Part shown: piece by piece, positions 1 through 64,000 of the stretch
Numbering within the stretch: the stretch's first letter is position 1
Layout of the letters: each line of letters begins with the position of its first letter
Assembly (NCBI GenBank): GCA_016207515.1
Contig: JACQPN010000021.1
Span: 62,001 to 126,000, forward strand
Length of the DNA: 64,000 nt
Reading direction: 5' to 3'
From: Euryarchaeota archaeon
GTDB taxonomy: Archaea > Thermoplasmatota > SW-10-69-26 > JACQPN01
The notes under the pieces: model-generated
Databases searched by the model: none
Seen by the model: only the letters and a program-made list of their open reading frames with translations
Told to the model about the DNA's origin: nothing
Translations under genes and position numbers: made by a program

Positions 1-1
1 C

Positions 2-250
2 GTCACGATGGCGATCATCCACAAGGGACGCCTTCCTGACTACCCGGGCCCCGTTCTTGACGAGATACGACGCTCCTTCCGCCTGGTATATGCAAACGAG
101 GTCTTCGCGATCCTCTCGGCCGACCCCACCGCCCCGACGTTCACGCCAGCGGAGAGCGATCACGCGCGTTCCTTCGAGATCTTGGCGCAGCGGTCGATGG
201 ACGCCGCGACGGGAACGCAGAAAGCGGTCGCGCCGGTCGCCCAAGTCTAG
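2..250 (+). CDS. C-terminal fragment of a protein like the neighbouring methyltransferase (5' end outside window)
   Basis: The frame is open from the left edge of the window, so this is the last ~82 codons of a longer gene and not a small gene starting at the ATG at 8. The tail matches the C-terminal part of the methyltransferase-like protein at 1521-2564: both have a short motif IHKG/VHKG, then about 20 residues later an ANEVF motif followed by a hydrophobic strand (FAILS here, FVLFA there). I infer that two paralogous genes flank the acyltransferase. The SAM-binding half, if present, lies outside the window, so the methyltransferase label is by homology to the neighbour only. Confidence 0.6.
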   Translation, partial: VTMAIIHKGRLPDYPGPVLDEIRRSFRLVYANEVFAILSADPTAPTFTPAESDHARSFEILAQRSMDAATGTQKAVAPVAQV

Positions 251-1413
251 CTGAGCGCGGGCCGCGCCGCACGTAGTCCGACCCTTAGCCTGTTCACGGG
301 CGACTCTACGAACGTATAGAAAACGGCCGAGACGCTTGCGCTCGCCAGGAACTGGACCAAGAGGAACCCCAGTAGCCCGAAGGCGGTCGCGCCGGGGACC
401 GAGTGCACGAGGAACAGGCCCATCGGGAAATGGAGCAGGTACGTCCCATAACTCGTCTTGCCGGCCGCTGTCGCAAGCCTTGATCCCAAATGGGGCCCGA
501 CGTGTCTTTCGCCGACGGCCAGGGCAAGGACGGTCCCCGAGAAGAACAAGGCCAGAAGCGGCCTCAAGAACGGATCCGCCTCGAGCCCTTCCGTCCAAAC
601 CGGTGAGAGCGTCGAGCGCGAATCGATGAACAGGAGCGTCGCGGCCGCGCCCGCAAGGCTGCCAAGGAAAAGCCTCGTCGGGGAGAGACCGAATGGCGTG
701 CGTGACTCGTGCGCGAGCCGGGCCGCCGCCGCACCCAACGCGAAATGGGCGAGAAAGCCGGGCACCGTGCCCGCGAGGACGAACGAACGCACCGGATCCA
801 AGGGATCGTTGGTCGCCGCCCTCCAGCCCACCGTCGAGACGACGCCCGCCAAGACGAAGATCACCCAACTTTTTTTCCTCACCTGCGCCACGATGAAAGG
901 CAGGATCAAACACGCTTGGAACTCGACGGCAAGGGTCCAGTACACTGGATTGACGGAGAAGAATGTGGCCGCGTCGAGGTTATGGATGAAAAGCAGGTGA
1001 AGAAGGAGGTCGGTGGCCGGGACCCAGGCTCCGGATACACTGGGGGCGAGTATCAGGGCAAGGGGGATGGAAAGTGCGAAGGCGGGGAATATGCGAAGCC
1101 ACCGGCTGACCATGAAACGACCCAATAGCCCCCGGCCGCCTGTGCGCTGCCCTTCGTAGAGCAACGCACTGCCCAGCAGGAATGCGCTTAGGACGAAGAA
1201 CAGGTCCACGCCGATCCAGCCTCGCGCCAAAATTCCCTCTAGAAACCCCGGTCGCCAACTCGGATCCGTGAGGGAGAAAAGGTAGACGCCGTGGAAGGCC
1301 AAGACGGCCGCGGCCGCTACCCCGCGAAGACCGGAAAGCGCTGGATACATTGGTCGCGATCGAAGCGGGGACCCTGATGAGGCGACGACCGGCTCGCGAG
1401 TCCCGGAGTCCAC
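247..1413 (-). CDS. acyltransferase 3 family membrane protein (OafA/YrhL-like)
   Basis: This 388-residue protein is a multi-pass membrane protein of the acyltransferase 3 family, which moves acyl groups onto sugars, lipids or other surface molecules at the membrane. The family signature is visible near the N-terminus: SGLRGVAAAAVLAFHG (family R-G-x-A-A and H), then GWIGVDLFFVLSAFLLG and RWLRIFPAF. About ten hydrophobic segments follow to the end. The first codon chosen is GTG at 1413; an ATG at 1350 (MYPALSGLRG) would remove a charged 21-residue leader and is a plausible real start. The last codons overlap the end of the partial gene at 1-250. The acceptor is unknown; surface glycan or lipid modification is inferred from the family. 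Confidence 0.85.
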   Translation of the reverse strand: MDSGTREPVVASSGSPLRSRPMYPALSGLRGVAAAAVLAFHGVYLFSLTDPSWRPGFLEGILARGWIGVDLFFVLSAFLLGSALLYEGQRTGGRGLLGRFMVSRWLRIFPAFALSIPLALILAPSVSGAWVPATDLLLHLLFIHNLDAATFFSVNPVYWTLAVEFQACLILPFIVAQVRKKSWVIFVLAGVVSTVGWRAATNDPLDPVRSFVLAGTVPGFLAHFALGAAAARLAHESRTPFGLSPTRLFLGSLAGAAATLLFIDSRSTLSPVWTEGLEADPFLRPLLALFFSGTVLALAVGERHVGPHLGSRLATAAGKTSYGTYLLHFPMGLFLVHSVPGATAFGLLGFLLVQFLASASVSAVFYTFVESPVNRLRVGLRAARPALS

Positions 1414-1484
1414 CCCCCCGCAACCCGTGGTCCTCCCATAAAGGCGTGGCCCCGTCGACTCGCGTTCACGGCGCCCGCCGTGAA

Positions 1485-1494
1485 CCTATAAATA
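1485..1494. promoter_or_regulatory. TATA element upstream of the methyltransferase
   Basis: The sequence CCTATAAATA lies 27-36 nt before the GTG at 1521, the spacing expected for an archaeal TATA box with transcription starting at about 1515. A GGAGG lies at 1511-1515, five bases before the GTG. Read on the minus strand the same bases (TATTTATAGG) could also serve the acyltransferase gene, with a leader of about 50 nt. Confidence 0.55.
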
Positions 1495-1520
1495 CGGTGC
1501 CCTTCGTAACGGAGGCCATC

Positions 1521-2564
1521 GTGTCAGAGACGTCGATGGTCGCGGCGCAAAAGGAGGTCGCCGCCCGCCGGACCGCTGCCCTCTCCGTCGAGGCCGTCAT
1601 CGAGTACGCGGCAAGTTATGGGCACTTGAAGGGCCGCACGGTCCTTGACGTGGGTTGCGGGCCCGGGATCGGTGCCATCCACTTCCGTTGCCTCGGCTAT
1701 TCGGTCGTGGGACTAGATATCGATCCGTCCATGTTGAAGGCGGCGCGGGACCTCGGCGTGGAATGTGTGCGCGGGGACGCGCAGGCGCTTCCGTTCAAGA
1801 CGGCATCGTTCGACAACGTGCTGAGCTTCCACGTGATCGAGCACGTGTCGGCGCCCGACACGATGGTCTCCGAGATGCGGCGCACGGCGCGTGGAACGAT
1901 CGCGATAGTGACTCCGAACCGCGACGGGCCGCATCGCGACTCCGATTCGCACGTGCACGAGTTCGGCCTCGAGGACCTCGCCGCGGTCTTGAGGGACGAG
2001 TTCGGCGACGGTTGCTACACGATCTCGCCCCTTCGCAGCTACTTCTACGTCTCGAACGACGACGCGTTCGTCCCGAAAACGCTCCAATCGGCCGCGAGGG
2101 CGCTTTTCGAGCGAAACGGTCCGGCCGGGTTGTTCGCGGCAGGTTTCAGCGACGTGTCGGCGGACCTGGCGCTACGGGACCCGTTCTGGCGTGCGGCGCT
2201 ACGCCGTGTCATGCGGGAGCGCTCGCCCGGCGAAGGCGTCACGGGAAACGTCGTGATACGCAACTACATCGCCGACTATTCCTGGCCATTCCGAGTGGAC
2301 GACGAAGTCGTTTGGGTCCTTGTCCACAAGGGCCACTTGGAGCGGCTCACGCGTTCCCACGTGGAGGCGATCTTCTCGGCATTCGAACCCGTGCTCGCCA
2401 ACGAGGTCTTCGTCCTCTTCGCGCGCCCCGGGAGAAGCGAGACCATCGTGCCCGGAGACGAGCATTACCGTTCGCTCGTCCATAAACTGGTGGAACGCGG
2501 TTTCACCGTGGAATCGCCGCCTCTTTACGGGGTCGAAGGCGAAGAGATCGCGAAGCCCGCCTGA
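1521..2564 (+). CDS. class I SAM-dependent methyltransferase
   Basis: The 347-residue protein has a Rossmann-type SAM-binding domain in its first half: motif I VLDVGCGPGIG at about residues 41-51, acidic motif II VVGLDIDPS, the motif III region GDAQALPF, and the post-strand motif SFHVIEHV. This is the UbiE/BioC/Methyltransf_11 layout. The second half (about 200 residues) is not a standard methyltransferase part and shares its end with the gene fragment at 2-250. The reading frame is open farther upstream, but the GTG at 1521 has GGAGG five bases before it and a TATA box at the right distance. The substrate cannot be read from the sequence. Confidence 0.85.
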   Translation: MSETSMVAAQKEVAARRTAALSVEAVIEYAASYGHLKGRTVLDVGCGPGIGAIHFRCLGYSVVGLDIDPSMLKAARDLGVECVRGDAQALPFKTASFDNVLSFHVIEHVSAPDTMVSEMRRTARGTIAIVTPNRDGPHRDSDSHVHEFGLEDLAAVLRDEFGDGCYTISPLRSYFYVSNDDAFVPKTLQSAARALFERNGPAGLFAAGFSDVSADLALRDPFWRAALRRVMRERSPGEGVTGNVVIRNYIADYSWPFRVDDEVVWVLVHKGHLERLTRSHVEAIFSAFEPVLANEVFVLFARPGRSETIVPGDEHYRSLVHKLVERGFTVESPPLYGVEGEEIAKPA

Positions 2565-2626
2565 GGACGGCGAGGGGAGCGGCCGCGCCACGCGCGTCCT
2601 TGGACCACACTTTTCCGGGAATACCG

Positions 2627-3019
2627 CTAGCGGAGGCGGGTCAGCGGCGCTTCCAAGACGCGGGCGTTCGGCGCCTTTTCTCCGCAGACGTCCCACTTCT
2701 CGCCCCAAGAGCGCATCGCGTGGAAGAGTTGTTCCAGCTCCTGGCCCTTCACCGTGAGGTTGTACTCGACGCGGATGGGTGACTCGCTGTGGACGGTCCT
2801 GACGACGAGTTCCTTGGTCTCAAGGTCGGAGAGGCTTTCGGACAGGACCTTGGCTGATATCCCTTGTACGCTGCGCTTCAACTCGTTGAAGCCCTTGCCG
2901 CCTTTTGTGAGTTCGTGGAGGATGATGAGGTACCACTTCTTGCCGATGATCTTGATGGTCTCAGTGACGGGGCACGCGTCGTTTTTCGGTTGGCTCGTGA
3001 TCAGTTCCACCTTCACCAT
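2627..3019 (-). CDS. HxlR-family winged-helix transcriptional regulator
   Basis: This 130-residue protein has the HxlR/DUF24 pattern: a conserved N-terminal cysteine in DACPVTETIKIIGKKW, the recognition region LKRSVQGISAKVLSESLSDL, and a wing followed by VEYNLTVKGQEL and a C-terminal dimerisation helix with W-x-E-KW. HxlR proteins are dimeric repressors or activators, several of which sense electrophiles or oxidants through the N-terminal cysteine (Cys16 here). The target is unknown. The promoter region contains two perfect palindromes (see 3028-3064), which suggests autoregulation. It converges with the methyltransferase gene. Confidence 0.9.
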   Translation of the reverse strand: MVKVELITSQPKNDACPVTETIKIIGKKWYLIILHELTKGGKGFNELKRSVQGISAKVLSESLSDLETKELVVRTVHSESPIRVEYNLTVKGQELEQLFHAMRSWGEKWDVCGEKAPNARVLEAPLTRLR

Positions 3020-3027
3020 GGTGACCC

Positions 3028-3064
3028 GGTTACGGTAACCTCACCGGCCATATTTAAAATATGG
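3028..3064 (-). promoter_or_regulatory. promoter/operator of the HxlR gene with two perfect palindromes
   Basis: GGTTACGGTAACC (3028-3040) is a perfect 6-1-6 palindrome placed where transcription of the HxlR gene should start. CCATATTTAAAATATGG (3048-3064) is a perfect 8-1-8 palindrome that contains the A/T-rich TATA box itself. An outer GGTGA/TCACC pair flanks the first palindrome, and a further GGTTAC half-like site lies near 3076. A dimeric regulator bound to the first site would block the start of its own gene; that is inferred. Confidence 0.6.
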
Positions 3065-3335
3065 TTTGGAAATCAGGTTACGCTGCGAAACCGAAACTCG
3101 TCGTGGTCGTGGGACTGGCGGCGGAGGCAGCGTTTCGCATGGGCGCAATCACTCGTACGACCGCGTGGCCGCAGAATCCACTGCCGCCTGGTGCCTCGCC
3201 AACGCCAAATATGTCGCTATTGATTCAAAAGTAAATTTTGTAATTTTTGAACCAAGGAACGTACCGCATATGACCTCGCTATTTGACCAGTAATGGTTAG
3301 CGGCCCACATCCACCGATTGGAATAATGACAAATC

Positions 3336-3346
3336 TTCTTATACAC
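3336..3346 (+). promoter_or_regulatory. TATA element of the 3373 gene; remainder of the 3020-3372 gap
   Basis: TTCTTATACAC lies 27-37 nt before the ATG at 3373, giving a leaderless or nearly leaderless transcript. The rest of the 353-bp gap (3020-3372) has no convincing gene. It holds the HxlR operator at its left end and an A/T-rich patch at about 3224-3251 in which TTCAAAA and TTTTGAA form a spaced inverted repeat. Base composition here is clearly lower in GC than the flanking genes. Confidence 0.5.
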
Positions 3347-3372
3347 TGCCGGTGTTAGGAACACGATAACAG

Positions 3373-3936
3373 ATGGAAAACGTCGCAGATCCCTCCACCC
3401 AAGTCAAACCGCAGTATAAAAGCGGGAAGGAGGTCATGGACGCCCAGTACGAGCGCGGGAAACGCGTGATCGAGAAGAACCCGTGGGCGAAGGAAGCCTT
3501 CAATCAGATCCTCGAGCGCTGCCCCCACGTCGTCGAGTTCGACGTCGTGCGCCTTTTCGACGGCAAGAGCCAATCGCACGAGGAGTTCATCATCGGCGCG
3601 GCCCTGTTCAAGGAATACAACGCGTTGAACCCGGTGAGCCTTCCCCGGGCAAAGCGGGTCATCCCCGTGTACCGACCTCCCCCGAAGGAGGTCCCGCAGG
3701 AACTGCCGCCACGCCCCGCACTCAAAGCCGGGCGCCAACCGCAGCCCCAGGTCAAGGTCAAAGCGATTGTCCAGAAGAAGGCCAAAGCCACCGTAAAACC
3801 GGCACGCTCCGCAGCCAAGGCCAAGAAGGCGAAGGCACACGCGCGAAAGGCGAAAGCGGTGCGTCCCAGGGCGCGCCCGGCCAAAGCCAAGGCGCCCGCA
3901 AAGGGCGCGAAGAAGGCCAAGGGAAAGCGCCGCTGA
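3373..3936 (+). CDS. unknown protein with a lysine/alanine/proline-rich histone H1-like tail
   Basis: The 187-residue protein has an N-terminal part of about 105 residues with mixed sequence (helical, charged, ending in a proline-rich hinge PPPKEVPQELPPRP) and a C-terminal tail of about 70 residues made almost only of K, A, R and P, with repeats such as KAKKAKAHARKAKAV and ending KGAKKAKGKRR. Such tails occur in histone H1-like and other nucleic-acid-binding proteins and bind DNA or RNA by charge. I do not recognise the N-terminal domain. The gene stands alone under its own TATA box, and its stop codon abuts the stop of the convergent lipoprotein gene. Confidence 0.75.
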   Translation: MENVADPSTQVKPQYKSGKEVMDAQYERGKRVIEKNPWAKEAFNQILERCPHVVEFDVVRLFDGKSQSHEEFIIGAALFKEYNALNPVSLPRAKRVIPVYRPPPKEVPQELPPRPALKAGRQPQPQVKVKAIVQKKAKATVKPARSAAKAKKAKAHARKAKAVRPRARPAKAKAPAKGAKKAKGKRR

Positions 3937-6387
3937 TCAAGACTTCGAAAGGCCGGCGTAGGACTCCAGAGGACTTGCGTCGTCGAGGATCGAACCCCCT
4001 TGGTTCTTGATCCCCCTTGAGACCAGCCGGAACTCCGCTTCCTGGATGTTCCAGATGAAGACTGCCTGCTCGGCCGCTCTCGCCTCGACGAGGCGCCACT
4101 TCTCGTGGGCCGATTCTTGATCCCGAGCGGCGAGCGCCTCTTCGATCAATCGACCCATGGTGGGGTCATCGTAGCGGGCCGGTCCACCGTATGCCCCGTC
4201 CGCCGTGAACAGGGTGCTTGCGTAGGCGGCCGGGTGCGCATGCCCCGGATTCACCCCCATGAACGCAACCGCTACCTCGCCGCCGGCGATCATCGGCGCC
4301 AACAATTCGCTCGACACCTCCACCAGCGTCACCCGTATGCGTGGGTCGAGCGCTTCAAGCGATGCTTCCAGGATCGAAGCGCTCGCTTTCCTCGTGTCGC
4401 TTCCACCCGCATAATGGATCTTCACCTCGAATCCGGACGGGTGGCGCGAAGCGCGAAAGTGCGAGCGCGCCGCCTCCACATCCGTGGGCGTCGGCGCCAA
4501 TGCCGCGTCATGCCCCAAGGCCCCCGTGGGGAAGGGGCCCGCAAGCCGAAGAACGCCGCCGCCGAGCACATCGGACACCACGCGAGAGTAGTCGAACGCC
4601 TGCGACCACGCGGTCCTCATCTCGACGTCGTCAAAGAAGGCGCAATCGGGGTCTCCGGTCACCGCGTCCCTTGGACACGCGTCCGTCTTTTCGATGTCGT
4701 GGCTCCACCAGACGAGCCCCACGGAAGGCCGCGGCCCGGAAACGAGCGCCGATCGGGCGAGGGTGGTCGCGCGAAGCCCCTTCGCCTCCGCCGGCGTGAT
4801 CGCGGCGATGTCCGCATCGCCACTTTCGACGCGAAGGACCTTCGCGCCGGTCTCGGCCGCGATTTCGAACAGGATGTGGTCTACCCCTACGCCGCCTGCG
4901 CCGCGGTAGCCGGGGCTCTTCTCAAGGAGGATGTAGTCGCCAGGACTCCAGGTTTTGAGGGCGAACGGTCCGCTTCCGGCCCCGTTGACGTCGGCCCACG
5001 GGTCGCGCGTCTTCGGTGGGATGTCCCCGATGGCGGGCGGCGGCAAGCCGCCCGGCGTTGACGCGGCGCCCCAGAAACCCTCGCGTTCCGCGTGGGCGGC
5101 CTTGAAGGCCTGCAGGTCCACGATCGAGGCGACGGGCGTCGACAATTTGGAGAGGAACGCGGGATCGGCCTCGTCAAGGTTGAAACGGACGGTGTGATCG
5201 TCCACGACCTCGACGCCGCGCTCGGACAAGTAGGCCTGCCGGTCCTCCGCACGGTATCGCGAGGCAGAGAACACGTCGTAGCCGCGTATCGCGGAAAGGA
5301 GGTCCCGGTCCGAGACCGGGTCCCCCATGAGCACCGCGCGGTCGATGCTGAACTTCACGGCGCTCGCATTCAACGGGGACCCGTCGGAGAACCTTGCGTC
5401 GCGGCGAATGGCGACGGTGTAGGTGCGTCCGTCTTCGCTCACCGTGCCCTGCGTTTTCGACGGCACGGAGGCGGCAAGTTGCGAACGTACGAAGCCCGGC
5501 CGCGCGGGGTCGGGCGAAAAAAGCCGCTCATACGTCTGGCCGAGGATCGACGCTGCAGCCGATCCCGTGGCGAAGCCCGGGTCGATGGAAGCCGGTTCAT
5601 GATCGGGGATCGCCACGACGACGCGTGGGTCGGTACGAGGCGGGCGCGGCGACCCTTTCTCCACGACGAGGATGCTAGCGCCCGCCACGTCGCTTCGGCC
5701 GTTCTCGGAAAACGCGGTCAAGAAGACGGTGTAGAGGCCTGGTTGCGAGAACGTCTTGTTGAAAAGGCCGCCGCTCGCCGCGTCGACGCTTATGCCATCG
5801 CGGATGACGAGCCAGTCGTGTCTCACGATGTCGGCGCGCGAACGCGCGTAGGGACTGTTCGTCGGTGTCAGGGGGCCGTTTTCTGTGAAGAAGGCGTTAC
5901 GCACGTATCCGAAGGAATCGAGGCCGTTGAAGCGGACCGTCGAACCGGCCTCCACGACGTAGTCGGAGGCGGCGAGGCGCGCCCGAGGCGGCGAACCTTC
6001 GTTGAGGCCTGTCACGACCATCGGCGCCGGAAGGACACGGACAAGCAGCGGCGCCTCCGCCGTCGAATCGCCTTTCCCCGAGGCGTCGACGACGCGGAGG
6101 ATCGTCATGAACGAACCGTGGGCCGGATACGCGTGCGTGACACGCGGCTCGAATGCGACGCCGCCGTCGCCGAACTCCCAAGTGTGGTTCGCGATCGGCC
6201 CTGCGGCGCCCACCGATACCGATGCATCGAATGTCACGCTCTCTCGCGCGGTCACGAGCGTTCTCGACGCGGAGGCCGACGCCTTCGGTGGGTCGGTCTC
6301 GACGGGCCCTGGCCCCGACGTGCACCCGGCGAGTGCGAGAGCCACGAGCATCGCGGCGGAAACGAATGGGAAAAGACGCGGTCGCAT
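3937..6387 (-). CDS. lipoprotein with N-terminal PKD domains and a peptide-binding (SBP_bac_5) domain
   Basis: The 816-residue protein begins with a lipoprotein signal (hydrophobic run ending LALAGC). Residues ~35-120 form a PKD domain (NHTWEFGDGG, then THAYPAHGSF), and ~125-245 look like a second PKD-like domain (PGLYTVFLTAFSENG). From about residue 255 the sequence follows family 5 extracellular solute-binding proteins of oligopeptide/nickel ABC importers: SILGQTYERLF, DGRTYTVAIRRDARFSDG and the later GSGPFALKTW region. Binding proteins of this class deliver peptides to an ABC permease, but no permease or ATPase lies next to it. PKD domains in front of the binding domain are unusual. A TATA-like CCTTTAATG lies about 35 nt upstream. 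Confidence 0.85.
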   Translation of the reverse strand: MRPRLFPFVSAAMLVALALAGCTSGPGPVETDPPKASASASRTLVTARESVTFDASVSVGAAGPIANHTWEFGDGGVAFEPRVTHAYPAHGSFMTILRVVDASGKGDSTAEAPLLVRVLPAPMVVTGLNEGSPPRARLAASDYVVEAGSTVRFNGLDSFGYVRNAFFTENGPLTPTNSPYARSRADIVRHDWLVIRDGISVDAASGGLFNKTFSQPGLYTVFLTAFSENGRSDVAGASILVVEKGSPRPPRTDPRVVVAIPDHEPASIDPGFATGSAAASILGQTYERLFSPDPARPGFVRSQLAASVPSKTQGTVSEDGRTYTVAIRRDARFSDGSPLNASAVKFSIDRAVLMGDPVSDRDLLSAIRGYDVFSASRYRAEDRQAYLSERGVEVVDDHTVRFNLDEADPAFLSKLSTPVASIVDLQAFKAAHAEREGFWGAASTPGGLPPPAIGDIPPKTRDPWADVNGAGSGPFALKTWSPGDYILLEKSPGYRGAGGVGVDHILFEIAAETGAKVLRVESGDADIAAITPAEAKGLRATTLARSALVSGPRPSVGLVWWSHDIEKTDACPRDAVTGDPDCAFFDDVEMRTAWSQAFDYSRVVSDVLGGGVLRLAGPFPTGALGHDAALAPTPTDVEAARSHFRASRHPSGFEVKIHYAGGSDTRKASASILEASLEALDPRIRVTLVEVSSELLAPMIAGGEVAVAFMGVNPGHAHPAAYASTLFTADGAYGGPARYDDPTMGRLIEEALAARDQESAHEKWRLVEARAAEQAVFIWNIQEAEFRLVSRGIKNQGGSILDDASPLESYAGLSKS

Positions 6388-6481
6388 CCGTGGGCCTCGG
6401 TCGCGCTAGCGCGCGAGGCGCATTAAAGGTTGCTTCCCAGCGTTGCGCCTCCGTGCGGGGCCACATGTCCGTCGTCCCCGC

Positions 6482-7750
6482 TCACGCCTTCGAAAGCGTC
6501 GCAAGGACGTCGAGCAGGCGGTCGATGTCGGCTCGCGAGTTGTAATAGTGTGTGCTCGCGCGGACCTCGCCCCCGAATTTTCTCAACGCCCCGAGCTTCC
6601 TAGCGAGGGGAAGCGCACAGTGGTGACCGGCGCGTACACAGATGCCGGAGCCGTCGAGGACGCTCGCCACCTCCTGGCACGTGTACCCGTCCACGTTGAA
6701 GCTTGCAAGACCCGCGTGGTCCGCGCCGTCTCCGTACAGGGTGAGCCCTTCGATTTCTGATAGGCCCGCCGTGAGGCGGCTCGTGAGCTGTTTCCCATGG
6801 GCGCTGATCCGGTCGAGGCCGATGTCTTTGACCACGTACCGGGCGGCGCGGCCGAGTCCGATGAGTCCAGGGATGTTCGGGGTCCCCGCGTCGAAGCGTC
6901 GGCTCGCCATGTCGCCGCGTAGCCTGTGCGTCGTGGCCGTCACGTCGCGGATGATGCCGCCCCCGAGAAGCAGCGGCTCCATCTTCTCGAGAGTCTTTGC
7001 GACAGCGTAGAGGCCGCCGGTGCCCTTGGGGCCCATGGGGCCCTTGTGCCCGGAGAAGGCGTAGAAGTCGCAGTCGATGGACTTCACGTCGACCTCCATG
7101 TGGCCCGGGGCCTGGGAGCCGTCGACGAAGACGAGACATTCAGGGTTTCGCGATTTCACAAACCTGGTCATCCCGCGTACATCGTTGATGGCGCCGGTGA
7201 CGTTCCCGACATGCTGCAAGACGACAAGACGCGTCCTCCTGGACACGGACGTGAGATCGGCGGCAACGAGGCCACGCACCGGCGCATCGACCTGCCGATA
7301 ACGGGCGCCGACCTCCAGGGCGAGCCGCTGCCACGGTAGGATGTTGCTGTGATGGTCGAGGACCGTGCCGAGGACCTCGTCGCCGCGGCGCCACCTCATG
7401 ATCGGTGGACCGGCGACAAGGCGCGTCCCGGAGCGCCGCGAACGAGGATGCCCCAACGCATAAGCGACGATGTTCGCGCCCTCCGTCATGTTCCTCGTGA
7501 AGACGAGTTCTTCCGGCGGGCAGTTGAGAAGAAGGCGCCCGGTGTCCTCCCGCGCCGCTTCGAACACGTCCGTCGCTCGACGCGAAAGAGCGTACGAACC
7601 CCGTTCGACGTTCACTCCGAACTCGTCGTAATACTCGCCCATCGCCTCGAGGACGGGTCGGGGAGCGAGGCTCGTCGCAGCGCTGTCGAGGTACGTCACC
7701 TTCGAGGCGAGCGGGACGTGGCGCCGGGCCTGCGACGGCGTAAGGGGCAC
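6482..7750 (-). CDS. sufS: cysteine desulfurase, SufS/CsdA-like class V aminotransferase
   Basis: The protein (422 residues from the start used) is a PLP enzyme that releases sulfur from cysteine as a persulfide for Fe-S cluster or other sulfur transfer. Visible features: N-terminal YLDSAATSL, the substrate region LDHHSNILPW, the PLP lysine in FSGHKGPMGPKGTGG (Lys236), and the catalytic cysteine in RAGHHCALP (Cys378), as in group II desulfurases. No sufBC or sufU neighbour is present. The frame opens with GTG at 7771, but the GTG at 7750 lies 23 nt from a TATA-like AATATTAT at 7773-7780 and fits a leaderless start. A closely related selenocysteine lyase role cannot be excluded. Confidence 0.88.
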   Translation of the reverse strand: MPLTPSQARRHVPLASKVTYLDSAATSLAPRPVLEAMGEYYDEFGVNVERGSYALSRRATDVFEAAREDTGRLLLNCPPEELVFTRNMTEGANIVAYALGHPRSRRSGTRLVAGPPIMRWRRGDEVLGTVLDHHSNILPWQRLALEVGARYRQVDAPVRGLVAADLTSVSRRTRLVVLQHVGNVTGAINDVRGMTRFVKSRNPECLVFVDGSQAPGHMEVDVKSIDCDFYAFSGHKGPMGPKGTGGLYAVAKTLEKMEPLLLGGGIIRDVTATTHRLRGDMASRRFDAGTPNIPGLIGLGRAARYVVKDIGLDRISAHGKQLTSRLTAGLSEIEGLTLYGDGADHAGLASFNVDGYTCQEVASVLDGSGICVRAGHHCALPLARKLGALRKFGGEVRASTHYYNSRADIDRLLDVLATLSKA

Positions 7751-7772
7751 ATGGGGCCAAACGTCTCGCACG

Positions 7773-7780
7773 ATAATATT
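7773..7780. promoter_or_regulatory. shared TATA element between two divergent genes
   Basis: ATAATATT is nearly symmetric. It lies 23 nt from the GTG at 7750 on the minus strand and 28 nt from the GTG at 7808 on the plus strand, so one TBP site could place both start sites. This is inferred from spacing only. Confidence 0.4.
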
Positions 7781-7807
7781 TTCCGCCCGGACACGTTGGC
7801 GGGCTTC

Positions 7808-8059
7808 GTGGGCGTCTTGGCGACGACTCGCGACGCATTGGTCGCGATCGCGAACATACTGATCGTGAGCCTCGCGGTGGTGGCGCTACTCGGCACCGAA
7901 GGCCTGCGGGCCCTTCCATGGGACAGGCCGCTTCTCGACGCGTCGGTCCAACTCCTTGGCGGTACGTCGATATTCTTCTACTTGTGCGCGGTGGGCCTCT
8001 GGGCGTGGGAACGGAAGCTCAGAAAGGCCAGGAAAGAGGAACAACCCCCGAAGACTTGA
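7808..8059 (+). CDS. small two-helix membrane protein, unknown function
   Basis: The 83-residue product has two hydrophobic segments, one around ALVAIANILIVSLAVVALLG and one around SIFFYLCAVGLWAW, followed by a basic cytoplasmic tail (ERKLRKARKEEQ). I do not recognise a family. The frame also contains an ATG at 7751, preceded by AAGGGG, which would add 19 polar residues and overlap the divergent desulfurase gene; the GTG at 7808 was chosen because of its distance from the TATA-like element at 7773-7780. Confidence 0.55.
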   Translation: MGVLATTRDALVAIANILIVSLAVVALLGTEGLRALPWDRPLLDASVQLLGGTSIFFYLCAVGLWAWERKLRKARKEEQPPKT

Positions 8060-8094
8060 ACGGGCTTTGGCCACCCTGGGCCATAGGGGCGTCT

Positions 8095-9489
8095 CTAGAC
8101 GGTCGCGAGCGTCGGCAGTCTCGGCCCATCCTTCTGGATCCAGACGCTCAAAGGCGTGCTCCCCGCGTACTCGGCGGGCGTCGTCGAAGTGTCCTTGAAG
8201 TTCATGAAGTACGCCCGGCCGTCGGGTCCTGCGGCCGCGCCCATCACGTGGGCGGAAGAGTGCGGGCCCTTGGCGACGGCGAGCGTCACGTCCACGAGGA
8301 CCGGTCGCCCGTCGGGGCCAGCGAACACGTGACCCACGTACCAGTCACTCGTCGCGTTGTCATCCGCGTTCACCTGCGACCACGCGAGGAGTGCGCCGGC
8401 ACCGGCCATGTTGCCGTCGACGTAGATGGACCGGACGGCCGTGCCGACGGGGAAGGTCGCGTTCTTGAAAGTCTGGCCCGCATCGAGGCTCACGGCCACG
8501 ACGAAGTTGCCTTGTATGGGCTTGTCCCCGTCGGCCCTCGTGTTGTTACGCGCCGCGACGAAGAGCGTTCCGTCTTTGTCGAACGCCGTCCGGCCCCCGT
8601 TGGTCGTCCCGGCTCCCGCCGAGGTCACGGGGAAGACCTTCACGGTCTCGACATCGAAGATGTTGTCCTTGCTGCCGATGACGACGGTCAAGACCTGTTC
8701 TTCGCCGGACGCGACCATCTGCGGGACTGCGAAGCGTCCGTCCGCACGCATCGTCGGGACACCGGGGATCGAACCGCCCGTCGAGGCGCATGTGTTCCAG
8801 GTGGGCCCGTTCACGTCGAAGACCCCCACGGGTTGGGCGGGCGGAACGGCCATGACCCCGATCTGCATCGGGCCGCCGCCGGGGTTGTTCACGAGAAGGA
8901 GGCTCCCGGAAGCATAGGCCGCCCATGGCCGGTCGTTGAGGCTCGCCGGCTTGCAGCCCAGAGTGGAGGCGGCACGATCATAGGCGTACCGGTTGTCGTA
9001 GCATTGGCTGGCGCCGTTGTCGCACCAGCCCGTGACGGTGAAGCCGGCCGCGTAGATGTCGGCCATCCACGCCTGGCCATTGGCACCGGCGACGATGACG
9101 CCCTCGTCACCCGGCGGCGGTTGAGCGCCCTGGATGGGGGACTCCACGTTTGCGACGAAGGGAAGCTGCTTCCACGTCGCGCCGTTGTCATTGCTGAAGT
9201 ACGCGGGCGTGCCCGTGGTCGCCGCCTCGATCACGTGCCCCGCGACGTAGATCGTCCCGGAGTCCGAGACCTCCATCGTAGGCTCGTAGAGGTCGTCGAT
9301 GACGGCCTTCGCTGGCACGACGACCGATTGGGTGAAGGTCATCGCGTTCTCGATCGTGATGCTCGGAAGCGTCGGCAGTCCCGCGACGAGACTTGCGGCC
9401 GCGTCGACCTCCGCCTCCGACGGGGTGGTCTGGACGCAGCCCGCAAGAACCAGCATGGCCATCGCAAGAAGCGCGCTTCGGGCCTTCAT
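8095..9489 (-). CDS. lipoprotein with BNR/sialidase-like repeats
   Basis: The 464-residue protein has a lipoprotein signal (MKARSALLAMAMLVLAGC) and then a repetitive beta-rich body with BNR-like motifs such as YFSNDNGATWKQLP and VSLDAGQTFKN, an Asp-box pattern typical of sialidase-like beta-propellers. No catalytic set of a true sialidase can be confirmed by eye, so a binding or structural surface role is as likely. The ATG at 9489 is used since it begins a proper signal peptide; the frame is open for 14 further codons. A TTTAA-type promoter element lies near 9551-9560 on the minus strand. Confidence 0.75.
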   Translation of the reverse strand: MKARSALLAMAMLVLAGCVQTTPSEAEVDAAASLVAGLPTLPSITIENAMTFTQSVVVPAKAVIDDLYEPTMEVSDSGTIYVAGHVIEAATTGTPAYFSNDNGATWKQLPFVANVESPIQGAQPPPGDEGVIVAGANGQAWMADIYAAGFTVTGWCDNGASQCYDNRYAYDRAASTLGCKPASLNDRPWAAYASGSLLLVNNPGGGPMQIGVMAVPPAQPVGVFDVNGPTWNTCASTGGSIPGVPTMRADGRFAVPQMVASGEEQVLTVVIGSKDNIFDVETVKVFPVTSAGAGTTNGGRTAFDKDGTLFVAARNNTRADGDKPIQGNFVVAVSLDAGQTFKNATFPVGTAVRSIYVDGNMAGAGALLAWSQVNADDNATSDWYVGHVFAGPDGRPVLVDVTLAVAKGPHSSAHVMGAAAGPDGRAYFMNFKDTSTTPAEYAGSTPLSVWIQKDGPRLPTLATV

Positions 9490-9580
9490 GGGTAAAGAAG
9501 CGTTTTCTTCACCTGATAAGGTTTTGCGCACTGGCGTCGACCAACGGGGCCCGTTTAAGGCCCTCGCACGTCCGCCGTCA

Positions 9581-9590
9581 CCTTTATATC
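9581..9590 (+). promoter_or_regulatory. TATA element of the Zn-ribbon/EF-1 beta operon
   Basis: CCTTTATATC lies about 45 nt before the ATG at 9631, placing the transcript start near 9612 with a leader of roughly 20 nt. Confidence 0.5.
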
Positions 9591-9630
9591 AGAAAAGCGC
9601 TTCCCCGGCCTTACGTCCGGTGTTTTGCAG

Positions 9631-9798
9631 ATGAAGGTCACAGAAACCTGCTCCTCGTGCGGAGTGCGCCTCATTGGCCAGGCTACGACGAGCTTCCTCT
9701 GCCCAAGCTGCGGCGACGGCAAGATCGGCCGCTGCGCCCAGTGCCGCGACCAATCGGTCGAATTCACTTGCGCCCACTGCGGCTTCGTGGGGCCGTGA
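9631..9798 (+). CDS. Zn-ribbon RNA-binding protein (translation-associated, COG2888-like)
   Basis: This 55-residue gene encodes four paired-cysteine motifs: CSSCG, CPSCG, CAQCR and CAHCG, i.e. two zinc ribbons, and ends in GFVGP. Small proteins of this type sit directly in front of EF-1 beta in many archaea and are annotated as Zn-ribbon RNA-binding proteins with a role in translation. Here the TGA is four bases before the GTG of the EF-1 beta gene, so the two are co-transcribed. All eight zinc-ligand cysteines are present. The exact RNA target is not evident. Confidence 0.88.
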   Translation: MKVTETCSSCGVRLIGQATTSFLCPSCGDGKIGRCAQCRDQSVEFTCAHCGFVGP

Positions 9799-9802
9799 AC
9801 GC

Positions 9803-10072
9803 GTGGGCACCGTCATAGCGAACATCCGCATCATGCCCGCTGAAGCGGGGATGGACCTCGCCCCGATCAAGGCCGAGATCAAGAAAGTGATTCCCGCGGG
9901 CGTCGACCTAAAACGCATCGACGAGAAGCCCATCGCTTACGGCCTTGTTGCGTTGAACGTCATCGTCACGATGCCGGACGGACTACAGGGCGGCACCGAC
10001 GCCATCGAGGCGGCGTTCTCGAAGATCTCGGACGTGCAGAGCGTCGAGACGACGGACGTAGGGCTCGTTTAG
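9803..10072 (+). CDS. ef1b: translation elongation factor 1 beta (aEF-1B)
   Basis: The 89-residue protein is the archaeal guanine nucleotide exchange factor for EF-1A. It has the usual length and the family core: TVIANIRIMPAEAGMDL at the start, the central AYGLVALNVIVTMPD, and the end VQSVETTDVGLV. It exchanges GDP for GTP on EF-1A, whose gene is at 39463 in this window. The GTG at 9803 is the first codon that gives the family N-terminus and follows the Zn-ribbon stop by four bases. Confidence 0.93.
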   Translation: MGTVIANIRIMPAEAGMDLAPIKAEIKKVIPAGVDLKRIDEKPIAYGLVALNVIVTMPDGLQGGTDAIEAAFSKISDVQSVETTDVGLV

Positions 10073-10202
10073 AGGGCGCCCTGCTTCCCGCGCACCCCGC
10101 GCGATTGGTGTTTTGTCCGTGTTTGTTCCGTTTCTGGCGGGAATGCGCCATTTTCGCCCAGCAAACTATTTAAGAATCCAGGCGGACTCGACGCCGAAGG
10201 CA

Positions 10203-11729
10203 ATGGGAAAGCGCGCCCGGGTGTCATTCTCGATACTGACTCTCACGCTTGCGACGTTCGCCGGGTGCGTCGGGAACTCGACGCCGGTCACGACTCAAGG
10301 CGATCTCGGCGGTCTCGTCTCCGACATCGTGTCCCTCATCGGCGAGCCCATCCCCCAAGACCACGACCACGCGGATGACGCGCTTCACTCCGCGTCGTTC
10401 GGTCTGAGTCTCGCCGCCTACAATTCCGGCTATGGTTCAGGCGCTGTCGGCGACATGCAGGCCGGCGCGGGTGTGAACGAGCTTGCGATCCGCGGCGATT
10501 ACCTTTTCCTCGTGCGCGGCGGCGGGTTGCCCGGCGTCGATCCGCGGACGAACCTCACGCGTGGCTTCGTCGGTGTCGACGAACTAGGGGGATTTTCAAT
10601 CATCGACATCTCCGACCCGTTGGCGCCTCGCGTCATCGGCGAGTACAAGGCCACAAGCGGCGACGACATCGAAGTCTCCGCGGACGGCAACTGGGTGTTC
10701 CTCTCGACGCAGCGGAATCCATTGCAACGCCCGCAGACCTACACGGAGGATTCGGAAGGCAGCAAACCCCGGGGCATCTACATCGTGAACGTCACGGACA
10801 AGATGCATCCGACGTACGAGAACTTCATCCCGCAGCCATTGAACGGGCCCCACACGGTCACCTACTACGTGCAGGACGGCCGCCAACTCTTGATCAGCTG
10901 CACCTACGACCTCACGGGAAGCACCCTCAACTACGTCGGCGGCGAAGGGCTCCCCGGTATCCCTGCCGGAGAACAGATCCCAGAGAGTTACCCAGTGACG
11001 CAACGCGTCACCATCTACGAGTTCACCGAGCGCGCAGGCGAGAAGACGTTGGATGTGCTTTCCGTCTATCAGCGCACCGACTTGCAGCCCGACGGAAAAT
11101 GGTACAGGCCGCACGACGCCGTCGTCGAACGGCATCCGTTGACGGGCCAGGACATCATGTACGTCGCCTACTGGGACCTTGGCGTCGTGCTCGTCGACAT
11201 CAGCGACCCGCGCGCTCCGACGACCATCTCCAACTACGGCGACTTCGGCCCTTCGAAGATCGCCCAGATGCACCGCGCGGCTCCGTTCCCGGCCCTCATC
11301 AACGGCAAGCACGTGACCGTGGGGGAGCCGGAGATCGTGACCGCCGACGAGGCGGGCCAGATAACCCTCATCGACACGACGGACCCTGCGAATCCAAAGA
11401 AACTCGGGTTCTGGTCGATCCCCGGTGGCCTCGTCATCGACAGGCCGTTCATCTTCAGCCCCCACAACTTCGACCTCACGGCGGATGGAAAGATCGCGCT
11501 CGCCTACAACCACGGAGGAACGTGGCTCATCGACGCCTCGGGGGAGAACCTCACTAGTCCGAAGGCCATCGGATTCTACGTGCCTCACGTGCACCGGGAG
11601 AAGACCGGCTACTCGGCCGTGTGGGGCCAGTTCTTCAAGGGCGAATACCTCTACGTGAGCGATGGGAGGACGGGGCTACATGTCCTCAAGTACGGCGAGG
11701 CGTCCTGGGTCGGGGCACCGGCGGCCTGA
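10203..11729 (+). CDS. LVIVD-repeat lipoprotein
   Basis: The 508-residue protein starts with a lipoprotein signal (LTLATFAGC) and continues with LVIVD-type beta-propeller repeats: GFSIIDISDPLAPRVIGEY, IYIVNVTDKMHPTYENF, VVLVDISDPRAPTTISNY and ITLIDTTDPANPKKLGFW. A histidine/aspartate stretch (QDHDHADDALH) after the signal might bind metal. Such proteins are surface-anchored and their substrates are mostly unknown. The ATG at 10203 is used because of the signal peptide and a TATA box (CTATTTAAG) at 10166-10174. A second lipoprotein with similar repeats is at 41045. Confidence 0.85.
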   Translation: MGKRARVSFSILTLTLATFAGCVGNSTPVTTQGDLGGLVSDIVSLIGEPIPQDHDHADDALHSASFGLSLAAYNSGYGSGAVGDMQAGAGVNELAIRGDYLFLVRGGGLPGVDPRTNLTRGFVGVDELGGFSIIDISDPLAPRVIGEYKATSGDDIEVSADGNWVFLSTQRNPLQRPQTYTEDSEGSKPRGIYIVNVTDKMHPTYENFIPQPLNGPHTVTYYVQDGRQLLISCTYDLTGSTLNYVGGEGLPGIPAGEQIPESYPVTQRVTIYEFTERAGEKTLDVLSVYQRTDLQPDGKWYRPHDAVVERHPLTGQDIMYVAYWDLGVVLVDISDPRAPTTISNYGDFGPSKIAQMHRAAPFPALINGKHVTVGEPEIVTADEAGQITLIDTTDPANPKKLGFWSIPGGLVIDRPFIFSPHNFDLTADGKIALAYNHGGTWLIDASGENLTSPKAIGFYVPHVHREKTGYSAVWGQFFKGEYLYVSDGRTGLHVLKYGEASWVGAPAA

Positions 11730-11833
11730 GCCGGAGCCCGAAAAAAACCGATGGCTCGCGGAAGCCGGCCGTCAAGTCGCCCGGGCCTTGCGCCCGCGAA
11801 CCCTTTAAGCCTCTGGCTTGCCCATGTCTTTTC

Positions 11834-12109
11834 GTGAAAGTGAAGGTCACGCTGGTCCGGCCTTTCCGCGACGCGGTCGGGAAGCCTGAGGTGACGCTCG
11901 AACTTGCCCAGGGCGGGCTCGTCCCGGCCCTTCGGAAACTCGCCGATGAGTATCCGGGCCTCGAAGAGCAGCTTTTCGAGAACGGTGCCCTGTCGCCGTA
12001 CGTGAACATCTACCGCAACAACGTGGCCGTCGACGAGAGCCAGGCCGCGGCGTTGGTCCTCAAAGACGGCGACGAGCTCCTGTTCCTCCTCCCGCTCACC
12101 GGCGGCTAA
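11834..12109 (+). CDS. MoaD/ThiS-like ubiquitin-fold protein (SAMP-type) with C-terminal Gly-Gly
   Basis: The 91-residue product has the beta-grasp pattern of MoaD/ThiS proteins and ends LLPLTGG, the diglycine tail that is adenylated by an E1-like enzyme for sulfur transfer or for protein modification (archaeal SAMPs). KDGDELLFLLPLTGG is the classic C-terminal motif. The GTG at 11834 is about 25 nt downstream of a CCCTTTAAG box at 11801-11809, so a leaderless start is likely. No moaE or E1 gene is adjacent, so molybdopterin synthesis and protein conjugation cannot be told apart. Confidence 0.85.
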   Translation: MKVKVTLVRPFRDAVGKPEVTLELAQGGLVPALRKLADEYPGLEEQLFENGALSPYVNIYRNNVAVDESQAAALVLKDGDELLFLLPLTGG

Positions 12110-12204
12110 ACCGACAGAAGTCAAGTGTCCTTTCTTTTGCCCGTCGCGCTATGCAAGCGTATCTTCTTGCCAGCGATACTTTAATCTCCGTAGCATAATC
12201 TCCT

Positions 12205-13206
12205 GTGAAATCGAACATGCCAGAATCCGCGTCGCCGCCGGTTCCCGCCCTTGGAGCGTGGAAAGTCCCACTCGCGTTCCTTGCCGTGTACGTCATCTGG
12301 GGGTCCACGTACCTCGGGATCAAGGTCGCGATCGAGACGATCCCCCCGATGCTCATGGCGGGAGCGCGTTTCCTGGCGGCAGGCGCGATCCTCTACGCCT
12401 GGGCCCGGTCGCGCGGAGCCGCCAGACCCGTGCCCGCCCACTGGCTGAGCGCGTCGATCGTCGGCGGTCTCCTGCTCCTCGGCGGGAACGGCGCTCTCAC
12501 GTGGGCCGAGCAGACCGTGCCGTCCGCGCTCGCCGCTCTCCTCGTCGCGGCCGTGCCGATCTGGATGGCGCTACTCAACTGGTGGTGGCCCGGGGCGCAG
12601 CGCCCGGGGAAAGCGACCATCGTGGGACTTCTCGTCGGCTTTCTCGGCGTCGCTCTCTTGATCGACTTCACCGGAGCGTCGACCGTCGGTCAAGCGCCGC
12701 TATTTGGCGCGCTCGTGATCCTTGGAGGAACGCTCGCGTGGGCCATGGGCTCGCTCTACTCGCGCTCCGCTAGACTTCCCTCGGACCCGATCCTCGCGAT
12801 AGGGATGGAGATGCTCGCCGGCGGGGCGCTCCTCACGATGGCCGGAGCGGGGATGGGCGAGTTCTCCAGGGTGGATGTGGCCGCGATATCGTCGCGCTCG
12901 CTCTTGGCGTTCCTCTACCTCACGACGTTCGGTTCCATAATCGCGTTCACTTGCTACGTGTGGCTGCTTCGCGTGTCGACGCCGGCAAAGGTCTCGACGT
13001 ACGCGTACGTCAACCCCGTGATCGCGCTCTTCCTCGGCTGGGCTTTGGCAAGCGAGGGGATAACGCCGCGCACCCTCGCCGCGGCGGCCGTCATCATCGT
13101 GGCGGTGGCGATAATCACGACGGGCGGCCGCACGGGCGGCGCCAAGGCCGTATGGCGCCGTTTCACGACGCGTAGTCAAAACGATCCGATGGCGGGCGGC
13201 AAATAG
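12205..13206 (+). CDS. EamA/DMT-family transporter
   Basis: This 333-residue protein has ten hydrophobic segments in two similar halves, as in the EamA (drug/metabolite) exporters. The first half starts with LAFLAVYVIWGSTYLGIKVA, and the second half contains YLTTFGSIIAFTCYVWLL and the late motif YVNPVIALFLGWALASEG. Members export amino acids, nucleotides or other small molecules; the substrate cannot be told. The GTG at 12205 or the ATG at 12217 can be the start. A TTTAATC box lies just upstream. It stands alone between the SAMP-like gene and the carboxypeptidase pair. Confidence 0.85.
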   Translation: MKSNMPESASPPVPALGAWKVPLAFLAVYVIWGSTYLGIKVAIETIPPMLMAGARFLAAGAILYAWARSRGAARPVPAHWLSASIVGGLLLLGGNGALTWAEQTVPSALAALLVAAVPIWMALLNWWWPGAQRPGKATIVGLLVGFLGVALLIDFTGASTVGQAPLFGALVILGGTLAWAMGSLYSRSARLPSDPILAIGMEMLAGGALLTMAGAGMGEFSRVDVAAISSRSLLAFLYLTTFGSIIAFTCYVWLLRVSTPAKVSTYAYVNPVIALFLGWALASEGITPRTLAAAAVIIVAVAIITTGGRTGGAKAVWRRFTTRSQNDPMAGGK

Positions 13207-13316
13207 GCCTCCTGCGACCTGCCCGCTAGTGCGATGCCCTGGAAGCATCGCTTCGGGGACACGGCGGGGCACGGCGTCGGGAGAAGATAGGGTGGTTTCC
13301 CCGCGTCAAACAAGGC

Positions 13317-13325
13317 TTATATACT
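13317..13325 (+). promoter_or_regulatory. TATA element of the carboxypeptidase pair
   Basis: CTTATATAC lies 27-35 nt before the TTG at 13352, which supports that rare codon as a leaderless start for the first carboxypeptidase gene. Confidence 0.6.
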
Positions 13326-13351
13326 CTCAAGCGGAGTGGGAGCCGAGCACA

Positions 13352-15556
13352 TTGAAGAGGGTCTTCGGAGGCGTCACGGTCGCGTTCTTGCTAGTCGTCG
13401 GTCCTCTTGCAATCGCGTTGCCGACTCCTGGCGTCAACGGCTCAAGCTTCGAGGCCGTGAGCGGCCGCATCTTCCCCGAGGCGTTGGCCACCAACGATTA
13501 CATCGGCTACGAGGAGGCGGTCTCCGGCCTCAAGGAGCTCGAATCGCGTAGGCCCGATCTCATCGAGTTCAAAGTCCTCGGGAAATCCGTCGGTTGGGAC
13601 AACGCGGTCACCGGGGCCCACGACACGTTCGACGTGTTCGCCGTCGAGGTGACCAACGAGAAGAGCCCTATCCCCCGCGAGAACAAGCTCGTGAACGTCT
13701 TCGTCCTCTCGATCCACGGGAACGAGAAGGGTGGGCGCGAAGGGGGACTGCGCGTCATCGAAGACCTCGCAACGGGAAAAGGCATCGCCGTCGAGGACCC
13801 GGCGCTCGTGAAGATGCTCGACTACCAACTCGACGTCTTCGTGTTCGGCAACCCCGACGGTTGGCGCCACGAGGAGGCCGATTACCGGGCGGATTGCCCT
13901 GCGTACTTCCCCATCCCGGTCGATCTCCCCAACGGAGACTGCGTCGAGGGAATGAATTTCGTCCGCGTGAACGGCAACGGCGTGGACCTGAACCGGCAAT
14001 CGCCCACGTCGGGCTACATGTTCGAAGACTACAAGCCGCTGGGAGAGCCTGAGCCGCAGGCCTACCTTCCGTACCTCAAGGCGTTCCCGCGCGTGAATTT
14101 CGCGGTCGACATCCACGGGATGCTCACCGACGACCATTTCCTCCTCATTCTCTTGAAAGACGGCGAGAGGACGCCCCATGAGATGTTCGTGAACACGAAG
14201 CTCGCGCAGGCGACGAAGACGCGTCTCAACACGGACCCCACTTTCAAGGAGTGGACCGCGGTGCCAGACGACGCAGCACCGGAGGGGCTTCCCCGACCCG
14301 AGGCGCCCGTCGTCGGGCCCGTCTCGGCCGGCGCGGTCTGGGGCGGTGAATTCAGCCAATGGGCCGCGACCTACGACGGCATCGGTTACTCTGCGTCCGC
14401 GACGCTCGGCGCGTTCATCCTTCAGGACGTCGGGCTCAATGCGCCTGGTTTCCTCGTCGAGATGGCTTACAACCACATCATCGCAGACAACTATTACCCG
14501 GGCGCCGGCGCGAAGCTAAACGAGTACCACGTGCGGGCCGTGCGCGACATCGTCTGGACGTTCATGGACGAGGCCTCGAAGAAGGTCGTCTTGTCCGTCG
14601 ACACGAAGGGCCAGCGTGTGGCATGGCTTGAGAGCCCGTACCTCGCGACGAGCGCCGACGATGACAAGGCCAAGTACGCGGGATGGCACAGGGAGAACGC
14701 GGCTGACGACGCCTTCGACATCGACCACCGCGACTTCGAGGCCCGGCCCGCAGACTACTTCGAGGACCTCGCTCCCTTCCTCAAGGACGGCGACAGACCA
14801 GCCGTCTTCGAGCCCCTACGGAACGCCCGCGAACTCGGCGAGAGGCTTCCCGACTTCGACTCGCTCGTCATATCCGGGTCCGCCAAGACCCAGGTGGAAT
14901 CCTCGCCGGAAGCGCTCGCCGCCGTGAAGGCCTTCGTGCAAAAGGGTGGAAAACTGATCCTCACCGATGCCGCAATCGATCTCTTGGTCGATCTCGGCGT
15001 TCTTCCCGAGGGAAGCATCCTCCCCGAAGTGGGCTACGCCGGTTATACCAACATCGTGGAGAGGCAGCACCCGCTCGTCTCCAACCTACCGGGGTTCCCG
15101 AAACAGACGTATGATGCGAATCCCCTCGGTTTCGCGCCGGGCACCTCGCCCATCTGGACGATCGACCCGAACGCGACGGCGAAGGCGGGGATAACCGTCA
15201 TCGGCACAAGCGAGAAGGGGACGAACCTTGGGACCGTGAAGCTCGGCGCAGGCGAGATCGATTTCATCGGAGCGCTTCTCCCTGACCCCACGGAGGACAA
15301 TTATCACCCGTACGGGCTCGACAGTTACGCCGTGACGAGCGCGGGAAACCAGATCCTCTTCAACATGCTGGGCTACGAGTACATCTTCGAGGAGCCCCCG
15401 GTCGTCGCCGAGGACCTTGGTCGCACGATAGACGTGGCTGGAGAAGCGGGCCTCTCCCCCGAAGGAGGGGAGTCGCCCACGCGTGTTCCCGGTTTCGAAG
15501 CGGTCGCCGTGATCGGTGCGCTTCTTGGCGGTATCCTCATCCGGCGGAGGCGATAG
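13352..15556 (+). CDS. secreted M14-family zinc carboxypeptidase with PGF-CTERM-like anchor
   Basis: The 734-residue protein starts with a signal peptide (KRVFGGVTVAFLLVVGPLAI). The peptidase domain has the M14 zinc ligands His122 and Glu125 in SIHGNEKGG, His255 in DIHGM, and a likely catalytic Glu370 in FLVEMAYN. A second domain of about 250 residues follows, with a glutamine-amidotransferase-like or Rossmann-like look (SLVISGSAKT, KGGKLILTDAA). The tail (RVPGFEAVAVIGALLGG, then RRRR) is a PGF-CTERM-type sorting signal. It begins with TTG, chosen from TATA spacing and the signal peptide. It should act outside the cell on peptides and is co-transcribed with a second M14 gene three bases downstream. 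Confidence 0.88.
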   Translation: MKRVFGGVTVAFLLVVGPLAIALPTPGVNGSSFEAVSGRIFPEALATNDYIGYEEAVSGLKELESRRPDLIEFKVLGKSVGWDNAVTGAHDTFDVFAVEVTNEKSPIPRENKLVNVFVLSIHGNEKGGREGGLRVIEDLATGKGIAVEDPALVKMLDYQLDVFVFGNPDGWRHEEADYRADCPAYFPIPVDLPNGDCVEGMNFVRVNGNGVDLNRQSPTSGYMFEDYKPLGEPEPQAYLPYLKAFPRVNFAVDIHGMLTDDHFLLILLKDGERTPHEMFVNTKLAQATKTRLNTDPTFKEWTAVPDDAAPEGLPRPEAPVVGPVSAGAVWGGEFSQWAATYDGIGYSASATLGAFILQDVGLNAPGFLVEMAYNHIIADNYYPGAGAKLNEYHVRAVRDIVWTFMDEASKKVVLSVDTKGQRVAWLESPYLATSADDDKAKYAGWHRENAADDAFDIDHRDFEARPADYFEDLAPFLKDGDRPAVFEPLRNARELGERLPDFDSLVISGSAKTQVESSPEALAAVKAFVQKGGKLILTDAAIDLLVDLGVLPEGSILPEVGYAGYTNIVERQHPLVSNLPGFPKQTYDANPLGFAPGTSPIWTIDPNATAKAGITVIGTSEKGTNLGTVKLGAGEIDFIGALLPDPTEDNYHPYGLDSYAVTSAGNQILFNMLGYEYIFEEPPVVAEDLGRTIDVAGEAGLSPEGGESPTRVPGFEAVAVIGALLGGILIRRRR

Positions 15557-15559
15557 GCG

Positions 15560-17017
15560 ATGGCGCGGCGCGGCCGATTGGCGGGTGTCGCGCTCTTTGT
15601 TTCCCTGGGCCTTCTCGCCCCGCTCGTCGGCGCACAGGCGCCGGAGCCACCGTCCGTCTCGAGCGACCTCGGGGCGGCGAAGGTCTATCCCATCTATCCT
15701 TACCTCACGGCCGAGATGCAATCGCTCGCCGCCGATCACAAGGACATAGCGCGGCTCCATTCCGCCGGACAATCGGGAAAAGGCATGGAACTCTGGTACA
15801 TGGAGGTCGCCGATTTCGAGGCGGCAAGTCGAGTCCCCATCCATGAACGCGAAGTCCTCTACATCGACGGAGGCACGCACGCCAACGAGTACATCGGCGT
15901 CATCTTCGTGATGCAGTGGCTTCGCACGCTTCTTGCCGGTTACGGTTCGAACGCGACGGCCACCTGGGTAGTCGAGAACCGCCACACGATAATCCTCCCG
16001 CTCGTCAACCCCGAGGGCTCGATGAACGGCGTTGGCCGCCTAAACGACAACCGCGTCAACATCAACCGCAATTACCCGATAGGATGGGGCGATGTGGTCG
16101 AGGATCCGGCCCTGAACTACGGCGGGCCGTATCCGGCGAGCGAGCCGGAGACGCGCGCCGTCATCGGTGTCTGGGAGCGCTTCGACCCCGATTTCATCCT
16201 CAGCATCCACTGCTGCGGCAACCTCTGGCTCTACCCGTACGGCATCGAGGGCCGAGAACCCCATCCGGACGACAAGGCGGTCTTCGAGAAGATTTGCAAC
16301 GACGTCTTGTACGACGTGCGCAAAGACTGCGGCCCCACGTGGTCCACCATCTATCCGGCAAGCGGCATCACGAGCGACTCGGGTTACGCACTGGTTGGCG
16401 CGAACTCCTGGAGTTACGAGATGAAGTCCACGACGTTCGACGGGGAGCCGTCCGAGGTTCCGCAGGGCGTTTGGGGTCCGCCCGCATACACCGCTCCGAT
16501 CGAAGAACTCCAGAAGGAGAGTTGGCGCGCGGTGGAGCATGCGTTCCTCAACGTCCACCTCTACGGAGGCCACGCGGAGGCGTCGATCGTCTCGGTCGCC
16601 ACCGACGCGGTGACGCTTGAGGTGAGGAACACGGGCTTTGGAAACCTAACGAACGCGAAGATCACGGTGGGGGACGCCCTGGGGAATCTCCGCTCGAACC
16701 TCATCCCACGCCTTGGGGCCGGTGAGAGCGCGACGATAGTCGTGGCCGGTGCCTTCCGCGCGGGCGCGTTCCCGGTCACCCTCTCCTACCAGAAGCGCCC
16801 AATCGACACGAAGATGGGCGCCTCGAAGCTACAGCTCGGCGTGACGGGCGGTGGAGACGCCCTCGTCGGAGTGCTCGATCACGGATCGCCGATCGCTGTC
16901 ACCGGCGCGGCGGCCCTGGAGATCGGCTCCCAAACGCCGTCGAGGGTGCCGGGGTTCGAGGCGTGGATAGTGGTCGGGGCGTTGGCGGCGGTCTCGTTTT
17001 CACGCCGGAAGCGCTGA
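15560..17017 (+). CDS. secreted M14-family zinc carboxypeptidase with PGF-CTERM-like anchor (second of a pair)
   Basis: This 485-residue protein starts three bases after the previous gene. It has a signal peptide ending near PLVGAQAP, zinc ligands His107 and Glu110 (GGTHANEYIG) and His217 (SIHCCG), and a catalytic-type glutamate Glu287 in WSYEMKS. The substrate-pocket region NINRNYP is also typical of M14. A C-terminal beta domain precedes a tail with RVPGFEAWIVVGAL and the ending SRRKR, a PGF-CTERM-like anchor. The two enzymes are related but differ in size, so they may take different peptide or amide substrates at the cell surface. Confidence 0.9.
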   Translation: MARRGRLAGVALFVSLGLLAPLVGAQAPEPPSVSSDLGAAKVYPIYPYLTAEMQSLAADHKDIARLHSAGQSGKGMELWYMEVADFEAASRVPIHEREVLYIDGGTHANEYIGVIFVMQWLRTLLAGYGSNATATWVVENRHTIILPLVNPEGSMNGVGRLNDNRVNINRNYPIGWGDVVEDPALNYGGPYPASEPETRAVIGVWERFDPDFILSIHCCGNLWLYPYGIEGREPHPDDKAVFEKICNDVLYDVRKDCGPTWSTIYPASGITSDSGYALVGANSWSYEMKSTTFDGEPSEVPQGVWGPPAYTAPIEELQKESWRAVEHAFLNVHLYGGHAEASIVSVATDAVTLEVRNTGFGNLTNAKITVGDALGNLRSNLIPRLGAGESATIVVAGAFRAGAFPVTLSYQKRPIDTKMGASKLQLGVTGGGDALVGVLDHGSPIAVTGAAALEIGSQTPSRVPGFEAWIVVGALAAVSFSRRKR

Positions 17018-17050
17018 TACCAGGTCGGGCGCATGTGAGCGCCCTTCTCT

Positions 17051-17287
17051 TCACTTGAGGAAGAACTTCCTTGCGTCTCCTTCTCCCACTTGCACGATTA
17101 CGCCCTTCTTCAAAAGCGACTCCAGTATGAACGCGATGATGTTTCGCGTCATGTGTGTGGGTTTGCGGAGCTCGTCGACCGTTTTCGCCGCCGCCTCGCT
17201 CGTGGCACCCAGCTTCTTCATCGTGTCGAAGACCTGCGTTTCGACGTCGGAAAGGTCGGCCTCGCTTCCTCCGGTCCCCGGGCCCAT
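17051..17287 (-). CDS. small winged-helix-like protein downstream of a ferredoxin
   Basis: The 78-residue protein has a helical pattern like a winged-helix domain: ETQVFDTMKKLGATSEAAAKTVDELRK could be the helix-turn-helix, and IIAFILESLLKKGVIVQVGEGDARKFFL the last helix with its wing. I do not recognise a specific family. The ATG at 17287 lies two bases after the ferredoxin stop codon (a GTG at 17290 overlaps that stop), so the genes form an operon. It may regulate or accompany the ferredoxin; that is inference from position. Confidence 0.65.
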   Translation of the reverse strand: MGPGTGGSEADLSDVETQVFDTMKKLGATSEAAAKTVDELRKPTHMTRNIIAFILESLLKKGVIVQVGEGDARKFFLK

Positions 17288-17289
17288 CA

Positions 17290-17907
17290 CTACCTCATCC
17301 CCTTCCTGGCCTTCACTTCATGCGGGGTCGGGAACTTGATGCCCTTCGCGTTCGACCTTGCGACGATGTCCTTGAGTTTTGGAGGCGTAAGATGGAGAGC
17401 GGGTGCCACGTCGGCGATGTACTCTTTGCCTTGGCGTTCGCGCTCGATCTCTTTTTGCGGGTTCGATGATTCGAACATTATCGCCTCCGTTGGGCATACC
17501 TTGACGCACGCCGGGTCGCCGCCGCAGAGGTTGCACTTCACGACCTCCCTGTCCTCGAACGCGATCGCGTCGTACGCGCACTTCACCACGCAGAGGCCGC
17601 ACCCGATGCAGTCGTCCTTGTGGAGCTCGACGTATCCTTTCTCCTTGTCCCAGAAAAGCGCATCCGTCGGGCAGACCTTCATACAGGTCTTGTCCTCGCA
17701 TTGGATGCAATAGTTCGGGAACTCCCACGCGCCGTCCTTCTTGACGATCCGGATGGCGGTCTTCGTCTTCGAGAGTATGCCGAACTTGTTGAGAGAGCAC
17801 GCGTAACTGCAAAGGTGGCAGCCGACGCACTTGTCGGGATAGACGAAGAGCTGTTTCGGCGAGTCTCCGATCTCGATGGCGAAATTCTCCATCGACTTGA
17901 GGGTCAC
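17290..17907 (-). CDS. multi-cluster 4Fe-4S ferredoxin (AOR-associated type)
   Basis: The 205-residue protein contains four 4Fe-4S cysteine groups: CVGCHLCSYAC near residue 27, CIQCEDKTCMKVC, CIGCGLCVVKC and CNLCGGDPACVKVC. This layout is seen in electron-transfer subunits that work with aldehyde ferredoxin oxidoreductases and related tungsten or molybdenum enzymes. An aldehyde ferredoxin oxidoreductase gene lies on the same strand at 23698-25572, but the large surface-protein gene separates them. The start is uncertain between 17907 and the ATG at 17892. A TTTATTAG box lies near 17930-17938. Confidence 0.88.
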   Translation of the reverse strand: MTLKSMENFAIEIGDSPKQLFVYPDKCVGCHLCSYACSLNKFGILSKTKTAIRIVKKDGAWEFPNYCIQCEDKTCMKVCPTDALFWDKEKGYVELHKDDCIGCGLCVVKCAYDAIAFEDREVVKCNLCGGDPACVKVCPTEAIMFESSNPQKEIERERQGKEYIADVAPALHLTPPKLKDIVARSNAKGIKFPTPHEVKARKGMR

Positions 17908-18018
17908 AAGGGCGGTGAACCGCTCAGCGACTAATAAAGTGTGGGCAGTCGATCGGGCGGGCTCCCTGGTGCGGCCCCTTCCTCATCCGAAATGTCGGCT
18001 CCCCGCGTGGCCATCCGT

Positions 18019-21000
18019 TCAAGATGCCGGACGGTACGAGACAACGATGTCGTCGACCCATGCTTGGACCGCGCTCTCCATCGTGCCGCTCCACCCGTCC
18101 GACGTTACGCCGAGTTTCCCGAGTTGGAAGCCGTCGCCTGGTTGCGCACCGGTCGTGTACGATGCGGAAAGAAGCTCTTCGCCGGCCGCGGAGAGGATCC
18201 GCATCGTCAGGAGGCGCGTCACGTTGTCGTAATCGAACGCGAACCGGTACTCGGTGTCCGCCTCGCCGACGAACTTCGCGTTGAGCCGCAGAGTGCCACT
18301 CGAGTCCCGGTACTTGAGGTAGTATTCCGGTTTCTGTCCAAGGTTCCAGTCGCGGCTCTGGTAGTGGACGGCGAGGGAGTTCCTGCCGTTCACGGCATCG
18401 GCGAGGCCCGACTCCCCGATGAAAAGCGGCACCGCGCCCTGCCAATTCCCCTGGCTGCTCGTGGCCCAGCGCGCGGAGACGTTGAAGCTTCCAGAAGATT
18501 GGTTCCATGTGCCGTTCAAAGGGTGCACGAACCGCTCGTCGCTTGGGTCCTGGCGGTCGCTTTTGAGGCCGATCCGGCCGCCTAGGATCTCCCACCCGAC
18601 GTCGCTCCAAAGGCCGTTGTTCTCCCTCACGAAACCCTCGCTGGAATCGCCGAAGGAATACGACTCCGTGGTGGCGGGACCGGATCCGTTCCCCGTCCCG
18701 TTGCCGCCCGTGCTGTTGCCTTGCGTGCCGTTGCCTTGTGTGCCGTTCCCGCCGGTGCCGTTTCCCGTCTCGTTCGACGGCGGCTCGGCGAGGATCGTTC
18801 CCACGGGGGGCGGGCGCACGAGACCGTTCTGCTCGAAATAGTTCTCGCGGATGTCGAGCGTCACGTTGTAAGCGCCCGCGCCGGAGGAGCGCATCACTCG
18901 CAGCATGTAGCTGTCGCTTGAGGCGATGAGAAGCGTCGCGGGCGCTAGCACCCAGCATCCCGCGGAGAAGCTTTCGCCCGTTATCGTGGCGGCGCCGACG
19001 CCCGCGTGGACCTGGTAAAGGAGCGGGTCGAGAGAGAGTCCTGGCGTCGGACAGACGGAGACCGAGAACCAGTCGCCGTACGCTACGCTGTTTATGAAAT
19101 AGTAATCCAACGTGTCGGACGCGTTGACGCTTCCCCAACATGCGGGACCCTCCTCGAGCGCGGGTCTTTGGCCGCTCAAGTGGCGGCCTGCTTGCCATGG
19201 ATTCGAGTTCGGAGCCTCGCCTGCCCCGCAATCGTCCGTCCGGAAGACGGTCACGTTTCGCGTAAGCTCCCCAAGGGCGGCGCCGTCTCGCGTGACGCCG
19301 GTGGCCTTGATCGAATAGTTTCCGGCGGCCGTGTAGGCGTGGGTGGGCGATAGCGGGCTCCCCGACGGTGAATAACCGGCCGCGGGGACGCGTTGCACGA
19401 CGCCGTCGCCCCAGTCGACGCTCAGGTTGACGTCCTCGTAATCGAGGTCGACCGCTGTGAAGGTGACGGGCATCGCCGCCGGGACAGGCCAGAAGGCGGG
19501 GAAGGAACCGGTGATGACGCCCGTGGGGGCGGGGGCGTTGGTCGCGTTCACGCTTACGTTGTAGATGAAATCGCCCGATGCGTTGGTCGGCGCAACGCGG
19601 ATCGTCCACGTGCCGGCGCTCGAAGCGTAATCGTGCGCGACGTTCGATATGACGGCTGGATGCGATCCGTCGGGCGCCGTCACTTCGAAGGTGGCGTTCG
19701 TCAAGTTGAATCGCAGGTGAGTCCCCGAGGGCGCGGCGTACAGGAGAAGGTCCTCCGTGTCCTCGTGGCCGACGTAGCCCTTGCAAGATGTCGTGAAGCT
19801 GCGGCCCTCGGCGGGCGCGTCCCCCGGTCCTTGGCAATCCGGAAGCGCCACCACGTCGACGGTGCGGAGGCTCCCCGTTAGCGTCCGTCCGAGGCGCGAC
19901 GTCCCGTTCGCGGTGATGCTATACGTCCCGGTCCCCGAGTAGGTGTGGTTACGCGTGTAGTTCGTCGCCCACCCCGCCCTGAACGCCGTCGGCGCCGTTC
20001 CATCGCCCCAATCGATCGTGACATCGACGTCTTCCGTGTCGAGGTCGTCGGTCCGGACAACGTACGAGACGCTCTGCCCTCTTGTCGCGGACGAGGGCCC
20101 GACGAGCGACACCGCGCCCGTCGGCTTCACGGCCACGATCGAGCCCATCGTGATCGTGTAATCGCGCGAATACCCGCCCGCGGGGTCGACGTTGATGATG
20201 TACATGCCGCCGCTTTGTGAATAATCGCGGAATACGCCGGCTAGAGGCGACCGGGTCACGTCCTCGGGGGACGTGATGTTGAAGCCCACGCCCGAAGAGA
20301 CGCTAGCGGTGACGCGCGTTCCCGGGGCGGTCTCGAAAAGGAGCTTGTCGGCGAGGTCGCCTTGGGTGCCGAGCCAGGCGTTACAGGTCCCCGTGAAGGC
20401 CTGGCCGTCCGCGGGGGCATCGCCAAGGCCGTCGTAGCAATCGCCACGGTAGGACGATACCCATGTGTTACCTGGCGATGACAGCGCCGGCACATCGTGG
20501 GAGTCGAAGGCGTTGATCCTCAAGGACCAGGAACCCCAGTATGAGTGGCCGCTCGGCGTCGTCTGGAAGTGGAACGTCGTCCCCGATGGGCCCTGTTGCG
20601 GTGTGGGCATGAGTTGGTACCCGTACGGGAAGTTGTAGTCTCCGTCGTCGCCGAACAAGACGTAGGGCCTCACCGTGTCGTTGTCGGCGTCCGTGACGGT
20701 CACGTCGAAGGATATCGGGTCACCGTCCTGGACGAACGTCGTCAGGTTCGAAAGCGCGAGCACCGGACGGGCGTTCGCGGTGACGCTCGCCTTCACCCAA
20801 TAATCGAACGGGGCGGTCGACTGGGTGTCCCACCACTCGGATGGGTAGGTGTAGCAGCTTCCGTCCCAACAGAACGTCTCGTACGCCTTGACGTCAGGTT
20901 GGCTGGGCGTCACATCGATTTTCAAGGGGCCCGCGCCCGTCATCTGGAAAGTCGTGTCGAGCACACTCGGTCCAGAGGGGCGAAGACCGAAGTCGGGGCC

Positions 21001-23565
21001 GGGGTTCGTGCTCATCGAATAACTGTGCCCCTGGATTGAGGCCTCGAGGCGCACGATGTCCGCATCGTCGGCGGCGATCTGGTAACCGTCTTTCCCATCA
21101 CCTAGGCCCCGGGTCCAGCCGTCGACGAAATGGGACGTGCAGGTCACGCCCGACGTAAGAGTCGCACGTGAGGTCGTCGAGGAGTCCGTCGAAGTCCCGC
21201 AATCCCCGCCCGTCGGCGCGGGACCGCGTGTGACTGTCAACGTGTACCTCAAAGGCCCGGGCGCCGAGACGAGTTCGATGCGGTCGATCTCGGTGGCCCC
21301 GTCGTCGTCGTAATCGAAGAACGGGACGAGCTTGTTGGTCAAGACGACCGTGCCCGAGCCTTCCTTGCGCTGGACCTCGGTGAAGTCGACCGTCCTCACG
21401 ACCCTCACCGTGCCGGGATCGTGAAGGGCGATCGTGAAGTTGAGGGGCCAATCTCGCCATACGCTCCACGAGTACGTGTCGAGTGTGTCGCCGTCCGGGT
21501 GGAGCCAGCCTACGCAAGAGACGCTAGCGTTTCCAAGCCCCGTGAACGGCAATGCGCGGGCAATGCTGCCCACGTCGCCGGAGCCGTTGCAGTCCCAGTA
21601 AGGGAACGGTCCGATCGGGCGGATGCCCGTCACGTTCAGTTCGTATTTCCCCACTTCCCCCGAGATGTGGATGGAGTAGTCTCCGGCCGGAAGCGACGGC
21701 GACTCGAGGTAGAACGTCCCCTTGTCGTTGTTCGTGACCTGGGCCTTGATCACACGCGTGGCGTTTCGTAGGACAAGCGAGGTGTTGAGGCCGTACTCGC
21801 GCTGGCTCAGAGCGAAAATGGGGCCTCCGGGGGAATGGAACTGGTAGTCGTCCGCGTCCGCGGGGTTGGAGCTTCCGACCTCGTGGATCACGCCGGGGCA
21901 AACGAAGGGGTAGGACACGTTCAACGGCTCATCGTCGCCCGTATGCACACCCGAAAACTCGCCGACGTCGCGCCCCGTGTAGCAGTCGAACTCGTCGAAC
22001 GGGCTTCGCGCGATCGCGAGGTCGAAACGGCCCGCTTCTCCATTCGGCGAATGCTCGCCGACGCCGATGATCGCAAGGGTGTGGATACCCGCCGAGGGGG
22101 CCGCCGCGAAGGCGACCTTGCCCCCGTCCTGCCCCGGAGCCTCGAAGTGCTCGACGAGGCTCCCGTTCGGCGAGTAGAAATCGATGTCGACGTCCGTGAT
22201 GTCGCTCGGGTCCCACGTGAGCGTGAAGTCGAGGCGGTCGCCGCGGTCGAGGTCCAACTTGAACGCGTCGACGTCGTCGCGTGCCGTCATCGTGATGTCG
22301 CACGAAAGCGTCGCGCCGTTCGCGACCGTGATGAGCGTCGCGTTGGAGCGAAGGTTCGGGCCGTCGACACCGGTGCCACAGTCGTCTTGCGTCGCGGGAT
22401 CGAAGGCGTACACATCCACTTCGTAATCGCGCGACCCTTCGATGACCGCGGTCCAGTCGCCGCCCGAATCGGCGGTGAACTCGAAGCCGGAGAAACCCTG
22501 CTCCGCGACGTAGAACGCGTCCATCCGCTCGGTGGCGGTCGGGTCGAAAAGGCGCACCGAGGTCGCGCCCGATGACGCCCTCGCAACGATCTTGTCGCCT
22601 GCATCCACGCCTATGGTGTACGAATCCGAGGTCTCGTTCCCACGGATGAAACCGAAGCAGGTCGTGTCCGCTAACGTTACCCCCGTCCCGTCGCCGTCGA
22701 ACCCCTCGCCCGGGCACCAGCGGTGCGCGTTGAACGCATCCGGGAACCATTCGTGGCGCATCTGGTAGTCGAAGAAGGTGCCGCTCACGTGGTCCACCTC
22801 GACCACCACCCGCGCGGCCCTTTGCGCCCGGAACCCGATGTCGCCGGTTATCCCAAAGATCAGCGGCCTTGTGACGAGAAGCGTGCCGTTCCAGTCCCAA
22901 AGGCGCATGACATACGAACCGTCCGCGCCGCCCGCAACGATGAGTTTCGGGTTGATCCACTCGAACGGCAGCATATCGATGCGGTAGAAGTCGCGCGCAT
23001 CCCAAGTGTCGGTACGGCCTGTGCAGGTGCTCGAGCCGAAGGCAAGCGCGATGGGCGCCGAGCTACGAAGGAAGCTTCCCGCGTCGACACCGCCCGTGAG
23101 GCAATCCGTCTGTACCGGGTCGTTCACCGCGACATCCAAGGAATACGCGCCGGAGCCGCGAATGATCACCACTTGGTCGCCCGTCTCGCCCGCCACCGCC
23201 TCGACGCCCATCCCACCGTGCACGTCCAACGCGTCGGTCGCGTCCATCTCGGCGCCTGACGGGGAAAGGAGCGTCACGTTCGAAACACCAGTCGCACGCA
23301 CCGTAACGCGCTCTCCCGCGGTCGCGCTGAATTTGTACGCGTCCGCGTCGTCGATCGGATCCATCTCGCCGCCGCACGTCGTCGGCGTCGAGATGAGCGC
23401 GGCTGTGGAGGCGTCGGGCCCGGCATCGACGCCGCCGGCACAAGCATCATCAGCGGCCGACGCAGGAAAAGGAAGCGAAGAGGCGAGGAGGAACAAGACT
23501 AGAAGGAGGGCGTCCGCCCGCCTTCCCAAGACTCCCGCTTGATGCCGTCCCGTCGCCCGCTTCAT
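18019..23565 (-). CDS. very large secreted surface protein with repeated Cys modules, PKD domains and a C-terminal lectin-like domain
   Basis: The 1848-residue protein begins with a signal peptide (LLLVLFLLASSLPFPASA). Its body repeats a module of 100-180 residues, each opening with a cysteine-glycine-aspartate signature such as DACAGGVDAG, DCLTGGVDAG, DDCGTGVDGPN, FDCYTGRDVG, GDCYDGLGDAP and PDCQGPGDAP, resembling bacterial pre-peptidase C-terminal (PPC) domains. Two PKD domains are clear (VTIDWGDGTAP with NHTYSGTGTYS; LSVDWGDGVVQ with THAYTAAGNYS). A linker near residues 1595-1631 is made of repeated NGT/NST sites for N-glycosylation. The last ~220 residues look like a concanavalin-type jelly-roll domain. 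There is no PGF-CTERM tail or transmembrane helix at the end, so anchoring is unclear. A structural or adhesive role is inferred. Confidence 0.85.
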   Translation of the reverse strand: MKRATGRHQAGVLGRRADALLLVLFLLASSLPFPASAADDACAGGVDAGPDASTAALISTPTTCGGEMDPIDDADAYKFSATAGERVTVRATGVSNVTLLSPSGAEMDATDALDVHGGMGVEAVAGETGDQVVIIRGSGAYSLDVAVNDPVQTDCLTGGVDAGSFLRSSAPIALAFGSSTCTGRTDTWDARDFYRIDMLPFEWINPKLIVAGGADGSYVMRLWDWNGTLLVTRPLIFGITGDIGFRAQRAARVVVEVDHVSGTFFDYQMRHEWFPDAFNAHRWCPGEGFDGDGTGVTLADTTCFGFIRGNETSDSYTIGVDAGDKIVARASSGATSVRLFDPTATERMDAFYVAEQGFSGFEFTADSGGDWTAVIEGSRDYEVDVYAFDPATQDDCGTGVDGPNLRSNATLITVANGATLSCDITMTARDDVDAFKLDLDRGDRLDFTLTWDPSDITDVDIDFYSPNGSLVEHFEAPGQDGGKVAFAAAPSAGIHTLAIIGVGEHSPNGEAGRFDLAIARSPFDEFDCYTGRDVGEFSGVHTGDDEPLNVSYPFVCPGVIHEVGSSNPADADDYQFHSPGGPIFALSQREYGLNTSLVLRNATRVIKAQVTNNDKGTFYLESPSLPAGDYSIHISGEVGKYELNVTGIRPIGPFPYWDCNGSGDVGSIARALPFTGLGNASVSCVGWLHPDGDTLDTYSWSVWRDWPLNFTIALHDPGTVRVVRTVDFTEVQRKEGSGTVVLTNKLVPFFDYDDDGATEIDRIELVSAPGPLRYTLTVTRGPAPTGGDCGTSTDSSTTSRATLTSGVTCTSHFVDGWTRGLGDGKDGYQIAADDADIVRLEASIQGHSYSMSTNPGPDFGLRPSGPSVLDTTFQMTGAGPLKIDVTPSQPDVKAYETFCWDGSCYTYPSEWWDTQSTAPFDYWVKASVTANARPVLALSNLTTFVQDGDPISFDVTVTDADNDTVRPYVLFGDDGDYNFPYGYQLMPTPQQGPSGTTFHFQTTPSGHSYWGSWSLRINAFDSHDVPALSSPGNTWVSSYRGDCYDGLGDAPADGQAFTGTCNAWLGTQGDLADKLLFETAPGTRVTASVSSGVGFNITSPEDVTRSPLAGVFRDYSQSGGMYIINVDPAGGYSRDYTITMGSIVAVKPTGAVSLVGPSSATRGQSVSYVVRTDDLDTEDVDVTIDWGDGTAPTAFRAGWATNYTRNHTYSGTGTYSITANGTSRLGRTLTGSLRTVDVVALPDCQGPGDAPAEGRSFTTSCKGYVGHEDTEDLLLYAAPSGTHLRFNLTNATFEVTAPDGSHPAVISNVAHDYASSAGTWTIRVAPTNASGDFIYNVSVNATNAPAPTGVITGSFPAFWPVPAAMPVTFTAVDLDYEDVNLSVDWGDGVVQRVPAAGYSPSGSPLSPTHAYTAAGNYSIKATGVTRDGAALGELTRNVTVFRTDDCGAGEAPNSNPWQAGRHLSGQRPALEEGPACWGSVNASDTLDYYFINSVAYGDWFSVSVCPTPGLSLDPLLYQVHAGVGAATITGESFSAGCWVLAPATLLIASSDSYMLRVMRSSGAGAYNVTLDIRENYFEQNGLVRPPPVGTILAEPPSNETGNGTGGNGTQGNGTQGNSTGGNGTGNGSGPATTESYSFGDSSEGFVRENNGLWSDVGWEILGGRIGLKSDRQDPSDERFVHPLNGTWNQSSGSFNVSARWATSSQGNWQGAVPLFIGESGLADAVNGRNSLAVHYQSRDWNLGQKPEYYLKYRDSSGTLRLNAKFVGEADTEYRFAFDYDNVTRLLTMRILSAAGEELLSASYTTGAQPGDGFQLGKLGVTSDGWSGTMESAVQAWVDDIVVSYRPAS

Positions 23566-23697
23566 CCTGCCTGCCTCTAATACCCTTGAGTGGAGGGATT
23601 AGGGGGGTAGTGTAAGGCGTTTTCGGGAGGTCAACTGGGAGGTTGCATGTGACGACCAACATGGATGCTTGGTCGATGCCTTGGTTTGCGCGAGACT

Positions 23698-25572
23698 CTA
23701 TGCGGGCATCAAGCGAGGAGGATTCGCGATCACGGATTCGAGTTGGCGCTGGCGCTCTGGGCTAAGCATCCCATCCCGTGTCCACCCTCGTATCTCGTAG
23801 TATTCGTTCAACATCTTCTCGAACCCCGCCCTTTCGATCCGATGCCCCTTCGCGAGCCTCGAAGGCATCGGCTCGTCGAAGTAACGCTTGGGGAGCGTGT
23901 CGTCCTTCCGCGTCACGCCTTCGCGCACGTTGAAGAGCCGTTCCATGTCGATGACGTTCCTTCCCACTTGGATCGTCTCCTCGCGTGTGAGCTTGATGCC
24001 GGTCGTGTGTTCGGTGAGTTCGCGGACGATCTCGAAGTCGACAAGATGCGGGCTGTTGAAGCCGTGGGTCACGAATTTGCAGATGCCTGCGCTGTCGACG
24101 ACGGCGAACATGTCGTCGCTGAAGGCGACCGTCTGCGCCTTGCCCTCGTAGATGGTGGGGTCGCGCGTGACGCCTTTGCCGTAGATCTTCTCCTTGGTCT
24201 CGATTGGGAGGTTCATGAAGATCTCCAAGGTCGGTCGGTTGCGAAGATGGTCCGCGCCACGCGATGCGACCGCGAGGCCGAGCCCGAACGCTTTGAGGTA
24301 GCGCACGTCGTGCGGGTCGCTTTGAGGAAGGCCCTTCACCGCGATGAGGTAATCAGCGGCCATCGGCGGGACCAGGCCCATCGGAAGGGCGCGAGTCGAT
24401 TCCGCCATCACGTTTCCCCAGCCTTCGCGGCGGGTGATCTTGCCGATCCATCGCTTGACCCCTTCGTAGTCCTCGTCGGCCCAAAGCAGGGGTTCGCCCG
24501 TCTGCTCTTTCGTGATGATTCCCCGCTGGTAGAGTTCCATGTGCCATGCGAGTATGGTCCCAAGGCTCGACGTGTCGAACCCGACATCGTTTGAGATATT
24601 GTTGAGTTCGATGAGTTGCTCGGTTTTCAACACACCGATGTTCGCGCCCATGATGCCGGTCGTCGAATACTCCGGCCCTTCGCCGCCGAGCGTGTTCCTG
24701 TGCGTGCAGTGCACGAAACAACTGGAACATGAGACCATCTTCTCGACCTGGCCTTCGATGTGCTCGCTGTCGAGTTCGTCGACCCATGAGTTGAGCTGGC
24801 TGTTCTTCGTACGGATCGCGCCTATTGCGTTCGACGTGTCGTAGAGGAACGCGGTGCCGACGGTGCCCAAGACCTTCGCGACCTTCGATGAGCCGACGTA
24901 ATGATGGATCTCGGTTCCGCGGACCAGAAGTGTCGCAGGGTCGGCGACGGGGAGGGCTTCGGTTCCGGTCGCCACGATCGCCTTCAGGTTCTTCGATCCC
25001 ATGACCGCGCCCATACCGGTGCGGGCGCTTCGCTTGTATCCCGAGCGAACGGCCGCGAACCGGACGAGTTTCTCGCCTCCGACGCCGATCACGACCATCT
25101 CGACACGGGTGTCGCCGAAGTCCTTGCGGATCATCTCCTGGACTTCCAGCGTTTCGTGGCCCCAATAGGGGGTCCCGTCACGGAACTCCACTTTTCCGTC
25201 TTTGATGTACAGGTACGTGGGCCTCTCGGCTTTTCCCTTGACAATCAGATGGTCGAACCCGGCACTACGCATCTCGGCCCCGAAGAAGCCGCCGATGTTG
25301 CCATCGCCGAGGATGAACGTCTCCGGGGACTTTCCCGTCACGTTCATGCGCGAAGACGACGGCGCCATCGTGCCTGTGAGAAGCCCCGCCCCGAAGATGA
25401 CGAGGTTCTCGGGAGAGAAAGGCTCGACGCCGCGGAGGAGGTACTTGTTGAGATAATAGACGTTCAACCCCCGGCCGCCGAGGAACATCCGCCGCAATGA
25501 ATCCGGGATCTCCTCGACGTGGACCGTCTTTTTCGTGAGGTCGACGATGGCGAGGTCACGCGGGTAGCTCAT
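23698..25572 (-). CDS. aor: aldehyde:ferredoxin oxidoreductase (tungsten/molybdenum pterin enzyme)
   Basis: The 624-residue protein matches the AOR family in length and motifs. The [4Fe-4S] ligands are Cys282, Cys285 and Cys289 (CSSCFVHC) and Cys498 (DSAGICKFV), the same spacing as in the Pyrococcus enzyme. The N-terminal domain has FLGGRGLNVYYLNKYL, and the pterin-binding region GAEMRSAGFDHLIVKGKA is present. AORs oxidise aldehydes to acids with ferredoxin as acceptor, in the cytoplasm. The ATG at 25572 is 25-35 nt from a TTTTAACC box, giving a leaderless start. The tetra-cluster ferredoxin at 17290 could be its partner. Substrate specificity is not readable. Confidence 0.94.
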   Translation of the reverse strand: MSYPRDLAIVDLTKKTVHVEEIPDSLRRMFLGGRGLNVYYLNKYLLRGVEPFSPENLVIFGAGLLTGTMAPSSSRMNVTGKSPETFILGDGNIGGFFGAEMRSAGFDHLIVKGKAERPTYLYIKDGKVEFRDGTPYWGHETLEVQEMIRKDFGDTRVEMVVIGVGGEKLVRFAAVRSGYKRSARTGMGAVMGSKNLKAIVATGTEALPVADPATLLVRGTEIHHYVGSSKVAKVLGTVGTAFLYDTSNAIGAIRTKNSQLNSWVDELDSEHIEGQVEKMVSCSSCFVHCTHRNTLGGEGPEYSTTGIMGANIGVLKTEQLIELNNISNDVGFDTSSLGTILAWHMELYQRGIITKEQTGEPLLWADEDYEGVKRWIGKITRREGWGNVMAESTRALPMGLVPPMAADYLIAVKGLPQSDPHDVRYLKAFGLGLAVASRGADHLRNRPTLEIFMNLPIETKEKIYGKGVTRDPTIYEGKAQTVAFSDDMFAVVDSAGICKFVTHGFNSPHLVDFEIVRELTEHTTGIKLTREETIQVGRNVIDMERLFNVREGVTRKDDTLPKRYFDEPMPSRLAKGHRIERAGFEKMLNEYYEIRGWTRDGMLSPERQRQLESVIANPPRLMPA

Positions 25573-25596
25573 CCTTGGAAGATAGGGTGGCAAAGT

Positions 25597-25606
25597 GGTT
25601 AAAAGG
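25597..25606. promoter_or_regulatory. shared TATA element between AOR and acyl-CoA dehydrogenase genes
   Basis: GGTTAAAAGG (CCTTTTAACC on the other strand) is 21-30 nt from the GTG at 25627 and 25-34 nt from the ATG at 25572. One element therefore fits leaderless starts in both directions. GGAGGT at 25611-25616 also gives the acyl-CoA dehydrogenase gene a possible ribosome site. Confidence 0.5.
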
Positions 25607-25626
25607 CTTTGGAGGTATCGTGGGCC

Positions 25627-26781
25627 GTGGTCGATTTCCGCCTGAACGAACAGCATCTTGCGATCCAACGGATGGTCCGGGACTTCGCCGAAAAAGAGAT
25701 CAGGCCGGTCGCAAAACGCATCGACAAGACGCGCGAGTTCCCGTGGGCGACCGTAAGACGCGCCGGCGAGCTTGGCCTCATGGGGGTCGCGATCCCGGGC
25801 GAATGGGGTGGGGCGGGAGCGGACACGATATCGTACGCGATCACGGCGGAGGAGATGACGCGCGTATGCGCGACCCACGCGACCATCCTCGGCGCGAACA
25901 ACAGCCTCACGTGCGGGCCCATCCACGCCTTCGGCACCGACGACCAGAAGGAGAGGTACCTGAAACCGCTGGCTTCGGGGAGACACTTGGGCGCCTATTC
26001 GCTCTCGGAGCCCGGTTCGGGTTCCGATGCGGCGAGCCTCACCACCACGGCTCGACAGGACGGTGGCTCCTACGTGTTGAACGGCACGAAGAGTTGGGTG
26101 ACGCTCGGCCCCGTGGCGGACACGATCATAGTCTTTGCGACGCTTGATCCGAGACTGGGCGCCAAGGGCATCTGCGCTTTCATCGTGGAAAAGGGGTTTG
26201 ACGGCCTCAAAGCCGGCGAGCCCGAGCACAAGATGGGGTTGCGGGCGAGCCCGACGTCGAACCTGTTCTTCGAGGACTGTCGCGTGCCGAAGGAGAACCT
26301 CCTGGGCCGCGAAGGGGAAGGTTTCAAGATCGCCCTCGCCACCCTCGACAGCGGCCGGGTCCTCGCGGCCGCGGGCGCGATCGGAATCGCCCGGGCGGCG
26401 CTCGAAGACTCGGTCGCCTACGCTAAGGAACGCAGGCAGTTCGGGCGCCCGATCGGCGATTTCCAGGCGATCCAATGGATGCTGGCGGATATGGCCATGA
26501 ACATCGAGACCGCCCGGATCATGTGCCACAGGGCCGCGTGGCTCAAGGACCAAAAAGTGCGCTTCACGAAGGAGGCTTCCATCGCGAAACTGTTCGCGAC
26601 GGAGATGGCCACGCAAGCGTGCCTCAAGGCCGTACAGATCCACGGCGGGATGGGCTACACGACGGAGGCGAACGTCGAGCGTTACCTTCGCGACGTGAAG
26701 GTCTGGGAGATATTCGAAGGGACGAGCGAGATCCAGAGGATGGTAATAGCAAGGCAATTGGGGCTCCCGCAGGAAGCGTAA
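25627..26781 (+). CDS. acyl-CoA dehydrogenase (FAD-dependent)
   Basis: The 384-residue protein has the usual length and all family parts: N-terminal helical domain (RMVRDFAEKEIRPVAKRID), the FAD-binding signature YSLSEPGSGSDAASL, the middle beta-domain, and the C-terminal domain with QIHGGMGYTTEANVERYLRD and the catalytic-glutamate motif FEGTSEIQRMVIARQLG. It oxidises an acyl-CoA to the 2-enoyl-CoA and passes electrons to an ETF, as in fatty or branched-chain amino acid breakdown. The GTG start has GGAGGT ten bases upstream. It is divergent from the AOR gene, and the two may share a promoter. Confidence 0.94.
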   Translation: MVDFRLNEQHLAIQRMVRDFAEKEIRPVAKRIDKTREFPWATVRRAGELGLMGVAIPGEWGGAGADTISYAITAEEMTRVCATHATILGANNSLTCGPIHAFGTDDQKERYLKPLASGRHLGAYSLSEPGSGSDAASLTTTARQDGGSYVLNGTKSWVTLGPVADTIIVFATLDPRLGAKGICAFIVEKGFDGLKAGEPEHKMGLRASPTSNLFFEDCRVPKENLLGREGEGFKIALATLDSGRVLAAAGAIGIARAALEDSVAYAKERRQFGRPIGDFQAIQWMLADMAMNIETARIMCHRAAWLKDQKVRFTKEASIAKLFATEMATQACLKAVQIHGGMGYTTEANVERYLRDVKVWEIFEGTSEIQRMVIARQLGLPQEA

Positions 26782-26908
26782 GTGAGCTTCCCCGTCTGAA
26801 AGCCTCTTTTCCGCAAAGCGCGTCCGCGCGAACCTTGATTCGCGACGTCGTATGAAATTGTCCAAGTGACGGACGACTCATATTGAATCGCCACAAAAGG
26901 TTTTGAAG

Positions 26909-27011
26909 CCGCGACAACTTCCGATGTTGGTCTGACCGCATTCGCGGCCAGATCTCGGATAGGCACCCAATCTCCAGCAACAGGTACGGCAACACCTTTC
27001 GACTGGGTGCC
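26909..27011 (+). ncRNA. candidate structured RNA element, unit 0 (5' limit uncertain)
   Basis: After the acyl-CoA dehydrogenase gene there is a stretch of ~1.3 kb (26782-28091) without a credible gene. Its first structured piece has CCGCGA (26909-26914) pairing with TCGCGG (26942-26947) around a CAAC/GTTG hairpin. Then comes the signature tail hairpin: GGCACCCA (26962-26969) pairs with TGGGTGCC (27004-27011) and encloses CTCCAGCAA and a small hairpin AGGT-ACGGCAAC-ACCT. A T5 run follows at about 27014. The 27-nt core at 26971-26997 is identical to 27612-27638. No clear promoter was found for this unit. Confidence 0.5.
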
Positions 27012-27168
27012 ATCTTTTTCTGCGGTAGGGGCACCTTTGGGACGCGCAAGAAAGCTGGACCAAAAACGCGGCCCCCTTGGGGCCGCGGGCCCGCCTTCGC
27101 GCCTTTGGACCTATTGGGGCCAGCGCTCGGCGCGCCTTGCATCCTAGCGGGTTAGTACGTACTTATAC

Positions 27169-27345
27169 GTATATGGAAAACTCGTGGTCCGCTGTTTTCC
27201 GGGAAGAAATGGGGCCCGGGTCGGCCCTAAAACGCAACAGGTCGGCAACACTTCGTTGGAGGCGAAGCGATCGAGGGGGAGGCAAGGCCCGACTCGACAA
27301 GAGATATTCAACGCCTCACACCTTAAGGTTTGTGGCAAATATCGC
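27169..27345 (+). ncRNA. candidate structured RNA element, diverged unit without the tail hairpin
   Basis: A TATA-like ACTTATACG (27170-27178) is followed by GGAAAAC/GTTTTCC and GGGCC/GGCCC pairings. Then comes the core GCAACAGGTCGGCAACAC (27234-27251), enclosed by AACG/CGTT. Hairpins CTTCG/CGAAG, GAGGC/GCCTC and the palindrome ACCTTAAGGT follow. The core matches the other units, but the CTCCAGCAA tail is missing. It is the weakest member of the set, and its ends are guesses. Confidence 0.3.
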
Positions 27346-27480
27346 AACTTAGGTTGAGATTTAGTCGAATGGTCGGCGATCCAACTAGTGTTTAGCGAGA
27401 GAACTCATGTAGAACCGGTCGGGCGATGCAACCCCAAAGTAACCCGCGCCGGTTACATTCGAATAGAAACTCACCAAACT

Positions 27481-27670
27481 CCTTTTTATCCCCTAAGCGT
27501 AACTGGTATTGCCGGCCCCGGTGACTGCGGTCACCTTGGTCGCGCGGACTTCGGTCCGCTTCGACGGACGGCAACCCGTCGGAAAGAGTTATCACGGGGG
27601 GAACCCGCGACTCTCCAGCAACAGGTACGGCAACACCTAACAATCGTTTCGGGTTCCCCCCAACCTTTTT
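27481..27670 (+). ncRNA. candidate structured RNA element, unit 1, with own promoter and terminator
   Basis: A TATA box CCTTTTTATC (27481-27490) follows a segment that is also present before unit 2 (ATTCGAATAGAAA ... CCAAACT). Predicted structure: TTGCCG (27509-27514) pairs with CGGCAA (27569-27574) and closes two hairpins, GGTGAC-TGCG-GTCACC (27520-27535) and GCGGAC-TTCG-GTCCGC (27544-27559; a stable UUCG tetraloop). A tail hairpin with a perfect 12-bp stem (27596-27607 with 27650-27661) encloses CTCCAGCAA and GGT-ACGGCAAC-ACC. A T5 run at 27666-27670 completes a terminator-like end. No reading frame explains these pairings. Confidence 0.6.
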
Positions 27671-27850
27671 CCCGCCTAGCGGCGGCAAAAAACTTGACCA
27701 AAAATGGGTCTCGGTCGTGAAACACGCCGGCCCCCCCTGCCGATCCGCAGTTTTCCACGCTGAGGCGCCCCGTGCCGAAGGGGCGTACAAGGCGCCTTTA
27801 TGAACCCCCAACCGTGGCACAGCGGATTCGAATAGAAAGTTCCCAAACTT

Positions 27851-28063
27851 CTTTTAATACTCCGCGAGAACCCATGATAGCGGGTCGGGAGCGGCGAAAG
27901 CCGCGACCAAGGGGACGCGAGTCCCCGACGGCAACCCCGCAAATGAGACTCGGTCGGCAACACCGCTTCTCACGAAGGCACGCAAAACAAACGGACACCC
28001 GAACTCTCCAGCAAAGACGGTCGGCAACACCTCTTCGCTTTTTTCTGGGTGTCCAAAACTTCT
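27851..28063 (+). ncRNA. candidate structured RNA element, unit 2, with own promoter
   Basis: A TATA box CTTTTAATAC (27851-27860) follows the same leader segment as in unit 1. GCGGG (27880-27884) pairs with CCCGC (27936-27940) and closes two hairpins with GNRA tetraloops: GCGGC-GAAA-GCCGC (27891-27904) and GGGGAC-GCGA-GTCCCC (27911-27926). A third hairpin is TGAG/CTCA plus CGGT-CGGCAAC-ACCG (27944-27972). The tail hairpin GGACACCC/GGGTGTCC (27993-28000 with 28047-28054) encloses CTCCAGCAA and AAGA-c-GGT-CGGCAAC-ACC-TCTT. The layout equals unit 1 while stem bases differ, as expected of a conserved RNA fold. Confidence 0.6.
27990..28063 (+). repeat. 74-bp direct repeat, left copy (tail of RNA unit 2)
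   Basis: These 74 bases are identical to 30606-30679. They contain the whole tail hairpin of RNA unit 2 and a T6 run. Sequence on both sides differs beyond the last matching base. The two copies bracket the regulator, the secreted protein and the lipoprotein. Confidence 0.9.
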
Positions 28064-28091
28064 GGGCGAGGGGCACTTCTCCTTCGGCCAA

Positions 28092-28295
28092 TCACGCGCG
28101 ACGGTCAGCGTTTTCTCTGCCACGTTCCGGCACCCATCGGACTTTTCGAAGGGTGACGTTGCCCTGGTAGACTTCAAAATAGACGTAGTCGCCGACCGCA
28201 GCGTCCAACAATGACATGATCTCGGAGGGGAGCGCCACGCGATTCTGTCGATCGATGAGACGGGGCTTCGGTTGCGTGGCGGTCTTTCGCGACAC
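28092..28295 (-). CDS. AbrB/SpoVT-like swapped-hairpin DNA-binding protein
   Basis: The 67-residue product has the AbrB/MazE-type pattern: RLIDRQNRVALPSEIMSLLD, then VGDYVYFEVYQGNVTLRKV. In this fold two chains form a swapped-hairpin barrel that binds DNA; members are transition-state regulators or antitoxins. The GTG at 28295 (SRKTATQPKPR) is chosen because a TATA-like AAATAAAAAC lies about 31-45 nt upstream on the minus strand. No toxin gene is obvious next to it. It is divergent from the secreted cysteine-rich protein gene, with inverted repeats in the space between. Confidence 0.75.
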   Translation of the reverse strand: MSRKTATQPKPRLIDRQNRVALPSEIMSLLDAAVGDYVYFEVYQGNVTLRKVRWVPERGRENADRRA

Positions 28296-28325
28296 AAGCT
28301 GGCGGCACCACCCCCGGCGCTTTGT

Positions 28326-28367
28326 TTTTATTTGTGGAAAGTTATTTACCACAATTCCACATTGTGG
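28326..28367. promoter_or_regulatory. divergent promoter region with inverted repeats
   Basis: The A/T-rich segment between the AbrB-like and secreted-protein genes has TATA-like sequences for both strands (TTTTTATTT near 28325-28333 for the minus strand, GTTATTTACC at 28341-28350 for the plus strand). CCACAAT-TCCAC-ATTGTGG (28349-28367) is a perfect 7-bp inverted repeat, and TGTGG (28333-28337) can also pair with CCACA (28349-28353). These are good candidate operators for the adjacent regulator. Confidence 0.5.
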
Positions 28368-28451
28368 GGTTGGGTTTGGAATCGGAGGTGGGCCGGCAGG
28401 CTGGCGTCCTTTCCTGGCAACGCCACCTATTCCAATCCAGGAAGCGAAAAC

Positions 28452-28937
28452 ATGAGACACGGTTGGAAATCGGTAACGGCGTTGGCAGTGATCGTGAGCA
28501 TGAGCGGAACCGGCCTGGCGGGCGTATCGGGTGCGGTCCAGAAGCTTTCGCCCGAAATGCCGGAAGGGCCCATCGAAGTTCCTGAACTCGTCGTCACCAT
28601 GGGAACGAACTGCGTCCTCACTGAATGCGTGACGCTAAGCAAGAGTCACTGGGGATCATTCTGGAATTCGTGCCCTGGCTACCCCCAACTTGGTACGTGT
28701 TGGTCGCCAATAAATATCGCCGGATACGGGTTTCACAAAGGAGCGGTCGCCGGCATGGGAGAGGTGAGGAACGGTTGGGGCGCAGTGAACACTTGCACGT
28801 TCACCTCCGTATGGGGCTGCAATACCATGGCTAAGACCACATTGCCAGTGGTCGACGCAGGCGTTTGTTGGTTCGTGAGCGGCGCTACATATGGTCTAGT
28901 CATCGTTGCCGGCACGCCGGTTCAGGATTGCAGCTAG
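28452..28937 (+). CDS. small secreted cysteine-rich protein, unknown function
   Basis: The 161-residue protein has an N-terminal signal peptide (SVTALAVIVSMSGTGLAG). After it there are eight cysteines, in pairs: TNCVLTEC, NSCPGYPQLGTC, NTCTFTSVWGC, and single cysteines in AGVCWF and the end VQDCS. The even number in an exported protein suggests four disulfides. It is rich in G, T, W and V and has no motif I recognise. GGAAG lies about nine bases before the ATG. An 8-bp G/C hairpin follows the stop (28948-28968). Codon use is less GC-biased than in neighbouring core genes, which fits a transferred gene. A secreted peptide toxin (halocin-like) is one speculation. Confidence 0.7.
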   Translation: MRHGWKSVTALAVIVSMSGTGLAGVSGAVQKLSPEMPEGPIEVPELVVTMGTNCVLTECVTLSKSHWGSFWNSCPGYPQLGTCWSPINIAGYGFHKGAVAGMGEVRNGWGAVNTCTFTSVWGCNTMAKTTLPVVDAGVCWFVSGATYGLVIVAGTPVQDCS

Positions 28938-28947
28938 TGTTCTCGAG

Positions 28948-28968
28948 GGGCGGGGATAAACCCCGCCC
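28948..28968 (+). terminator. hairpin after the secreted-protein gene
   Basis: GGGCGGGG (28948-28955) pairs perfectly with CCCCGCCC (28961-28968) around an ATAAA loop, 11 bases after the stop codon. There is no long T run after it, so termination is inferred. Confidence 0.45.
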
Positions 28969-29029
28969 AATCCCTATTATGTGACAAGAAACGCTATCAG
29001 ACGCAAGTGCCACCTTTCATGAGAAGGAG

Positions 29030-30547
29030 ATGGTCGCGATCCATAGAATCAAGGGCACGAAACAAAATCGTCCCTATCGTGCCCTCACATCAAGCGTCTC
29101 CGCCGCAGTCTGCGTGGTTCTGCTTCTGGGCATCGCCGGATGCATAGTTCCTTTCTCGGAACAGTCCCAGGCGCTCGATCCGCAGCCGGCTAAAGGATGG
29201 GAGTGGAAGGAACTCGATACCGGGGCCAGGGCTTCGTACAAAGTGATGGAACAAGGAAGGAGAACCGGTTCGATGAACGTGAGCATTGAACCACCGACCA
29301 CCATTCATCCTCCTGACGGAGCCCCCCTTGAGGCGGTGCCGATCGTCTTCCAACATTTTGGAAACGGAACATCCTCCACCGCCGTTGTCTATGTCTCGCG
29401 AACGTCAGGGAAACTGCAAGCGTTCCTAAAACCATGTTCAGTAATGCAAACGGTCGACGGCTTGGAATGTTTCCCGCTCCGAAATCTACTCTTCGCAGGA
29501 CGCGACTCTCCACCGCCGTACATGATTGGAGCGCTTGACGCCTTCGAATCCCCGCCCTCCGAAATTAAAGTTCAGGTTTTCGAGAATGGAAAACCCCGGG
29601 ATCAACGGGTTCAGTTAGCGGAGGTCACTGGCCAATCCGGCTCGGGTGCATGCTGGCGCCTATCGCCATCTCAAGGATGGATTAGCGAAGATCGCTTCGG
29701 CATATTGTTCTCCGTTCCGTCCCTCGTTGATTTCTGCCCGCCAACGCCTTTTCCCCGCCGAATAGAGCACCCGATCGCGGGCCTCTTGTATGACTTGGAA
29801 GCCTTCGAACCCGGTACAGGTTCTAAGGCGTACGCATGGAGCGGTGGCCAGGTAGTCGAAGGTCGCGTGGATGGCGAATATGATAGTGTGGGCGTTCTTC
29901 CGCCGACAGGTCAGCGCTCAATCGGAAACATAACGATTGAAGAGGCGTACGATTACGCGCGTGGGAACGACCAGGCGTTTGCGGCCTTTCTCGATAGCCA
30001 CCCAAAGGCACGCCTTCGTGGGTCATTGGGTAATCCGCCGGGGGGTGGTGCGGTCCTGCCAGCGCCTGCACCTATAGGGAACCAAACTCTGGAACAGGGG
30101 TTTCAAATAGGAATCGATTTTTCGGAGCCCGGAGCAAGAGAGTTCTATCACATCCAGGTGCAAAAGACCCGCAATGCTGCGAAAATGGACGTCCTCAGCG
30201 TGACGGAGTCACAAGCGAGGATGGGCGCCGTGCCGGCGCCCCGCGATTTGACCTCCTCGCACCGGACCATCGCGAACAGTTTCGAGGCCGCCGCGAACAT
30301 CATTGGAACCGAATTCCAATGGCTTACGGTCCGGAGCTCCGTTGCCGTTCGTGGACAGGAAGGTAGCGAATTGCCCCTCGACGACCGCTATCATTATGAA
30401 TTTTTTTTCCAGGGCTTCTCTTCCACCGGGGACGCAGCGGCCGGCATACAATTTCCCGCGAGCGTGATCGTGGATTCGCGCACAGGTGCCATCGTGCGAG
30501 TGATTGGCCCGGTTTCCAGCATCGAAAAGATGGTGCCGGTGTTTTAG
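29030..30547 (+). CDS. lipoprotein of unknown function
   Basis: The 505-residue protein has a long N-region and a lipoprotein signal (AAVCVVLLLGIAGC), followed by a mainly beta-predicted extracellular body with few cysteines. I recognise no family. The motif GNQTLEQGFQIGIDFSEPG and several aromatic YHYEFFFQGF strands suggest a two-domain beta protein. It is on the same strand as the secreted cysteine-rich gene, about 90 bases after it, and both lie between the two 74-bp repeats. A role in immunity to, or attachment of, the secreted protein is possible but only inferred from position. Confidence 0.7.
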   Translation: MVAIHRIKGTKQNRPYRALTSSVSAAVCVVLLLGIAGCIVPFSEQSQALDPQPAKGWEWKELDTGARASYKVMEQGRRTGSMNVSIEPPTTIHPPDGAPLEAVPIVFQHFGNGTSSTAVVYVSRTSGKLQAFLKPCSVMQTVDGLECFPLRNLLFAGRDSPPPYMIGALDAFESPPSEIKVQVFENGKPRDQRVQLAEVTGQSGSGACWRLSPSQGWISEDRFGILFSVPSLVDFCPPTPFPRRIEHPIAGLLYDLEAFEPGTGSKAYAWSGGQVVEGRVDGEYDSVGVLPPTGQRSIGNITIEEAYDYARGNDQAFAAFLDSHPKARLRGSLGNPPGGGAVLPAPAPIGNQTLEQGFQIGIDFSEPGAREFYHIQVQKTRNAAKMDVLSVTESQARMGAVPAPRDLTSSHRTIANSFEAAANIIGTEFQWLTVRSSVAVRGQEGSELPLDDRYHYEFFFQGFSSTGDAAAGIQFPASVIVDSRTGAIVRVIGPVSSIEKMVPVF

Positions 30548-30605
30548 CGCGAGTGATCCGGGTGCGAATCGCGCGTCGGAGAAACGGGATGGTAGTATCT
30601 TTCCG

Positions 30606-30679
30606 AACGGACACCCGAACTCTCCAGCAAAGACGGTCGGCAACACCTCTTCGCTTTTTTCTGGGTGTCCAAAACTTCT
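30606..30679 (+). repeat. 74-bp direct repeat, right copy
   Basis: This is identical over 74 bases to 27990-28063, including the GGACACCC/GGGTGTCC stem, CTCCAGCAA and GGT-CGGCAAC-ACC. Here it has no promoter or 5' structured part; it follows the lipoprotein stop by about 60 bases and precedes the end of the convergent gene. It may be a recombination footprint or a copied terminator. Confidence 0.9.
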
Positions 30680-30693
30680 CCTCGAGCCTCGGC

Positions 30694-31410
30694 TCACGCT
30701 CGGCGCAGGGTCCGCGAGGCCGCGAGGGGCCCAAGAAGAAGTAGCGGTTCAAACCCGGGAGTCGGATTCGTTTGCGACGTCTCGTTCTTCCTTAAGTCGG
30801 GCAGTTCTTCCGTCAAGTCCATGCTCCCCGGAACCGGATCCACGCGATACCTAAGTTCCAGTTTTCCGGTGACCTTCCCGAATCCCTCCGGTCCCCCGCC
30901 CGCCGAGCCGCAACCCTCCGGCATCCCGCCGCCATAAGAGCCGGTTACGGTGAGGGTGCGCTCAAGGCTGACATTGACCGGTGGTTCGAGCACCTTCAAC
31001 TTGAACCCCTTCTCAGCGTAGTACGGGGTGCCTCCGGCGATCTCGGGCCCGACGAAGGCCGGTTGAGCGGGTATCGGCAGGTCGACGAAGGTCGGGTCGG
31101 TAGTGACGTTCTCCCCATCGAGCAGGTTCGGCGTGGCGGCCGTGAGATTGATCCTCATCGACGAGGCGCTCGGGATGCATCCGAACTGAGATGCCGTGAC
31201 GTTCACTTTGAGAGATTGCGTGACCATGGACTCTGCGCGCATGTCGAAGAACTTCTCGCTCGTGCCGGAGCTCCCGTCGGATTTCAGGATCTCGACCGCG
31301 TCGATGCGGATGGTCATCTGCTGCGCCGCGGCGGTGCCCGACAGGAGCAGGATAACGTCAGTGGCGGCGAGGATGCCGGCCGTCACGAGCCGTAATCCGC
31401 TGCGCCTCAT
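30694..31410 (-). CDS. secreted protein with PGF-CTERM-like tail, unknown function
   Basis: The 238-residue protein has a signal peptide ([19 protein letters not shown]) and a beta-rich body with several N-glycosylation sites (VNVTAS, INLTAA, ENVTTD). The end, [17 protein letters not shown] followed by RTLRRA, fits the PGF-CTERM plan: PGFE, a hydrophobic helix and basic residues. In such proteins an archaeosortase removes the tail and attaches the protein to a lipid. A glycine-rich insertion ([17 protein letters not shown]) contains one of the two cysteines. I do not recognise a function. Confidence 0.72.
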
Positions 31411-31447
31411 TTAGCACCACCTCCTCCATGGGCGCCCGCCCCCCACT

Positions 31448-31456
31448 CTTAAATAG
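31448..31456 (+). promoter_or_regulatory. TATA element upstream of rps12
   Basis: CTTAAATAG lies about 90 nt before the rps12 ATG; a second A/T box (GGTTAAAG) at 31492-31499 is closer. Either could drive the rps12-rps7-EF-2 operon. Confidence 0.4.
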
Positions 31457-31541
31457 AGGAAGCCTATTACTCGCCTACCCGGCCGAGGCGCGGTTAAAGT
31501 GTCTTTCGGGGCGGGCATTCAATTCACAAGGACGTGAACTC

Positions 31542-31970
31542 ATGGCAAAGGGCCTATACTCGGGTCGTAAACTCAAGACGGACAGGGCGAGCCTCCAGTG
31601 GAGCGACAGGTACTACAAGCGCCGCACGCTCCGTCTCAAGCAGAAGTCTGACCCGCTAGGTGGCATCCCCCAGGCCCGCGGCATCGTCATCGAAAAAGTT
31701 GGCATCGAGGCAAAGCAACCGAACTCCGCCATCAGGAAGTGCGTGAAGATCCAACTCATCCGGAATGGCCGCACGATCACGGCGTTCGCGCCCGGCAACG
31801 GTGCGATAAACTACATCGACGAACACGACGAGGTGCTTGTCGAAGGTATCGGCGGCCGCATGGGCCGTTCGTACGGCGACATCCCCGGCGTGCGTTACAA
31901 GGTCATCAAGGTCAACAACGTGTCGCTCCTTGAACTCGTTCGGGGACGCAAAGAAAAACCGATGAGGTGA
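31542..31970 (+). CDS. rps12: 30S ribosomal protein uS12
   Basis: The 142-residue protein is archaeal uS12, a decoding-centre protein. It shows the N-terminal [15 protein letters not shown], the conserved loop [19 protein letters not shown], and [21 protein letters not shown]. The ATG at 31542 gives the family N-terminus. The rps7 start lies five bases after its stop, and EF-2 follows, the usual str-operon order. The rpo genes, rpl30e and nusA that often precede it in archaea are absent here. Confidence 0.97.
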
Positions 31971-31974
31971 ATGG

Positions 31975-32628
31975 ATGGTAGACGAGGTCCCCGTGGAATC
32001 CGCAGAAGGAGAAGCGTCGACTCCTCCCGTTGAGGAGAAGAAAGCGCCGCCGAAGAAGAAGACACAGAACTTCCTCATGTTCGGCAGGTGGGACCTCTCG
32101 GAAGTCGAGGTCAAGGACATGTCGCTACGCAAGTACGTGAACCTCGACCCCATCTACACGCCCCACACGGGAGCGCGCCACGCGAACCGGCCCTTCGCAA
32201 AGCAGAAGGTGAACATCGTCGAGCGCCTCATCAACGTCATGATGAAGAGCGAGGACTACACGGGGAAGAAAAGCAAGGCGTATAACGTCGTGAAGGACGC
32301 CTTCGAGATCATCAACACGAAGACCAAGCAGAACCCGGTCCAGGTCCTCGTCACGGGGATCGAGCGCGCGGCCCCGCGTGAGGAGGTCACCCGACTCAAG
32401 TACGGCGGCATCAGCGTGCCGAAGGCAGTGGACGTCGCGCCCTCGCGGCGACTCGACGTGGCGCTCAGAAACATCGCCATCGGTGCCACGACCGCGAGTT
32501 TCAAGAACCCGAAACCGGTCGCCCAGTGTCTTGCCGACGAGATAATCAAGGCGTCGAAGGGCGAGATGGAATCGGCAGCCGTCGCCAGAAAGGAAGAACT
32601 GGAGCGGGTCGCGAAGAGCGCGAGGTAG
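31975..32628 (+). CDS. rps7: 30S ribosomal protein uS7
   Basis: This 217-residue protein is archaeal uS7, which nucleates assembly of the 30S head. Family parts seen: LFGRWDLSEVEVKDMSLRKY, FAKQKVNIVERLINVMM, NPVQVLVTGIERAAPREE and the C-terminal RRLDVALRNIAIGA. The first ~30 residues are an acidic, then lysine/proline-rich extension typical of archaeal forms. A second ATG at 31971 is out of frame; 31975 is in frame with the protein. Confidence 0.97.
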   Translation: MVDEVPVESAEGEASTPPVEEKKAPPKKKTQNFLMFGRWDLSEVEVKDMSLRKYVNLDPIYTPHTGARHANRPFAKQKVNIVERLINVMMKSEDYTGKKSKAYNVVKDAFEIINTKTKQNPVQVLVTGIERAAPREEVTRLKYGGISVPKAVDVAPSRRLDVALRNIAIGATTASFKNPKPVAQCLADEIIKASKGEMESAAVARKEELERVAKSAR

Positions 32629-32687
32629 GCGTCAATCCGTAGACGCTGACCGCAAGACGAAAATCTCCAAACCAGCTGGTAAGCAAC

Positions 32688-34883
32688 ATGGGACGCAAAG
32701 AGGATAACATCGCAAAGGCCCGCCTATTGATGCACGCGCCCGAATACATCAGGAACATCGGGACGGCGGCGCACATCGACCATGGAAAGACGACGTTCTC
32801 CGACAACCTGATCTCGGGCGCCGGGATGATGTCGGAGGAGCTCGCCGGTAAGCAACTCGTGCTCGACTACGACGAGCAGGAGCAGGCGCGCGGCATCACG
32901 ATCAACGCGGCCGCGGCGTCGATGGTCCACGTCTACGACGGCAAGGAATACCTTATCAACCTCATCGACACACCAGGTCACGTCGACTTCGGTGGCGACG
33001 TGACGCGCGCGATGCGTGCCATCGACGGTGCTTTCATCCTCGTCTGCGCGGTGGAAGGTGTCATGCCGCAGACGGAGACGGTCATCCGGCAAGCGCTTCG
33101 CGAGCGCGTCCGCCCGATCCTCGTCATCAACAAGGTCGATCGCCTCATCAACGAGCTCAAGGTGACGCCCCAACAGATGCAGGAACGGTTCCAGGCGGTC
33201 ATCGCCGAGGTCGACGACCTCATGCAACGACAGCTCCCGGACGATCTCAAGAAACCGTGGCGGCTCAACGTCGAGGCGGGCACCGTGCTCTTCGCCTCGG
33301 CCTTCAACAATTGGGCCATCAGCGTGCCGTACATGAAGAAGTCCGGCGTCACTTTCAAGGACATCTACAACTACTGCCACGACGGCCAGCAGAAGGAACT
33401 CGCGAAAAAAGCCCCGATACACCAAGTGGTGCTCGACGCGTCGATCCACCACCACCCGCCGCCGCACAAGGCGCAGGCGTACCGTATCCCGCAGATCTGG
33501 AAAGGGGACCTTGCGAGCGACATCGGGAAATCGCTCCTCTCGTCGAACGAGAAGGGGCCGCTTGCCTACATGGTCACGAAGATAATCATCGACCCGCACG
33601 CGGGCGAAGTCGCCGTCGGGCGCGTCTTCTCGGGCTCCATCAAGAAGGGCCAGAAGCTCTACGTTAGCGGTTCTCCCGGCACGAACACGGTCCAATCGGT
33701 GGGTATGCTCGTCGGTGCGGACAGGATAACGACGGAGGAAGTGACGGCCGGGAACATCGCGGCCGTCGTGGGCTTGAAGGACGCGATAGCCGGAGCCACC
33801 GTCTCCGCCGAGGAGATGGAGCCGTTCGAAAAGATCGTCCACGTGTCCGAACCCGTCGTGACCGTCGCCATCGAGGCCAAGCACACGAAGGACCTCCCCC
33901 GGCTCGTCGAGGTCCTGCGCTCGGTCGCAAAGGCCGACCCGTCGATCCAGGTCGAGATCAACCAGGAGACGGGCGAGCACTTGATGAGCGGAATGGGCGA
34001 ACTCCACTTGGAGATCACAGAGTACCGAATCAAGAACGAGCACAAGGTCGAGATCTCGACATCGGAGCCTATCGTCGTCTACCGCGAATCCGTCCAGGGC
34101 CGCAGCCCTCAGGCGTTCGAAGGGAAGTCGCCGAACAAGCACAACAAGTTCTACGTCACGGCGGAACCCCTCGAAGCCGCCTTCGTGGAGGCGCTACACG
34201 CCGGTGAGATCCCCGAAGGCCGCACCAAGAACATCAAGGAACTCATCCCGAAACTCGTCGAGCTCGGTTGGGAGAAGGACCTCGCGAAGGGCCTTTTCAC
34301 CACGAAGGGCACGAACGTGTTCATCGACGCGACCAAAGGGATACAGTACCTCCACGAGACGAAGGAACTCATCATCGAGGCCTTCGAAGAGGCGATGGCT
34401 AAGGGGCCGCGCTCTGGCGAGCCGGTCTCGAGCACGAAGTTCCTTCTCCACGACGCGAAGCTCCACGAGGACGCGGTCCACAGGGGCCCCGCGCAAGTGA
34501 TCCCTGCCGCCAGGAACGCGCTGTACGGCGCGATGGTCACGGCGAAGACGATCCTCATAGAGCCGAAGCAGAAAGTCTACATCTCGGTCCCGCAAGACGT
34601 CATGGGCGCTGCAGCACGAGAAGTCCAGCAACGCCGTGGCGTCATCGAGAACATGGATCAGGAGGGCGACCTCACGATCATCCACGCGAAAGCGCCCGTC
34701 GCCGAACTCTTCGGATTCGCCTCCGCGATCAGGAGCGCCACGCAAGGGCGCTGCCTCTGGTCGACCGAGTTCTCGGGCTTCGAGAACCTCCCGCATGAAC
34801 TGCAGGAGAAGGTGACGAAGGAGATCAGGAAGAGGAAGGGACTGCCGGAGAACCCGTATGGCGCGGATTACTACGCCGGCTGA
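32688..34883 (+). CDS. fusA: translation elongation factor EF-2
   Basis: The 731-residue GTPase moves tRNAs and mRNA through the ribosome. G1 (AAHIDHGKTT), G3 (DTPGHVDFGG) and G4 (NKVDR) are present, then domains II-V. The diphthamide loop has DAVHRGPAQ with the target His598, which Dph2 and Dph6 (both in this window) should modify. Length is normal. It ends in NPYGADYYAG; a degenerate copy of this 3' end is found about 73 bp downstream (34860-34956). Confidence 0.97.
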   Translation: MGRKEDNIAKARLLMHAPEYIRNIGTAAHIDHGKTTFSDNLISGAGMMSEELAGKQLVLDYDEQEQARGITINAAAASMVHVYDGKEYLINLIDTPGHVDFGGDVTRAMRAIDGAFILVCAVEGVMPQTETVIRQALRERVRPILVINKVDRLINELKVTPQQMQERFQAVIAEVDDLMQRQLPDDLKKPWRLNVEAGTVLFASAFNNWAISVPYMKKSGVTFKDIYNYCHDGQQKELAKKAPIHQVVLDASIHHHPPPHKAQAYRIPQIWKGDLASDIGKSLLSSNEKGPLAYMVTKIIIDPHAGEVAVGRVFSGSIKKGQKLYVSGSPGTNTVQSVGMLVGADRITTEEVTAGNIAAVVGLKDAIAGATVSAEEMEPFEKIVHVSEPVVTVAIEAKHTKDLPRLVEVLRSVAKADPSIQVEINQETGEHLMSGMGELHLEITEYRIKNEHKVEISTSEPIVVYRESVQGRSPQAFEGKSPNKHNKFYVTAEPLEAAFVEALHAGEIPEGRTKNIKELIPKLVELGWEKDLAKGLFTTKGTNVFIDATKGIQYLHETKELIIEAFEEAMAKGPRSGEPVSSTKFLLHDAKLHEDAVHRGPAQVIPAARNALYGAMVTAKTILIEPKQKVYISVPQDVMGAAAREVQQRRGVIENMDQEGDLTIIHAKAPVAELFGFASAIRSATQGRCLWSTEFSGFENLPHELQEKVTKEIRKRKGLPENPYGADYYAG

Positions 34884-34956
34884 TGCCGGCTACGTGATCC
34901 GCTTGTCCTCGCCTTCCTACGAGGGCTCTGACGGGGCGGACTATTATTCTGGCTGA
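34860..34956 (+). repeat. degenerate tandem copy of the EF-2 3' end with a hairpin at each stop codon
   Basis: The last EF-2 codons plus TGA (34860-34883, encoding GADYYAG) recur at 34933-34956 as GADYYSG plus TGA, with synonymous changes, and both are followed by an ATCCGCTTG-like stretch. At each stop codon is a hairpin, GCCGGC-TGAT-GCCGGC in the first copy and CTGGC-TGATG-GCCAG in the second, so the arms changed together. Confidence 0.6.
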
Positions 34957-35097
34957 TGGCCAGCGTCGGAATCCGCTTGGTCTTTCCATCGCTTGAAGGC
35001 CCCGACGGAGTCGATCACTGCTGGGGTAGGCCCAGGCTTGAAAGGTCGGCGCCACAAACCGGCTTATACCGGACTATGCTACATCGTATCCGATAGC

Positions 35098-36900
35098 GTG
35101 GACAAGATAGCGTCAAAGATCAATTGGCTCGAATGGTCGCCCGAGGCGTTCGACCGTGCGCGCCGCGAGAACAAGCCGGTTCTCGCTCGGCTCTCGGCGG
35201 TCTGGTGCCATTGGTGCCACGTGCAGGACTCGACGTCAGATCAGGATGACCGTGTCATCTCTCGGGCGCACGAGAAGTTCATCCCGGTGCGAGTCGACAT
35301 CGACCGGCGCCCGGACATCCGCGAGCGCTACAATTTCGGTGGCTATCCGACGAGCGTCTTCCTGACCCCTGACGCCGAGGTCATCGTCGGTGGCACGTAC
35401 ATGCCGCCCGACGACTACGTGAAGGCGATGGATTACGTGGAGAAGTTGTTCCGGGAAGGCGGCCACAAGAAAACGCCAGGGCATGGTCACGAACACGGTC
35501 ACGAACACCATCCCGGACACGAACACGACGGTGAGCCCGAACACGACCACGAACATGCGCCGCATCGCACGGGAAAGCCGGCCCTGGCGGAGCTCGACTC
35601 CAAGTTCGTCACGGGGTACGTCATGGGCTCGATCCGTCAGGCGTACGACCCCGTCTACGGCGGTTTTGGGATGGAGCCGAAGTTCCCGATGCCGGAGACG
35701 GTAGAGTTCCTTCTTGATCGTTACGAGGAGACAAGAGAGGGACGCCTTCTCCAGATGGCCGCGGAGACGATGCGGAAGATCCGGGAGTCGGCGCTCTGGG
35801 ACCCCGTCGAGGAAGGGTTCTTCCGTTACAGCGTCACCGCCGACTGGTCGGAGCCCCACTACGAGAAGATGCTTGACGTGAACGCCGGGCTACTTTTGAA
35901 CAGCGCGCATCTTTTTGCGTTGACCGGAGAACAGGTATTCGCGGACACGGCGCGCGGCATGATCGATTACGCCAACCGCAATCTTTGGAACGACGATGGG
36001 GGTTTTGGCGGTTCACAGGACGCCGACGAGGATTACTATGGGCGCGATGCGACCGGCCGAAAGGGGATGGCAGCCCCCTACATCGACAAGACGATCTACG
36101 CTGACCTCGACGCAAAGATGATCAGCTCGCTCTTCGCGGCATATTCCTACTGCGGCTTCGAGGATGCGAAGATCCGCGCCGTTGAGGGGCTTTCGGGTTT
36201 TGCCAAGCTCTTCCGGTCAAACGACGGCGGTCTGCGCCATTATCACGCGCAGGGTCGTTCGGGCGTCACGGGGCTTTTTTCCGACCACGTCTTTGGCGCG
36301 AAGGCGTACCTCGACGGTTATGAAGCGACGGGCGAGCGCGAGTACCTTCTGGAAGCGGAGCGCATCGCGCGCGGTTTCCTCTCGACGTTCGCTCACCCGT
36401 CCGGCGGGTTCGGTGACAGGGTCCCCGATCCAGACGAGATCGGCCTCCTCAAGACGCCGCAACGTAACCTTTCAGAGAACGCGGCCGCCGCGAAGGTCCT
36501 GGCGAAACTGGGCGAGACAATCGGTGACGAGACGATCGTCACATCGGCGCGGCAATGCGTCATTGCGCTTTTGGGCGAATTCGAGCGGTACGGTTTCCAT
36601 GCCGCGGATTACGCGCGGGCCGTGAGGCTCGTGGAAGGCCCACGGGTCACGCTCGTTGTGGTGGGTCGAAGGGGCGAGGCCGCTGTCGAGAAGCTGCGTT
36701 CGGCCGCCGTCCGTTACCGGCACCCGGCGAAGATCCTGAAGCATCTCGACTCGGACTCGGACGCGGTCGAGATCGCGCTCCGGCATTACGAAGGACCGGC
36801 CATCTACGCATGCGCCGGCAGCGCCTGCGCCGCGCCGATAACGGATTCCGCGCGGGCGATGGCCGGGATCTATGCCGCCGTGAGAACTCTCATTGAATAA
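35098..36900 (+). CDS. DUF255 thioredoxin-like plus six-hairpin glycosidase-like protein (YyaL/SPATA20 family)
   Basis: The 600-residue protein starts with a thioredoxin-like domain carrying VWCHWCHVQ (CxxC) and the family text NKPVLARLSAVW. The rest (about residue 165 on) is an alpha/alpha barrel like those of six-hairpin glycosidases: GGFGMEPKFPMPETVEFLL, SEPHYEKMLDVNAGLL, NDDGGFGGSQDADEDYY. Its activity is unknown. Between the domains is an insertion with about a dozen histidines (GHGHEHGHEHHPGHEHDG), a likely metal-binding linker. The GTG start is 29-38 nt from a GGCTTATACC box (35061-35070), so leaderless. Confidence 0.9.
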   Translation: MDKIASKINWLEWSPEAFDRARRENKPVLARLSAVWCHWCHVQDSTSDQDDRVISRAHEKFIPVRVDIDRRPDIRERYNFGGYPTSVFLTPDAEVIVGGTYMPPDDYVKAMDYVEKLFREGGHKKTPGHGHEHGHEHHPGHEHDGEPEHDHEHAPHRTGKPALAELDSKFVTGYVMGSIRQAYDPVYGGFGMEPKFPMPETVEFLLDRYEETREGRLLQMAAETMRKIRESALWDPVEEGFFRYSVTADWSEPHYEKMLDVNAGLLLNSAHLFALTGEQVFADTARGMIDYANRNLWNDDGGFGGSQDADEDYYGRDATGRKGMAAPYIDKTIYADLDAKMISSLFAAYSYCGFEDAKIRAVEGLSGFAKLFRSNDGGLRHYHAQGRSGVTGLFSDHVFGAKAYLDGYEATGEREYLLEAERIARGFLSTFAHPSGGFGDRVPDPDEIGLLKTPQRNLSENAAAAKVLAKLGETIGDETIVTSARQCVIALLGEFERYGFHAADYARAVRLVEGPRVTLVVVGRRGEAAVEKLRSAAVRYRHPAKILKHLDSDSDAVEIALRHYEGPAIYACAGSACAAPITDSARAMAGIYAAVRTLIE

Positions 36901-37165
36901 GCCACGCGACGCAGGCCGGCCTAAACGGCGTTCAAGCGCAGATCGCGCGGGGGGACCTTCTATTTGAGCCTGCACCTAATTGGATCTGGTACGAGAGCGC
37001 AGGGCCCGGGAAGGGATCGACGTTCTCGTTCGCAGTTCCCATCCACGCGCCCGGAACGCGGGGCGAGCCGGGAATCGCGCTCGCGGCCCAACATCAAACG
37101 CACGCCTCGCCTTGACCATGTGGGTCGCCGGAAGAGCCGCAAGGGACGCTCGCGGGATGCCCATC

Positions 37166-37810
37166 TCAAGCGTCGAGCTTGGAGAGCCTGTCCTTCCATT
37201 CCCGTAGCCGCGGATAGTCCTTCGGCACTTCCTTCCCGACGAAATAGAGCGGGAAAATAGCGCCGTACGCCGCGAAGTCGGCGGCACTCGGCTCGCCGAG
37301 GATGTAATCGTGGCCTTTCAGCGACTCTTCGAGCCAACCGTAGAGGGGCTTCACCTTCTCCGGGTACGTGTTCGCGGCTTTCCAGACGATCTCCTCCCAC
37401 GGGCCCCGCTGCATCTCCTTCAACCACTCGAAGACGTAGCCTTCCACGTCGTCTTTCGCTCTGAACTTCTTCGCCAGGTCCGGGATGATCGTCTTGAATA
37501 CGGCCTCTTCCAACACCTCGTGCGCCCAGTTCTCGATGAGCTTCGCTTGGCCGCGGACGTCCTTCGGGTAGAGCGCCGGCAATGGCCACTTCGCCTCGAC
37601 CCAGTCGATCATGTCGGTCTTGCCGTAGTAAGCCACCTTGTCTTTCCCGTCGGAAATGAACGGCACGACGTCCTGCCCGGACGCCTCGATGAGGTTCCTC
37701 TTGTCGTGGTACTTCACGTTCACGCGCTCGAAAGGGACGGCCTTGTAGTTCAACGCGAGGCGGATCTTCACGCAGTGGTGGCTGAACGGAATCTCATAGA
37801 GTTTGAGCAT
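37166..37810 (-). CDS. glutathione S-transferase-like protein
   Basis: The 214-residue protein has the GST plan: an N-terminal thioredoxin-like domain (LKLYEIPFSHHCVKIRLAL, with VVPFISDG as the cis-proline strand) and a C-terminal helical domain (LYGWLEESLKGHDYILGEPSAADFAAYG, a typical GST_C signature with the N-cap aspartate). It starts with two ATGs (37813, 37810). Glutathione is not usual in archaea, so a different thiol or a transferred gene is likely. The 265-bp gap to the previous gene (36901-37165) contains nothing I can support. Confidence 0.85.
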   Translation of the reverse strand: MLKLYEIPFSHHCVKIRLALNYKAVPFERVNVKYHDKRNLIEASGQDVVPFISDGKDKVAYYGKTDMIDWVEAKWPLPALYPKDVRGQAKLIENWAHEVLEEAVFKTIIPDLAKKFRAKDDVEGYVFEWLKEMQRGPWEEIVWKAANTYPEKVKPLYGWLEESLKGHDYILGEPSAADFAAYGAIFPLYFVGKEVPKDYPRLREWKDRLSKLDA

Positions 37811-37982
37811 CATGGCGGCGAACCCAGCGGCGACTCTTTATCGTTTCTCCCATGCGCCTTCACGTCGACCACCATCACGACCCGGCAATCTGACGGCCAA
37901 GTAGTCGGCACAGCGCGCGTAGACATGGGGGGAGCGCCTGCCCGCCACAACTTAGATGGGGCGGTAAAGTCCCTGCCGGCGT

Positions 37983-39359
37983 ATGGGACGTGGGGCTCGG
38001 CCTTTCGCGGCCGCAATGGTCGCGCTGGTAATCGCCCTCAGCGGCTGCGTGGGACCGCAGGATCCGCAGGGCCCCGGCGCCAATGGGGGCAACGTGGAGA
38101 CGGCCTCCGTCGACGTCACCGGGGATCTTTCATCCGCCATGAAGGCGGGTCGACTCGATTCCAACATCGCCAAGCGGTTCGGCGCGCTTCCGCTCGTTAG
38201 CGAACCGCTTATCAACCAATGGTTCTTGGCCGTGGGTTCGTCGGGCAAGGAAAGACCCTTGACCGGGTTCTCGTGGTCGATCCCTAACCAGGCGGCGGTG
38301 CCTTACCCCTTCCTTCAGCAACTCCAGTACGCCGTGCTCGAGGTCGCGCCGATCCCCGATCCGGCCGCGAGCAAGGTCGACCGGTGGGTGCTCCTCGCGT
38401 TCGTCGAGAATGAGGGCACCGCGGTCATCAACTCTTGGACGACGGTCTCGCCGGAGCCATACGAGCTTGAAGGGCCGCCGATTCCGACGGCGACAGTCGC
38501 CATTGACCAACCCGACCCCTCGCGGCCCACGAGATTCTTTGTCGGCGCGACGAACCTCCAACCCGGAGCGCGCGTCCTCCTTGTCATCGGGGCCGAGTCG
38601 GCCGGTCCCATGGATTTCGCGGTGGCGTTCCGAGTCCTGGACCACTATCCAAAGTCGGACGAGCGGGTCGCGCGGAGCGTCGAGGATTTCCTCGCGAACG
38701 TGAGCGGCGCACCCCGTCTCCTTCCCGTCACTGGCCAAGGGAAAGGATTCCGTCATGCCCTTTACCAGGAGTTCAGCAACCTGCTCGTCTTCAGTGGATT
38801 GCGGAAAACGGACGATGCCACGGTCATCGAAGCGATCCCATTGGCGATCAACCCCGCGCAGGCACGCGACACCACCATCCATTACGACCTCCCGTCTGGC
38901 GAAGGATGGGGAACCGCGTCCGGCACGATTTTCAGCGATCAGACGATGGGTCGCTGGGAGGTATCGGCCGACCTACACGGCGAAACGCTCACCCACTCGG
39001 ACGTGATTGTCCCCCGGCCGTCGTTCTTCCTGCCGGTCCCGGTGCCAGCGCCCGGCGGTTTTTCCTTCTTTACCGTGAGCGGCGGCGGATCGGGACACGG
39101 GGAAGCAACTATGAGAGTGACATTGGCCGGCGCCCCCACCTCGTTCTCGATCTATTTCCAGGCCTTGGATCTCGGCGCCTCGCTCGAACAGCTCATCGGG
39201 CTCCCGCCGGCACCTGCCGTTTCGTTCGTGTCGAAGGCACTTCCGGTCCCAGCGGTCCACGAGCGCTCGCAATCCGAGGGGCCGTTCGCAGCGCGTTTCC
39301 AGTTCCGGCCCGGCCCATTCGGTTTCGCTCCGGAAATAGGTCAGCCACGGCAAGGATGA
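37983..39359 (+). CDS. lipoprotein of unknown function
   Basis: The 458-residue protein has a lipoprotein signal ending VIALSGCVG and a spacer rich in G, N and P, then a beta-rich extracellular body. It has proline-rich segments ([17 protein letters not shown]) and no motif I recognise. It stands alone between the divergent GST-like gene and EF-1A. A surface binding or structural role is inferred from the signal only. Confidence 0.72.
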
Positions 39360-39402
39360 TAGGCCGGCCGAACACCCGCCCGCGCGCCCCAAGCCACCCC
39401 CC

Positions 39403-39415
39403 ACTTTTTATATAG
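39403..39415 (+). promoter_or_regulatory. strong TATA element and ribosome site of EF-1A
   Basis: CTTTTTATATAGG gives a start near 39440. GGAGG at 39451-39455 lies seven bases before the ATG at 39463, so this highly expressed gene has a short leader with a ribosome site, unlike many leaderless genes here. Confidence 0.6.
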
Positions 39416-39462
39416 GGGTTGGCCTATTCCGCGACTACTTCTCCTTCTACGGAGGACTCATC

Positions 39463-40734
39463 ATGGCAGAAAAACCGCACTTGAACCTCGTTGTCATTGG
39501 ACACGTTGACCACGGCAAGTCGACGATGGTCGGCCGCCTACTCTTCGACACCGGCACCATCCCAGCCCACGTCATCGAGAAGCTCAAGCAGGAGGCCGAA
39601 GAGAAGGGCAAGGGCGGTTTCGAGTTCGCCTACGTCATGGACAACCTCAAGGAAGAGCGCGAGCGCGGCGTCACGATCGACATCGCACACAAGAGGTTCG
39701 ACACCCAGAAGTACTACTTCACGATCATCGATGCACCCGGCCACCGTGACTTCGTCAAGAACATGATCACGGGAACGAGCCAGGCCGATGCGGCGATCAT
39801 CGTCTGCGGCGCGCCGGAAGGCGTCCAAGCGCAGACGAAGGAGCACGTCTTCCTTTCGAGAACGCTCGGTGTCGACCAGATCATCGTGGCCGTCAACAAG
39901 ATGGACATGGTCGGGTTCGACCAGAAGAAGTACGAGGCCATCAAGGCGGACATGGAGAAGCTCCTGAAGATGGTCGGGTTCAAGCCGGAGAACATCCCGT
40001 TCATCCCGACATCCGCGTACAAGGGCGACAACATCGCGAAGGCGAGCCCTAACCTCTCGTGGTGGAAGGGCGACACGCTTCTCAAGGCCCTCGATGGCCT
40101 GAATGTCCCGAAGAAGCCGACCGACCTGCCTCTTCGAGTTCCCCTCCAGGACGTCTACACCATCACCGGCATCGGGACCGTCCCCGTGGGCCGCGTCGAG
40201 ACCGGGGTCTTGAAGATCAACGACAAACTCGTCTTCCAACCCTCCGGGGCGAACGGCGAAGTCAAGTCGATCGAGATGCACCACGAACAGATCCAGAAGG
40301 CGGAGCCCGGCGACAACGTCGGGTTCAACGTCCGTGGCATCGGCAAGGGCGACGTCCGCCGAGGCGACGTCGCGGGCCACCCGGAGAAGCCGCCGAAGGT
40401 CGCGAAGACCTTCACGGCGCAGATCGCCGTCTTGCAGCACCCGAGCGCCATCAGCGTCGGTTACACCCCGGTGTTCCACGCCCACACGGCCCAGGTCGCG
40501 TGCACCTTCGTCGAGCTTCAGAAGAAACTTGACCCGAAAACGGGACAAACGAAGGAAGAGAACCCGCAGTTCCTGAAGACCGGCGACGTTGCAATCGTGA
40601 AGATCCAGCCGCAGCGCCCGCTCAGTATCGAGAAGTCGAAGGAGATCCCCCACATGGCCCGTTTCGCGATACGCGACATGGGTACCACGGTGGCGGCGGG
40701 GATCTGCGTCGATATCGAGGAACGCACCGCGTAG
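39463..40734 (+). CDS. tuf: translation elongation factor EF-1 alpha
   Basis: The 423-residue GTPase brings aminoacyl-tRNA to the ribosome. G1 (GHVDHGKST), G3 ([12 protein letters not shown]) and G4 (NKMD) are all present; beta-barrel domains II and III follow ([38 protein letters not shown]). Length is normal. In many archaea rps10 follows directly; here about 1.9 kb and a lipoprotein gene lie between them. EF-1 beta, its exchange factor, is encoded at 9803. Confidence 0.97.
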
Positions 40735-40788
40735 GTGCTTTCCCAGACAACCGGGGAGACCCGAGGGGTTTCCTGGAGGTCGAGCAAC

Positions 40789-40835
40789 GCGCCGCTCAGG
40801 CGGCGCGCGTCATTCTGTCGGGGGCGTTTGCCCCC
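40789..40835 (+). terminator. two G/C hairpins after EF-1A
   Basis: GCGCCGC-TCAG-GCGGCGC (40789-40806) and GGGGGC-GTTT-GCCCCC (40820-40835) follow the EF-1A stop; the second is followed by a pyrimidine-rich GTTCTTTCT. They probably end the EF-1A transcript. The rest of the 310-bp gap (40735-41044) holds no gene; a short tRNA-like piece at 40966-41005 is discussed among rejected items. Confidence 0.55.
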
Positions 40836-41044
40836 GGCCCCGTTCTTTCTACTTACCTCCCTTTCCCCAGGCCGTACGGTCGGGGCTCATGCTGCAGAGT
40901 GTCAAGAAACCCCTGCTGGTCGTCTCCTCGTCCGTCGATTTCGGGACCGACAATGCCCCCTGTATCGTCCGACCGGATTGAACCGGCTGCATTGAGCTAG
41001 GGTCTTGCCAATCTCCTTTTCCGTCTGGAACCTCTTCGAGGGTC

Positions 41045-42340
41045 GTGCGCCCACCCATCGCCGTCCTCGCGGTCGTAATATTGACGGCTGGCTGCATGGC
41101 TCCGGCATCCCTCGAGAGCGGAGCGGACTCGGGGGCCTTCGCCACGCCCGATCCTTTCGAATCCATACGCGAGACCCTCTCCGGCGTCCCGTGCCGAGTC
41201 GAGACCGTCGGGCCTGCGACGAGCGCGAACCTGAAAGAGATCGGCCTCGTCACGTTCGACCCGTCGCGCCACGAGATGCTCGACGCGCGCGGCGACCACC
41301 TTCTTGCGTCTCGCGACCAACTCGGAGGCCTCGAGGTCGTCGACATCAGGGACCCAGCGCATCCAGAGATCCTTTCGACATTGGAAGACTTTGCACCAGA
41401 GGTCCTCGACGTGAAGTGGACGCCGGACGGAAAGGCCGCGCTACTTGGCAACTACACGAGCATCGGTGTGGTCGACCTCACGATGCCGGAGAATCCGAGG
41501 CTCGCGTCCGTTTGGGACTATCCGGCGCCGAAACAGAACACGAACATGCACATGTTGGCCGCAAAACGGATCAATGGGGCGGACTGGGTGTTCGTCGCTC
41601 CTAACGACGATACGGGCGTCCATATCCTGAAGCTCGAAGGGATCGGCATGAACCGCACGCTAACATGGGCCGCGAATTTCGCCCCCGCGTTGAACGGTGG
41701 TCCGCTCGGGCCGCATGACATGACCGTCTTGGACGATGACATCCTTGGAAAGCCTCTCATGTATGTCGCCAATGGTTTCGAGGGTTGGCTCGCGGCCGAC
41801 GTCTCCGACCCGGCGCATCCCGTGCAGCTCGGCGGCTGGGTCAACGCGGATCCCTTCCAGAGCTACACCCATTCTATCGTCGCCGAGACCATCGGCGGCC
41901 GCCGCATCGTCGCAACGATAGCGGAGGTCGGCGTGAACGCCCTCAAAGTCTACGATGCGACCGATTTCCAAAGGCCCGTCCTCCTCGCCATGTGGCAGGC
42001 CAACAAGACCGCGCCAAACCACGCCGAACACAGCCTGCAACTTCTCCGCGGCTTCCTCTACATGGCGCACTACCATGAGGGGCTCTACGTCTTCGACCTG
42101 ACGACCATCGGCGCCTCGCCACTGTTAGCGACGGCCACGATCGCCCCCATGGCGCACTACTCGCCGCCGATCCTCGCTGAGACGAACGACGAGTTCCAGC
42201 GCACGATGGGCTTCAAGAACGTGTGGGACATCGTGATCGAACGGGGAATCCTCTACGTGAACGACGTCGCGCGCGGCGTCGTCGTCATGGGGTTCGGTTG
42301 CCTCGCGCCGGGCGACGCCCAAGCGACTTCTGCGTCTTGA
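41045..42340 (+). CDS. LVIVD-like repeat lipoprotein
   Basis: The 431-residue protein starts with a short lipoprotein signal (AVLAVVILTAGC) and shows beta-propeller repeats of the LVIVD type: GGLEVVDIRDPAHPEIL, SIGVVDLTMPENPRLASVW, WLAADVSDPAHPVQLGGW. Histidines in conserved-looking places (PNHAEHSLQL, YMAHYHEG) may bind metal. It resembles the lipoprotein at 10203 but is not a close copy. It starts with GTG. It interrupts the usual EF-1A/rps10 neighbourhood. Confidence 0.82.
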   Translation: MRPPIAVLAVVILTAGCMAPASLESGADSGAFATPDPFESIRETLSGVPCRVETVGPATSANLKEIGLVTFDPSRHEMLDARGDHLLASRDQLGGLEVVDIRDPAHPEILSTLEDFAPEVLDVKWTPDGKAALLGNYTSIGVVDLTMPENPRLASVWDYPAPKQNTNMHMLAAKRINGADWVFVAPNDDTGVHILKLEGIGMNRTLTWAANFAPALNGGPLGPHDMTVLDDDILGKPLMYVANGFEGWLAADVSDPAHPVQLGGWVNADPFQSYTHSIVAETIGGRRIVATIAEVGVNALKVYDATDFQRPVLLAMWQANKTAPNHAEHSLQLLRGFLYMAHYHEGLYVFDLTTIGASPLLATATIAPMAHYSPPILAETNDEFQRTMGFKNVWDIVIERGILYVNDVARGVVVMGFGCLAPGDAQATSAS

Positions 42341-42548
42341 CCCGTCCCGCGACGGTCCCCCGTGTTGGTCCCGGCCTCGGCCGAGGTATGCACCATGGCG
42401 TTCCCGTGGGAGCAGTCGGAAGACGAAAGTCCCCTGCATTGCCCGCCCATTCCGAGTTAGACGGCAAGACCACCGACGCGTGGTGTCGGCCATCAGAGGG
42501 AACCACCGTGAGGGCCACCCCGAAGTTTTCCTCGCCCGTGCGGCAAAC

Positions 42549-42557
42549 GCTTATAAA
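42549..42557 (+). promoter_or_regulatory. TATA element of rps10; gap 42341-42659
   Basis: GCTTATAAA gives a start near 42580 and a leader of about 80 nt; GAGGT lies five bases before the ATG at 42660. The rest of the 319-bp gap shows no gene; a short C/G palindrome (CGGCCTCGGCCG) is at about 42377. Confidence 0.5.
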
Positions 42558-42659
42558 GGATGCCGTCATCCGAGGCTCTACGCCAGTCGAGGTTGCGGCC
42601 ACCCCAGAGTCCGGGGCGGCCGGTAGTTCGACGGGCTTAGGAACCCAAGAGGTAACGAC

Positions 42660-42971
42660 ATGGCTCAAACGGCGCGAATCAGTCTGGCAGGCCACGACCC
42701 GACGAAGCTCGATCTCATCTGCAGGCAGATCAAAGAGATCGCTGAACGCACGGGTGTCGCGATGGCCGGCCCGATCCCGCTTCCGACCAAGAGGCTCACG
42801 GTGCCCATCAGGAAAAGCCCCGACGGCGAAGGCACGGCCACCGTCGAACGGTGGGAGATGCGCGTCCACAAGAGGCTCATCGATATCGACGCCGACGAGC
42901 GGGCGTTGCGGGCCTTGATGAGGATCCAGGTGCCGGATTCCGTGAACATTGAGATCGTCCTACGTTCGTAG
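42660..42971 (+). CDS. rps10: 30S ribosomal protein uS10
   Basis: The 103-residue protein is archaeal uS10: [19 protein letters not shown], the conserved loop [13 protein letters not shown], and the tail [16 protein letters not shown]. It is a 30S head protein. It has its own promoter and a ribosome site, in line with separation from EF-1A. Confidence 0.96.
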
Positions 42972-43006
42972 AGCGTTCTTAGAAGCTGATCGATGGCGAC
43001 GCACTC

Positions 43007-44215
43007 CTAACCGCGTCTACGGGCCGCGCTCTTACGCATTAGGGCCACCGCGCCTCCGATCAAGGCCGCGCCTTCGAACCCGGGGACCGCATTCCCGCCG
43101 TCACCTTGCCCCGTGGCGTTCCCATCCACCCTGCCGCCTTCCTTGCCCTCGTTCGATCGGTTGCCCCCGGCGCTCGTCTGGTTTGACGACGCCGTCCAAG
43201 GCGGCGTCTCTTCGCCGGGATCGAACCGGGTTATGGTGTCAAGGTCTTGCGTAAGGCCGGGCCAGCCGCCGAAGACGTACGCGTGCCTACCGTCGAAGAT
43301 CGCGGCGGAGGCGTGCGCGGGGGCCGGAAGCACCGCCGCGACCGCCGATAGCGAGTGGTTCGTCGGGTCGTACTTCGCGATGAGCGGGGTAGGGTTGCCG
43401 TAGTTCGAGGACCCGCCGAAGATGTACGCCGCACCGTCGGCGTAGACGCCGCTCGCGAACCCTCGCCCGGGAAGGAAAGTCGGTCCCATCGTCGAAACCG
43501 AGAGGCCCGCCGTATCGAAGCGCACGATCTCGGTCGACGGCCCGGGATCAGGCACGCCGCCGAACACGAAGGCGTTCGACCCGACTCGTACCGCGGCGGT
43601 CCCGGCCCGCCCGGAAGCGAATTGGCCCGGGGGCGGGAGGGTCGAAGCGACCCCGGTGGCGGGATCGTATCCCACGATCTTGTCGCTCGTAAGAAGCGCA
43701 GCGCCGGTGGTACCCCCGAAGATGAAGGCCGTTCTCCCGTCAAACACGGCACTCGTCCGTCCGACCGGCGATGGAAGGAGCGTCGGTCGCAGGGACGCCG
43801 TATCGGTCACGGGGTCGTAGACCACGATCTCGGCTATCTCCGAGATGCCTCTCGCCACACCGCCGAAGATGAACGCGTTCGAGCCATCGAAGACGGCACT
43901 CGTCGCATACCTTGCGTATGGGAGGCGTGCCGTCATCGTGAGGATGGAGTCGGTGGAAGGGTTGTACCTGAGTATGCGGTCATAGGTCGCGGATCCTTCG
44001 CTGGAGAACCCTCCGAAAAGGTACGCGCAGCCCCCGGGACACCCGGCGTCCGGGCGATCGCGGTCGTCCCAGATCGCGCTCATCTCCTGGCTCCTCGTCG
44101 GCAGTCGAGCGCCCATCGTGGTCACGGTGTCAGGAAGAGCGGAGGCCGCAGGCGCCAATGCCCCTAGGAGGGCGAGCATTGCAAGGAGGAAGCCAAGGAC
44201 GGCGCGTTTGCCCAT
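43007..44215 (-). CDS. secreted kelch-repeat beta-propeller with PGF-CTERM-like tail
   Basis: The 402-residue protein has a signal peptide (LGFLLAMLALLGALAPAASA) and about six kelch repeats with the motif AFIFGG/AYVFGG (NAFIFGGVARG, TAFIFGGTTGA, NAFVFGGVPDP, AAYIFGGSSNY, HAYVFGGWPGL). A glycosylatable linker (GGNRSNEGKEGG, DGNATGQGDGG) precedes AVPGFEGAALIGGAVALM and basic residues, a PGF-CTERM tail. It is likely surface-anchored and binds a ligand. The ATG at 44215 is supported by the signal peptide and a TATA box (CATATAAGAG) near 44248-44257. Confidence 0.87.
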   Translation of the reverse strand: MGKRAVLGFLLAMLALLGALAPAASALPDTVTTMGARLPTRSQEMSAIWDDRDRPDAGCPGGCAYLFGGFSSEGSATYDRILRYNPSTDSILTMTARLPYARYATSAVFDGSNAFIFGGVARGISEIAEIVVYDPVTDTASLRPTLLPSPVGRTSAVFDGRTAFIFGGTTGAALLTSDKIVGYDPATGVASTLPPPGQFASGRAGTAAVRVGSNAFVFGGVPDPGPSTEIVRFDTAGLSVSTMGPTFLPGRGFASGVYADGAAYIFGGSSNYGNPTPLIAKYDPTNHSLSAVAAVLPAPAHASAAIFDGRHAYVFGGWPGLTQDLDTITRFDPGEETPPWTASSNQTSAGGNRSNEGKEGGRVDGNATGQGDGGNAVPGFEGAALIGGAVALMRKSAARRRG

Positions 44216-44323
44216 CGGTAATCGACCGCGGTCGCTTTCCCACACGGGCTCTTATATGTTGTTGTCTCAAGACTTGGAACGCCGTATAGGGCACACTTGC
44301 CTTCCGTGCGGGCCCGCGCTTCG

Positions 44324-45586
44324 TCAACTTTCCAGGTAGTCGAGGTCCTTGCCGTACGTCTCCTTCAGGTTCCTTAGGGCTGCCAGGGAAATCAGTATGC
44401 ATGCGAGCCCGACGATGAGGGCGCTTCTCACGAGGCCGACGCTCAAGGCGAGTGTCTGGAAGGCGAGCGTGATCGGGACCACCGACCCCCGGATGAAGTT
44501 TGGCACCGTTGTCGTCACTGTGGAGCGGAGGTTCGTGCCGAACTGTTCTGAAGCCACGGTGACGAAGACCGCCCAGTACCCGACACCGAGCCCAAGGAGG
44601 AAACAGACGGCGTAGAACGCCTCCGCCGAGAGCCCGCGAGAGAAGATGAAGAGGAGGACCAGGGCCATCGTGAGGGGTTGCGACCAGAACACGACCCACC
44701 ATCGGCTCTTCCACTTCTGGCTCAAGACACCGAGGCCGAACCCGCCGAGCGCGGCACCTGCATAGTTGTACATAACGGCGGTCCCCGCGGAGACCGGACC
44801 CACCACACCGATGGCTGCGGCAAGCTCCGGCGAGAACGTCACGAGGATGCCGACGCTGTACCAGATGGGGAGGCCAATGAGGATGCAGGAGACGTACTTG
44901 ACCAGCCGCTCGCGTGATGAGAAGAGAAGGCGGATGTCCCCACGCCCGCTGGTCTGGGGCTTGAGGGCCTTGTACATCCCGGATTCGCGGAGTCTGAACC
45001 GCGCGAAAAGGAGGACGAGTCCGAGGCCGCCTCCGACGAGATATGCCGTCTGCCATTGGAACGCGTTCGCGACCATCACGGCAAAGACCGCCCCGAGGAT
45101 GCCGACACCCGCCACGATGGCGGTGCCGTAGCCGCGGGTCTCCGTCGACATGACCTCGCTCACGAGCGTCACGGCGGCCCCGAGCTCTCCCGCAAGCCCT
45201 ACCCCCGCGACAAACCGCAGTAATCCGTAGGTGGTCACGTCGGTCACGTAGGCGTTCGCGATCGTCGCTACGGAGTAGAGGAAGATCGACCCGAAAAGCA
45301 CCGAGATGCGGCCCCGCTTGTCGCCCAAGATCCCCCAAAGGATGCCGCCGACGAGTAGGCCGGCCATCTGCATGTTGAGGAGGAAGACGCCGGCGGAGAG
45401 CATTCCCGTCGCCGGGACCCCGAGAGTCTGGAGACTCGGCACGCGCACGATGCTGAAGAGGAGGAGGTCGTAGATGTCGACGAAGTAGCCAAGCGCCGAG
45501 ACGATGACCGTGCGGTTCAGGATGGCGCCGATCGTCGATGGCGCCCCGGGCGCGGTGGTCGGCATCGCTTCTCGGTCCTTCGTCAT
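44324..45586 (-). CDS. MFS transporter (sugar/metabolite:H+ symporter type)
   Basis: The 420-residue protein has twelve hydrophobic segments and MFS signatures: DIYDLLLFSIVRVP in helix 1, GILGDKRGRISVLFG (the G-D-x-x-G-R-[KR] loop 2-3 motif), RFVAGVGLAGELGAAVTLVSE in helix 4-5. This resembles metabolite:H+ symporters for organic acids or sugars. The ATG at 45586 (MTKDREAMP) is chosen; the open frame continues 31 codons upstream without a natural N-terminus. The substrate is unknown, and no enzyme genes adjoin it. Confidence 0.87.
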   Translation of the reverse strand: MTKDREAMPTTAPGAPSTIGAILNRTVIVSALGYFVDIYDLLLFSIVRVPSLQTLGVPATGMLSAGVFLLNMQMAGLLVGGILWGILGDKRGRISVLFGSIFLYSVATIANAYVTDVTTYGLLRFVAGVGLAGELGAAVTLVSEVMSTETRGYGTAIVAGVGILGAVFAVMVANAFQWQTAYLVGGGLGLVLLFARFRLRESGMYKALKPQTSGRGDIRLLFSSRERLVKYVSCILIGLPIWYSVGILVTFSPELAAAIGVVGPVSAGTAVMYNYAGAALGGFGLGVLSQKWKSRWWVVFWSQPLTMALVLLFIFSRGLSAEAFYAVCFLLGLGVGYWAVFVTVASEQFGTNLRSTVTTTVPNFIRGSVVPITLAFQTLALSVGLVRSALIVGLACILISLAALRNLKETYGKDLDYLES

Positions 45587-45703
45587 CCGGCCTCGCGAGG
45601 TTGCGACGCCTAGCACCAGGAAAGCGATGATGCGGACGCTATTCAAAGCTAGCGCATACCCTCGGCGAGACTTGCGCAAACGCTCGGGGAGATACGTTTC
45701 GCG

Positions 45704-45714
45704 ATATTTTTATA
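45704..45714 (+). promoter_or_regulatory. TATA element of the 45740 operon
   Basis: GATATTTTTAT lies 26-36 nt before the ATG at 45740, fitting a leaderless transcript. Confidence 0.55.
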
Positions 45715-45739
45715 CTCGGCCTCCGAATTAAATCCTGGG

Positions 45740-46483
45740 ATGCAAATGCCAGTGGACATACTCCAGATCCTCCTAGGATTCGTCACCGGTGTCGCGGCCA
45801 CCGCGATAGCCGTCGAAGCCTCGATGCGGAGATTCAAGAACCCAGAGCGCTCGTCTTTCACCGGAACTTGGGACCTCCACGAGATGGGGCCCCCGGGAAC
45901 GGTCTGCATCTCCGCCGAAAGGATCACGCGCGCGGCCATACCCCGCGGATCCAAGATCATGGTCAAGGAAAAGGGCGCGTTCGTGACACCTCAACTCCTC
46001 CAAAGCGCCGAGTGCCGCGTCAACCCGAAAGTGGCCGCGAACTTCGCGGTGGGAAACGACCGCGCGTTCGTCTTCTCCTCCCACATCCATGAAGGGGCCC
46101 GCGGGATCGAGACCGTGGACCAGGCTTTGGTCACCTCGCTCCAGAACGAGTTCGCTAGACTCTGGCGCGAAGCCGAGCTTTGCGTCGAAGAACTCTCCAT
46201 CGCGGAACTTTCGCGTTGGGACAACATCAGCGTGAGGACGAGCGGCATCGCCCGCGACGTTGTACGAGGCGCGGACGGGCTCTGCCTCATGCATGTCGCC
46301 GATGGGGGAGACGTCATCGAGGTCGTTGCAAACGACGATTGCATGCTCTTCAAGGGCGCGCCCGTGAAGGTCACGGGCAGGCTCATTAAGGGAAAAGGCC
46401 ATTCCACGATCCGGGCGGAACGCGTCGAGCGGTTGATGCCGAGCGAGCAGATCCACCGCGCGCTTCTCCAGCAGGTCAACTAG
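45740..46483 (+). CDS. membrane-anchored protein of unknown function
   Basis: The 247-residue protein has one N-terminal hydrophobic helix (ILQILLGFVTGVAATAIAVEA) and a soluble body of about 215 residues with three cysteines and a final beta section (GDVIEVVANDDCMLFKGAPVKVTGRL) that looks like a small OB- or barrel-type domain. I do not recognise a family. Its TAG is directly followed by the TTG of the deaminase gene, so the two are co-expressed. Confidence 0.72.
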   Translation: MQMPVDILQILLGFVTGVAATAIAVEASMRRFKNPERSSFTGTWDLHEMGPPGTVCISAERITRAAIPRGSKIMVKEKGAFVTPQLLQSAECRVNPKVAANFAVGNDRAFVFSSHIHEGARGIETVDQALVTSLQNEFARLWREAELCVEELSIAELSRWDNISVRTSGIARDVVRGADGLCLMHVADGGDVIEVVANDDCMLFKGAPVKVTGRLIKGKGHSTIRAERVERLMPSEQIHRALLQQVN

Positions 46484-47773
46484 TTGGGACTACTCGTCAA
46501 GGATGCGCTGATAGTCACCCAGGATGCCCGCCGCAGCGTGCTCAGGGCCGACATCCTGACCGATGGGAACCGCATCAAGGCGGTCGGCAAGGGCCTCAAG
46601 CGCCCGCGCGGCACTACGGTCATCGACGGGACCGGAAAGATCGCGTTGCCCGGCCTCATCAATTCACACACGCACTCTCCGATGACGCTATTTCGGGGCC
46701 TCGCGGACGACATGCCCCTGGAGAAATGGCTGAAAGACAGGATCTGGCCGGCGGAAGCGCGTCTTAAGGCACCTCTCGTCCGGGCCGGCGCCGACCTTGC
46801 GATGCTTGAGATGATATCGAGCGGTACTACCTCCTTCAATGACATGTATTTCTTTTCCGACGAGACGGCGAAGGCCTGCGAGAAGGCGGGGCTGCGCGGT
46901 TGGGTTGGGTTCCCCGTCCTCGACGCCGGGACACCGGAGATGAAGTACGATGCGATGCAACCCGCCGCCCGGAAATTCGTTTCCCGGTGGAACGGCGGCG
47001 GGCTCGTGACCCCCACCATCGCCCCCCACGCCGCTTACACGTGCAGCGCGAAGACCCTCGACTGGTGCGGGAAACTGGCCGAAGAGCTCGGCGTGATGCT
47101 CCACACCCACTGCGCCGAGACCCGCACCGAGACGCACGACGTCGAAGCGAAGTATAGCCGCCGTCCCTTGCGACAACTCATGGACCACGGTTGCGTGACT
47201 TCGAGGACGGTCCTTGCGCATTGCGGCTGGATCACCAAGGAAGAGATCCGCCTCATCGCCGGGGCGAAAGCAAAGGTCGCCCATTGCCCCGTTAGCAACA
47301 TGAAACTAGGCACGGGCGGCTCGATGCCGCTTCCCGAACTCTTGGAGGCCGGCGTCACGGTGGGCCTCGGAACCGATGGTCCGGCAAGCAACAACACGCT
47401 CGACATGTTCGAGACGATGAAATTCGCGGCCCTTGTCCACAAACAGAACCGTTGGGACCCGAGCATCGTCCCGGCGCAAGCCGCGCTCGACATGGCGACG
47501 AGAGGCGGTGCGGCGACGGTTGGAAGGTCGGCGGATCTTGGGTCCATCGAGGCGGGGAAACTCGCCGACATCGTCCTCGTCCGCACGGATGTCGCGCGCA
47601 TGCAGCCGCTCCACGACCCTGTGAGCCAAATCGTTTACGCGGCGCGGGGAACCGACGTTTCGGACGTGATAGTGGACGGTCGGGTCCTCATGCGGGACAA
47701 CCAGGTCACGACGCTGAACGCGGATCGCGTGATCAAGGCTGCGGCAAGGGCGGCGCGCAGGATAGCGGGCTAG
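46484..47773 (+). CDS. amidohydrolase: 5'-deoxyadenosine / S-adenosylhomocysteine / methylthioadenosine deaminase
   Basis: The 429-residue zinc hydrolase has the amidohydrolase metal motifs: HTHSPMTLFRG after LPGLINS, the mid histidines in HTHCAET and LAHCGW, and the aspartate in GLGTDGPASNN. It belongs to the MtaD/DadD group that deaminates adenine in SAM by-products (5'-deoxyadenosine, SAH, methylthioadenosine). Aminodeoxyfutalosine deaminases of menaquinone synthesis belong to the same superfamily, a possibility here because quinone genes lie at 55.4-58.6 kb. It starts with TTG right after the previous stop. Confidence 0.88.
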   Translation: MGLLVKDALIVTQDARRSVLRADILTDGNRIKAVGKGLKRPRGTTVIDGTGKIALPGLINSHTHSPMTLFRGLADDMPLEKWLKDRIWPAEARLKAPLVRAGADLAMLEMISSGTTSFNDMYFFSDETAKACEKAGLRGWVGFPVLDAGTPEMKYDAMQPAARKFVSRWNGGGLVTPTIAPHAAYTCSAKTLDWCGKLAEELGVMLHTHCAETRTETHDVEAKYSRRPLRQLMDHGCVTSRTVLAHCGWITKEEIRLIAGAKAKVAHCPVSNMKLGTGGSMPLPELLEAGVTVGLGTDGPASNNTLDMFETMKFAALVHKQNRWDPSIVPAQAALDMATRGGAATVGRSADLGSIEAGKLADIVLVRTDVARMQPLHDPVSQIVYAARGTDVSDVIVDGRVLMRDNQVTTLNADRVIKAAARAARRIAG

Positions 47774-47923
47774 GGGATTGCGGCAACTACCCGTCACGCG
47801 ATACGCCTCGCGGATACTTCGCACGGCAGGCCTAAACACCACCCCCTCGCCCGCCTGCGGGCGCCAACGCTTGACGCAATCAGGGGTCTGGCGCGATTCG
47901 GAGTACCATGATCTTCGTGCGAC

Positions 47924-48247
47924 TCAAGCCGGCAGCTGTAACATGCGAGACAGCACGGTCCCGGTCTCAGCTGTCAAATGTAACCCGTTTGAGCGCCCTC
48001 GTCGCTCCGCACGGACAAGACCAGCAGCCACCAAGCGGTCCACATGCCACTTCACGGTCGATTCGCGCCGCTCCAACAACCTGGAATGGAGCCGCTGATC
48101 GATGCCCGGCCGCAAGTAGATGTATCGGATTATCTCGCGGACACGCTCTCCGCGCGCTAGGGCATGCAATCTCTGCTCCAATTCGCCGAATCGGCCTCCG
48201 TTCAGGAAGAAACACTTCTCACGACCGAACGGCCTCAACGTTATGAG
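47924..48247 (-). pseudogene. winged-helix regulator, C-terminal part, 5' end cut off by an IS element
   Basis: The frame encodes a clear winged-helix domain at its C-terminus: HALARGERVREIIRYI, LLERRESTVKWHVDRLVAAG, then AERRGRSNGLHLT. Before it is a linker FGREKCFFLNGGRFGEL of the kind that joins such domains to an N-terminal membrane part in many archaeal proteins. The frame then runs into the left end of the IS3-like element at 48248. The N-terminal part is therefore missing. Translation from an internal start is possible but no promoter is left. Confidence 0.65.
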
Positions 48248-48326
48248 CCCTGGTGCGCGCCCCGTTTCCACTGCACAGGGGCAAGCGTGAAGAACGATCG
48301 ATGGTTTCACGGGCCGGGTGTGGCGC

Positions 48327-48635
48327 GTGAAGCAATCGAAATTTTCCCCGGAACAGCGTAGCGAGATCGTCGTTTCCCTTCTTGGCGGCCGTGTTTCGGC
48401 CGCCGAATTGCGCCGGGAACACCAGATCACGACCACGACCCTGTACCGATGGCGCGAGATCTTCCTTGAGGCCGCCTTGCGCGGCCTCCAAGGCGAGGGA
48501 CCGAGTCAACGCGAGGCCGAGCTCGAACGCGAGACGACGCGTTTGAAGGAGACGATCGGGGAGCTCGCGATGGCGAATTACGCGTTAAAAAAGGGGGCGT
48601 CGCTCTCGACCGGAAGGAAGGGGGGGCGTGTGTGA
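48327..48635 (+). CDS. IS3-like transposase OrfA (helix-turn-helix)
   Basis: The 102-residue protein has the OrfA pattern: KFSPEQRSEIVVSLLGG, a helix-turn-helix (SAAELRREHQITTTTLYRWR), and a leucine-zipper-like end (ELERETTRLKETIGELAMAN). It binds the IS ends. Its stop overlaps the OrfB start (GTGA), which suggests translational coupling in place of the common minus-one frameshift. A GTG at 48318 is an alternative start. Confidence 0.85.
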   Translation: MKQSKFSPEQRSEIVVSLLGGRVSAAELRREHQITTTTLYRWREIFLEAALRGLQGEGPSQREAELERETTRLKETIGELAMANYALKKGASLSTGRKGGRV

Positions 48636-49474
48636 CGTTCCTCGTCGAGAGGGGTGTGACGGTGAGTAGAGCCTGTTGGCTGGTGGGTCTGCCACGTCGC
48701 TCGTACTACTGCGAGCCGAAGGCCAGACCGCTTCGCGCGACGGACCCGGAGGTCCATCGCGCGGTTCTGGACCTCGCCGCAGAGCGGATCAGTTTCGGGT
48801 ACCGCCGCATCACGGCGATGGTCAGGCGCCTTCTTGGGAGGCGCGTGAACGAGAAGGCCGTTCGGCGGATTATGAAACTCGAGAAGCTCACCCTGCGGCC
48901 GTGCGTACAACCTCGTTCGAGGATTCCGAAGCAGCGCGGCAGGTTGTTGACGGACCGTCCCGACGAGGCGTACCAGATGGATCTCAAGTACATCTGGTGC
49001 GGGCGAGACGGCTGGGCCTACCTGCAAAACGTCGTCGATACTTGCACGAACGAGTGGCTCGGGTACGTCTTCGACAAGCGATGCGGGTCCCGGGAAGCCA
49101 TCCGGCTCCTCGAACAAGTCGTGATGAATCGCTTCCCCAGGACGTGTCGCGTCCAAGCGACGCGACTCCGCGTCGATAACGGTCCCTGCTATCGGGCCGA
49201 CGCATTTGTGAATCACGCGAAGGCCGTCGGATTCGAGGTCGAGCACATCCAGGTCCGTACACCGGAAGACAACGGCATGATCGAGAGCCTGCACGCCAAC
49301 CTAGACCGGGATTACCTCCGCCATGCCTCCTTCGACTCGTTCCGGGAGGCCGAAGCCTTCTTGGCTTCGGCCCACATCGACTACAACGAGGTCAAGCCGC
49401 AAAAGAGGCTCGGCTGGCGGACACCGAAAGAGTATTACGCGGAATTGATGACGAATGGACGCACAAACCTATAA
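48632..49474 (+). CDS. IS3-like transposase OrfB (DDE integrase)
   Basis: The 280-residue protein has the rve integrase core with catalytic D (YQMDLKYIW), D (RVDNGPCYR) and E (EDNGMIESLHANL), plus the N-terminal HTH_21-like region (FGYRRITAMVRRLLGRRVNEKAVRRIM, split here as FGYRRITAMV and NEKAVRRIM). The C-terminal YNEVKPQKRLGWRTPKEYY is also typical. The frame is intact, so the element may still be active. Confidence 0.92.
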   Translation: MTFLVERGVTVSRACWLVGLPRRSYYCEPKARPLRATDPEVHRAVLDLAAERISFGYRRITAMVRRLLGRRVNEKAVRRIMKLEKLTLRPCVQPRSRIPKQRGRLLTDRPDEAYQMDLKYIWCGRDGWAYLQNVVDTCTNEWLGYVFDKRCGSREAIRLLEQVVMNRFPRTCRVQATRLRVDNGPCYRADAFVNHAKAVGFEVEHIQVRTPEDNGMIESLHANLDRDYLRHASFDSFREAEAFLASAHIDYNEVKPQKRLGWRTPKEYYAELMTNGRTNL

Positions 49475-49508
49475 CGGGATGTGCAGAGAAACAGGTCGCA
49501 CACCAAGG

Positions 49509-50437
49509 TCAGGGCCCCCCAGATATGGAACGATTGGATAGTGTGGCACGCGCAAAGCGACCATCCAACGCCGCCCGGTTCGGATGAAACCGACGTGTTC
49601 GCATATCGAATATCGACGGGCGAGAAACGAGCTCTAGCTACAGGACCGTCCGTACAGAGCGTACCCATCATCTACGGCACGACCGTCGTGTGGCGCGATT
49701 TTCTCAAATCAGAAGGACGAATCCAACTCTGGACAGCTGACCTCGATACGGACCACTCGTCAATTCTCCCGATTCCCTTCAAGACTGAGCTTGGAACAAG
49801 GGGGCTTTACGAAGACCTAGTGCTTTTCGAATCCCAGACTGAGGACGTGAATATTCGAGGTCTTTACGTCCTAAACACCACGAGCGGCAACCTCACGCGA
49901 CTGACGGACTACATCGTTGGTTTGAGCGAGATCTGGAAAGATAAGGTCGTCTGGATTGCCGAACCCGACGAAAATCCGAGTAACCACACCCAGCTCATAC
50001 TTCATAATCTTTCCACTGGAACCAATCAAGTCCTAGCGGAATCGCCACCTGGTCTCAACGAGATGGACGTATACGAGAATCTCGTAGCCTACATGGTTGC
50101 GTCCGGACCCACGCCCCGCGACGACTGGGACATACACCTTCTTAACTTATCTGATGGGTCGTCCTCGGTCGTAGCATTTAATGAAACCGGACCCGCGCAC
50201 CAGGACCGCCCACGTGTAGCTGGCGACTGGATCGTGTACCAAGAGTACGTGCAAGGAATCCGCCGTAGTGACACCGTGAAAGCCTATCATGTCCCGACGG
50301 CCACACGTGTCACCGTCGCCGAAGGCAATTTCCAAGTGGGCATCGATGTCTGGGAGAACCGGGTCGTCTACACAGAGCTAAACTTGAAGGGTGACCGGGA
50401 CCACGTCTACCTACGGTGCCTGGAAACGCCACCGTGA
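49509..50437 (+). pseudogene. TolB-like beta-propeller protein, 5' end cut off by the IS element
   Basis: About 309 codons of a beta-propeller protein start directly at the right end of the IS element. Repeats follow a pattern such as IWNDWIVWHAQSD, VYENLVAYMVAS, VAGDWIVYQEYV and VWENRVVYTELN, each a strand with a W/V-V-x motif, as in TolB-type propellers. There is no signal peptide, since the 5' part is missing, so the gene is probably dead. It has two N-glycosylation-like sites (NTTSGN, NETGP). No start codon with a promoter remains. Confidence 0.65.
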
Positions 50438-50621
50438 GCACTGCAATTTTCGGAGAAAGACGCGCACATGCAACAAGCCAAATTCGATTTCCCACCCCTT
50501 CTTAGGTCCCGTCCCACGGCGCCCTCTGCAGGCTCAACTTAGGATCGTTGGCAGTTTGACTATAGCGTGACAGGGGTCTTGGCAAGGGCGCAGCAGAAGT
50601 GATTCGTCCGGTGATCTCGCG

Positions 50622-51533
50622 TCACCAGATGGAGAGCTCGCGGAAGGCTTGCATCCTCGCAGCGACGTCCTCTGAAGTCCGGTCCCGCAGCCCATCCACG
50701 CTGAACTTCTCGACGCAGAAGCTCGCCGCCGCGGAGCCCGCGATGACGGCCCGCCTCATCGAGTCCTCCGTCACCGTCCCATCGCGGGCAAGGCTTCCGA
50801 TGAAGCCGCCTGCGAACGAGTCCCCGGCTCCTGTGGGGTCGAACACCTCCTCAAGTGGCAGCGCAGGTGCGCTGAAAACACGGCTTCCGTTGAAGAGGAG
50901 AGCTCCATGTTCCCCCTTCTTCACGACGACGGTCGATGGGCCCATCTTCCGCACGAGTCCTGCGGCCTTCACGAGATTGTGCGTGCCGGAGAGTTCCCGG
51001 GCTTCCGAGTCGTTGATTATGAGGCAATCGACGCGGGCGATGACCTTGTCCAGGTCCTTGCGCGCCGTCTCCATCCAGAAGTTCATCGTGTCCATCACGA
51101 CGAGCTTCGGGCGCTTCTCCAACGAATCAAGGACCTTTGACTGTATCGCGGGCACGAGGTTGCCGAGGAAAAGGAACTCGCTCTGGCGGTAGGATTGGGG
51201 AAGTTTTGGGTCGAAGGTCCCAAGCGTGTTCAACTCCGTGAGCAACGTGTCGCGAGTGTTCAGGTCGAAATGGTAGCGTCCCGACCATCGGAACGTCTTC
51301 CCGCCTTTCACGGTCTCGAGTCCGGAGAGATCGACCCCTCGTTTCTCAAGGAACCCGAACGATCCTTTCTCAAGGTCGTCTCCGGCGACCCCTACGAAAC
51401 GGACAGGCGCGAAAAGTGACGCCGCCGCGCTTGCGTAGACGGCGCTTCCGCCGAGGACACGCTCCGCTTTTCCAAACGGCGTTTCAATGTCGTCGATGCC
51501 GATGGAGCCGACTATGAGGACCGGGGTTGGCAC
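50622..51533 (-). CDS. PfkB-family sugar or nucleoside kinase
   Basis: The 303-residue protein is a ribokinase-like kinase: N-terminal GSIGIDDIETPFG with the glycine pair LGGSAVYAS, middle NDSEARELSGT, and the catalytic DPTGAGDSFAGGFIGSL with the base Asp. It phosphorylates a sugar or nucleoside with ATP in the cytoplasm; the substrate is not readable. The GTG at 51533 is about 25-35 nt from a GTTAATCC box, giving a leaderless start. The 184-bp gap before it (50438-50621) shows nothing I can support. Confidence 0.9.
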   Translation of the reverse strand: MPTPVLIVGSIGIDDIETPFGKAERVLGGSAVYASAAASLFAPVRFVGVAGDDLEKGSFGFLEKRGVDLSGLETVKGGKTFRWSGRYHFDLNTRDTLLTELNTLGTFDPKLPQSYRQSEFLFLGNLVPAIQSKVLDSLEKRPKLVVMDTMNFWMETARKDLDKVIARVDCLIINDSEARELSGTHNLVKAAGLVRKMGPSTVVVKKGEHGALLFNGSRVFSAPALPLEEVFDPTGAGDSFAGGFIGSLARDGTVTEDSMRRAVIAGSAAASFCVEKFSVDGLRDRTSEDVAARMQAFRELSIW

Positions 51534-51679
51534 GAGGGCGACGAAGAGCGAGAAAGGATTAACACTTTGCCCCCCCGCGAAATGCTGTCAAACGGGTTCG
51601 CGAAGGCGTTCTCTGAACGAAAGTGGCTCCTTCGGCGCCTTCTCTTCCTTTGCTTCTTCCCGGCGCCCCAGGATCGACT

Positions 51680-52408
51680 TCAAGCGGGGCCGCCTCCAAG
51701 CCATCTAACGACAAAGCGGGGCGGGTAGTAGGCAAGGAGGCTCGCGGCCGCAGCACCCATGCCGAACACGACGAGGACGACGAATTTCAACGTGTCGTCG
51801 GTGCCCAGAAACGCGACCAGACCGCTTCCGATGTAGCCGAGGATCGTGCCCGCAACGAGGACTATGCGGTATCGTTGGAGCGGCTCCGTGACCTGGGTGA
51901 GAAGCGAGAGGTACGCGATGCTGGAAAGGATAGGCGGAAGGCCCACCATCACGTAGACGACGCGTTGGAGGTCGCCGCCAGGGTCGAGGCCGACGATCCA
52001 TGGATCGACCCGGAGCGTCCTACCCGACTCGAAGGTCGATATGAAAAAGATCCCAAGGACCGTCGCGTACAAGGCGCCTAGCGCAATGGCCGCCTTCTTG
52101 GACCCGGTGAACAGGTGAACGAGGTAATACGTGATACCCCAGACGGAGATGCAAAGAAGAGGGTTCGCGACGACCCTGGAGAGGAGGAACATCTCAAGCG
52201 TCAGGGCGTCTTGTGCCGCCACTACCGTGACGCTTCCTTGCAACACGAGATAGGCGCCGAGGGCCCACCACCAGGCGGCGGCGCCGAATCGGGCAAGGCG
52301 ACTCTCGTCGCTCACAGGCCTTGCGTGGACCGCGCGGCCGACCATCACGAACGCGACGCCGGTGACGATGCTCAAAGCGCCCGCGAAGGCAAGGGTCAGG
52401 ACAACCAT
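51680..52408 (-). CDS. membrane protein with about seven helices, unknown function
   Basis: The 242-residue protein has about seven hydrophobic segments (VVLTLAFAGALSIVTGVAFV, WWWALGAYLVLQGSVTVVAA, LGALYATVLGIFFIS, IVLVAGTILGYIGSGLVAFL and others). I do not recognise a family; no retinal lysine pattern is evident. The ATG at 52408 lies 25-35 nt after a GAATATATGAG box on the minus strand, so a leaderless start was chosen; the frame is open eight codons farther. Confidence 0.72.
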   Translation of the reverse strand: MVVLTLAFAGALSIVTGVAFVMVGRAVHARPVSDESRLARFGAAAWWWALGAYLVLQGSVTVVAAQDALTLEMFLLSRVVANPLLCISVWGITYYLVHLFTGSKKAAIALGALYATVLGIFFISTFESGRTLRVDPWIVGLDPGGDLQRVVYVMVGLPPILSSIAYLSLLTQVTEPLQRYRIVLVAGTILGYIGSGLVAFLGTDDTLKFVVLVVFGMGAAAASLLAYYPPRFVVRWLGGGPA

Positions 52409-52508
52409 GCTGGAAATGGGTTCTGATGCCACTCATATATTCATGTTGGCATGGGTCGGACCGGAAACGGCGCCGGGTCGGGCGCGATGGATGGTCGTCG
52501 ACGCCGTC

Positions 52509-53762
52509 CTACTCGTAGCGTAACGCTTCCACGGGATCGACCCTCGCTGCCCGCCATGCCGGGAGTATCCCCGCGACGACCCCGACGCCGACCCCCAAGA
52601 GGACCGCTATCGCGTACCATTGCGGAAGGAAGACGAATGGCAACGCAGTCGAACCGGGGGCAAAACTCTGGACGAGCTGTCCCAATCCTATCCCCATGAG
52701 GCTCCCAAGGAGGATCCCGGCAACCGCCCCCACGACGCAGATGGCGACGCTTTCGACCAGGAAGACCAGTAGGACGTCGCCGCGGCTTGCCCCGGTCGCT
52801 TTCATCACGCCGATCTCCCTTGTCCGCTCCTGCACCGAGACGAGCATGATGTTCGCGATTCCCACGAGCCCAACAAGTAGCGATATGGCCCCGATCGCTC
52901 CGATGAAGGCGGTGAACTGGCCGACGCCCGTCGAGATGAACCCCGCCGCCTCGTCTTGAGTGAGGTACTGGAAGGCGAGACGGTCGCCTTTGAGGTCCTT
53001 GGCGTCGCTTTCCGTCTCCATGAACGCCTTGACCCTCTCCCGCAGGGCCCCCACCTCGGCGGCCTCCTTCGCGCGTATCGACAGCATCTGCCAGCCATGC
53101 GTGAGGGTGCCGTTCATGGGCGTGAGCCGCGCGAAGGAGCTTCCGACCACCAACGTCTCGCCGCCGCCGAAAGTCTGGGCCTTGAGCACGCCCACGATCG
53201 TCACATTGGCGCTCGTGAACCCGCCGCCTTCGGCCGGATAATTGAGGACGAGTTCCACGCCCCGCAGGTCGCTTCTGTTGGTCAGGGCCATGAGTCGTAA
53301 CGCGGTCTGATTGCTCACGACGGCATCATGGACGTCCACTATGTCCGTCCCGTACTCGAAACGGGACGTCGTGATCCCGCGCCTCACGTTCACCGAGATC
53401 CCCGGAACGGACGCGTTCACAAGCCGGACCTCGGCGGGCGAGAGCGGCGCCGTCGCTCCCACTCCAAGCACACCTGTGAGGTTTGCAACGCCGTCCACGT
53501 CGCGGTCCGTGAACGCGATCGTCGTCGCGGTCTGCGGCGGGCCGTTGAAGTTGGGGCGCGGCGACAACGATACGGCGATGAGGTCCGCGTCGAATTGCGT
53601 CGTTATCTGGCCCAAGATGGACTCTTGGATGCCTGCGCCAAGGGTCACGATACCGATGACCGATGCGATGCCGAGCACGACGCCGATGGCCGCAAGAAGG
53701 CTACGAAGCTTGTGCGTCCCGATGCTCGTCGCCGTGATGCGGGCCGCGTCGGAAAGCCTCAT
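52509..53762 (-). CDS. MacB/FtsX-type ABC transporter permease
   Basis: The 417-residue protein has the MacB permease plan: one N-terminal helix (HKLRSLLAAIGVVLGIASVIG), a large extracellular MacB_PCD domain of about 220 residues, then three C-terminal helices with IANIMLVSVQERTREIGVMKATGAS, the coupling signature, and a final PAWRAARVDPVEALRYE. It moves lipoproteins, peptides or drugs outward, by force transmission more than by a channel. It follows its ATPase gene with no gap. Confidence 0.93.
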   Translation of the reverse strand: MRLSDAARITATSIGTHKLRSLLAAIGVVLGIASVIGIVTLGAGIQESILGQITTQFDADLIAVSLSPRPNFNGPPQTATTIAFTDRDVDGVANLTGVLGVGATAPLSPAEVRLVNASVPGISVNVRRGITTSRFEYGTDIVDVHDAVVSNQTALRLMALTNRSDLRGVELVLNYPAEGGGFTSANVTIVGVLKAQTFGGGETLVVGSSFARLTPMNGTLTHGWQMLSIRAKEAAEVGALRERVKAFMETESDAKDLKGDRLAFQYLTQDEAAGFISTGVGQFTAFIGAIGAISLLVGLVGIANIMLVSVQERTREIGVMKATGASRGDVLLVFLVESVAICVVGAVAGILLGSLMGIGLGQLVQSFAPGSTALPFVFLPQWYAIAVLLGVGVGVVAGILPAWRAARVDPVEALRYE

Positions 53763-54527
<765 letters not shown>

Positions 54528-54640
54528 AGGTCACCGACCCGCGCGGCAGGATCGTTCATCGCGGGGCTTCGACCGTCGTCGCATCGCGTCTGGTCCCGCT
54601 CATCCATGATGACGTCCACGCGACCAGGAACCGGCGGCGA

Positions 54641-55342
54641 TTATTTAGCGACTCGCTGTCTTGGCCGCGACGTCTTCGGGACAAGGGTCGCCTCTTCCAC
54701 CGTCAGGATGCCCGAATCACGACGCCATTCTTTCGATGATTTCCCGATTCGGAGCCGGGCCTCGAAATCCGGACCGTCGAGCACCAGGGACTCGTACTCC
54801 CCCCCTTCCCCGCCGATGTGGATGCCGTTCGTCACGTGCAACCGTTCCAAGGCGGCGACGGCCTCCGGATCGATCCGTCGCCCAAGCCACGTCTCGTCGA
54901 GCCCGTCGGCCGCACATGCGACGATCCGTGCATCGAAGCCGCCCGCGATGATGGAATCGAGAAGATGCCTCGGGTCCTTGTGCCAAAGAGGCGCGTATGA
55001 CCTGATCCCAAGCTCGTGGCAGACGCGATCCACGCGCGTCCTTTGGTACTCGCTCGCGACCGCGCCGCTCACGATGCCGTCGATGTCGAGGCCCGCGAGA
55101 GCGTCGCGTAGCGCATCGAGTTCGTGTTCCTTCTCGCCCGGGGTATCACGTGTCACGAGCGGGATCCCCAGCGCTTCGGAAAGAAGGGGTGTGAGATGGA
55201 GGTTGGGGACGTGGAACATGTGGCTGTCAGAGGCCGCCGGCTTCACGGTGACGAGGTGAGTGACGTCCCAGCCCCAGTTCTTGGCGACGTGGATCGCGTA
55301 CGTGGAGTCCTTTCCGCCGGAAAAGAGCGCCGCGACCTTCAC
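54641..55342 (-). CDS. dph6: diphthine--ammonia ligase Dph6
   Basis: The 233-residue N-type ATP pyrophosphatase has KVAALFSGGKDSTYAI (PP-loop SGGKDS) at its start and the Dph6-specific C-terminal GIHIGGEGGEYESLVLDGP. It performs the last step of diphthamide synthesis on EF-2, amidation of diphthine. The GTG at 55342 gives the family N-terminus; the frame is open 48 codons farther but reads as non-coding. EF-2 with its histidine and Dph2 are in the same window. Confidence 0.93.
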   Translation of the reverse strand: MKVAALFSGGKDSTYAIHVAKNWGWDVTHLVTVKPAASDSHMFHVPNLHLTPLLSEALGIPLVTRDTPGEKEHELDALRDALAGLDIDGIVSGAVASEYQRTRVDRVCHELGIRSYAPLWHKDPRHLLDSIIAGGFDARIVACAADGLDETWLGRRIDPEAVAALERLHVTNGIHIGGEGGEYESLVLDGPDFEARLRIGKSSKEWRRDSGILTVEEATLVPKTSRPRQRVAK

Positions 55343-55387
55343 GCCGCGTAGTAGCCGGTAAGTCGTTGAAAAAGGCGGCGCATTAAC

Positions 55388-55398
55388 TCTAAATAAGC
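55388..55398. promoter_or_regulatory. shared TATA element between dph6 and ubiE-like genes
   Basis: TCTAAATAAGC (GCTTATTTAGA on the minus strand) is 19-29 nt from the GTG at 55417 and 46-56 nt from the GTG at 55342. It fits a leaderless plus-strand gene and a short-leader minus-strand gene. Confidence 0.5.
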
Positions 55399-55416
55399 CG
55401 CGGCCGCTGGGCGAGC

Positions 55417-56112
55417 GTGACCGGGCCGGCGGATGAGAAGAAGGAGGTCCGTGTCCGTCGCATGTTCGAGCGGATAGCCCCGACATACGACCGGGCCAAC
55501 ACGATCCTCACTTTCGGGCGTGACGCGGTGTGGCGACGACGCGCCATACGTTCGCTCGACCTGAAACCAGGTGAACGCCTCATCGACATCGGCTGCGGTA
55601 CGGGGAGGCTCCTTGCGGAAGCTCGACGCCAACAACCGGCCATCCTCCTCACCGGCCTCGATTTCGCTCGCGAGATGCTGCGCCAGGCAGGAGACCAGGG
55701 AGCGGGCGGCTACGCGCAGGGCGACGCGCTCCGGCTGCCGTTTCGAGACTCGTCCTTCGACGCCGCGGTGACCGCGTGGGTGCTTAGAAACGTCAACGAC
55801 ATCGACCTGTTCTTTTGCGAGGCCACACGCGTTTTGAAGGCGGGCGCCCGGATAGCGAGTGTTGAGATCGCGAAACCAACGGGAGCGGCCGCGCGGGCGG
55901 TCCATTCGCTCTACTTCGACACCATCATGCCTCCCATCGGCGGCCTCATCTCGGGCGAAGGATGGGCCTACTCCTATCTTTCGGTCTCCCTGAAGGAGTT
56001 CCCATCGCCGGAAAAGATCGCCGCCTCGATGAGAACCGCCGGTTTCGAGGACGTGCGGTTCAGGCGCATGGGCGGCGGGGCGATAGTGCTACACACGGGC
56101 CGGAAAGGATGA
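55417..56112 (+). CDS. ubiE: UbiE/MenG-type quinone C-methyltransferase
   Basis: The 231-residue SAM methyltransferase has the UbiE features: N-terminal RRMFERIAPTYDRANTILTFG with WRRRAI after it, motif I LIDIGCGTGRLL, TGLDFAREML, and the post-motif AWVLRNVNDIDLF. In quinone synthesis it methylates demethylmenaquinone. UbiD and UbiA family genes follow on the same strand, supporting this role. The GTG at 55417 is a leaderless start. Confidence 0.88.
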   Translation: MTGPADEKKEVRVRRMFERIAPTYDRANTILTFGRDAVWRRRAIRSLDLKPGERLIDIGCGTGRLLAEARRQQPAILLTGLDFAREMLRQAGDQGAGGYAQGDALRLPFRDSSFDAAVTAWVLRNVNDIDLFFCEATRVLKAGARIASVEIAKPTGAAARAVHSLYFDTIMPPIGGLISGEGWAYSYLSVSLKEFPSPEKIAASMRTAGFEDVRFRRMGGGAIVLHTGRKG

Positions 56113-56191
56113 TGCGGTCTTGCCCCGGGCGCCGTGGGCATCGTAATGATGGAAACTATTAATCGGGACCATCGTCTCCACGCCCGATACC

Positions 56192-57646
56192 GTGGGCTAT
56201 CGCGACCTTTCCGAGTGGATCGAGACCCTTGAATCAAAGGGCGAACTGAGACGCGTCAAGGCGCCCGTCAACGTCGAACTCGAAATCAGCGAGATAACGG
56301 ACCGCGTCACGAAGACCGGCGGCCCCGCGCTTCTTTTCGAGAACCCCAAGGGCTACGACATGCCGGTGTTCATCAACGGTTTCGGCACCGAGACGCGCAT
56401 GAACATGGCGCTCGAGACGCGTGACCCCAAGGAGATAGGCGAACGCCTCGTGGGGTTGATGAAACCCAAGATCCCGCGAGGGCTTGGTGACATCCCGGAG
56501 GCCCTCGACACCGTGAAGGAACTCTTCTCCTTCCCGCCGAAGAAAGTTTCGAACGGCCCCGTGAAGGACATCATAGCGACGGGCGCCGAAGTCGACATCA
56601 CAAGACTACCGGTGCTCAAATGCTGGCCCGGCGACGGCGGACGATTCATCACGCTTCCCCTCGTCATCACCCAGGACCCGGAGACGGGCACGAGAAACGT
56701 CGGCACCTACAGGATGCAGGTCTTCGACAAGAACACGACGGCCATGCATTGGCAGACGCACAAGGGTGGCGCAAAGCACTTCTTCAGGGCCGAGAAGCTC
56801 GGCCAACGCCTCGACGTCGCCGTCGCGATCGGCTCCGATCCCGCCACCATGCTCGCCGGGATCATGCCGCTACCCGAGGAGTTCGACGAGTTCATGTACG
56901 CGGGGTTCGTGCGAGGCGAGCGCGTCCCGCTCGTGAAATGCGAGACGAACGACCTCATGGTGCCTGCGAACGCGGAGATCGTGCTCGAAGGCTACGTCGA
57001 CCCGGGGGAGCGGCGCGTCGAGGGGCCCTTCGGCGATCACACGGGCTACTACAGCCTCGACGACGAATTCCCGGTGTTCCACGTGACAGCTCTCACGAGA
57101 CGGGAGAAACCGGTCTACGCGACGACGATAGTCGGCAAGCCCCCGCAGGAGGACGGTCCCATCGGAAAAGCGGTGGAACAGATGTTCCTTCCAATGATGC
57201 AGCTGCAGTTCCCGGAAATCGTCGATATCAACCTCCCCGTTGAATCCATCTTCCACAACCTCGCGATAGTCTCCATCAAGAAGCGTTATCCGCATCACGC
57301 GAAGAAGGTGATGATGGGGCTTTGGGGCCTCGGCCAGATGATGTTCACGAAGATCTTCATCGTCGTCGACGACGACGTCGACGTGCACAACATGCGGGAG
57401 GTCCTTTGGGCGTTCACAACAAGGTACGACCCTGCACGGGACACGGTGATACTCTCGGACATGCCCGCCGACACCCTTGACCATGTCGGACCGCGAAAAG
57501 ACGTTGGGGGAAAGGCCGGCATCGACGCGACGAAGAAGTGGAAGGAAGAAGGTTTCGATCGCCGCTGGCCGGACGTGATCGAAATGGACGATGCGACGAG
57601 GAAACTCGTCGATTCGCGGTGGCGCGAGTATGGACTCGGCCCTTGA
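56192..57646 (+). CDS. ubiD: UbiD-family decarboxylase (prenylated-FMN dependent)
   Basis: The 484-residue protein has the UbiD fold markers: N-terminal DLSEWIETLESKGELRRV, NVGTYRMQVFDKNTTAMHW (prFMN and Mn/K site region), the catalytic E-x-x-x-R..E part GPFGDHTGYYSLDDEFPVF, and the C-terminal RYDPARDTVI. It removes a carboxylate from an aromatic precursor in quinone synthesis (MqnL-like if the futalosine route is used). A TATA-like ACTATTAAT lies about 30 nt before the GTG start. UbiX, which makes the cofactor, is not in the window. Confidence 0.93.
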   Translation: MGYRDLSEWIETLESKGELRRVKAPVNVELEISEITDRVTKTGGPALLFENPKGYDMPVFINGFGTETRMNMALETRDPKEIGERLVGLMKPKIPRGLGDIPEALDTVKELFSFPPKKVSNGPVKDIIATGAEVDITRLPVLKCWPGDGGRFITLPLVITQDPETGTRNVGTYRMQVFDKNTTAMHWQTHKGGAKHFFRAEKLGQRLDVAVAIGSDPATMLAGIMPLPEEFDEFMYAGFVRGERVPLVKCETNDLMVPANAEIVLEGYVDPGERRVEGPFGDHTGYYSLDDEFPVFHVTALTRREKPVYATTIVGKPPQEDGPIGKAVEQMFLPMMQLQFPEIVDINLPVESIFHNLAIVSIKKRYPHHAKKVMMGLWGLGQMMFTKIFIVVDDDVDVHNMREVLWAFTTRYDPARDTVILSDMPADTLDHVGPRKDVGGKAGIDATKKWKEEGFDRRWPDVIEMDDATRKLVDSRWREYGLGP

Positions 57647-58571
57647 CGCCCCGGCGATCGCCCGCCCCGGCGGCGCGACGTTGGCCACGCGGCGCCCGTT
57701 GGCGATGCGCCTCATGGAATTCGTGAAGATCGAACACTCGCTCTTCGCCCTTCCCTTCGTCCTTGCCGGCCTCGTCCTCGGCTTCGAGGCGGTCGCCGTC
57801 TCGCCGTTCACCGCTCCCGGCATCCGCATCGTCGCGCTCTCACTCGTGGCCGCCGTCGCGGCGCGGACCCTCGCGATGACCTTGAACAGGCTCATTGACG
57901 TTGGGATAGACTCGCGTAACCCACGGACAGCGGAGCGCTCACTTGTGACCGGTGAGATCTCCAAGGAGACCGCCGTGGGGATAGCGATACTGAGCCTCGT
58001 GGCCCTCGTCTATGCGGCGGGGGAATTGAACCCGTTGGCCTTGCTCCTCGCGGCCCCCCTTGTCGGGCTCTTTGTGTTATACCCGTACACGAAACGCTTC
58101 ACTTGGGGGTGCCACTTCGTCCTGGGGCTGGCACTCGGATGCGCGCCCCTCGGCGGCTACATCGCGGTGACCGGTTCGACGGCCGGCATCGCACCCGTGA
58201 CGCTCCTCGGGTTCGCGGTCTACCTATGGGTAGCCGGGTTCGACATCCTGTATTCGCTGCTTGACATCGATTTTGACAGGAAGCACGGTATTGGATCGAT
58301 TGCCGGTGCTTTCGGGGCGGACACGGCCAAGTTGACCGCCCTGTCGCTTCACGCGGGGATGCTGGCGGTGTTGGCGATGTTCGCGGCCGTCAAGGACCTT
58401 GACATCGTTTTCACGGGTGCCCTGGGGATCGCGACGCTACTCTTGTTCATGGAGCATCGCCTCGTCAGGAAGGGCGATGTGGCCAGCATCAACAAGGCGT
58501 TTTTCAACGTCAACGCGATGATCGGTTGGATCCTCCTTGCCGGGATCTGGTTGGGGCTCGGGCACCAATAG
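57630..58571 (+). CDS. ubiA: UbiA-family prenyltransferase
   Basis: The 313-residue integral membrane protein has eight to nine helices and both aspartate-rich motifs: NRLIDVGIDSRNPRT in the first half and DILYSLLDIDFDRKHGIGS in the second. It attaches a polyprenyl chain to an aromatic ring (MqnP/MenA/UbiA role). The ATG at 57630 overlaps the end of ubiD by 17 bases, so the two are coupled. With ubiE, ubiD and ubiA the set covers late quinone steps. Confidence 0.93.
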   Translation: MDSALDAPAIARPGGATLATRRPLAMRLMEFVKIEHSLFALPFVLAGLVLGFEAVAVSPFTAPGIRIVALSLVAAVAARTLAMTLNRLIDVGIDSRNPRTAERSLVTGEISKETAVGIAILSLVALVYAAGELNPLALLLAAPLVGLFVLYPYTKRFTWGCHFVLGLALGCAPLGGYIAVTGSTAGIAPVTLLGFAVYLWVAGFDILYSLLDIDFDRKHGIGSIAGAFGADTAKLTALSLHAGMLAVLAMFAAVKDLDIVFTGALGIATLLLFMEHRLVRKGDVASINKAFFNVNAMIGWILLAGIWLGLGHQ

Positions 58572-58621
58572 TGGAAGACCATTCGCCGGCACAAGGTAGG
58601 TTACGCTTCGATTGAGAGCCC

Positions 58622-58880
58622 GGATTCCCGCGCCAGCCCGACCCGCTGTTGCTCGTCACCTTGCCAGCCGGTTCTAATTCCAGAACCGGCGCGCCGCGGT
58701 GACTCGCTGTTGCTCGTCACCTTGCGCGTAGATTCAGTTCCAGAATCTCCGCGCCCTCGCGGACTCGCTTCGCTCGTCCGCTTGCCCGTCGCTTCAACTC
58801 CAGAAGCGCCGGGCTTCGATGACTCCGCTTCGCGTCGTCATCTCCCGCTCCGGTCCTAATTCCAGAACCGGCGCGCCGCC
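58622..58880. repeat. tandem array of ~60-bp units, each with two hairpins whose arms co-vary
   Basis: TTCCAGAA recurs at 58678, 58738, 58798 and 58860 (spacing 60, 60, 62). Each unit has a first hairpin (CCGGTTCT/AGAACCGG; AGATTC/GAATCT; CGCTTC/GAAGCG; CCGGTCCT/AGAACCGG with one mismatch) and a second (GGTGAC/GTCACC; GCGGAC/GTCCGC; GATGAC/GTCATC). Arms differ between units, yet pairing is kept. A worn unit precedes them. The last unit enters the 3' end of the minus-strand gene at 58856. The array fills the gap after ubiA. Confidence 0.8.
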
Positions 58881-59185
58881 CGGATCTTCTCGACCTTCAC
58901 GGCGGTCGAGGCGACCTCCTTGAGGAGGTCTCCGAGCATCACATCCACGATCGCGTCTCGGAAGTCAGGCGTGATCGTGTAGAGATCGCAAAGCAATTCG
59001 CCGTTGTTCGGCACCTGATCGAGGGAGCATCGGCTCTCCACCATGTTCGAGCAGTTGCCGCACGAAGCGTAGAGCTTGCCGCCATCGGCCATTCTAGGGC
59101 CCGAGGGGGGCGGTGATTGTGGCCCCAGGGACGGTTCCTTCGGCAAGTTTTCGTCGTGTTCGCCAAGACGGTCTTCGGTGTTCAC
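58856..59185 (-). CDS. small cysteine-containing protein, unknown function
   Basis: The 109-residue protein has a low-complexity N-terminal part (proline/glycine/serine) and a conserved-looking core ASCGNCSNMVESRCSLD ... LLCDLY with four cysteines (C-x2-C, C, C), a possible zinc or Fe-S site, followed by a helix ending in RAARRFWN. The final codons lie inside the tandem hairpin array. GTG start; GGAGG four bases upstream; TATA box TTTTTATAACG at 59208-59218 on the minus strand. Confidence 0.65.
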   Translation of the reverse strand: MNTEDRLGEHDENLPKEPSLGPQSPPPSGPRMADGGKLYASCGNCSNMVESRCSLDQVPNNGELLCDLYTITPDFRDAIVDVMLGDLLKEVASTAVKVEKIRAARRFWN

Positions 59186-59207
59186 GCCTCCAAATTATTC
59201 CGGCAAC

Positions 59208-59218
59208 GTTATAAAAAC
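59208..59218 (-). promoter_or_regulatory. TATA element of the 58856-59185 gene
   Basis: The minus strand reads TTTTTATAACG, 23-33 nt before the GTG at 59185. A separate TATA-like TTCATATATCA near 59284 on the plus strand may serve the next gene. Confidence 0.5.
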
Positions 59219-59374
59219 TTCCGGGAGTCCGGTTCCGGGGTGGAGATGTCGTTGAAACTAATCGTCCAGGGAGTGACCACGTTTTCATATATCATCGAAG
59301 ATAATAGTTTCGGGCCGCATCAAAGTGGGGTTCCACGCGAAAACGTTCATCAGCAAAAACGCGCTTTCCGAGGC

Positions 59375-59611
59375 GTGCATCACGCGGAGATTGTGCGCCG
59401 GTTCGTCTGGTTGAGCTTCGCCGTCGTGATCGCCGCGATCGCAGTGGCCATCGCCTACAGTGTGTTACGGGCCTTGGCCGGCGACAACCCAATCGTGGGC
59501 CTCATTGCGTTCATCTTCGCAATCGCCGCGCTCATGTTCATCGTCGCCGCCATGTTCTTCTCAAGCGGGCCGAACCTGGGTTACTTGTTGAAGCGCGGGA
59601 AGGAAGAGTAG
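59375..59611 (+). CDS. small membrane protein with two helices
   Basis: The 78-residue product has two hydrophobic helices (FVWLSFAVVIAAIAVAIAYS and GLIAFIFAIAALMFIVAAMF) and a basic end (LLKRGKEE). No family is recognised. GTG at 59375 has GAGG just before it. The frame is open upstream but the sequence there is not protein-like. Confidence 0.6.
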   Translation: MHHAEIVRRFVWLSFAVVIAAIAVAIAYSVLRALAGDNPIVGLIAFIFAIAALMFIVAAMFFSSGPNLGYLLKRGKEE

Positions 59612-59736
59612 GGGCGCCGCCGCGGATCTTGGCGAGCGCCGACCCGTGACGCAGGACACTATCCTCCGGCGTTGGCCGCGTTTCATCGGACAAGCCCACC
59701 AGACAGGCTCAAGGCCGGGGGCGCGTATCCGGCATC

Positions 59737-60819
59737 ATGCGAATCAAGCCGCGACGCGCCGTGCGCGCGATGACGCAATACGTCCCCGGAAGACCCATCG
59801 AGGACGTGAAGCGCGAACTCGGGCTTACGAGCGTCTTGAAGCTTGCAAGCAACGAGAACCCGTTGGGACCTTCCCCGAAGGCCGTCGAAGCGGTGAAGAC
59901 GGCCCTCGCCGAGGCGCACCGCTACCCCGAGCCCACGAGCCGGGCGCTACGCGAGGCGATCGCGTCGAGATGGTGCGTCGCGCCAGACGCCGTCTTCGTG
60001 GGTAACGGCAGCGACGAGATCTTCAGGCTCCTCGCGGAGACCTACCTCGAGACCGGCGAGGCCGTCGTCTCGCCGCGGCCGTCCTTCTCCGTCTACGCTT
60101 CCGTCGCGCGCCTCGTAGGGGCCCGGGCCGTGGAAGTCCCGTTACGCGGTTTCGAGCACGACCTCGAAGGGATGGCGGAGGAGGCGTCGCACGCTCGATT
60201 GGTTTTCCTATGCCGCCCGAACAACCCGACGGGGACGACGTTCGACGAGGCTTCGTTCAAGACGTTCATGGGCGCCGTCCCGCCCGACACAATGATCGTC
60301 CTCGACGAGGCGTACGCGGAGTTTGATGATTCCGGGTTCGACGCGAGACCCTTCCTTTCGAGGCACCGGAACCTGATAGTGAGCCGGACGTTCGCCAAGG
60401 CATATGGCCTTGCGGGGTTACGCTTGGGATACGCGGTCGGCGACCCCGAGGTCTTACGCCCGCTCTTCACGACGCGCGATCCTTTCAGCGTGAACCGCCT
60501 CGCTCAAGCGGCAGGGCTTGCAAGCCTCGAGGACGAGGCGCATCTTCGAAGCACGCTCGAAACCGTCCGCATGGGGCGAACGCAGATCTACGACGCGGCC
60601 AGGGCCTTTGGACTATCCTACACGCCGAGTCAAGCGAATTTTGTCCTCTTGGAGATCGGCGACGCGGCGAAACACGTGACCGATTCGCTGCTCAAGGAAG
60701 GCATCATCGTGCGTCACACGGAAAGTTTCGGCCTTCCGCATCACATACGGGTGACGGTCGGGACGAGGGACGAGAATGAAAGGTTCATCCAAGGGTTGAG
60801 GCGGGCGATCGGAAAGTAG
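59737..60819 (+). CDS. hisC: histidinol-phosphate aminotransferase
   Basis: The 360-residue class I/II PLP aminotransferase has LASNENPLGPSPKAVEA, FLCRPNNPTGTTFD, DEAYAEF, and the PLP lysine in SRTFAKAYGLAGLRLGY (Lys221). These are HisC hallmarks; it makes histidinol phosphate from imidazole-acetol phosphate with glutamate. No other his gene is near, and HisC-like enzymes can also act on aromatic or other amino acids. Confidence 0.88.
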   Translation: MRIKPRRAVRAMTQYVPGRPIEDVKRELGLTSVLKLASNENPLGPSPKAVEAVKTALAEAHRYPEPTSRALREAIASRWCVAPDAVFVGNGSDEIFRLLAETYLETGEAVVSPRPSFSVYASVARLVGARAVEVPLRGFEHDLEGMAEEASHARLVFLCRPNNPTGTTFDEASFKTFMGAVPPDTMIVLDEAYAEFDDSGFDARPFLSRHRNLIVSRTFAKAYGLAGLRLGYAVGDPEVLRPLFTTRDPFSVNRLAQAAGLASLEDEAHLRSTLETVRMGRTQIYDAARAFGLSYTPSQANFVLLEIGDAAKHVTDSLLKEGIIVRHTESFGLPHHIRVTVGTRDENERFIQGLRRAIGK

Positions 60820-60831
60820 GCGCCAAGGGGT

Positions 60832-61908
60832 TCACTTGACTTCCATGACGGCGGCGTCCGGTCCCTCGGCTCCCCCGTAGATCTCATCGAACTTGTAATC
60901 CTCCCACTTGCGCCTGCCGAGCACTATCTCGACCTCTTGCGGCGTGAGCATGGGGACCGGGTAACGGGCGACGTCCTCCACGGCTATCCGCGGGCAACTC
61001 GTGTTCACCCACGCCCCGAGGTGCCGGAAATATTGGAGGATGTCGGGGCTGAAGTAGTTGACCGAGATGATGACCGCCTCTCGACCGTCGGCTTCGAGCA
61101 CCCGCTTCAGGTGATGGGCGTACTTGAGCCTGTTCTGCCCCACCTTCGTCCCCACGAACACGCCCCACTTCTTCGCACCTTGCGCGCGGGCGATCGCAGC
61201 GTAGCGTTGGCGGAGTATCTTGTCCTTGAGAGCGGCGATGTCCCTCGCCGTGTTGTCGACGGGGTCGGCCACGATCATGGGCTTTCCGGTCGCCATCGCA
61301 AGGCCGAGGGGATGGAAGTCGCCGGTGCCCACGTAGAGGAAACAATCGACCTCGTCCTCGTGGAGGCTTCCCGCGGTGTAGTTGCAGCCCAGAAGCTGCC
61401 CCGCGTCGGCGAGCCGGTTATCCCCCTTGCCGACCAGTGGTTCGAAACCGCCCCTCACGAGCGCCGCTTCGACCTGCGGCAGTTTGTGGCTATGCTGCGC
61501 GGTGGACACTATCCCCACCTTGCGGGCGCCGATGCCGGTCAAGAGAGGCACCGCCGCTTCCACGGCCTTTTCCACTTCGACGCGGCTTCTCGCTCTCACG
61601 TACATTATCGGCGTGTCTGGGATCAACTTCTCGACGCTCGGCATGGGGGCGTGGCCGAAGTGGACGAGCAGTTCGACGCCTTGGCCGAAAAGGTCGAGTG
61701 AAAGGTCGCAAGCCCCATAGCAGGGGTCGCCGCTCACGATGGTGGAAATGCCCGTCGCCTTCTCGATCCCTCTCGCGATGTCGGCGGCGCGGTCGCGAAG
61801 GCCATCCGGAAACTGGAGCCCGACGCTTTTCACGCCGCGCTTCCTGATCGCCTCGATTATCCCATCGAGCTCAAGGTCGTAATCGGCGAATGTCCACTTC
61901 TCGACCAC
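60832..61908 (-). CDS. dph2: diphthamide synthase Dph2 (radical SAM-like, 4Fe-4S)
   Basis: The 358-residue archaeal Dph2 transfers the 3-amino-3-carboxypropyl group of SAM to the EF-2 histidine by a non-canonical radical reaction. The three conserved cysteines, each in its own domain, are seen in DPCYGACDL (about residue 63), QLLGCNYTAG and NTSCPRIAVEDV. LQFPDGLRDRA is a further family motif. It follows mfnA by six bases on the same strand. Confidence 0.94.
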   Translation of the reverse strand: MVEKWTFADYDLELDGIIEAIRKRGVKSVGLQFPDGLRDRAADIARGIEKATGISTIVSGDPCYGACDLSLDLFGQGVELLVHFGHAPMPSVEKLIPDTPIMYVRARSRVEVEKAVEAAVPLLTGIGARKVGIVSTAQHSHKLPQVEAALVRGGFEPLVGKGDNRLADAGQLLGCNYTAGSLHEDEVDCFLYVGTGDFHPLGLAMATGKPMIVADPVDNTARDIAALKDKILRQRYAAIARAQGAKKWGVFVGTKVGQNRLKYAHHLKRVLEADGREAVIISVNYFSPDILQYFRHLGAWVNTSCPRIAVEDVARYPVPMLTPQEVEIVLGRRKWEDYKFDEIYGGAEGPDAAVMEVK

Positions 61909-61914
61909 GGGCGG

Positions 61915-63066
61915 TCAGATCTCCCCGTGCGCCCGGAGCACGCGGCGAAGAACCGGCAGGAAGCGTTTGAGCGCCGGGCGCATCACGTGCGGCATGACGG
62001 TGATGCGCAGTCCCACGGTAAGATTGGCCGGTGTGAGGAGCCACCCTTTCCTCTTCAGCGCGTCCCGTACGACGCTCGGCCGCTTCACGCGAAACGTGAC
62101 GATGTTGAGGACCGGCGGTGTCGCGAGTCCGACGCCCATCGCCTGGAGTTCGCTTGCGAGGAAGCGGGAATCGGCGATGCACGTCTTCACCACTTTCCGG
62201 TAGCCTTCGACGCCCAGGTGCTCCATGACGGCGTATGTCGCCGCGGAGGCGGCGCCCGGTCTCGTCCCGCGGATGGTGGGTTGCCTTTTGGTCGAGACGT
62301 ACGGCGTCTCGGTCCCGATGAGGTCGATGTCCGCGCCGTCGCGCGCCGCGAGAAATCCGGACGGGATGGGCGCCATCCCCATCTTGTGGCCGTCGACGGC
62401 GATGGTCGAGACGCCGCCGTTCTTGAAATCGAAGGCCGGGCAGGCAACGTCGCGCGGCAGGAACGGGATCACGAAGCCGCCGAAGGAGGCGTCGACGTGA
62501 AGGTGGACGCCGGCCGCGGATGAGATCCTCGCGAGTTCCGGGATGTCGTCGACTGTGCCGAGTTCCGTCGTCCCCGCGATGCCGACGATCGCCGCGGTCT
62601 CTCTACTCACCAGTTTCCGGACCGCTGTCGTGTCCACGGTGAAATCGGTCCCTACGGGTGCCGTCACGAGCGTGAGGCCGAGGTAATCGGCGACCTTGTT
62701 GAAGCTGAAGTGCGCGGTCTCCGGGACGATGACCTCCCGTTTTCCGCTGCGTTTCGTGGCGATGCGCAGCCCCGTGAGGTTCGCATCGCTTCCCCCCGAG
62801 GTCGGCGCGGCCCACCCGGCCGCGGGGGCGTTGAGCATCCGAAGCACTCCCCGCAAGGCCTTCACCTCGATCTCGGTGGTCCCCGGATGCAAGTGCGGGT
62901 CGCCCATGTTGGTCTCAAGGAAGGCCCCGTACGCGGCGACGGCGATGGGGTGGGGAGCGGTGCACATCGAGCCGAGGATGCGGCCCGACCGGAAGGTGTG
63001 GTCTTTCTTTCGGGCCCGAGCGAGTTCGGCGACGACCGATGAACGCGAGCGTCCCCTAGGTTTCAT
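61915..63066 (-). CDS. mfnA: L-tyrosine/L-aspartate decarboxylase (MfnA family)
   Basis: The 383-residue group II PLP decarboxylase has GRILGSMCTAPHPIA, NMGDPHLHPGTTEIE, TSGGSDANLTGL, HVDASFGGF and the PLP lysine in VDGHKMGMAPIP (Lys228). In methanogens MfnA makes tyramine for methanofuran; in other archaea the homologue decarboxylates aspartate to beta-alanine for coenzyme A. No methanogenesis gene is present, so the aspartate role is more likely here. It is upstream of dph2 in one operon. Confidence 0.9.
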   Translation of the reverse strand: MKPRGRSRSSVVAELARARKKDHTFRSGRILGSMCTAPHPIAVAAYGAFLETNMGDPHLHPGTTEIEVKALRGVLRMLNAPAAGWAAPTSGGSDANLTGLRIATKRSGKREVIVPETAHFSFNKVADYLGLTLVTAPVGTDFTVDTTAVRKLVSRETAAIVGIAGTTELGTVDDIPELARISSAAGVHLHVDASFGGFVIPFLPRDVACPAFDFKNGGVSTIAVDGHKMGMAPIPSGFLAARDGADIDLIGTETPYVSTKRQPTIRGTRPGAASAATYAVMEHLGVEGYRKVVKTCIADSRFLASELQAMGVGLATPPVLNIVTFRVKRPSVVRDALKRKGWLLTPANLTVGLRITVMPHVMRPALKRFLPVLRRVLRAHGEI

Positions 63067-63287
63067 TTTGTTATCAAGGGGCGCGTAAGGGCTTCCCGTT
63101 GATAAGCGTATCCGGGTCCCATGTGGAGGACGGCGCTACGGGCCCGCGCCGTTATCCACGCCGGTCGGATAGTTCTGGCTTTCAAAAAGGCACGAAACAA
63201 CGCCTCTTGAGCTTTTACCCGCCGGTCTACGTCAAGAGCCGTTTTCATTCAGACAAGGTTATAAATCCCTTGGAGTGTGGAAACAGT

Positions 63288-63452
63288 ATGTTCCGCAAGG
63301 ATGGGAAGCGGGAAGCGGCGCCGTCACGCCCGCACGCGTTCGGCCACGGCGGCGTCGGGGCGCTCGCCCCGTTGTCGCGTTGGGTGGCCGAGACGCTTTC
63401 CTACAACGACGCCGACGACGAGGCACGACGGTCGGCCGCGCGAAAGCACTGA
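63288..63452 (+). CDS. small basic protein upstream of proS, unknown
   Basis: A TATA box GTTATAAATCC (63257-63267) is 21-31 nt before the ATG at 63288, an ideal leaderless start. The 54-residue product ([15 protein letters not shown] at the start, [20 protein letters not shown] at the end) has no recognised family. It may be a genuine small gene or a leader related to proS. Nothing else could be supported between 63067 and 63287. Confidence 0.45.
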
Positions 63453-63538
63453 ACGCGCGCCGGTCCCAAGCCGATCTGGACGGCCTCTTCTTCCGCCCGT
63501 TTCTCGCCCCGGCACCCTTTAAGGGACGATTCGCCATT

Positions 63539-64000
63539 GTGAACCCGATCCACGTGGGCAAGGCCGACAACTTTTCCGATTGGTACAACGACATCGTCGA
63601 GAAAGCCGGGCTCATTGACAAGCGTTACCCGATAAAGGGCATGGACGTGTGGATGCCGTACGGGTGGGAGATCATGCGCGCAATGGACGGGCGCATCCGC
63701 GCGGAGATGGCGGCGACCGGTCACAAGGAGGTCCTTTTCCCGCTCCTCATCCCACAGACGGAGTTCAACAAGGAGAAAGACCACATCAAGGGCTTCGACG
63801 CCCAGGTCTATTGGGTGACCAAGGGCGGCAAGAACGACCTCGACGTCCCGCTCGTCGTCCGGCCGACCTCCGAGACGGCGATGTACCCGATGTTCGCCCT
63901 TTGGGTGCGTAGTCATGCCGACCTCCCATTGAAGATCTTCCAAATAGTCAACGTCTTTCGCTACGAGACGAAGCAGACGCGCTCGTTCATGCGTGTGCGG
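63539..64000 (+). CDS. proS: prolyl-tRNA synthetase, archaeal type (3' end outside window)
   Basis: The first 154 codons of a class II aminoacyl-tRNA synthetase run to the window edge. [36 protein letters not shown], and the motif 2 region [16 protein letters not shown] with [15 protein letters not shown] are diagnostic of the archaeal/eukaryotic ProRS form. A CCCTTTAAG box (63515-63523) precedes the GTG at 63539; a second GTG at 63554 gives the start [10 protein letters not shown] and is also possible. Confidence 0.93.

Follow-up and report, generated by a model that had tools for sequence, protein, structure and literature searches.

Archaeal intergenic small RNAs (sRNAs), such as Methanosarcina sRNA162 and the Haloferax sRNAs, have TATA promoters of their own and fall in a size class similar to that of the RNA described here. 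To our knowledge, covariation supports few stand-alone archaeal RNA families other than guide RNAs, RNase P, and SRP RNA. A review (PMC5867862) describes what archaeal sRNAs do as still poorly understood. E. coli CsrB carries 22 GGA motifs and sequesters its regulator, CsrA, via these repeated sites (PMC7652899).

Here, we describe a family of archaeal RNA genes that has a narrow distribution and whose structure is well supported, and we put forward a mechanism for it as a proposal. Like CsrB and CsrC (or RsmY/Z), its members are stand-alone RNAs in which one short motif appears in several hairpins, and they have sibling copies. Unlike these, the RNAs are archaeal, and the many GGA loops of the CsrB/Rsm type are absent; the repeated loop is (A)CGGCAAC, present one to three times per RNA rather than 22, with two copies (unit 0 and G2a, below) having a single one. 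The family also resembles the archaeal intergenic sRNAs in its intergenic position and its own TATA promoter, but differs from them in its covarying structure, in a 3' loop that stays constant across taxonomic families, and in its tandem copies at this locus.

The window, meaning the whole 64,000-nt stretch of DNA that was analyzed, covers positions 62001 to 126000 of contig C21 of a 2.67-Mb host genome (G000) matched by archaeal 16S and 23S models, whose owner may belong to the Thermoplasmatota. The RNA region, a gap at 26.9-28.1 kb, is bordered by an acyl-CoA dehydrogenase (ACAD) gene and by the S12-S7-EF2 genes. A first-pass annotation had placed here a cluster of at least three, and probably four, diverged units of a structured RNA that matched no class known to it. 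Repeats, folds, and homologs bear out the cluster, and repeat analysis agrees with the positions given for units 1 and 2; the count comes to three RNA genes (units 0, 1, and 2), with a decayed fragment near 27233. In the list below, R2 is a model built from the members' own sequences with linkers trimmed by hand, so that its scores for these members are by construction; the relative G2b, which was left out of the model, scored 23 bits.

25609-26781, + strand: acyl-CoA dehydrogenase gene (Pfam), 5' border of the RNA region
26925-27020, + strand: unit 0 RNA, from its fold; R2 match at 26963-27010, 72.4 bits; 5' end uncertain
26971-26997, + strand: core loop of unit 0, TCTCCAGCAACAGGTACGGCAACACCT, the same as in unit 1 and in the copy on contig C17 of genome G002
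27233-27254, + strand: decayed partial copy, CGCAACAGGTCGGCAACACTTC, of the CGGCAAC-type repeat family, with no fold better than shuffles
27458-27489, + strand: promoter of unit 1, with TTCGAATAGA at 27458-27467 and the TATA box CTTTTTAT at 27482-27489
27512-27672, + strand: unit 1 RNA, from its fold (z = -3.67); R2, 47.9 bits
27612-27638, + strand: core loop of unit 1, from repeat analysis and R2
27827-27859, + strand: promoter of unit 2, with TTCGAATAGA at 27827-27836 and the TATA box TTTTAATA at 27852-27859
27880-28063, + strand: unit 2 RNA, from its fold (z = -2.85); R2, 37.8 bits
28005-28031, + strand: core loop of unit 2, TCTCCAGCAAAGACGGTCGGCAACACC, from repeat analysis and R2
30606-30679, + strand: copy of the tail alone, matching 27990-28063 at all 74 nt
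31545-31970, + strand: rpsL (uS12; Pfam Ribosom_S12_S23), first gene of the S12-S7-EF2 cluster; start codon at ~31545, the mechanical open reading frame start being 31428

Each unit has variable hairpins at its 5' side and a constant hairpin, the tail, at its 3' side. Unit 0 consists of the hairpin GGUCUG.CCGC-AUUC-GCGG.CAGAUC, then the tail, with arms GGCACCCA (26962-26969) and TGGGTGCC (27004-27011), and then the T-run ATCTTTTTC. Unit 1 opens with GGTGAC-TGCG-GTCACC (27520-27535) and GCGGAC-TTCG-GTCCGC (27544-27559), continues with CGACGG-ACGGCAAC-CCGTCG (27562-27581), and closes with the tail (27596-27607/27650-27661) and a T-run. In unit 2, the hairpins GCGGC-GAAA-GCCGC (27891-27904) and GGGGAC-GCGA-GTCCCC (27911-27926) are followed by ACGGCAAC at 27928-27935, the hairpin TGAGA..GGT-CGGCAAC-ACC..TCTCA (27944-27972), and the tail (27993-28000/28047-28054). 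Some details of the earlier description need adjusting. It had a closing stem around two hairpins in units 1 and 2; such a stem (GCGGG/CCCGC, around the GAAA and GCGA hairpins) is possible in unit 2, though absent from the minimum-energy fold, and in unit 1 the corresponding GGCC/GGUC stem encloses the first hairpin only. Likewise, the GGT-CGGCAAC-ACC hairpin assigned to both units is found in the third hairpin and the tail of unit 2, but the third hairpin of unit 1 is built on CGACGG/CCGUCG around ACGGCAAC. The tails of units 0 and 1 contain AGGU-ACGGCAAC-ACCU.

Unit 1 (z = -3.7) and unit 2 (z = -2.9) folded more stably than dinucleotide shuffles, as did two relatives (z = -3.3 and -4.9); of 200 shuffles, at most one matched units 1 and 2 in fold energy. 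Unit 0 alone had modest fold stability (z = -1.4), and the stretch around 27233-27254 did not fold above shuffle level (z = +0.9). A 23-nt repeat, GCGCAAGAAAGCTGGACCAAAAA, lies behind both units 0 and 1 (27044-27066 and 27682-27704; 78% alike), which points to an ancient duplication in tandem that took in sequence downstream of the unit as well.

The loop of the tail always carries UCUCCAGC[A/G]A, 5 to 7 nt, CGGCAACACC, and is nearly invariant across the six distinct copies known to us (three here and three in relatives), one change being GCAA to GCGA in the second strand of the copy in genome G001. The 27-nt core is 100% identical between 26971 and 27612. The closing stem, in contrast to the loop, varies in sequence while pairing is kept, and is 8 to 12 bp long in each distinct copy. 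When the six distinct tails are taken together, pairing holds at 47 of 48 inner-stem positions, and at least two types of pair are seen at 7 of the 8 positions; with arms exchanged between copies, pairing is 54%. A stem of at least 8 bp occurs at the tail geometry in five of the six copies, the sixth having 10 of 11 pairs; at random sites with the same geometry, the probability of such a stem is 0.0057. The first-pass annotation had read these stems as differing in sequence with pairing preserved, and had named a lack of covariation as the finding that would count against it. Covariation is what we observe, in a set of six distinct sequences that falls short of R-scape-grade statistics. A protein-coding reading of the core was also considered and rejected, given the gap of 5, 6, or 7 nt and the compensatory stem changes.

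An Rfam match, the other finding named as adverse, did not appear either: the whole window gave no match at the gathering score (Rfam 15). At E values up to 5, the RNA region gave a single spurious match, on the other strand (E = 0.6), and the homologs gave none at E values up to 2. No Rfam guide-RNA match was found and no H/ACA or C/D boxes were seen by eye. Searching the text of papers on archaeal RNA for the loop sequence returned nothing.

The three relatives are RNA genes from the same archaeal order but from two further families (one in G001 and two, G2a and G2b, in G002); with the three units here, the order thus has six distinct homologs spread over three families. The exact core occurs four times in the host genome, all at this locus by whole-genome search, and twice in G002, and the G001 copy was found by a sequence-only model (E = 1.7e-6). 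Carriers make up three of the five genomes of the order that were searched, with no match in G003 (76% complete) or G004. No copy turned up in the four remaining genomes of the class, nor in the rest of a set of ~390 genomes from the phylum, and a hairpin model recovered no further convincing member among the seven genomes of the class that were searched. Matches near E = 1e-4 elsewhere in the phylum (G172 and G019) look like one coding gene in both genomes, not the RNA. Exact-core matches in an 85k-genome collection and a viral collection, which may omit records near the host genome, were scattered and coding-like, with none archaeal by title; a search of a plasmid collection gave no match.

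Units 1 and 2 each have a TATA box behind the same leader text, as had been noted before (a 33-nt match starting at 27457 and 27826, 85% identical). The element TTCGAATAGA, ~15 nt 5' of the TATA box, is common to units 1 and 2 and the G001 copy, and is a probable activator site; in G2a, a comparable position is taken by CGAACAGA. Unit 0 has a weak TATA-like box, TTTTGAAG, near 26899. There are four TTCGAATAGA sites in the host genome, two of them at this locus, and one in G001, at the RNA. The third site in the host genome was rejected as an RNA promoter, as it lies inside a NUDIX-like reading frame; the fourth is intergenic (L170, at about locus position 1501 on contig C2 of G000) and lacks a suitably spaced TATA box. 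The L170 site follows a ScpB-like gene, is itself followed by GC-rich sequence, and might mark a further RNA gene.

T-rich 3' ends lie behind most tails. A 3' hairpin with a T-run resembles an attenuator, so that the RNA could act in cis on the gene behind it, as a leader, riboswitch, or attenuator, and the G001 copy does precede rpsL. However, the next downstream gene is not a co-directional coding gene in four of the six distinct copies, nor behind the 30606 duplicate: unit 0 is followed by unit 1, unit 1 by unit 2, and unit 2 and G2a by convergent genes. In G001, the RNA ends before rpsL, which has a TATA box of its own there. Because most copies lack a co-directional gene downstream, we read the units as stand-alone RNA genes, and a leader function is very improbable. 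Considering the structure, promoters, and arrangement, it is very likely that this is a real, stand-alone, and previously uncatalogued family of archaeal noncoding RNA.

The neighborhood raises a possible link to the ribosome. The S12-S7-EF2 cluster is near the RNA in three genomes. The G001 copy is flanked by ACAD and rpsL, all on one strand, just as in the window, and this shared arrangement suggests that the place between the two genes is the ancestral site. Of the two copies in G002, one is on the opposite strand to rpsL at a distance of ~6.7 kb, and G2b is on another contig than rpsL. The core might imitate the 530 loop of 16S rRNA (CCAGC..CGGUAAUACC), bind uS12 or a biogenesis factor, and regulate the rps12 operon, a reading that the proximity to rpsL (directly upstream in G001) and a visual similarity to host h18 would favor. 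Same-sense local alignment to host 16S was nevertheless no better than for shuffles (P = 0.42 to 0.94), and alignment to 23S was likewise at shuffle level (P = 0.45 to 0.61). Together with the rpsL TATA box in G001 and the separate contigs of G2b and rpsL, this makes such mimicry improbable. The RNAs share the vicinity of rps12 with ribosomal-protein leader RNAs that mimic rRNA, but differ from these in having their own promoter, a T-rich end, no significant rRNA similarity, and copies far from rps12; no mimicry of an rRNA site was found, and copies other than that of G001 are not directly upstream of rpsL.

Besides the tail core, a second motif is shared. CGGCAAC repeats start at 27240, 27566, 27952, 28019, and 30635, and as a loop, (A)CGGCAAC is carried on unrelated stems: CGACGG/CCGUCG in unit 1, CGACCCG/CGGGUCG in G001, UGAGA/UCUCA in unit 2, and AGGU/ACCU in the tails. 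There are two such loops in unit 1, three in unit 2, and two each in G001 and G2b. The motif is predicted to be mostly unpaired in these hairpins, the exceptions being the first copy in unit 2 and G2b; G2b is without the inner GGU/ACC hairpin. From its letters, (A)CGGCAAC can be read as a GCAA tetraloop with a closing G-C pair and an (A)C bulge beneath it, a form visible in the predicted unit 2 fold. A CGGCAAC hairpin inside rpsL (31793) was set aside, since codons for APGNGA explain it and neither G001 nor G002 retains the loop.

As identical loops recur on interchangeable stems, the loops may be what a partner sees. We propose that each unit would be transcribed as an independent noncoding RNA gene under an archaeal promoter (TATA box plus TTCGAATAGA), yielding variable 5' hairpins, mostly with stable-tetraloop caps, before the constant 3' hairpin and T-rich end. 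The working parts would be the (A)CGGCAAC loops and the tail strand UCUCCAGC[A/G]A, displayed on unrelated stems, and copies of the same loop would bind one cellular partner in trans. This partner would most probably be an RNA-binding protein that is titrated or gathered, and less likely a set of mRNAs, and tandem duplication near the rps12 operon would have raised the RNA dose in the host species. This overall reading, of a trans-acting ligand with repeated loop sites, is close to an even call, leaning slightly toward doubt; that the RNA is a decoy or scaffold for a single protein that binds RNA is a more tentative step; and an archaeal counterpart of CsrA/CsrB, in which a multivalent RNA serves a sequence-specific protein recognizing (A)CGGCAAC, is an unlikely extension. 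Compared with classical sponges, the repeated loops are few, and the small number of distinct copies, the missing inner GGU/ACC hairpin of G2b, and the weak promoter of unit 0 also count against the decoy or scaffold reading.

Alternatively, the RNA could act in trans as an antisense sRNA, with its C-rich loop strands (UCUCC and ACACC) pairing with Shine-Dalgarno regions of mRNAs. Anti-Shine-Dalgarno-like CUCC and CACC do lie within the loops, and there is archaeal precedent in sRNA162, which targets a trans-encoded mRNA (PMC3510493; reviewed in PMC5867862). In a search for exact complements only, TTGCTGGAG before ATG was not enriched in the host genome (3 sites, versus 12 for the reversed control), and GTTGCCGT before ATG exceeded its control also in G003, G005, and G006. 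Because the latter genomes lack the RNA, coding bias explains the excess, and we consider antisense pairing doubtful. The defined loop motif, natural variants, and conserved promoter element would make pull-down and loop-mutant work directly interpretable, and the family could expose a sequence-specific archaeal RNA-binding regulator.

The copy at 30606 reported earlier is a real repeat, but it duplicates the tail of unit 2 only. With 27990-28063, it brackets positions 28064-30605 as a direct repeat. This segment is ~57% GC, versus 60 to 66% in most neighboring gene windows, and the RNA-bearing gap is likewise ~56 to 60% GC. It holds genes for two exported proteins without a Pfam match and a possible AbrB/antitoxin-like gene (28092-28460, - strand; weak, E = 0.063). 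The bracketing of a 2.5-kb, lower-GC segment could indicate that the repeats are a DNA element, such as a recombination site or palindromic repeat, rather than RNA. Here, though, it is the loop that is conserved and not the arms, whereas REP-type repeats show the reverse; promoters and T-runs keep one orientation; and no integrase, transposase, or recombinase was recognized within the segment or beside it. An element that targets an RNA gene at its 3' end would account for the duplicate as well, and we regard a DNA element as very unlikely. Insertions at tRNA genes use, and then regenerate, the gene 3' end; by analogy, the segment resembles an insertion that used and regenerated the 3' end of the RNA gene. 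Elsewhere in the window, an exported protein of 1,848 aa is predicted on the minus strand (18019-23565), with a low-complexity Gly/Asn/Thr-rich stretch near its C terminus.

Follow-up and report, generated by a model that had tools for sequence, protein, structure and literature searches.

The gap between ubiA and a small minus-strand gene, in the stretch of archaeal DNA analysed here (64,000 nucleotides, hereafter the window), is occupied by an array of units that each carry a copy of the small gene's last codons and a hairpin of constant design. The same hairpin, often accompanied by copies of the neighbouring gene's end, is found at tRNA genes and at a few protein genes of this genome. The anatomy is firm, and from it we infer a mechanism: the chances are about even that the units are tiny non-coding DNA cassettes, stacked at the small gene's 3' end and subject to turnover. 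Such a pattern suggests that gene ends are being copied by a process not yet described; to our knowledge no such system is known, and none was found in listings of the open-access literature.

Structure of the array

The tandem organization proposed in the initial annotation was confirmed at 58640-58876 with a period of 60 bp. TRF places it at 58651-58879 (period 60, 3.8 copies, 71% matches), with a score of 194 that is the highest among the 30 rows obtained for the window. The array lies in the gap between ubiA (plus strand, ending at 58571; PF01040) and the small gene (minus strand), and it begins within the coding end of the latter, to which, and not to ubiA, it belongs. The small gene (58856-59185) has no Pfam match above the cut-off; upstream of it are TTTTTATAA at 59209-59217 and a GGAGG immediately ahead of the start. 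Going outward on the minus strand there are four gene ends, namely the gene's own and three copies, each enclosed in a hairpin and interspersed with tip hairpins, three of them intact and one decayed. Two hairpins per unit had been described from the beginning, and indeed a tip type and an A-type, the latter containing TTCTGGA, alternate along the array, with the stems as originally named. The features are the following:

58856-59185, minus strand: small gene, open reading frame of 109 aa starting with GTG; the array units repeat its 3' end
58856-58876, minus strand: gene end proper, GCG CGC CGG TTC TGG AAT TAG (A-R-R-F-W-N-stop)
58850-58871, minus strand: first A-type hairpin, spanning the small gene's own end
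58818-58842, minus strand: tip hairpin 1, GATGAC-GA-CGC-GAA-GCG-GA-GTCATC
58794-58814, minus strand: gene-end copy 2, GCC CGG CGC TTC TGG AGT TGA (A-R-R-F-W-S-stop)
58784-58814, minus strand: A-type hairpin spanning gene-end copy 2
58759-58781, minus strand: tip hairpin 2, GCGGAC-GA-GC-GAA-GC-GA-GTCCGC
58734-58754, minus strand: gene-end copy 3, GCG CGG AGA TTC TGG AAC TGA (A-R-R-F-W-N-stop)
58724-58754, minus strand: A-type hairpin spanning gene-end copy 3
58698-58721, minus strand: tip hairpin 3, GGTGAC-GA-GC-AACA-GC-GA-GTCACC
58674-58694, minus strand: gene-end copy 4, an exact 21-nt repeat of the gene end
58667-58690, minus strand: A-type hairpin spanning gene-end copy 4
58640-58660, minus strand: decayed fourth tip hairpin, without the second GA and the 3' stem

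All four gene ends encode A-R-R-F-W-(N/S)-stop, using synonymous codons. This copy of the gene's end in every unit was absent from the initial annotation, which had recorded a constant TTCC loop; the constancy holds, but the supposed loop lies, on the other strand, within the codons TTC TGG, and it is conserved because each unit repeats the last codons of the small gene. The idea of a 3' RNA of ubiA has to be abandoned, since the units carry the end of the small gene and not that of ubiA.

The region 58572-58890 folds as RNA with z = -4.7 on the plus strand and -6.0 on the minus strand, with equally stable shuffles in 0/100 per strand. A scan of the window for near-repeats (20-nt, 25-200 nt apart) gave 12 pairs against 0-3 in 10 shuffles; both pairs identical at 20/20 positions are the array, while the ten others, located elsewhere, match only at 17-18/20. 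A chance origin of the pattern is ruled out by the shuffles (folding and near-repeats, together with the tRNA-flank copies and GA/GA hairpins presented below). At the DNA level the array matches only 2/59 relatives, over 27-33 bp. UbiA relatives from public genomes (69 loci) were not close and were left out of further comparison.

Design of the tip hairpin

Read on its GA strand, the tip hairpin has the form stem6 - GA - 2 or 3 bp - small loop - GA - stem6, that is, a variable 6-bp stem, a tandem G.A mismatch and a loop that is often GNA or GNNA. Its 17-nt core, allowing up to 2 mismatches, has 19 sites in the genome, compared with 1 for a reversed control. Two tandem sites among the 19 being identical, 18 hairpins chosen by core sequence only were evaluated for covariation: they pair outside the core using several pair types, with 94.4% of cells paired and a covariation of 0.428 against 0.108 in shuffles (0/500), a comparison in which related rows can exceed shuffles. 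The compensatory change of the stems, first noticed within the array, is therefore upheld.

The design is also evident in 30 loci of this genome chosen by tRNA score, where 21 of the hairpins carrying a two-by-two mismatch are GA/GA and a single one is of a different type (in one locus, L131, with a contig-start tRNA, the slice is off-centre on the tRNA). No GA/GA hairpins occurred in four shuffles, 5 occurred in 58 kb of the same loci away from the tRNA, and none in 30 tRNA loci of relatives, 4 of which (L260, L263, L269, L272) are off-centre with the tRNA near a contig start. Triloops (36, with GNA in 24/36) are more frequent than tetraloops (18, with GNNA in 10/18 and GNRA in 6/18), in a count where part of the regions had been selected by the hairpin itself.

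GNA loops form extra-stable minihairpins in DNA (PMC6479982), and single-stranded DNA is therefore favoured as the working form of the tip. The d(GCGAAGC) minihairpins of that source have the tip sequence and loop type of the array tips, but they were examined as oligonucleotides and form no family of genomic elements, unlike the tip hairpins reported here (PMC6479982).

In viral contigs the core pattern was present in 64 stretches with the stem unextended (0 bp in 32, 1 bp in 15, 2 bp in 15 and 4 bp in 2), and these were considered background.

Hairpins and end copies at tRNA genes

The search for the unit in this genome and its relatives, which the initial annotation had suggested as a check, was carried out with a covariance model built from 20 hairpins and did recover further copies. 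In the genome of the window it gave 67 matches up to E=10 and 50 at E<=0.01, and 29 of the latter lie within 400 bp of one of the 52 tRNA genes, where 0.85 would be expected. Orientation is strongly biased: 17 of the 29 occupy the 3' side on the sense strand, 10 the 5' side on the antisense strand, and the other two (1 and 1) the remaining arrangements, so that the GA strand is mostly directed away from the tRNA gene at whichever end, with 27/29 pointing outward. The other 21/50 matches are not near a tRNA, and many of those have no end copy.

A copy of the last 20 nt of the tRNA (at least 15/20, within 500 nt) was found in 20/52 3' flanks (null 0.15), and a copy of its first 20 nt in 6/51 5' flanks (null 0.25). 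The 3' copies (n=20) are 95-97% identical across the final 15 nt, against 43% immediately past the tRNA end; for the 5' copies (n=6) the values are 97-100% across 10 nt and 37% immediately past it, the inside having been selected at 15/20 or more and the outside being unselected. Rows also exist (at least 14/20): C22:46683, for instance, has three copies and C18:2915 has four. The first 3' copies lie 37-279 nt from the tRNA end (20 cases), gaps too short to hold an integrase; the spacings from gene end to first copy, taken as the copy positions plus 20, are mostly 76-164 nt.

It could be hypothesized that the hairpins work in RNA, at the 3' end of transcripts or flanking tRNAs, where they would stabilise or process the molecule; the better-folding strand of the array is in fact the sense strand of the small gene, and the initial proposal of a 3' RNA of the convergent small gene was right in linking the array to that gene. 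As a general explanation, however, a 3' RNA does not hold, because the hairpins of tRNA genes also sit at 5' ends, pointing outward, and the 10/29 found there are on the antisense strand. Moreover, a structural RNA gives no reason for copied codons with a stop, triloops prevail over tetraloops and just 6/18 of the latter are GNRA, and Rfam gave 0 matches at the gathering score in the window and 0 up to E=1 in 58560-58910, so that a known structured RNA family was rejected. We regard an RNA function as very unlikely.

Some further observations concern the same flanks. A second kind of hairpin, CGCTTTTT - variable stem - AAAAAGGGT(C/G)C-like, with changing inner stems, is present in the 3' flank of the tRNA at C2:222762 (L120), upstream of tRNAs in L111 and L113, in L116, and in the 5' flank of C5:27103; in L120 two near-identical units of 75 bp have it in place of the GA tip. 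A third recurring piece, approximately TCCCCAANNGTCC, is located in loops between a gene end and its inverted copy at tRNA flanks (e.g. L171, C25:337533). Around several tRNA or tRNA-like genes of L179 (G000:C12:157000-170100) stand six or more repeated blocks, each about 400-550 bp long and 70-85% identical, two of which have the tip hairpin. L182 contains a tRNA-like copy (G000:C21:143281-143354) whose 5' end is poor and whose upstream DNA is foreign; located 1.6 kb away from the full gene at 141686, it resembles a displaced tRNA together with its first unit.

End copies at protein genes

Stop-anchored matches of the last seven residues (at least 4/7) were compared in 54 loci, and 11/466 were found within loci versus 31/27,063 between loci. 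The clear cases are the gene of the window and the genes that, from reading their translations, we take to be asnS, guaA, gdhA (in G001) and eS31 (in G004). PETASTP and SASRSAP, two of the 11 matches, seem fortuitous and do not enter the codon counts, while among six 3/7 matches only C25:159499, which weighs against, was counted and the other five were left out. The resulting set has 14 copies, five of them identical and excluded; the nine differing copies show 25 synonymous and 11 non-synonymous codon differences, where copies of one gene are not independent and the 25 include 4 stop-to-stop changes (21:11 without stops). Under the same selection the null synonymous share is 0.30, and 0/20,000 random draws reach 0.69, this null being computed for 25:11 only. 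The protein-end copies are under coding constraint, which implies that they serve or served as working ends, and hence that units are gained and lost.

Inverted arms and signs of unit turnover

In the clearest units the tip comes after a reverse-complemented copy of the gene end. Measured as the longest exact match, this inverted arm beats chance at p<=0.05 in 7/29 cases, with about 1.5 expected; in the first unit of the window it is not above chance (p=0.34), and a 20-nt test detects it in 2/52 and 0/51 tRNA flanks. As an obligatory part it is unsupported by the longest-match test, the arm being common but not required.

Inverted arms of this kind recall iterated template switching, also offered in the initial annotation, in which the fork folds back at a gene end and copies it inverted and then direct (micro tandem inversion duplication). 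Units of the form gene end - reverse complement - gene end do exist, with arms of 9-12 nt and p<=0.01 in several cases; stems would stay complementary by the copying of one arm from the other, and neither an element nor an enzyme would be required. This process is still a rival, but alone it leaves unexplained the fixed hairpin design and the coding constraint on the copies: the tip is not derived from the gene, it is fixed as GA/GA (21/22 in the tRNA loci chosen by score) and its direction is fixed at both gene ends, copying between arms would erase mismatches and yet the GA pairs persist, and no synonymous divergence is predicted. All considered, template switching seems to us an unlikely origin.

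Signs of turnover come from two comparisons. One tRNA locus is present twice, and the two versions are 94% identical along 172 bp that include one unit, but one of them has 3 units and the other 1. A protein search found guaA in 56/60 genomes, and downstream DNA was examined in 30 loci (in 2/30 there were less than 210 nt of it): end copies are present in the genome of the window (one), G001 (three) and G005 (two), all three in the class of the window, and none were found in G002 and G004 (same order) or in 25 genomes outside the class, so that guaA units occur in three genomes of the class and not in two others.

Relation to integrative elements and other known systems

Islands at tRNA genes restore the gene end and leave a displaced fragment at their outer border, 3' fragments being common and 5' ones rarer (PMC4383910). 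The units reported here share with the Islander set the restored end and the displaced outer fragment, 3' more often than 5' (PMC4383910), as the 20/52 and 6/51 tRNA flanks indicate. Islands, however, carry an integrase and measured at least 2 kb in that survey, which dropped shorter candidates (PMC4383910), whereas our units are mostly about 60-160 bp, have no room for a gene, stand in rows and possess a common tip hairpin, and no integrase gene or cargo was found between the ends in gaps of 37-279 nt. The genome of the window has 5 tyrosine integrases, 4 of them at 300 bp or less from a tRNA gene (G000:C13:3905, C5:81089, C18:3277, C25:338297), so ordinary integrative elements are present too.

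The units might then be scars of such elements, left as rows of attachment sites after islands inserted by tyrosine integrases at gene ends had been deleted. Besides the integrases next to tRNA genes, this would agree with displaced tRNA ends being a known mark of islands (PMC4383910), and restored ends would account for the synonymous copies. But random deletions would spread the spacings of the first copies more widely than is observed, and different integrases would not be expected to leave a common tip at tRNA, guaA and asnS ends; we consider this origin quite improbable.

Casposons target tRNA genes or 3'-distal regions of protein genes and produce target site duplications, in which they resemble our units, but they carry Cas1 and many genes (PMC6614799). 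Cas1 (PF01867) has 0 matches in G000, the genome of the window, which is 98% complete, and in G001, and insertion of the casposase or CRISPR type was rejected accordingly. A CRISPR array would have constant repeats and unrelated spacers, while here all parts of the unit, both hairpins included, recur with drift. We know of no gene-end copies in REPs. Like our units, the REP/RAYT sequences are small intergenic palindromes in many copies and in rows (PMC2817692), but RAYT was excluded, as no Y1 transposase (PF01797) was found in G000; this family has 0 matches also in G001-G012 and is present in some other relatives. With respect to MITEs, the outer arms of our units follow the neighbouring gene and have no common sequence, the tip alone being common to the loci. 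The E. coli tyrT repeat (rtT) likewise consists of tandem repeats that each contain a tRNA 3' end; it is known from one locus, with units near 178 bp, and is not known to have such a hairpin design or to involve protein genes. By these comparisons the array units are neither islands nor casposons nor REPs, although features known apart are joined in them.

A possible mechanism

A cassette is made of the tip hairpin followed outward by a copy of the adjoining gene's end and, often but not always, of a partial reverse complement of that end on the inner side. Cassettes are situated at tRNA genes, at the 5' as well as the 3' end, and at a few protein genes, there at the 3' end. The tip would act as single-stranded DNA, as we infer from its loops; a putative enzyme would insert the cassette, duplicating the gene end and leaving the gene intact, and units would also be lost when the gene body joins an outer copy. 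Loss of this kind would explain why codons and stop (or the last 15 nt of the tRNA) are retained in outer copies as the remainder of the unit drifts. A full enzymatic system, in which a single-stranded DNA hairpin with fixed G.A/GNA tip is inserted at tRNA and some protein gene ends, carries or templates a copy of the end and is later removed, a stored copy now and then replacing the working end, is a tentative proposal, possible but still doubtful.

Alternatively, the copies could be retained as decoys, hit by integrating elements that would so spare the gene. They are near-identical to the functional end, and tRNA ends are common integration sites (PMC4383910); yet an unsystematic look revealed no integrated element using an outer copy, and integration normally restores the gene, which makes the benefit doubtful. 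This role appears extremely improbable.

If the cassette reading is true, one group of archaea has its gene ends duplicated and replaced time and again by gene-less mini-cassettes, which fall below the 2 kb limit of a tRNA-island finder (PMC4383910), and a mobile or mutational element built on an extra-stable DNA hairpin would be added to those known. Outer copies would then record earlier codon choices of a gene end, and it would become possible to test single-stranded DNA structure in genomes. Even if template switching were the origin, the loci would form a large natural collection in which to study the emergence of inverted copies at gene ends.

Occurrence in other genomes

Among 60 genomes, including that of the window, 19 have hairpin matches at E<=0.01. 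With a stricter filter, the genome of the window, a single draft (98% complete) and the sole member of its genus and family among those searched, has 48 matches, G001 has 14 and the others have 6 or fewer. The 48 loci examined in other genomes cover 51/61 of the hairpin matches found there, and 17 of them (16 tRNA genes, in six genomes of the phylum: G001, G008, G010, G012, G015 and G021) have a tRNA within 400 bp. At these 17 loci 18/19 hairpins point outward and one inward, and an end copy is present on the hairpin's side in 10/17. When 30 tRNA loci of six relatives were instead chosen by score, 29/30 had no end copy, and the 1/30 compares with 16 of the 30 best-scoring tRNA loci in the genome of the window; the copy load is peculiar to some genomes.

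At two further loci, L205 (G033) and L206 (G025), from two genera of one family, ARAGORN called no tRNA, perhaps on account of an intron; in both, the same tip hairpin stands a few nt after an apparent tRNA 3' end.
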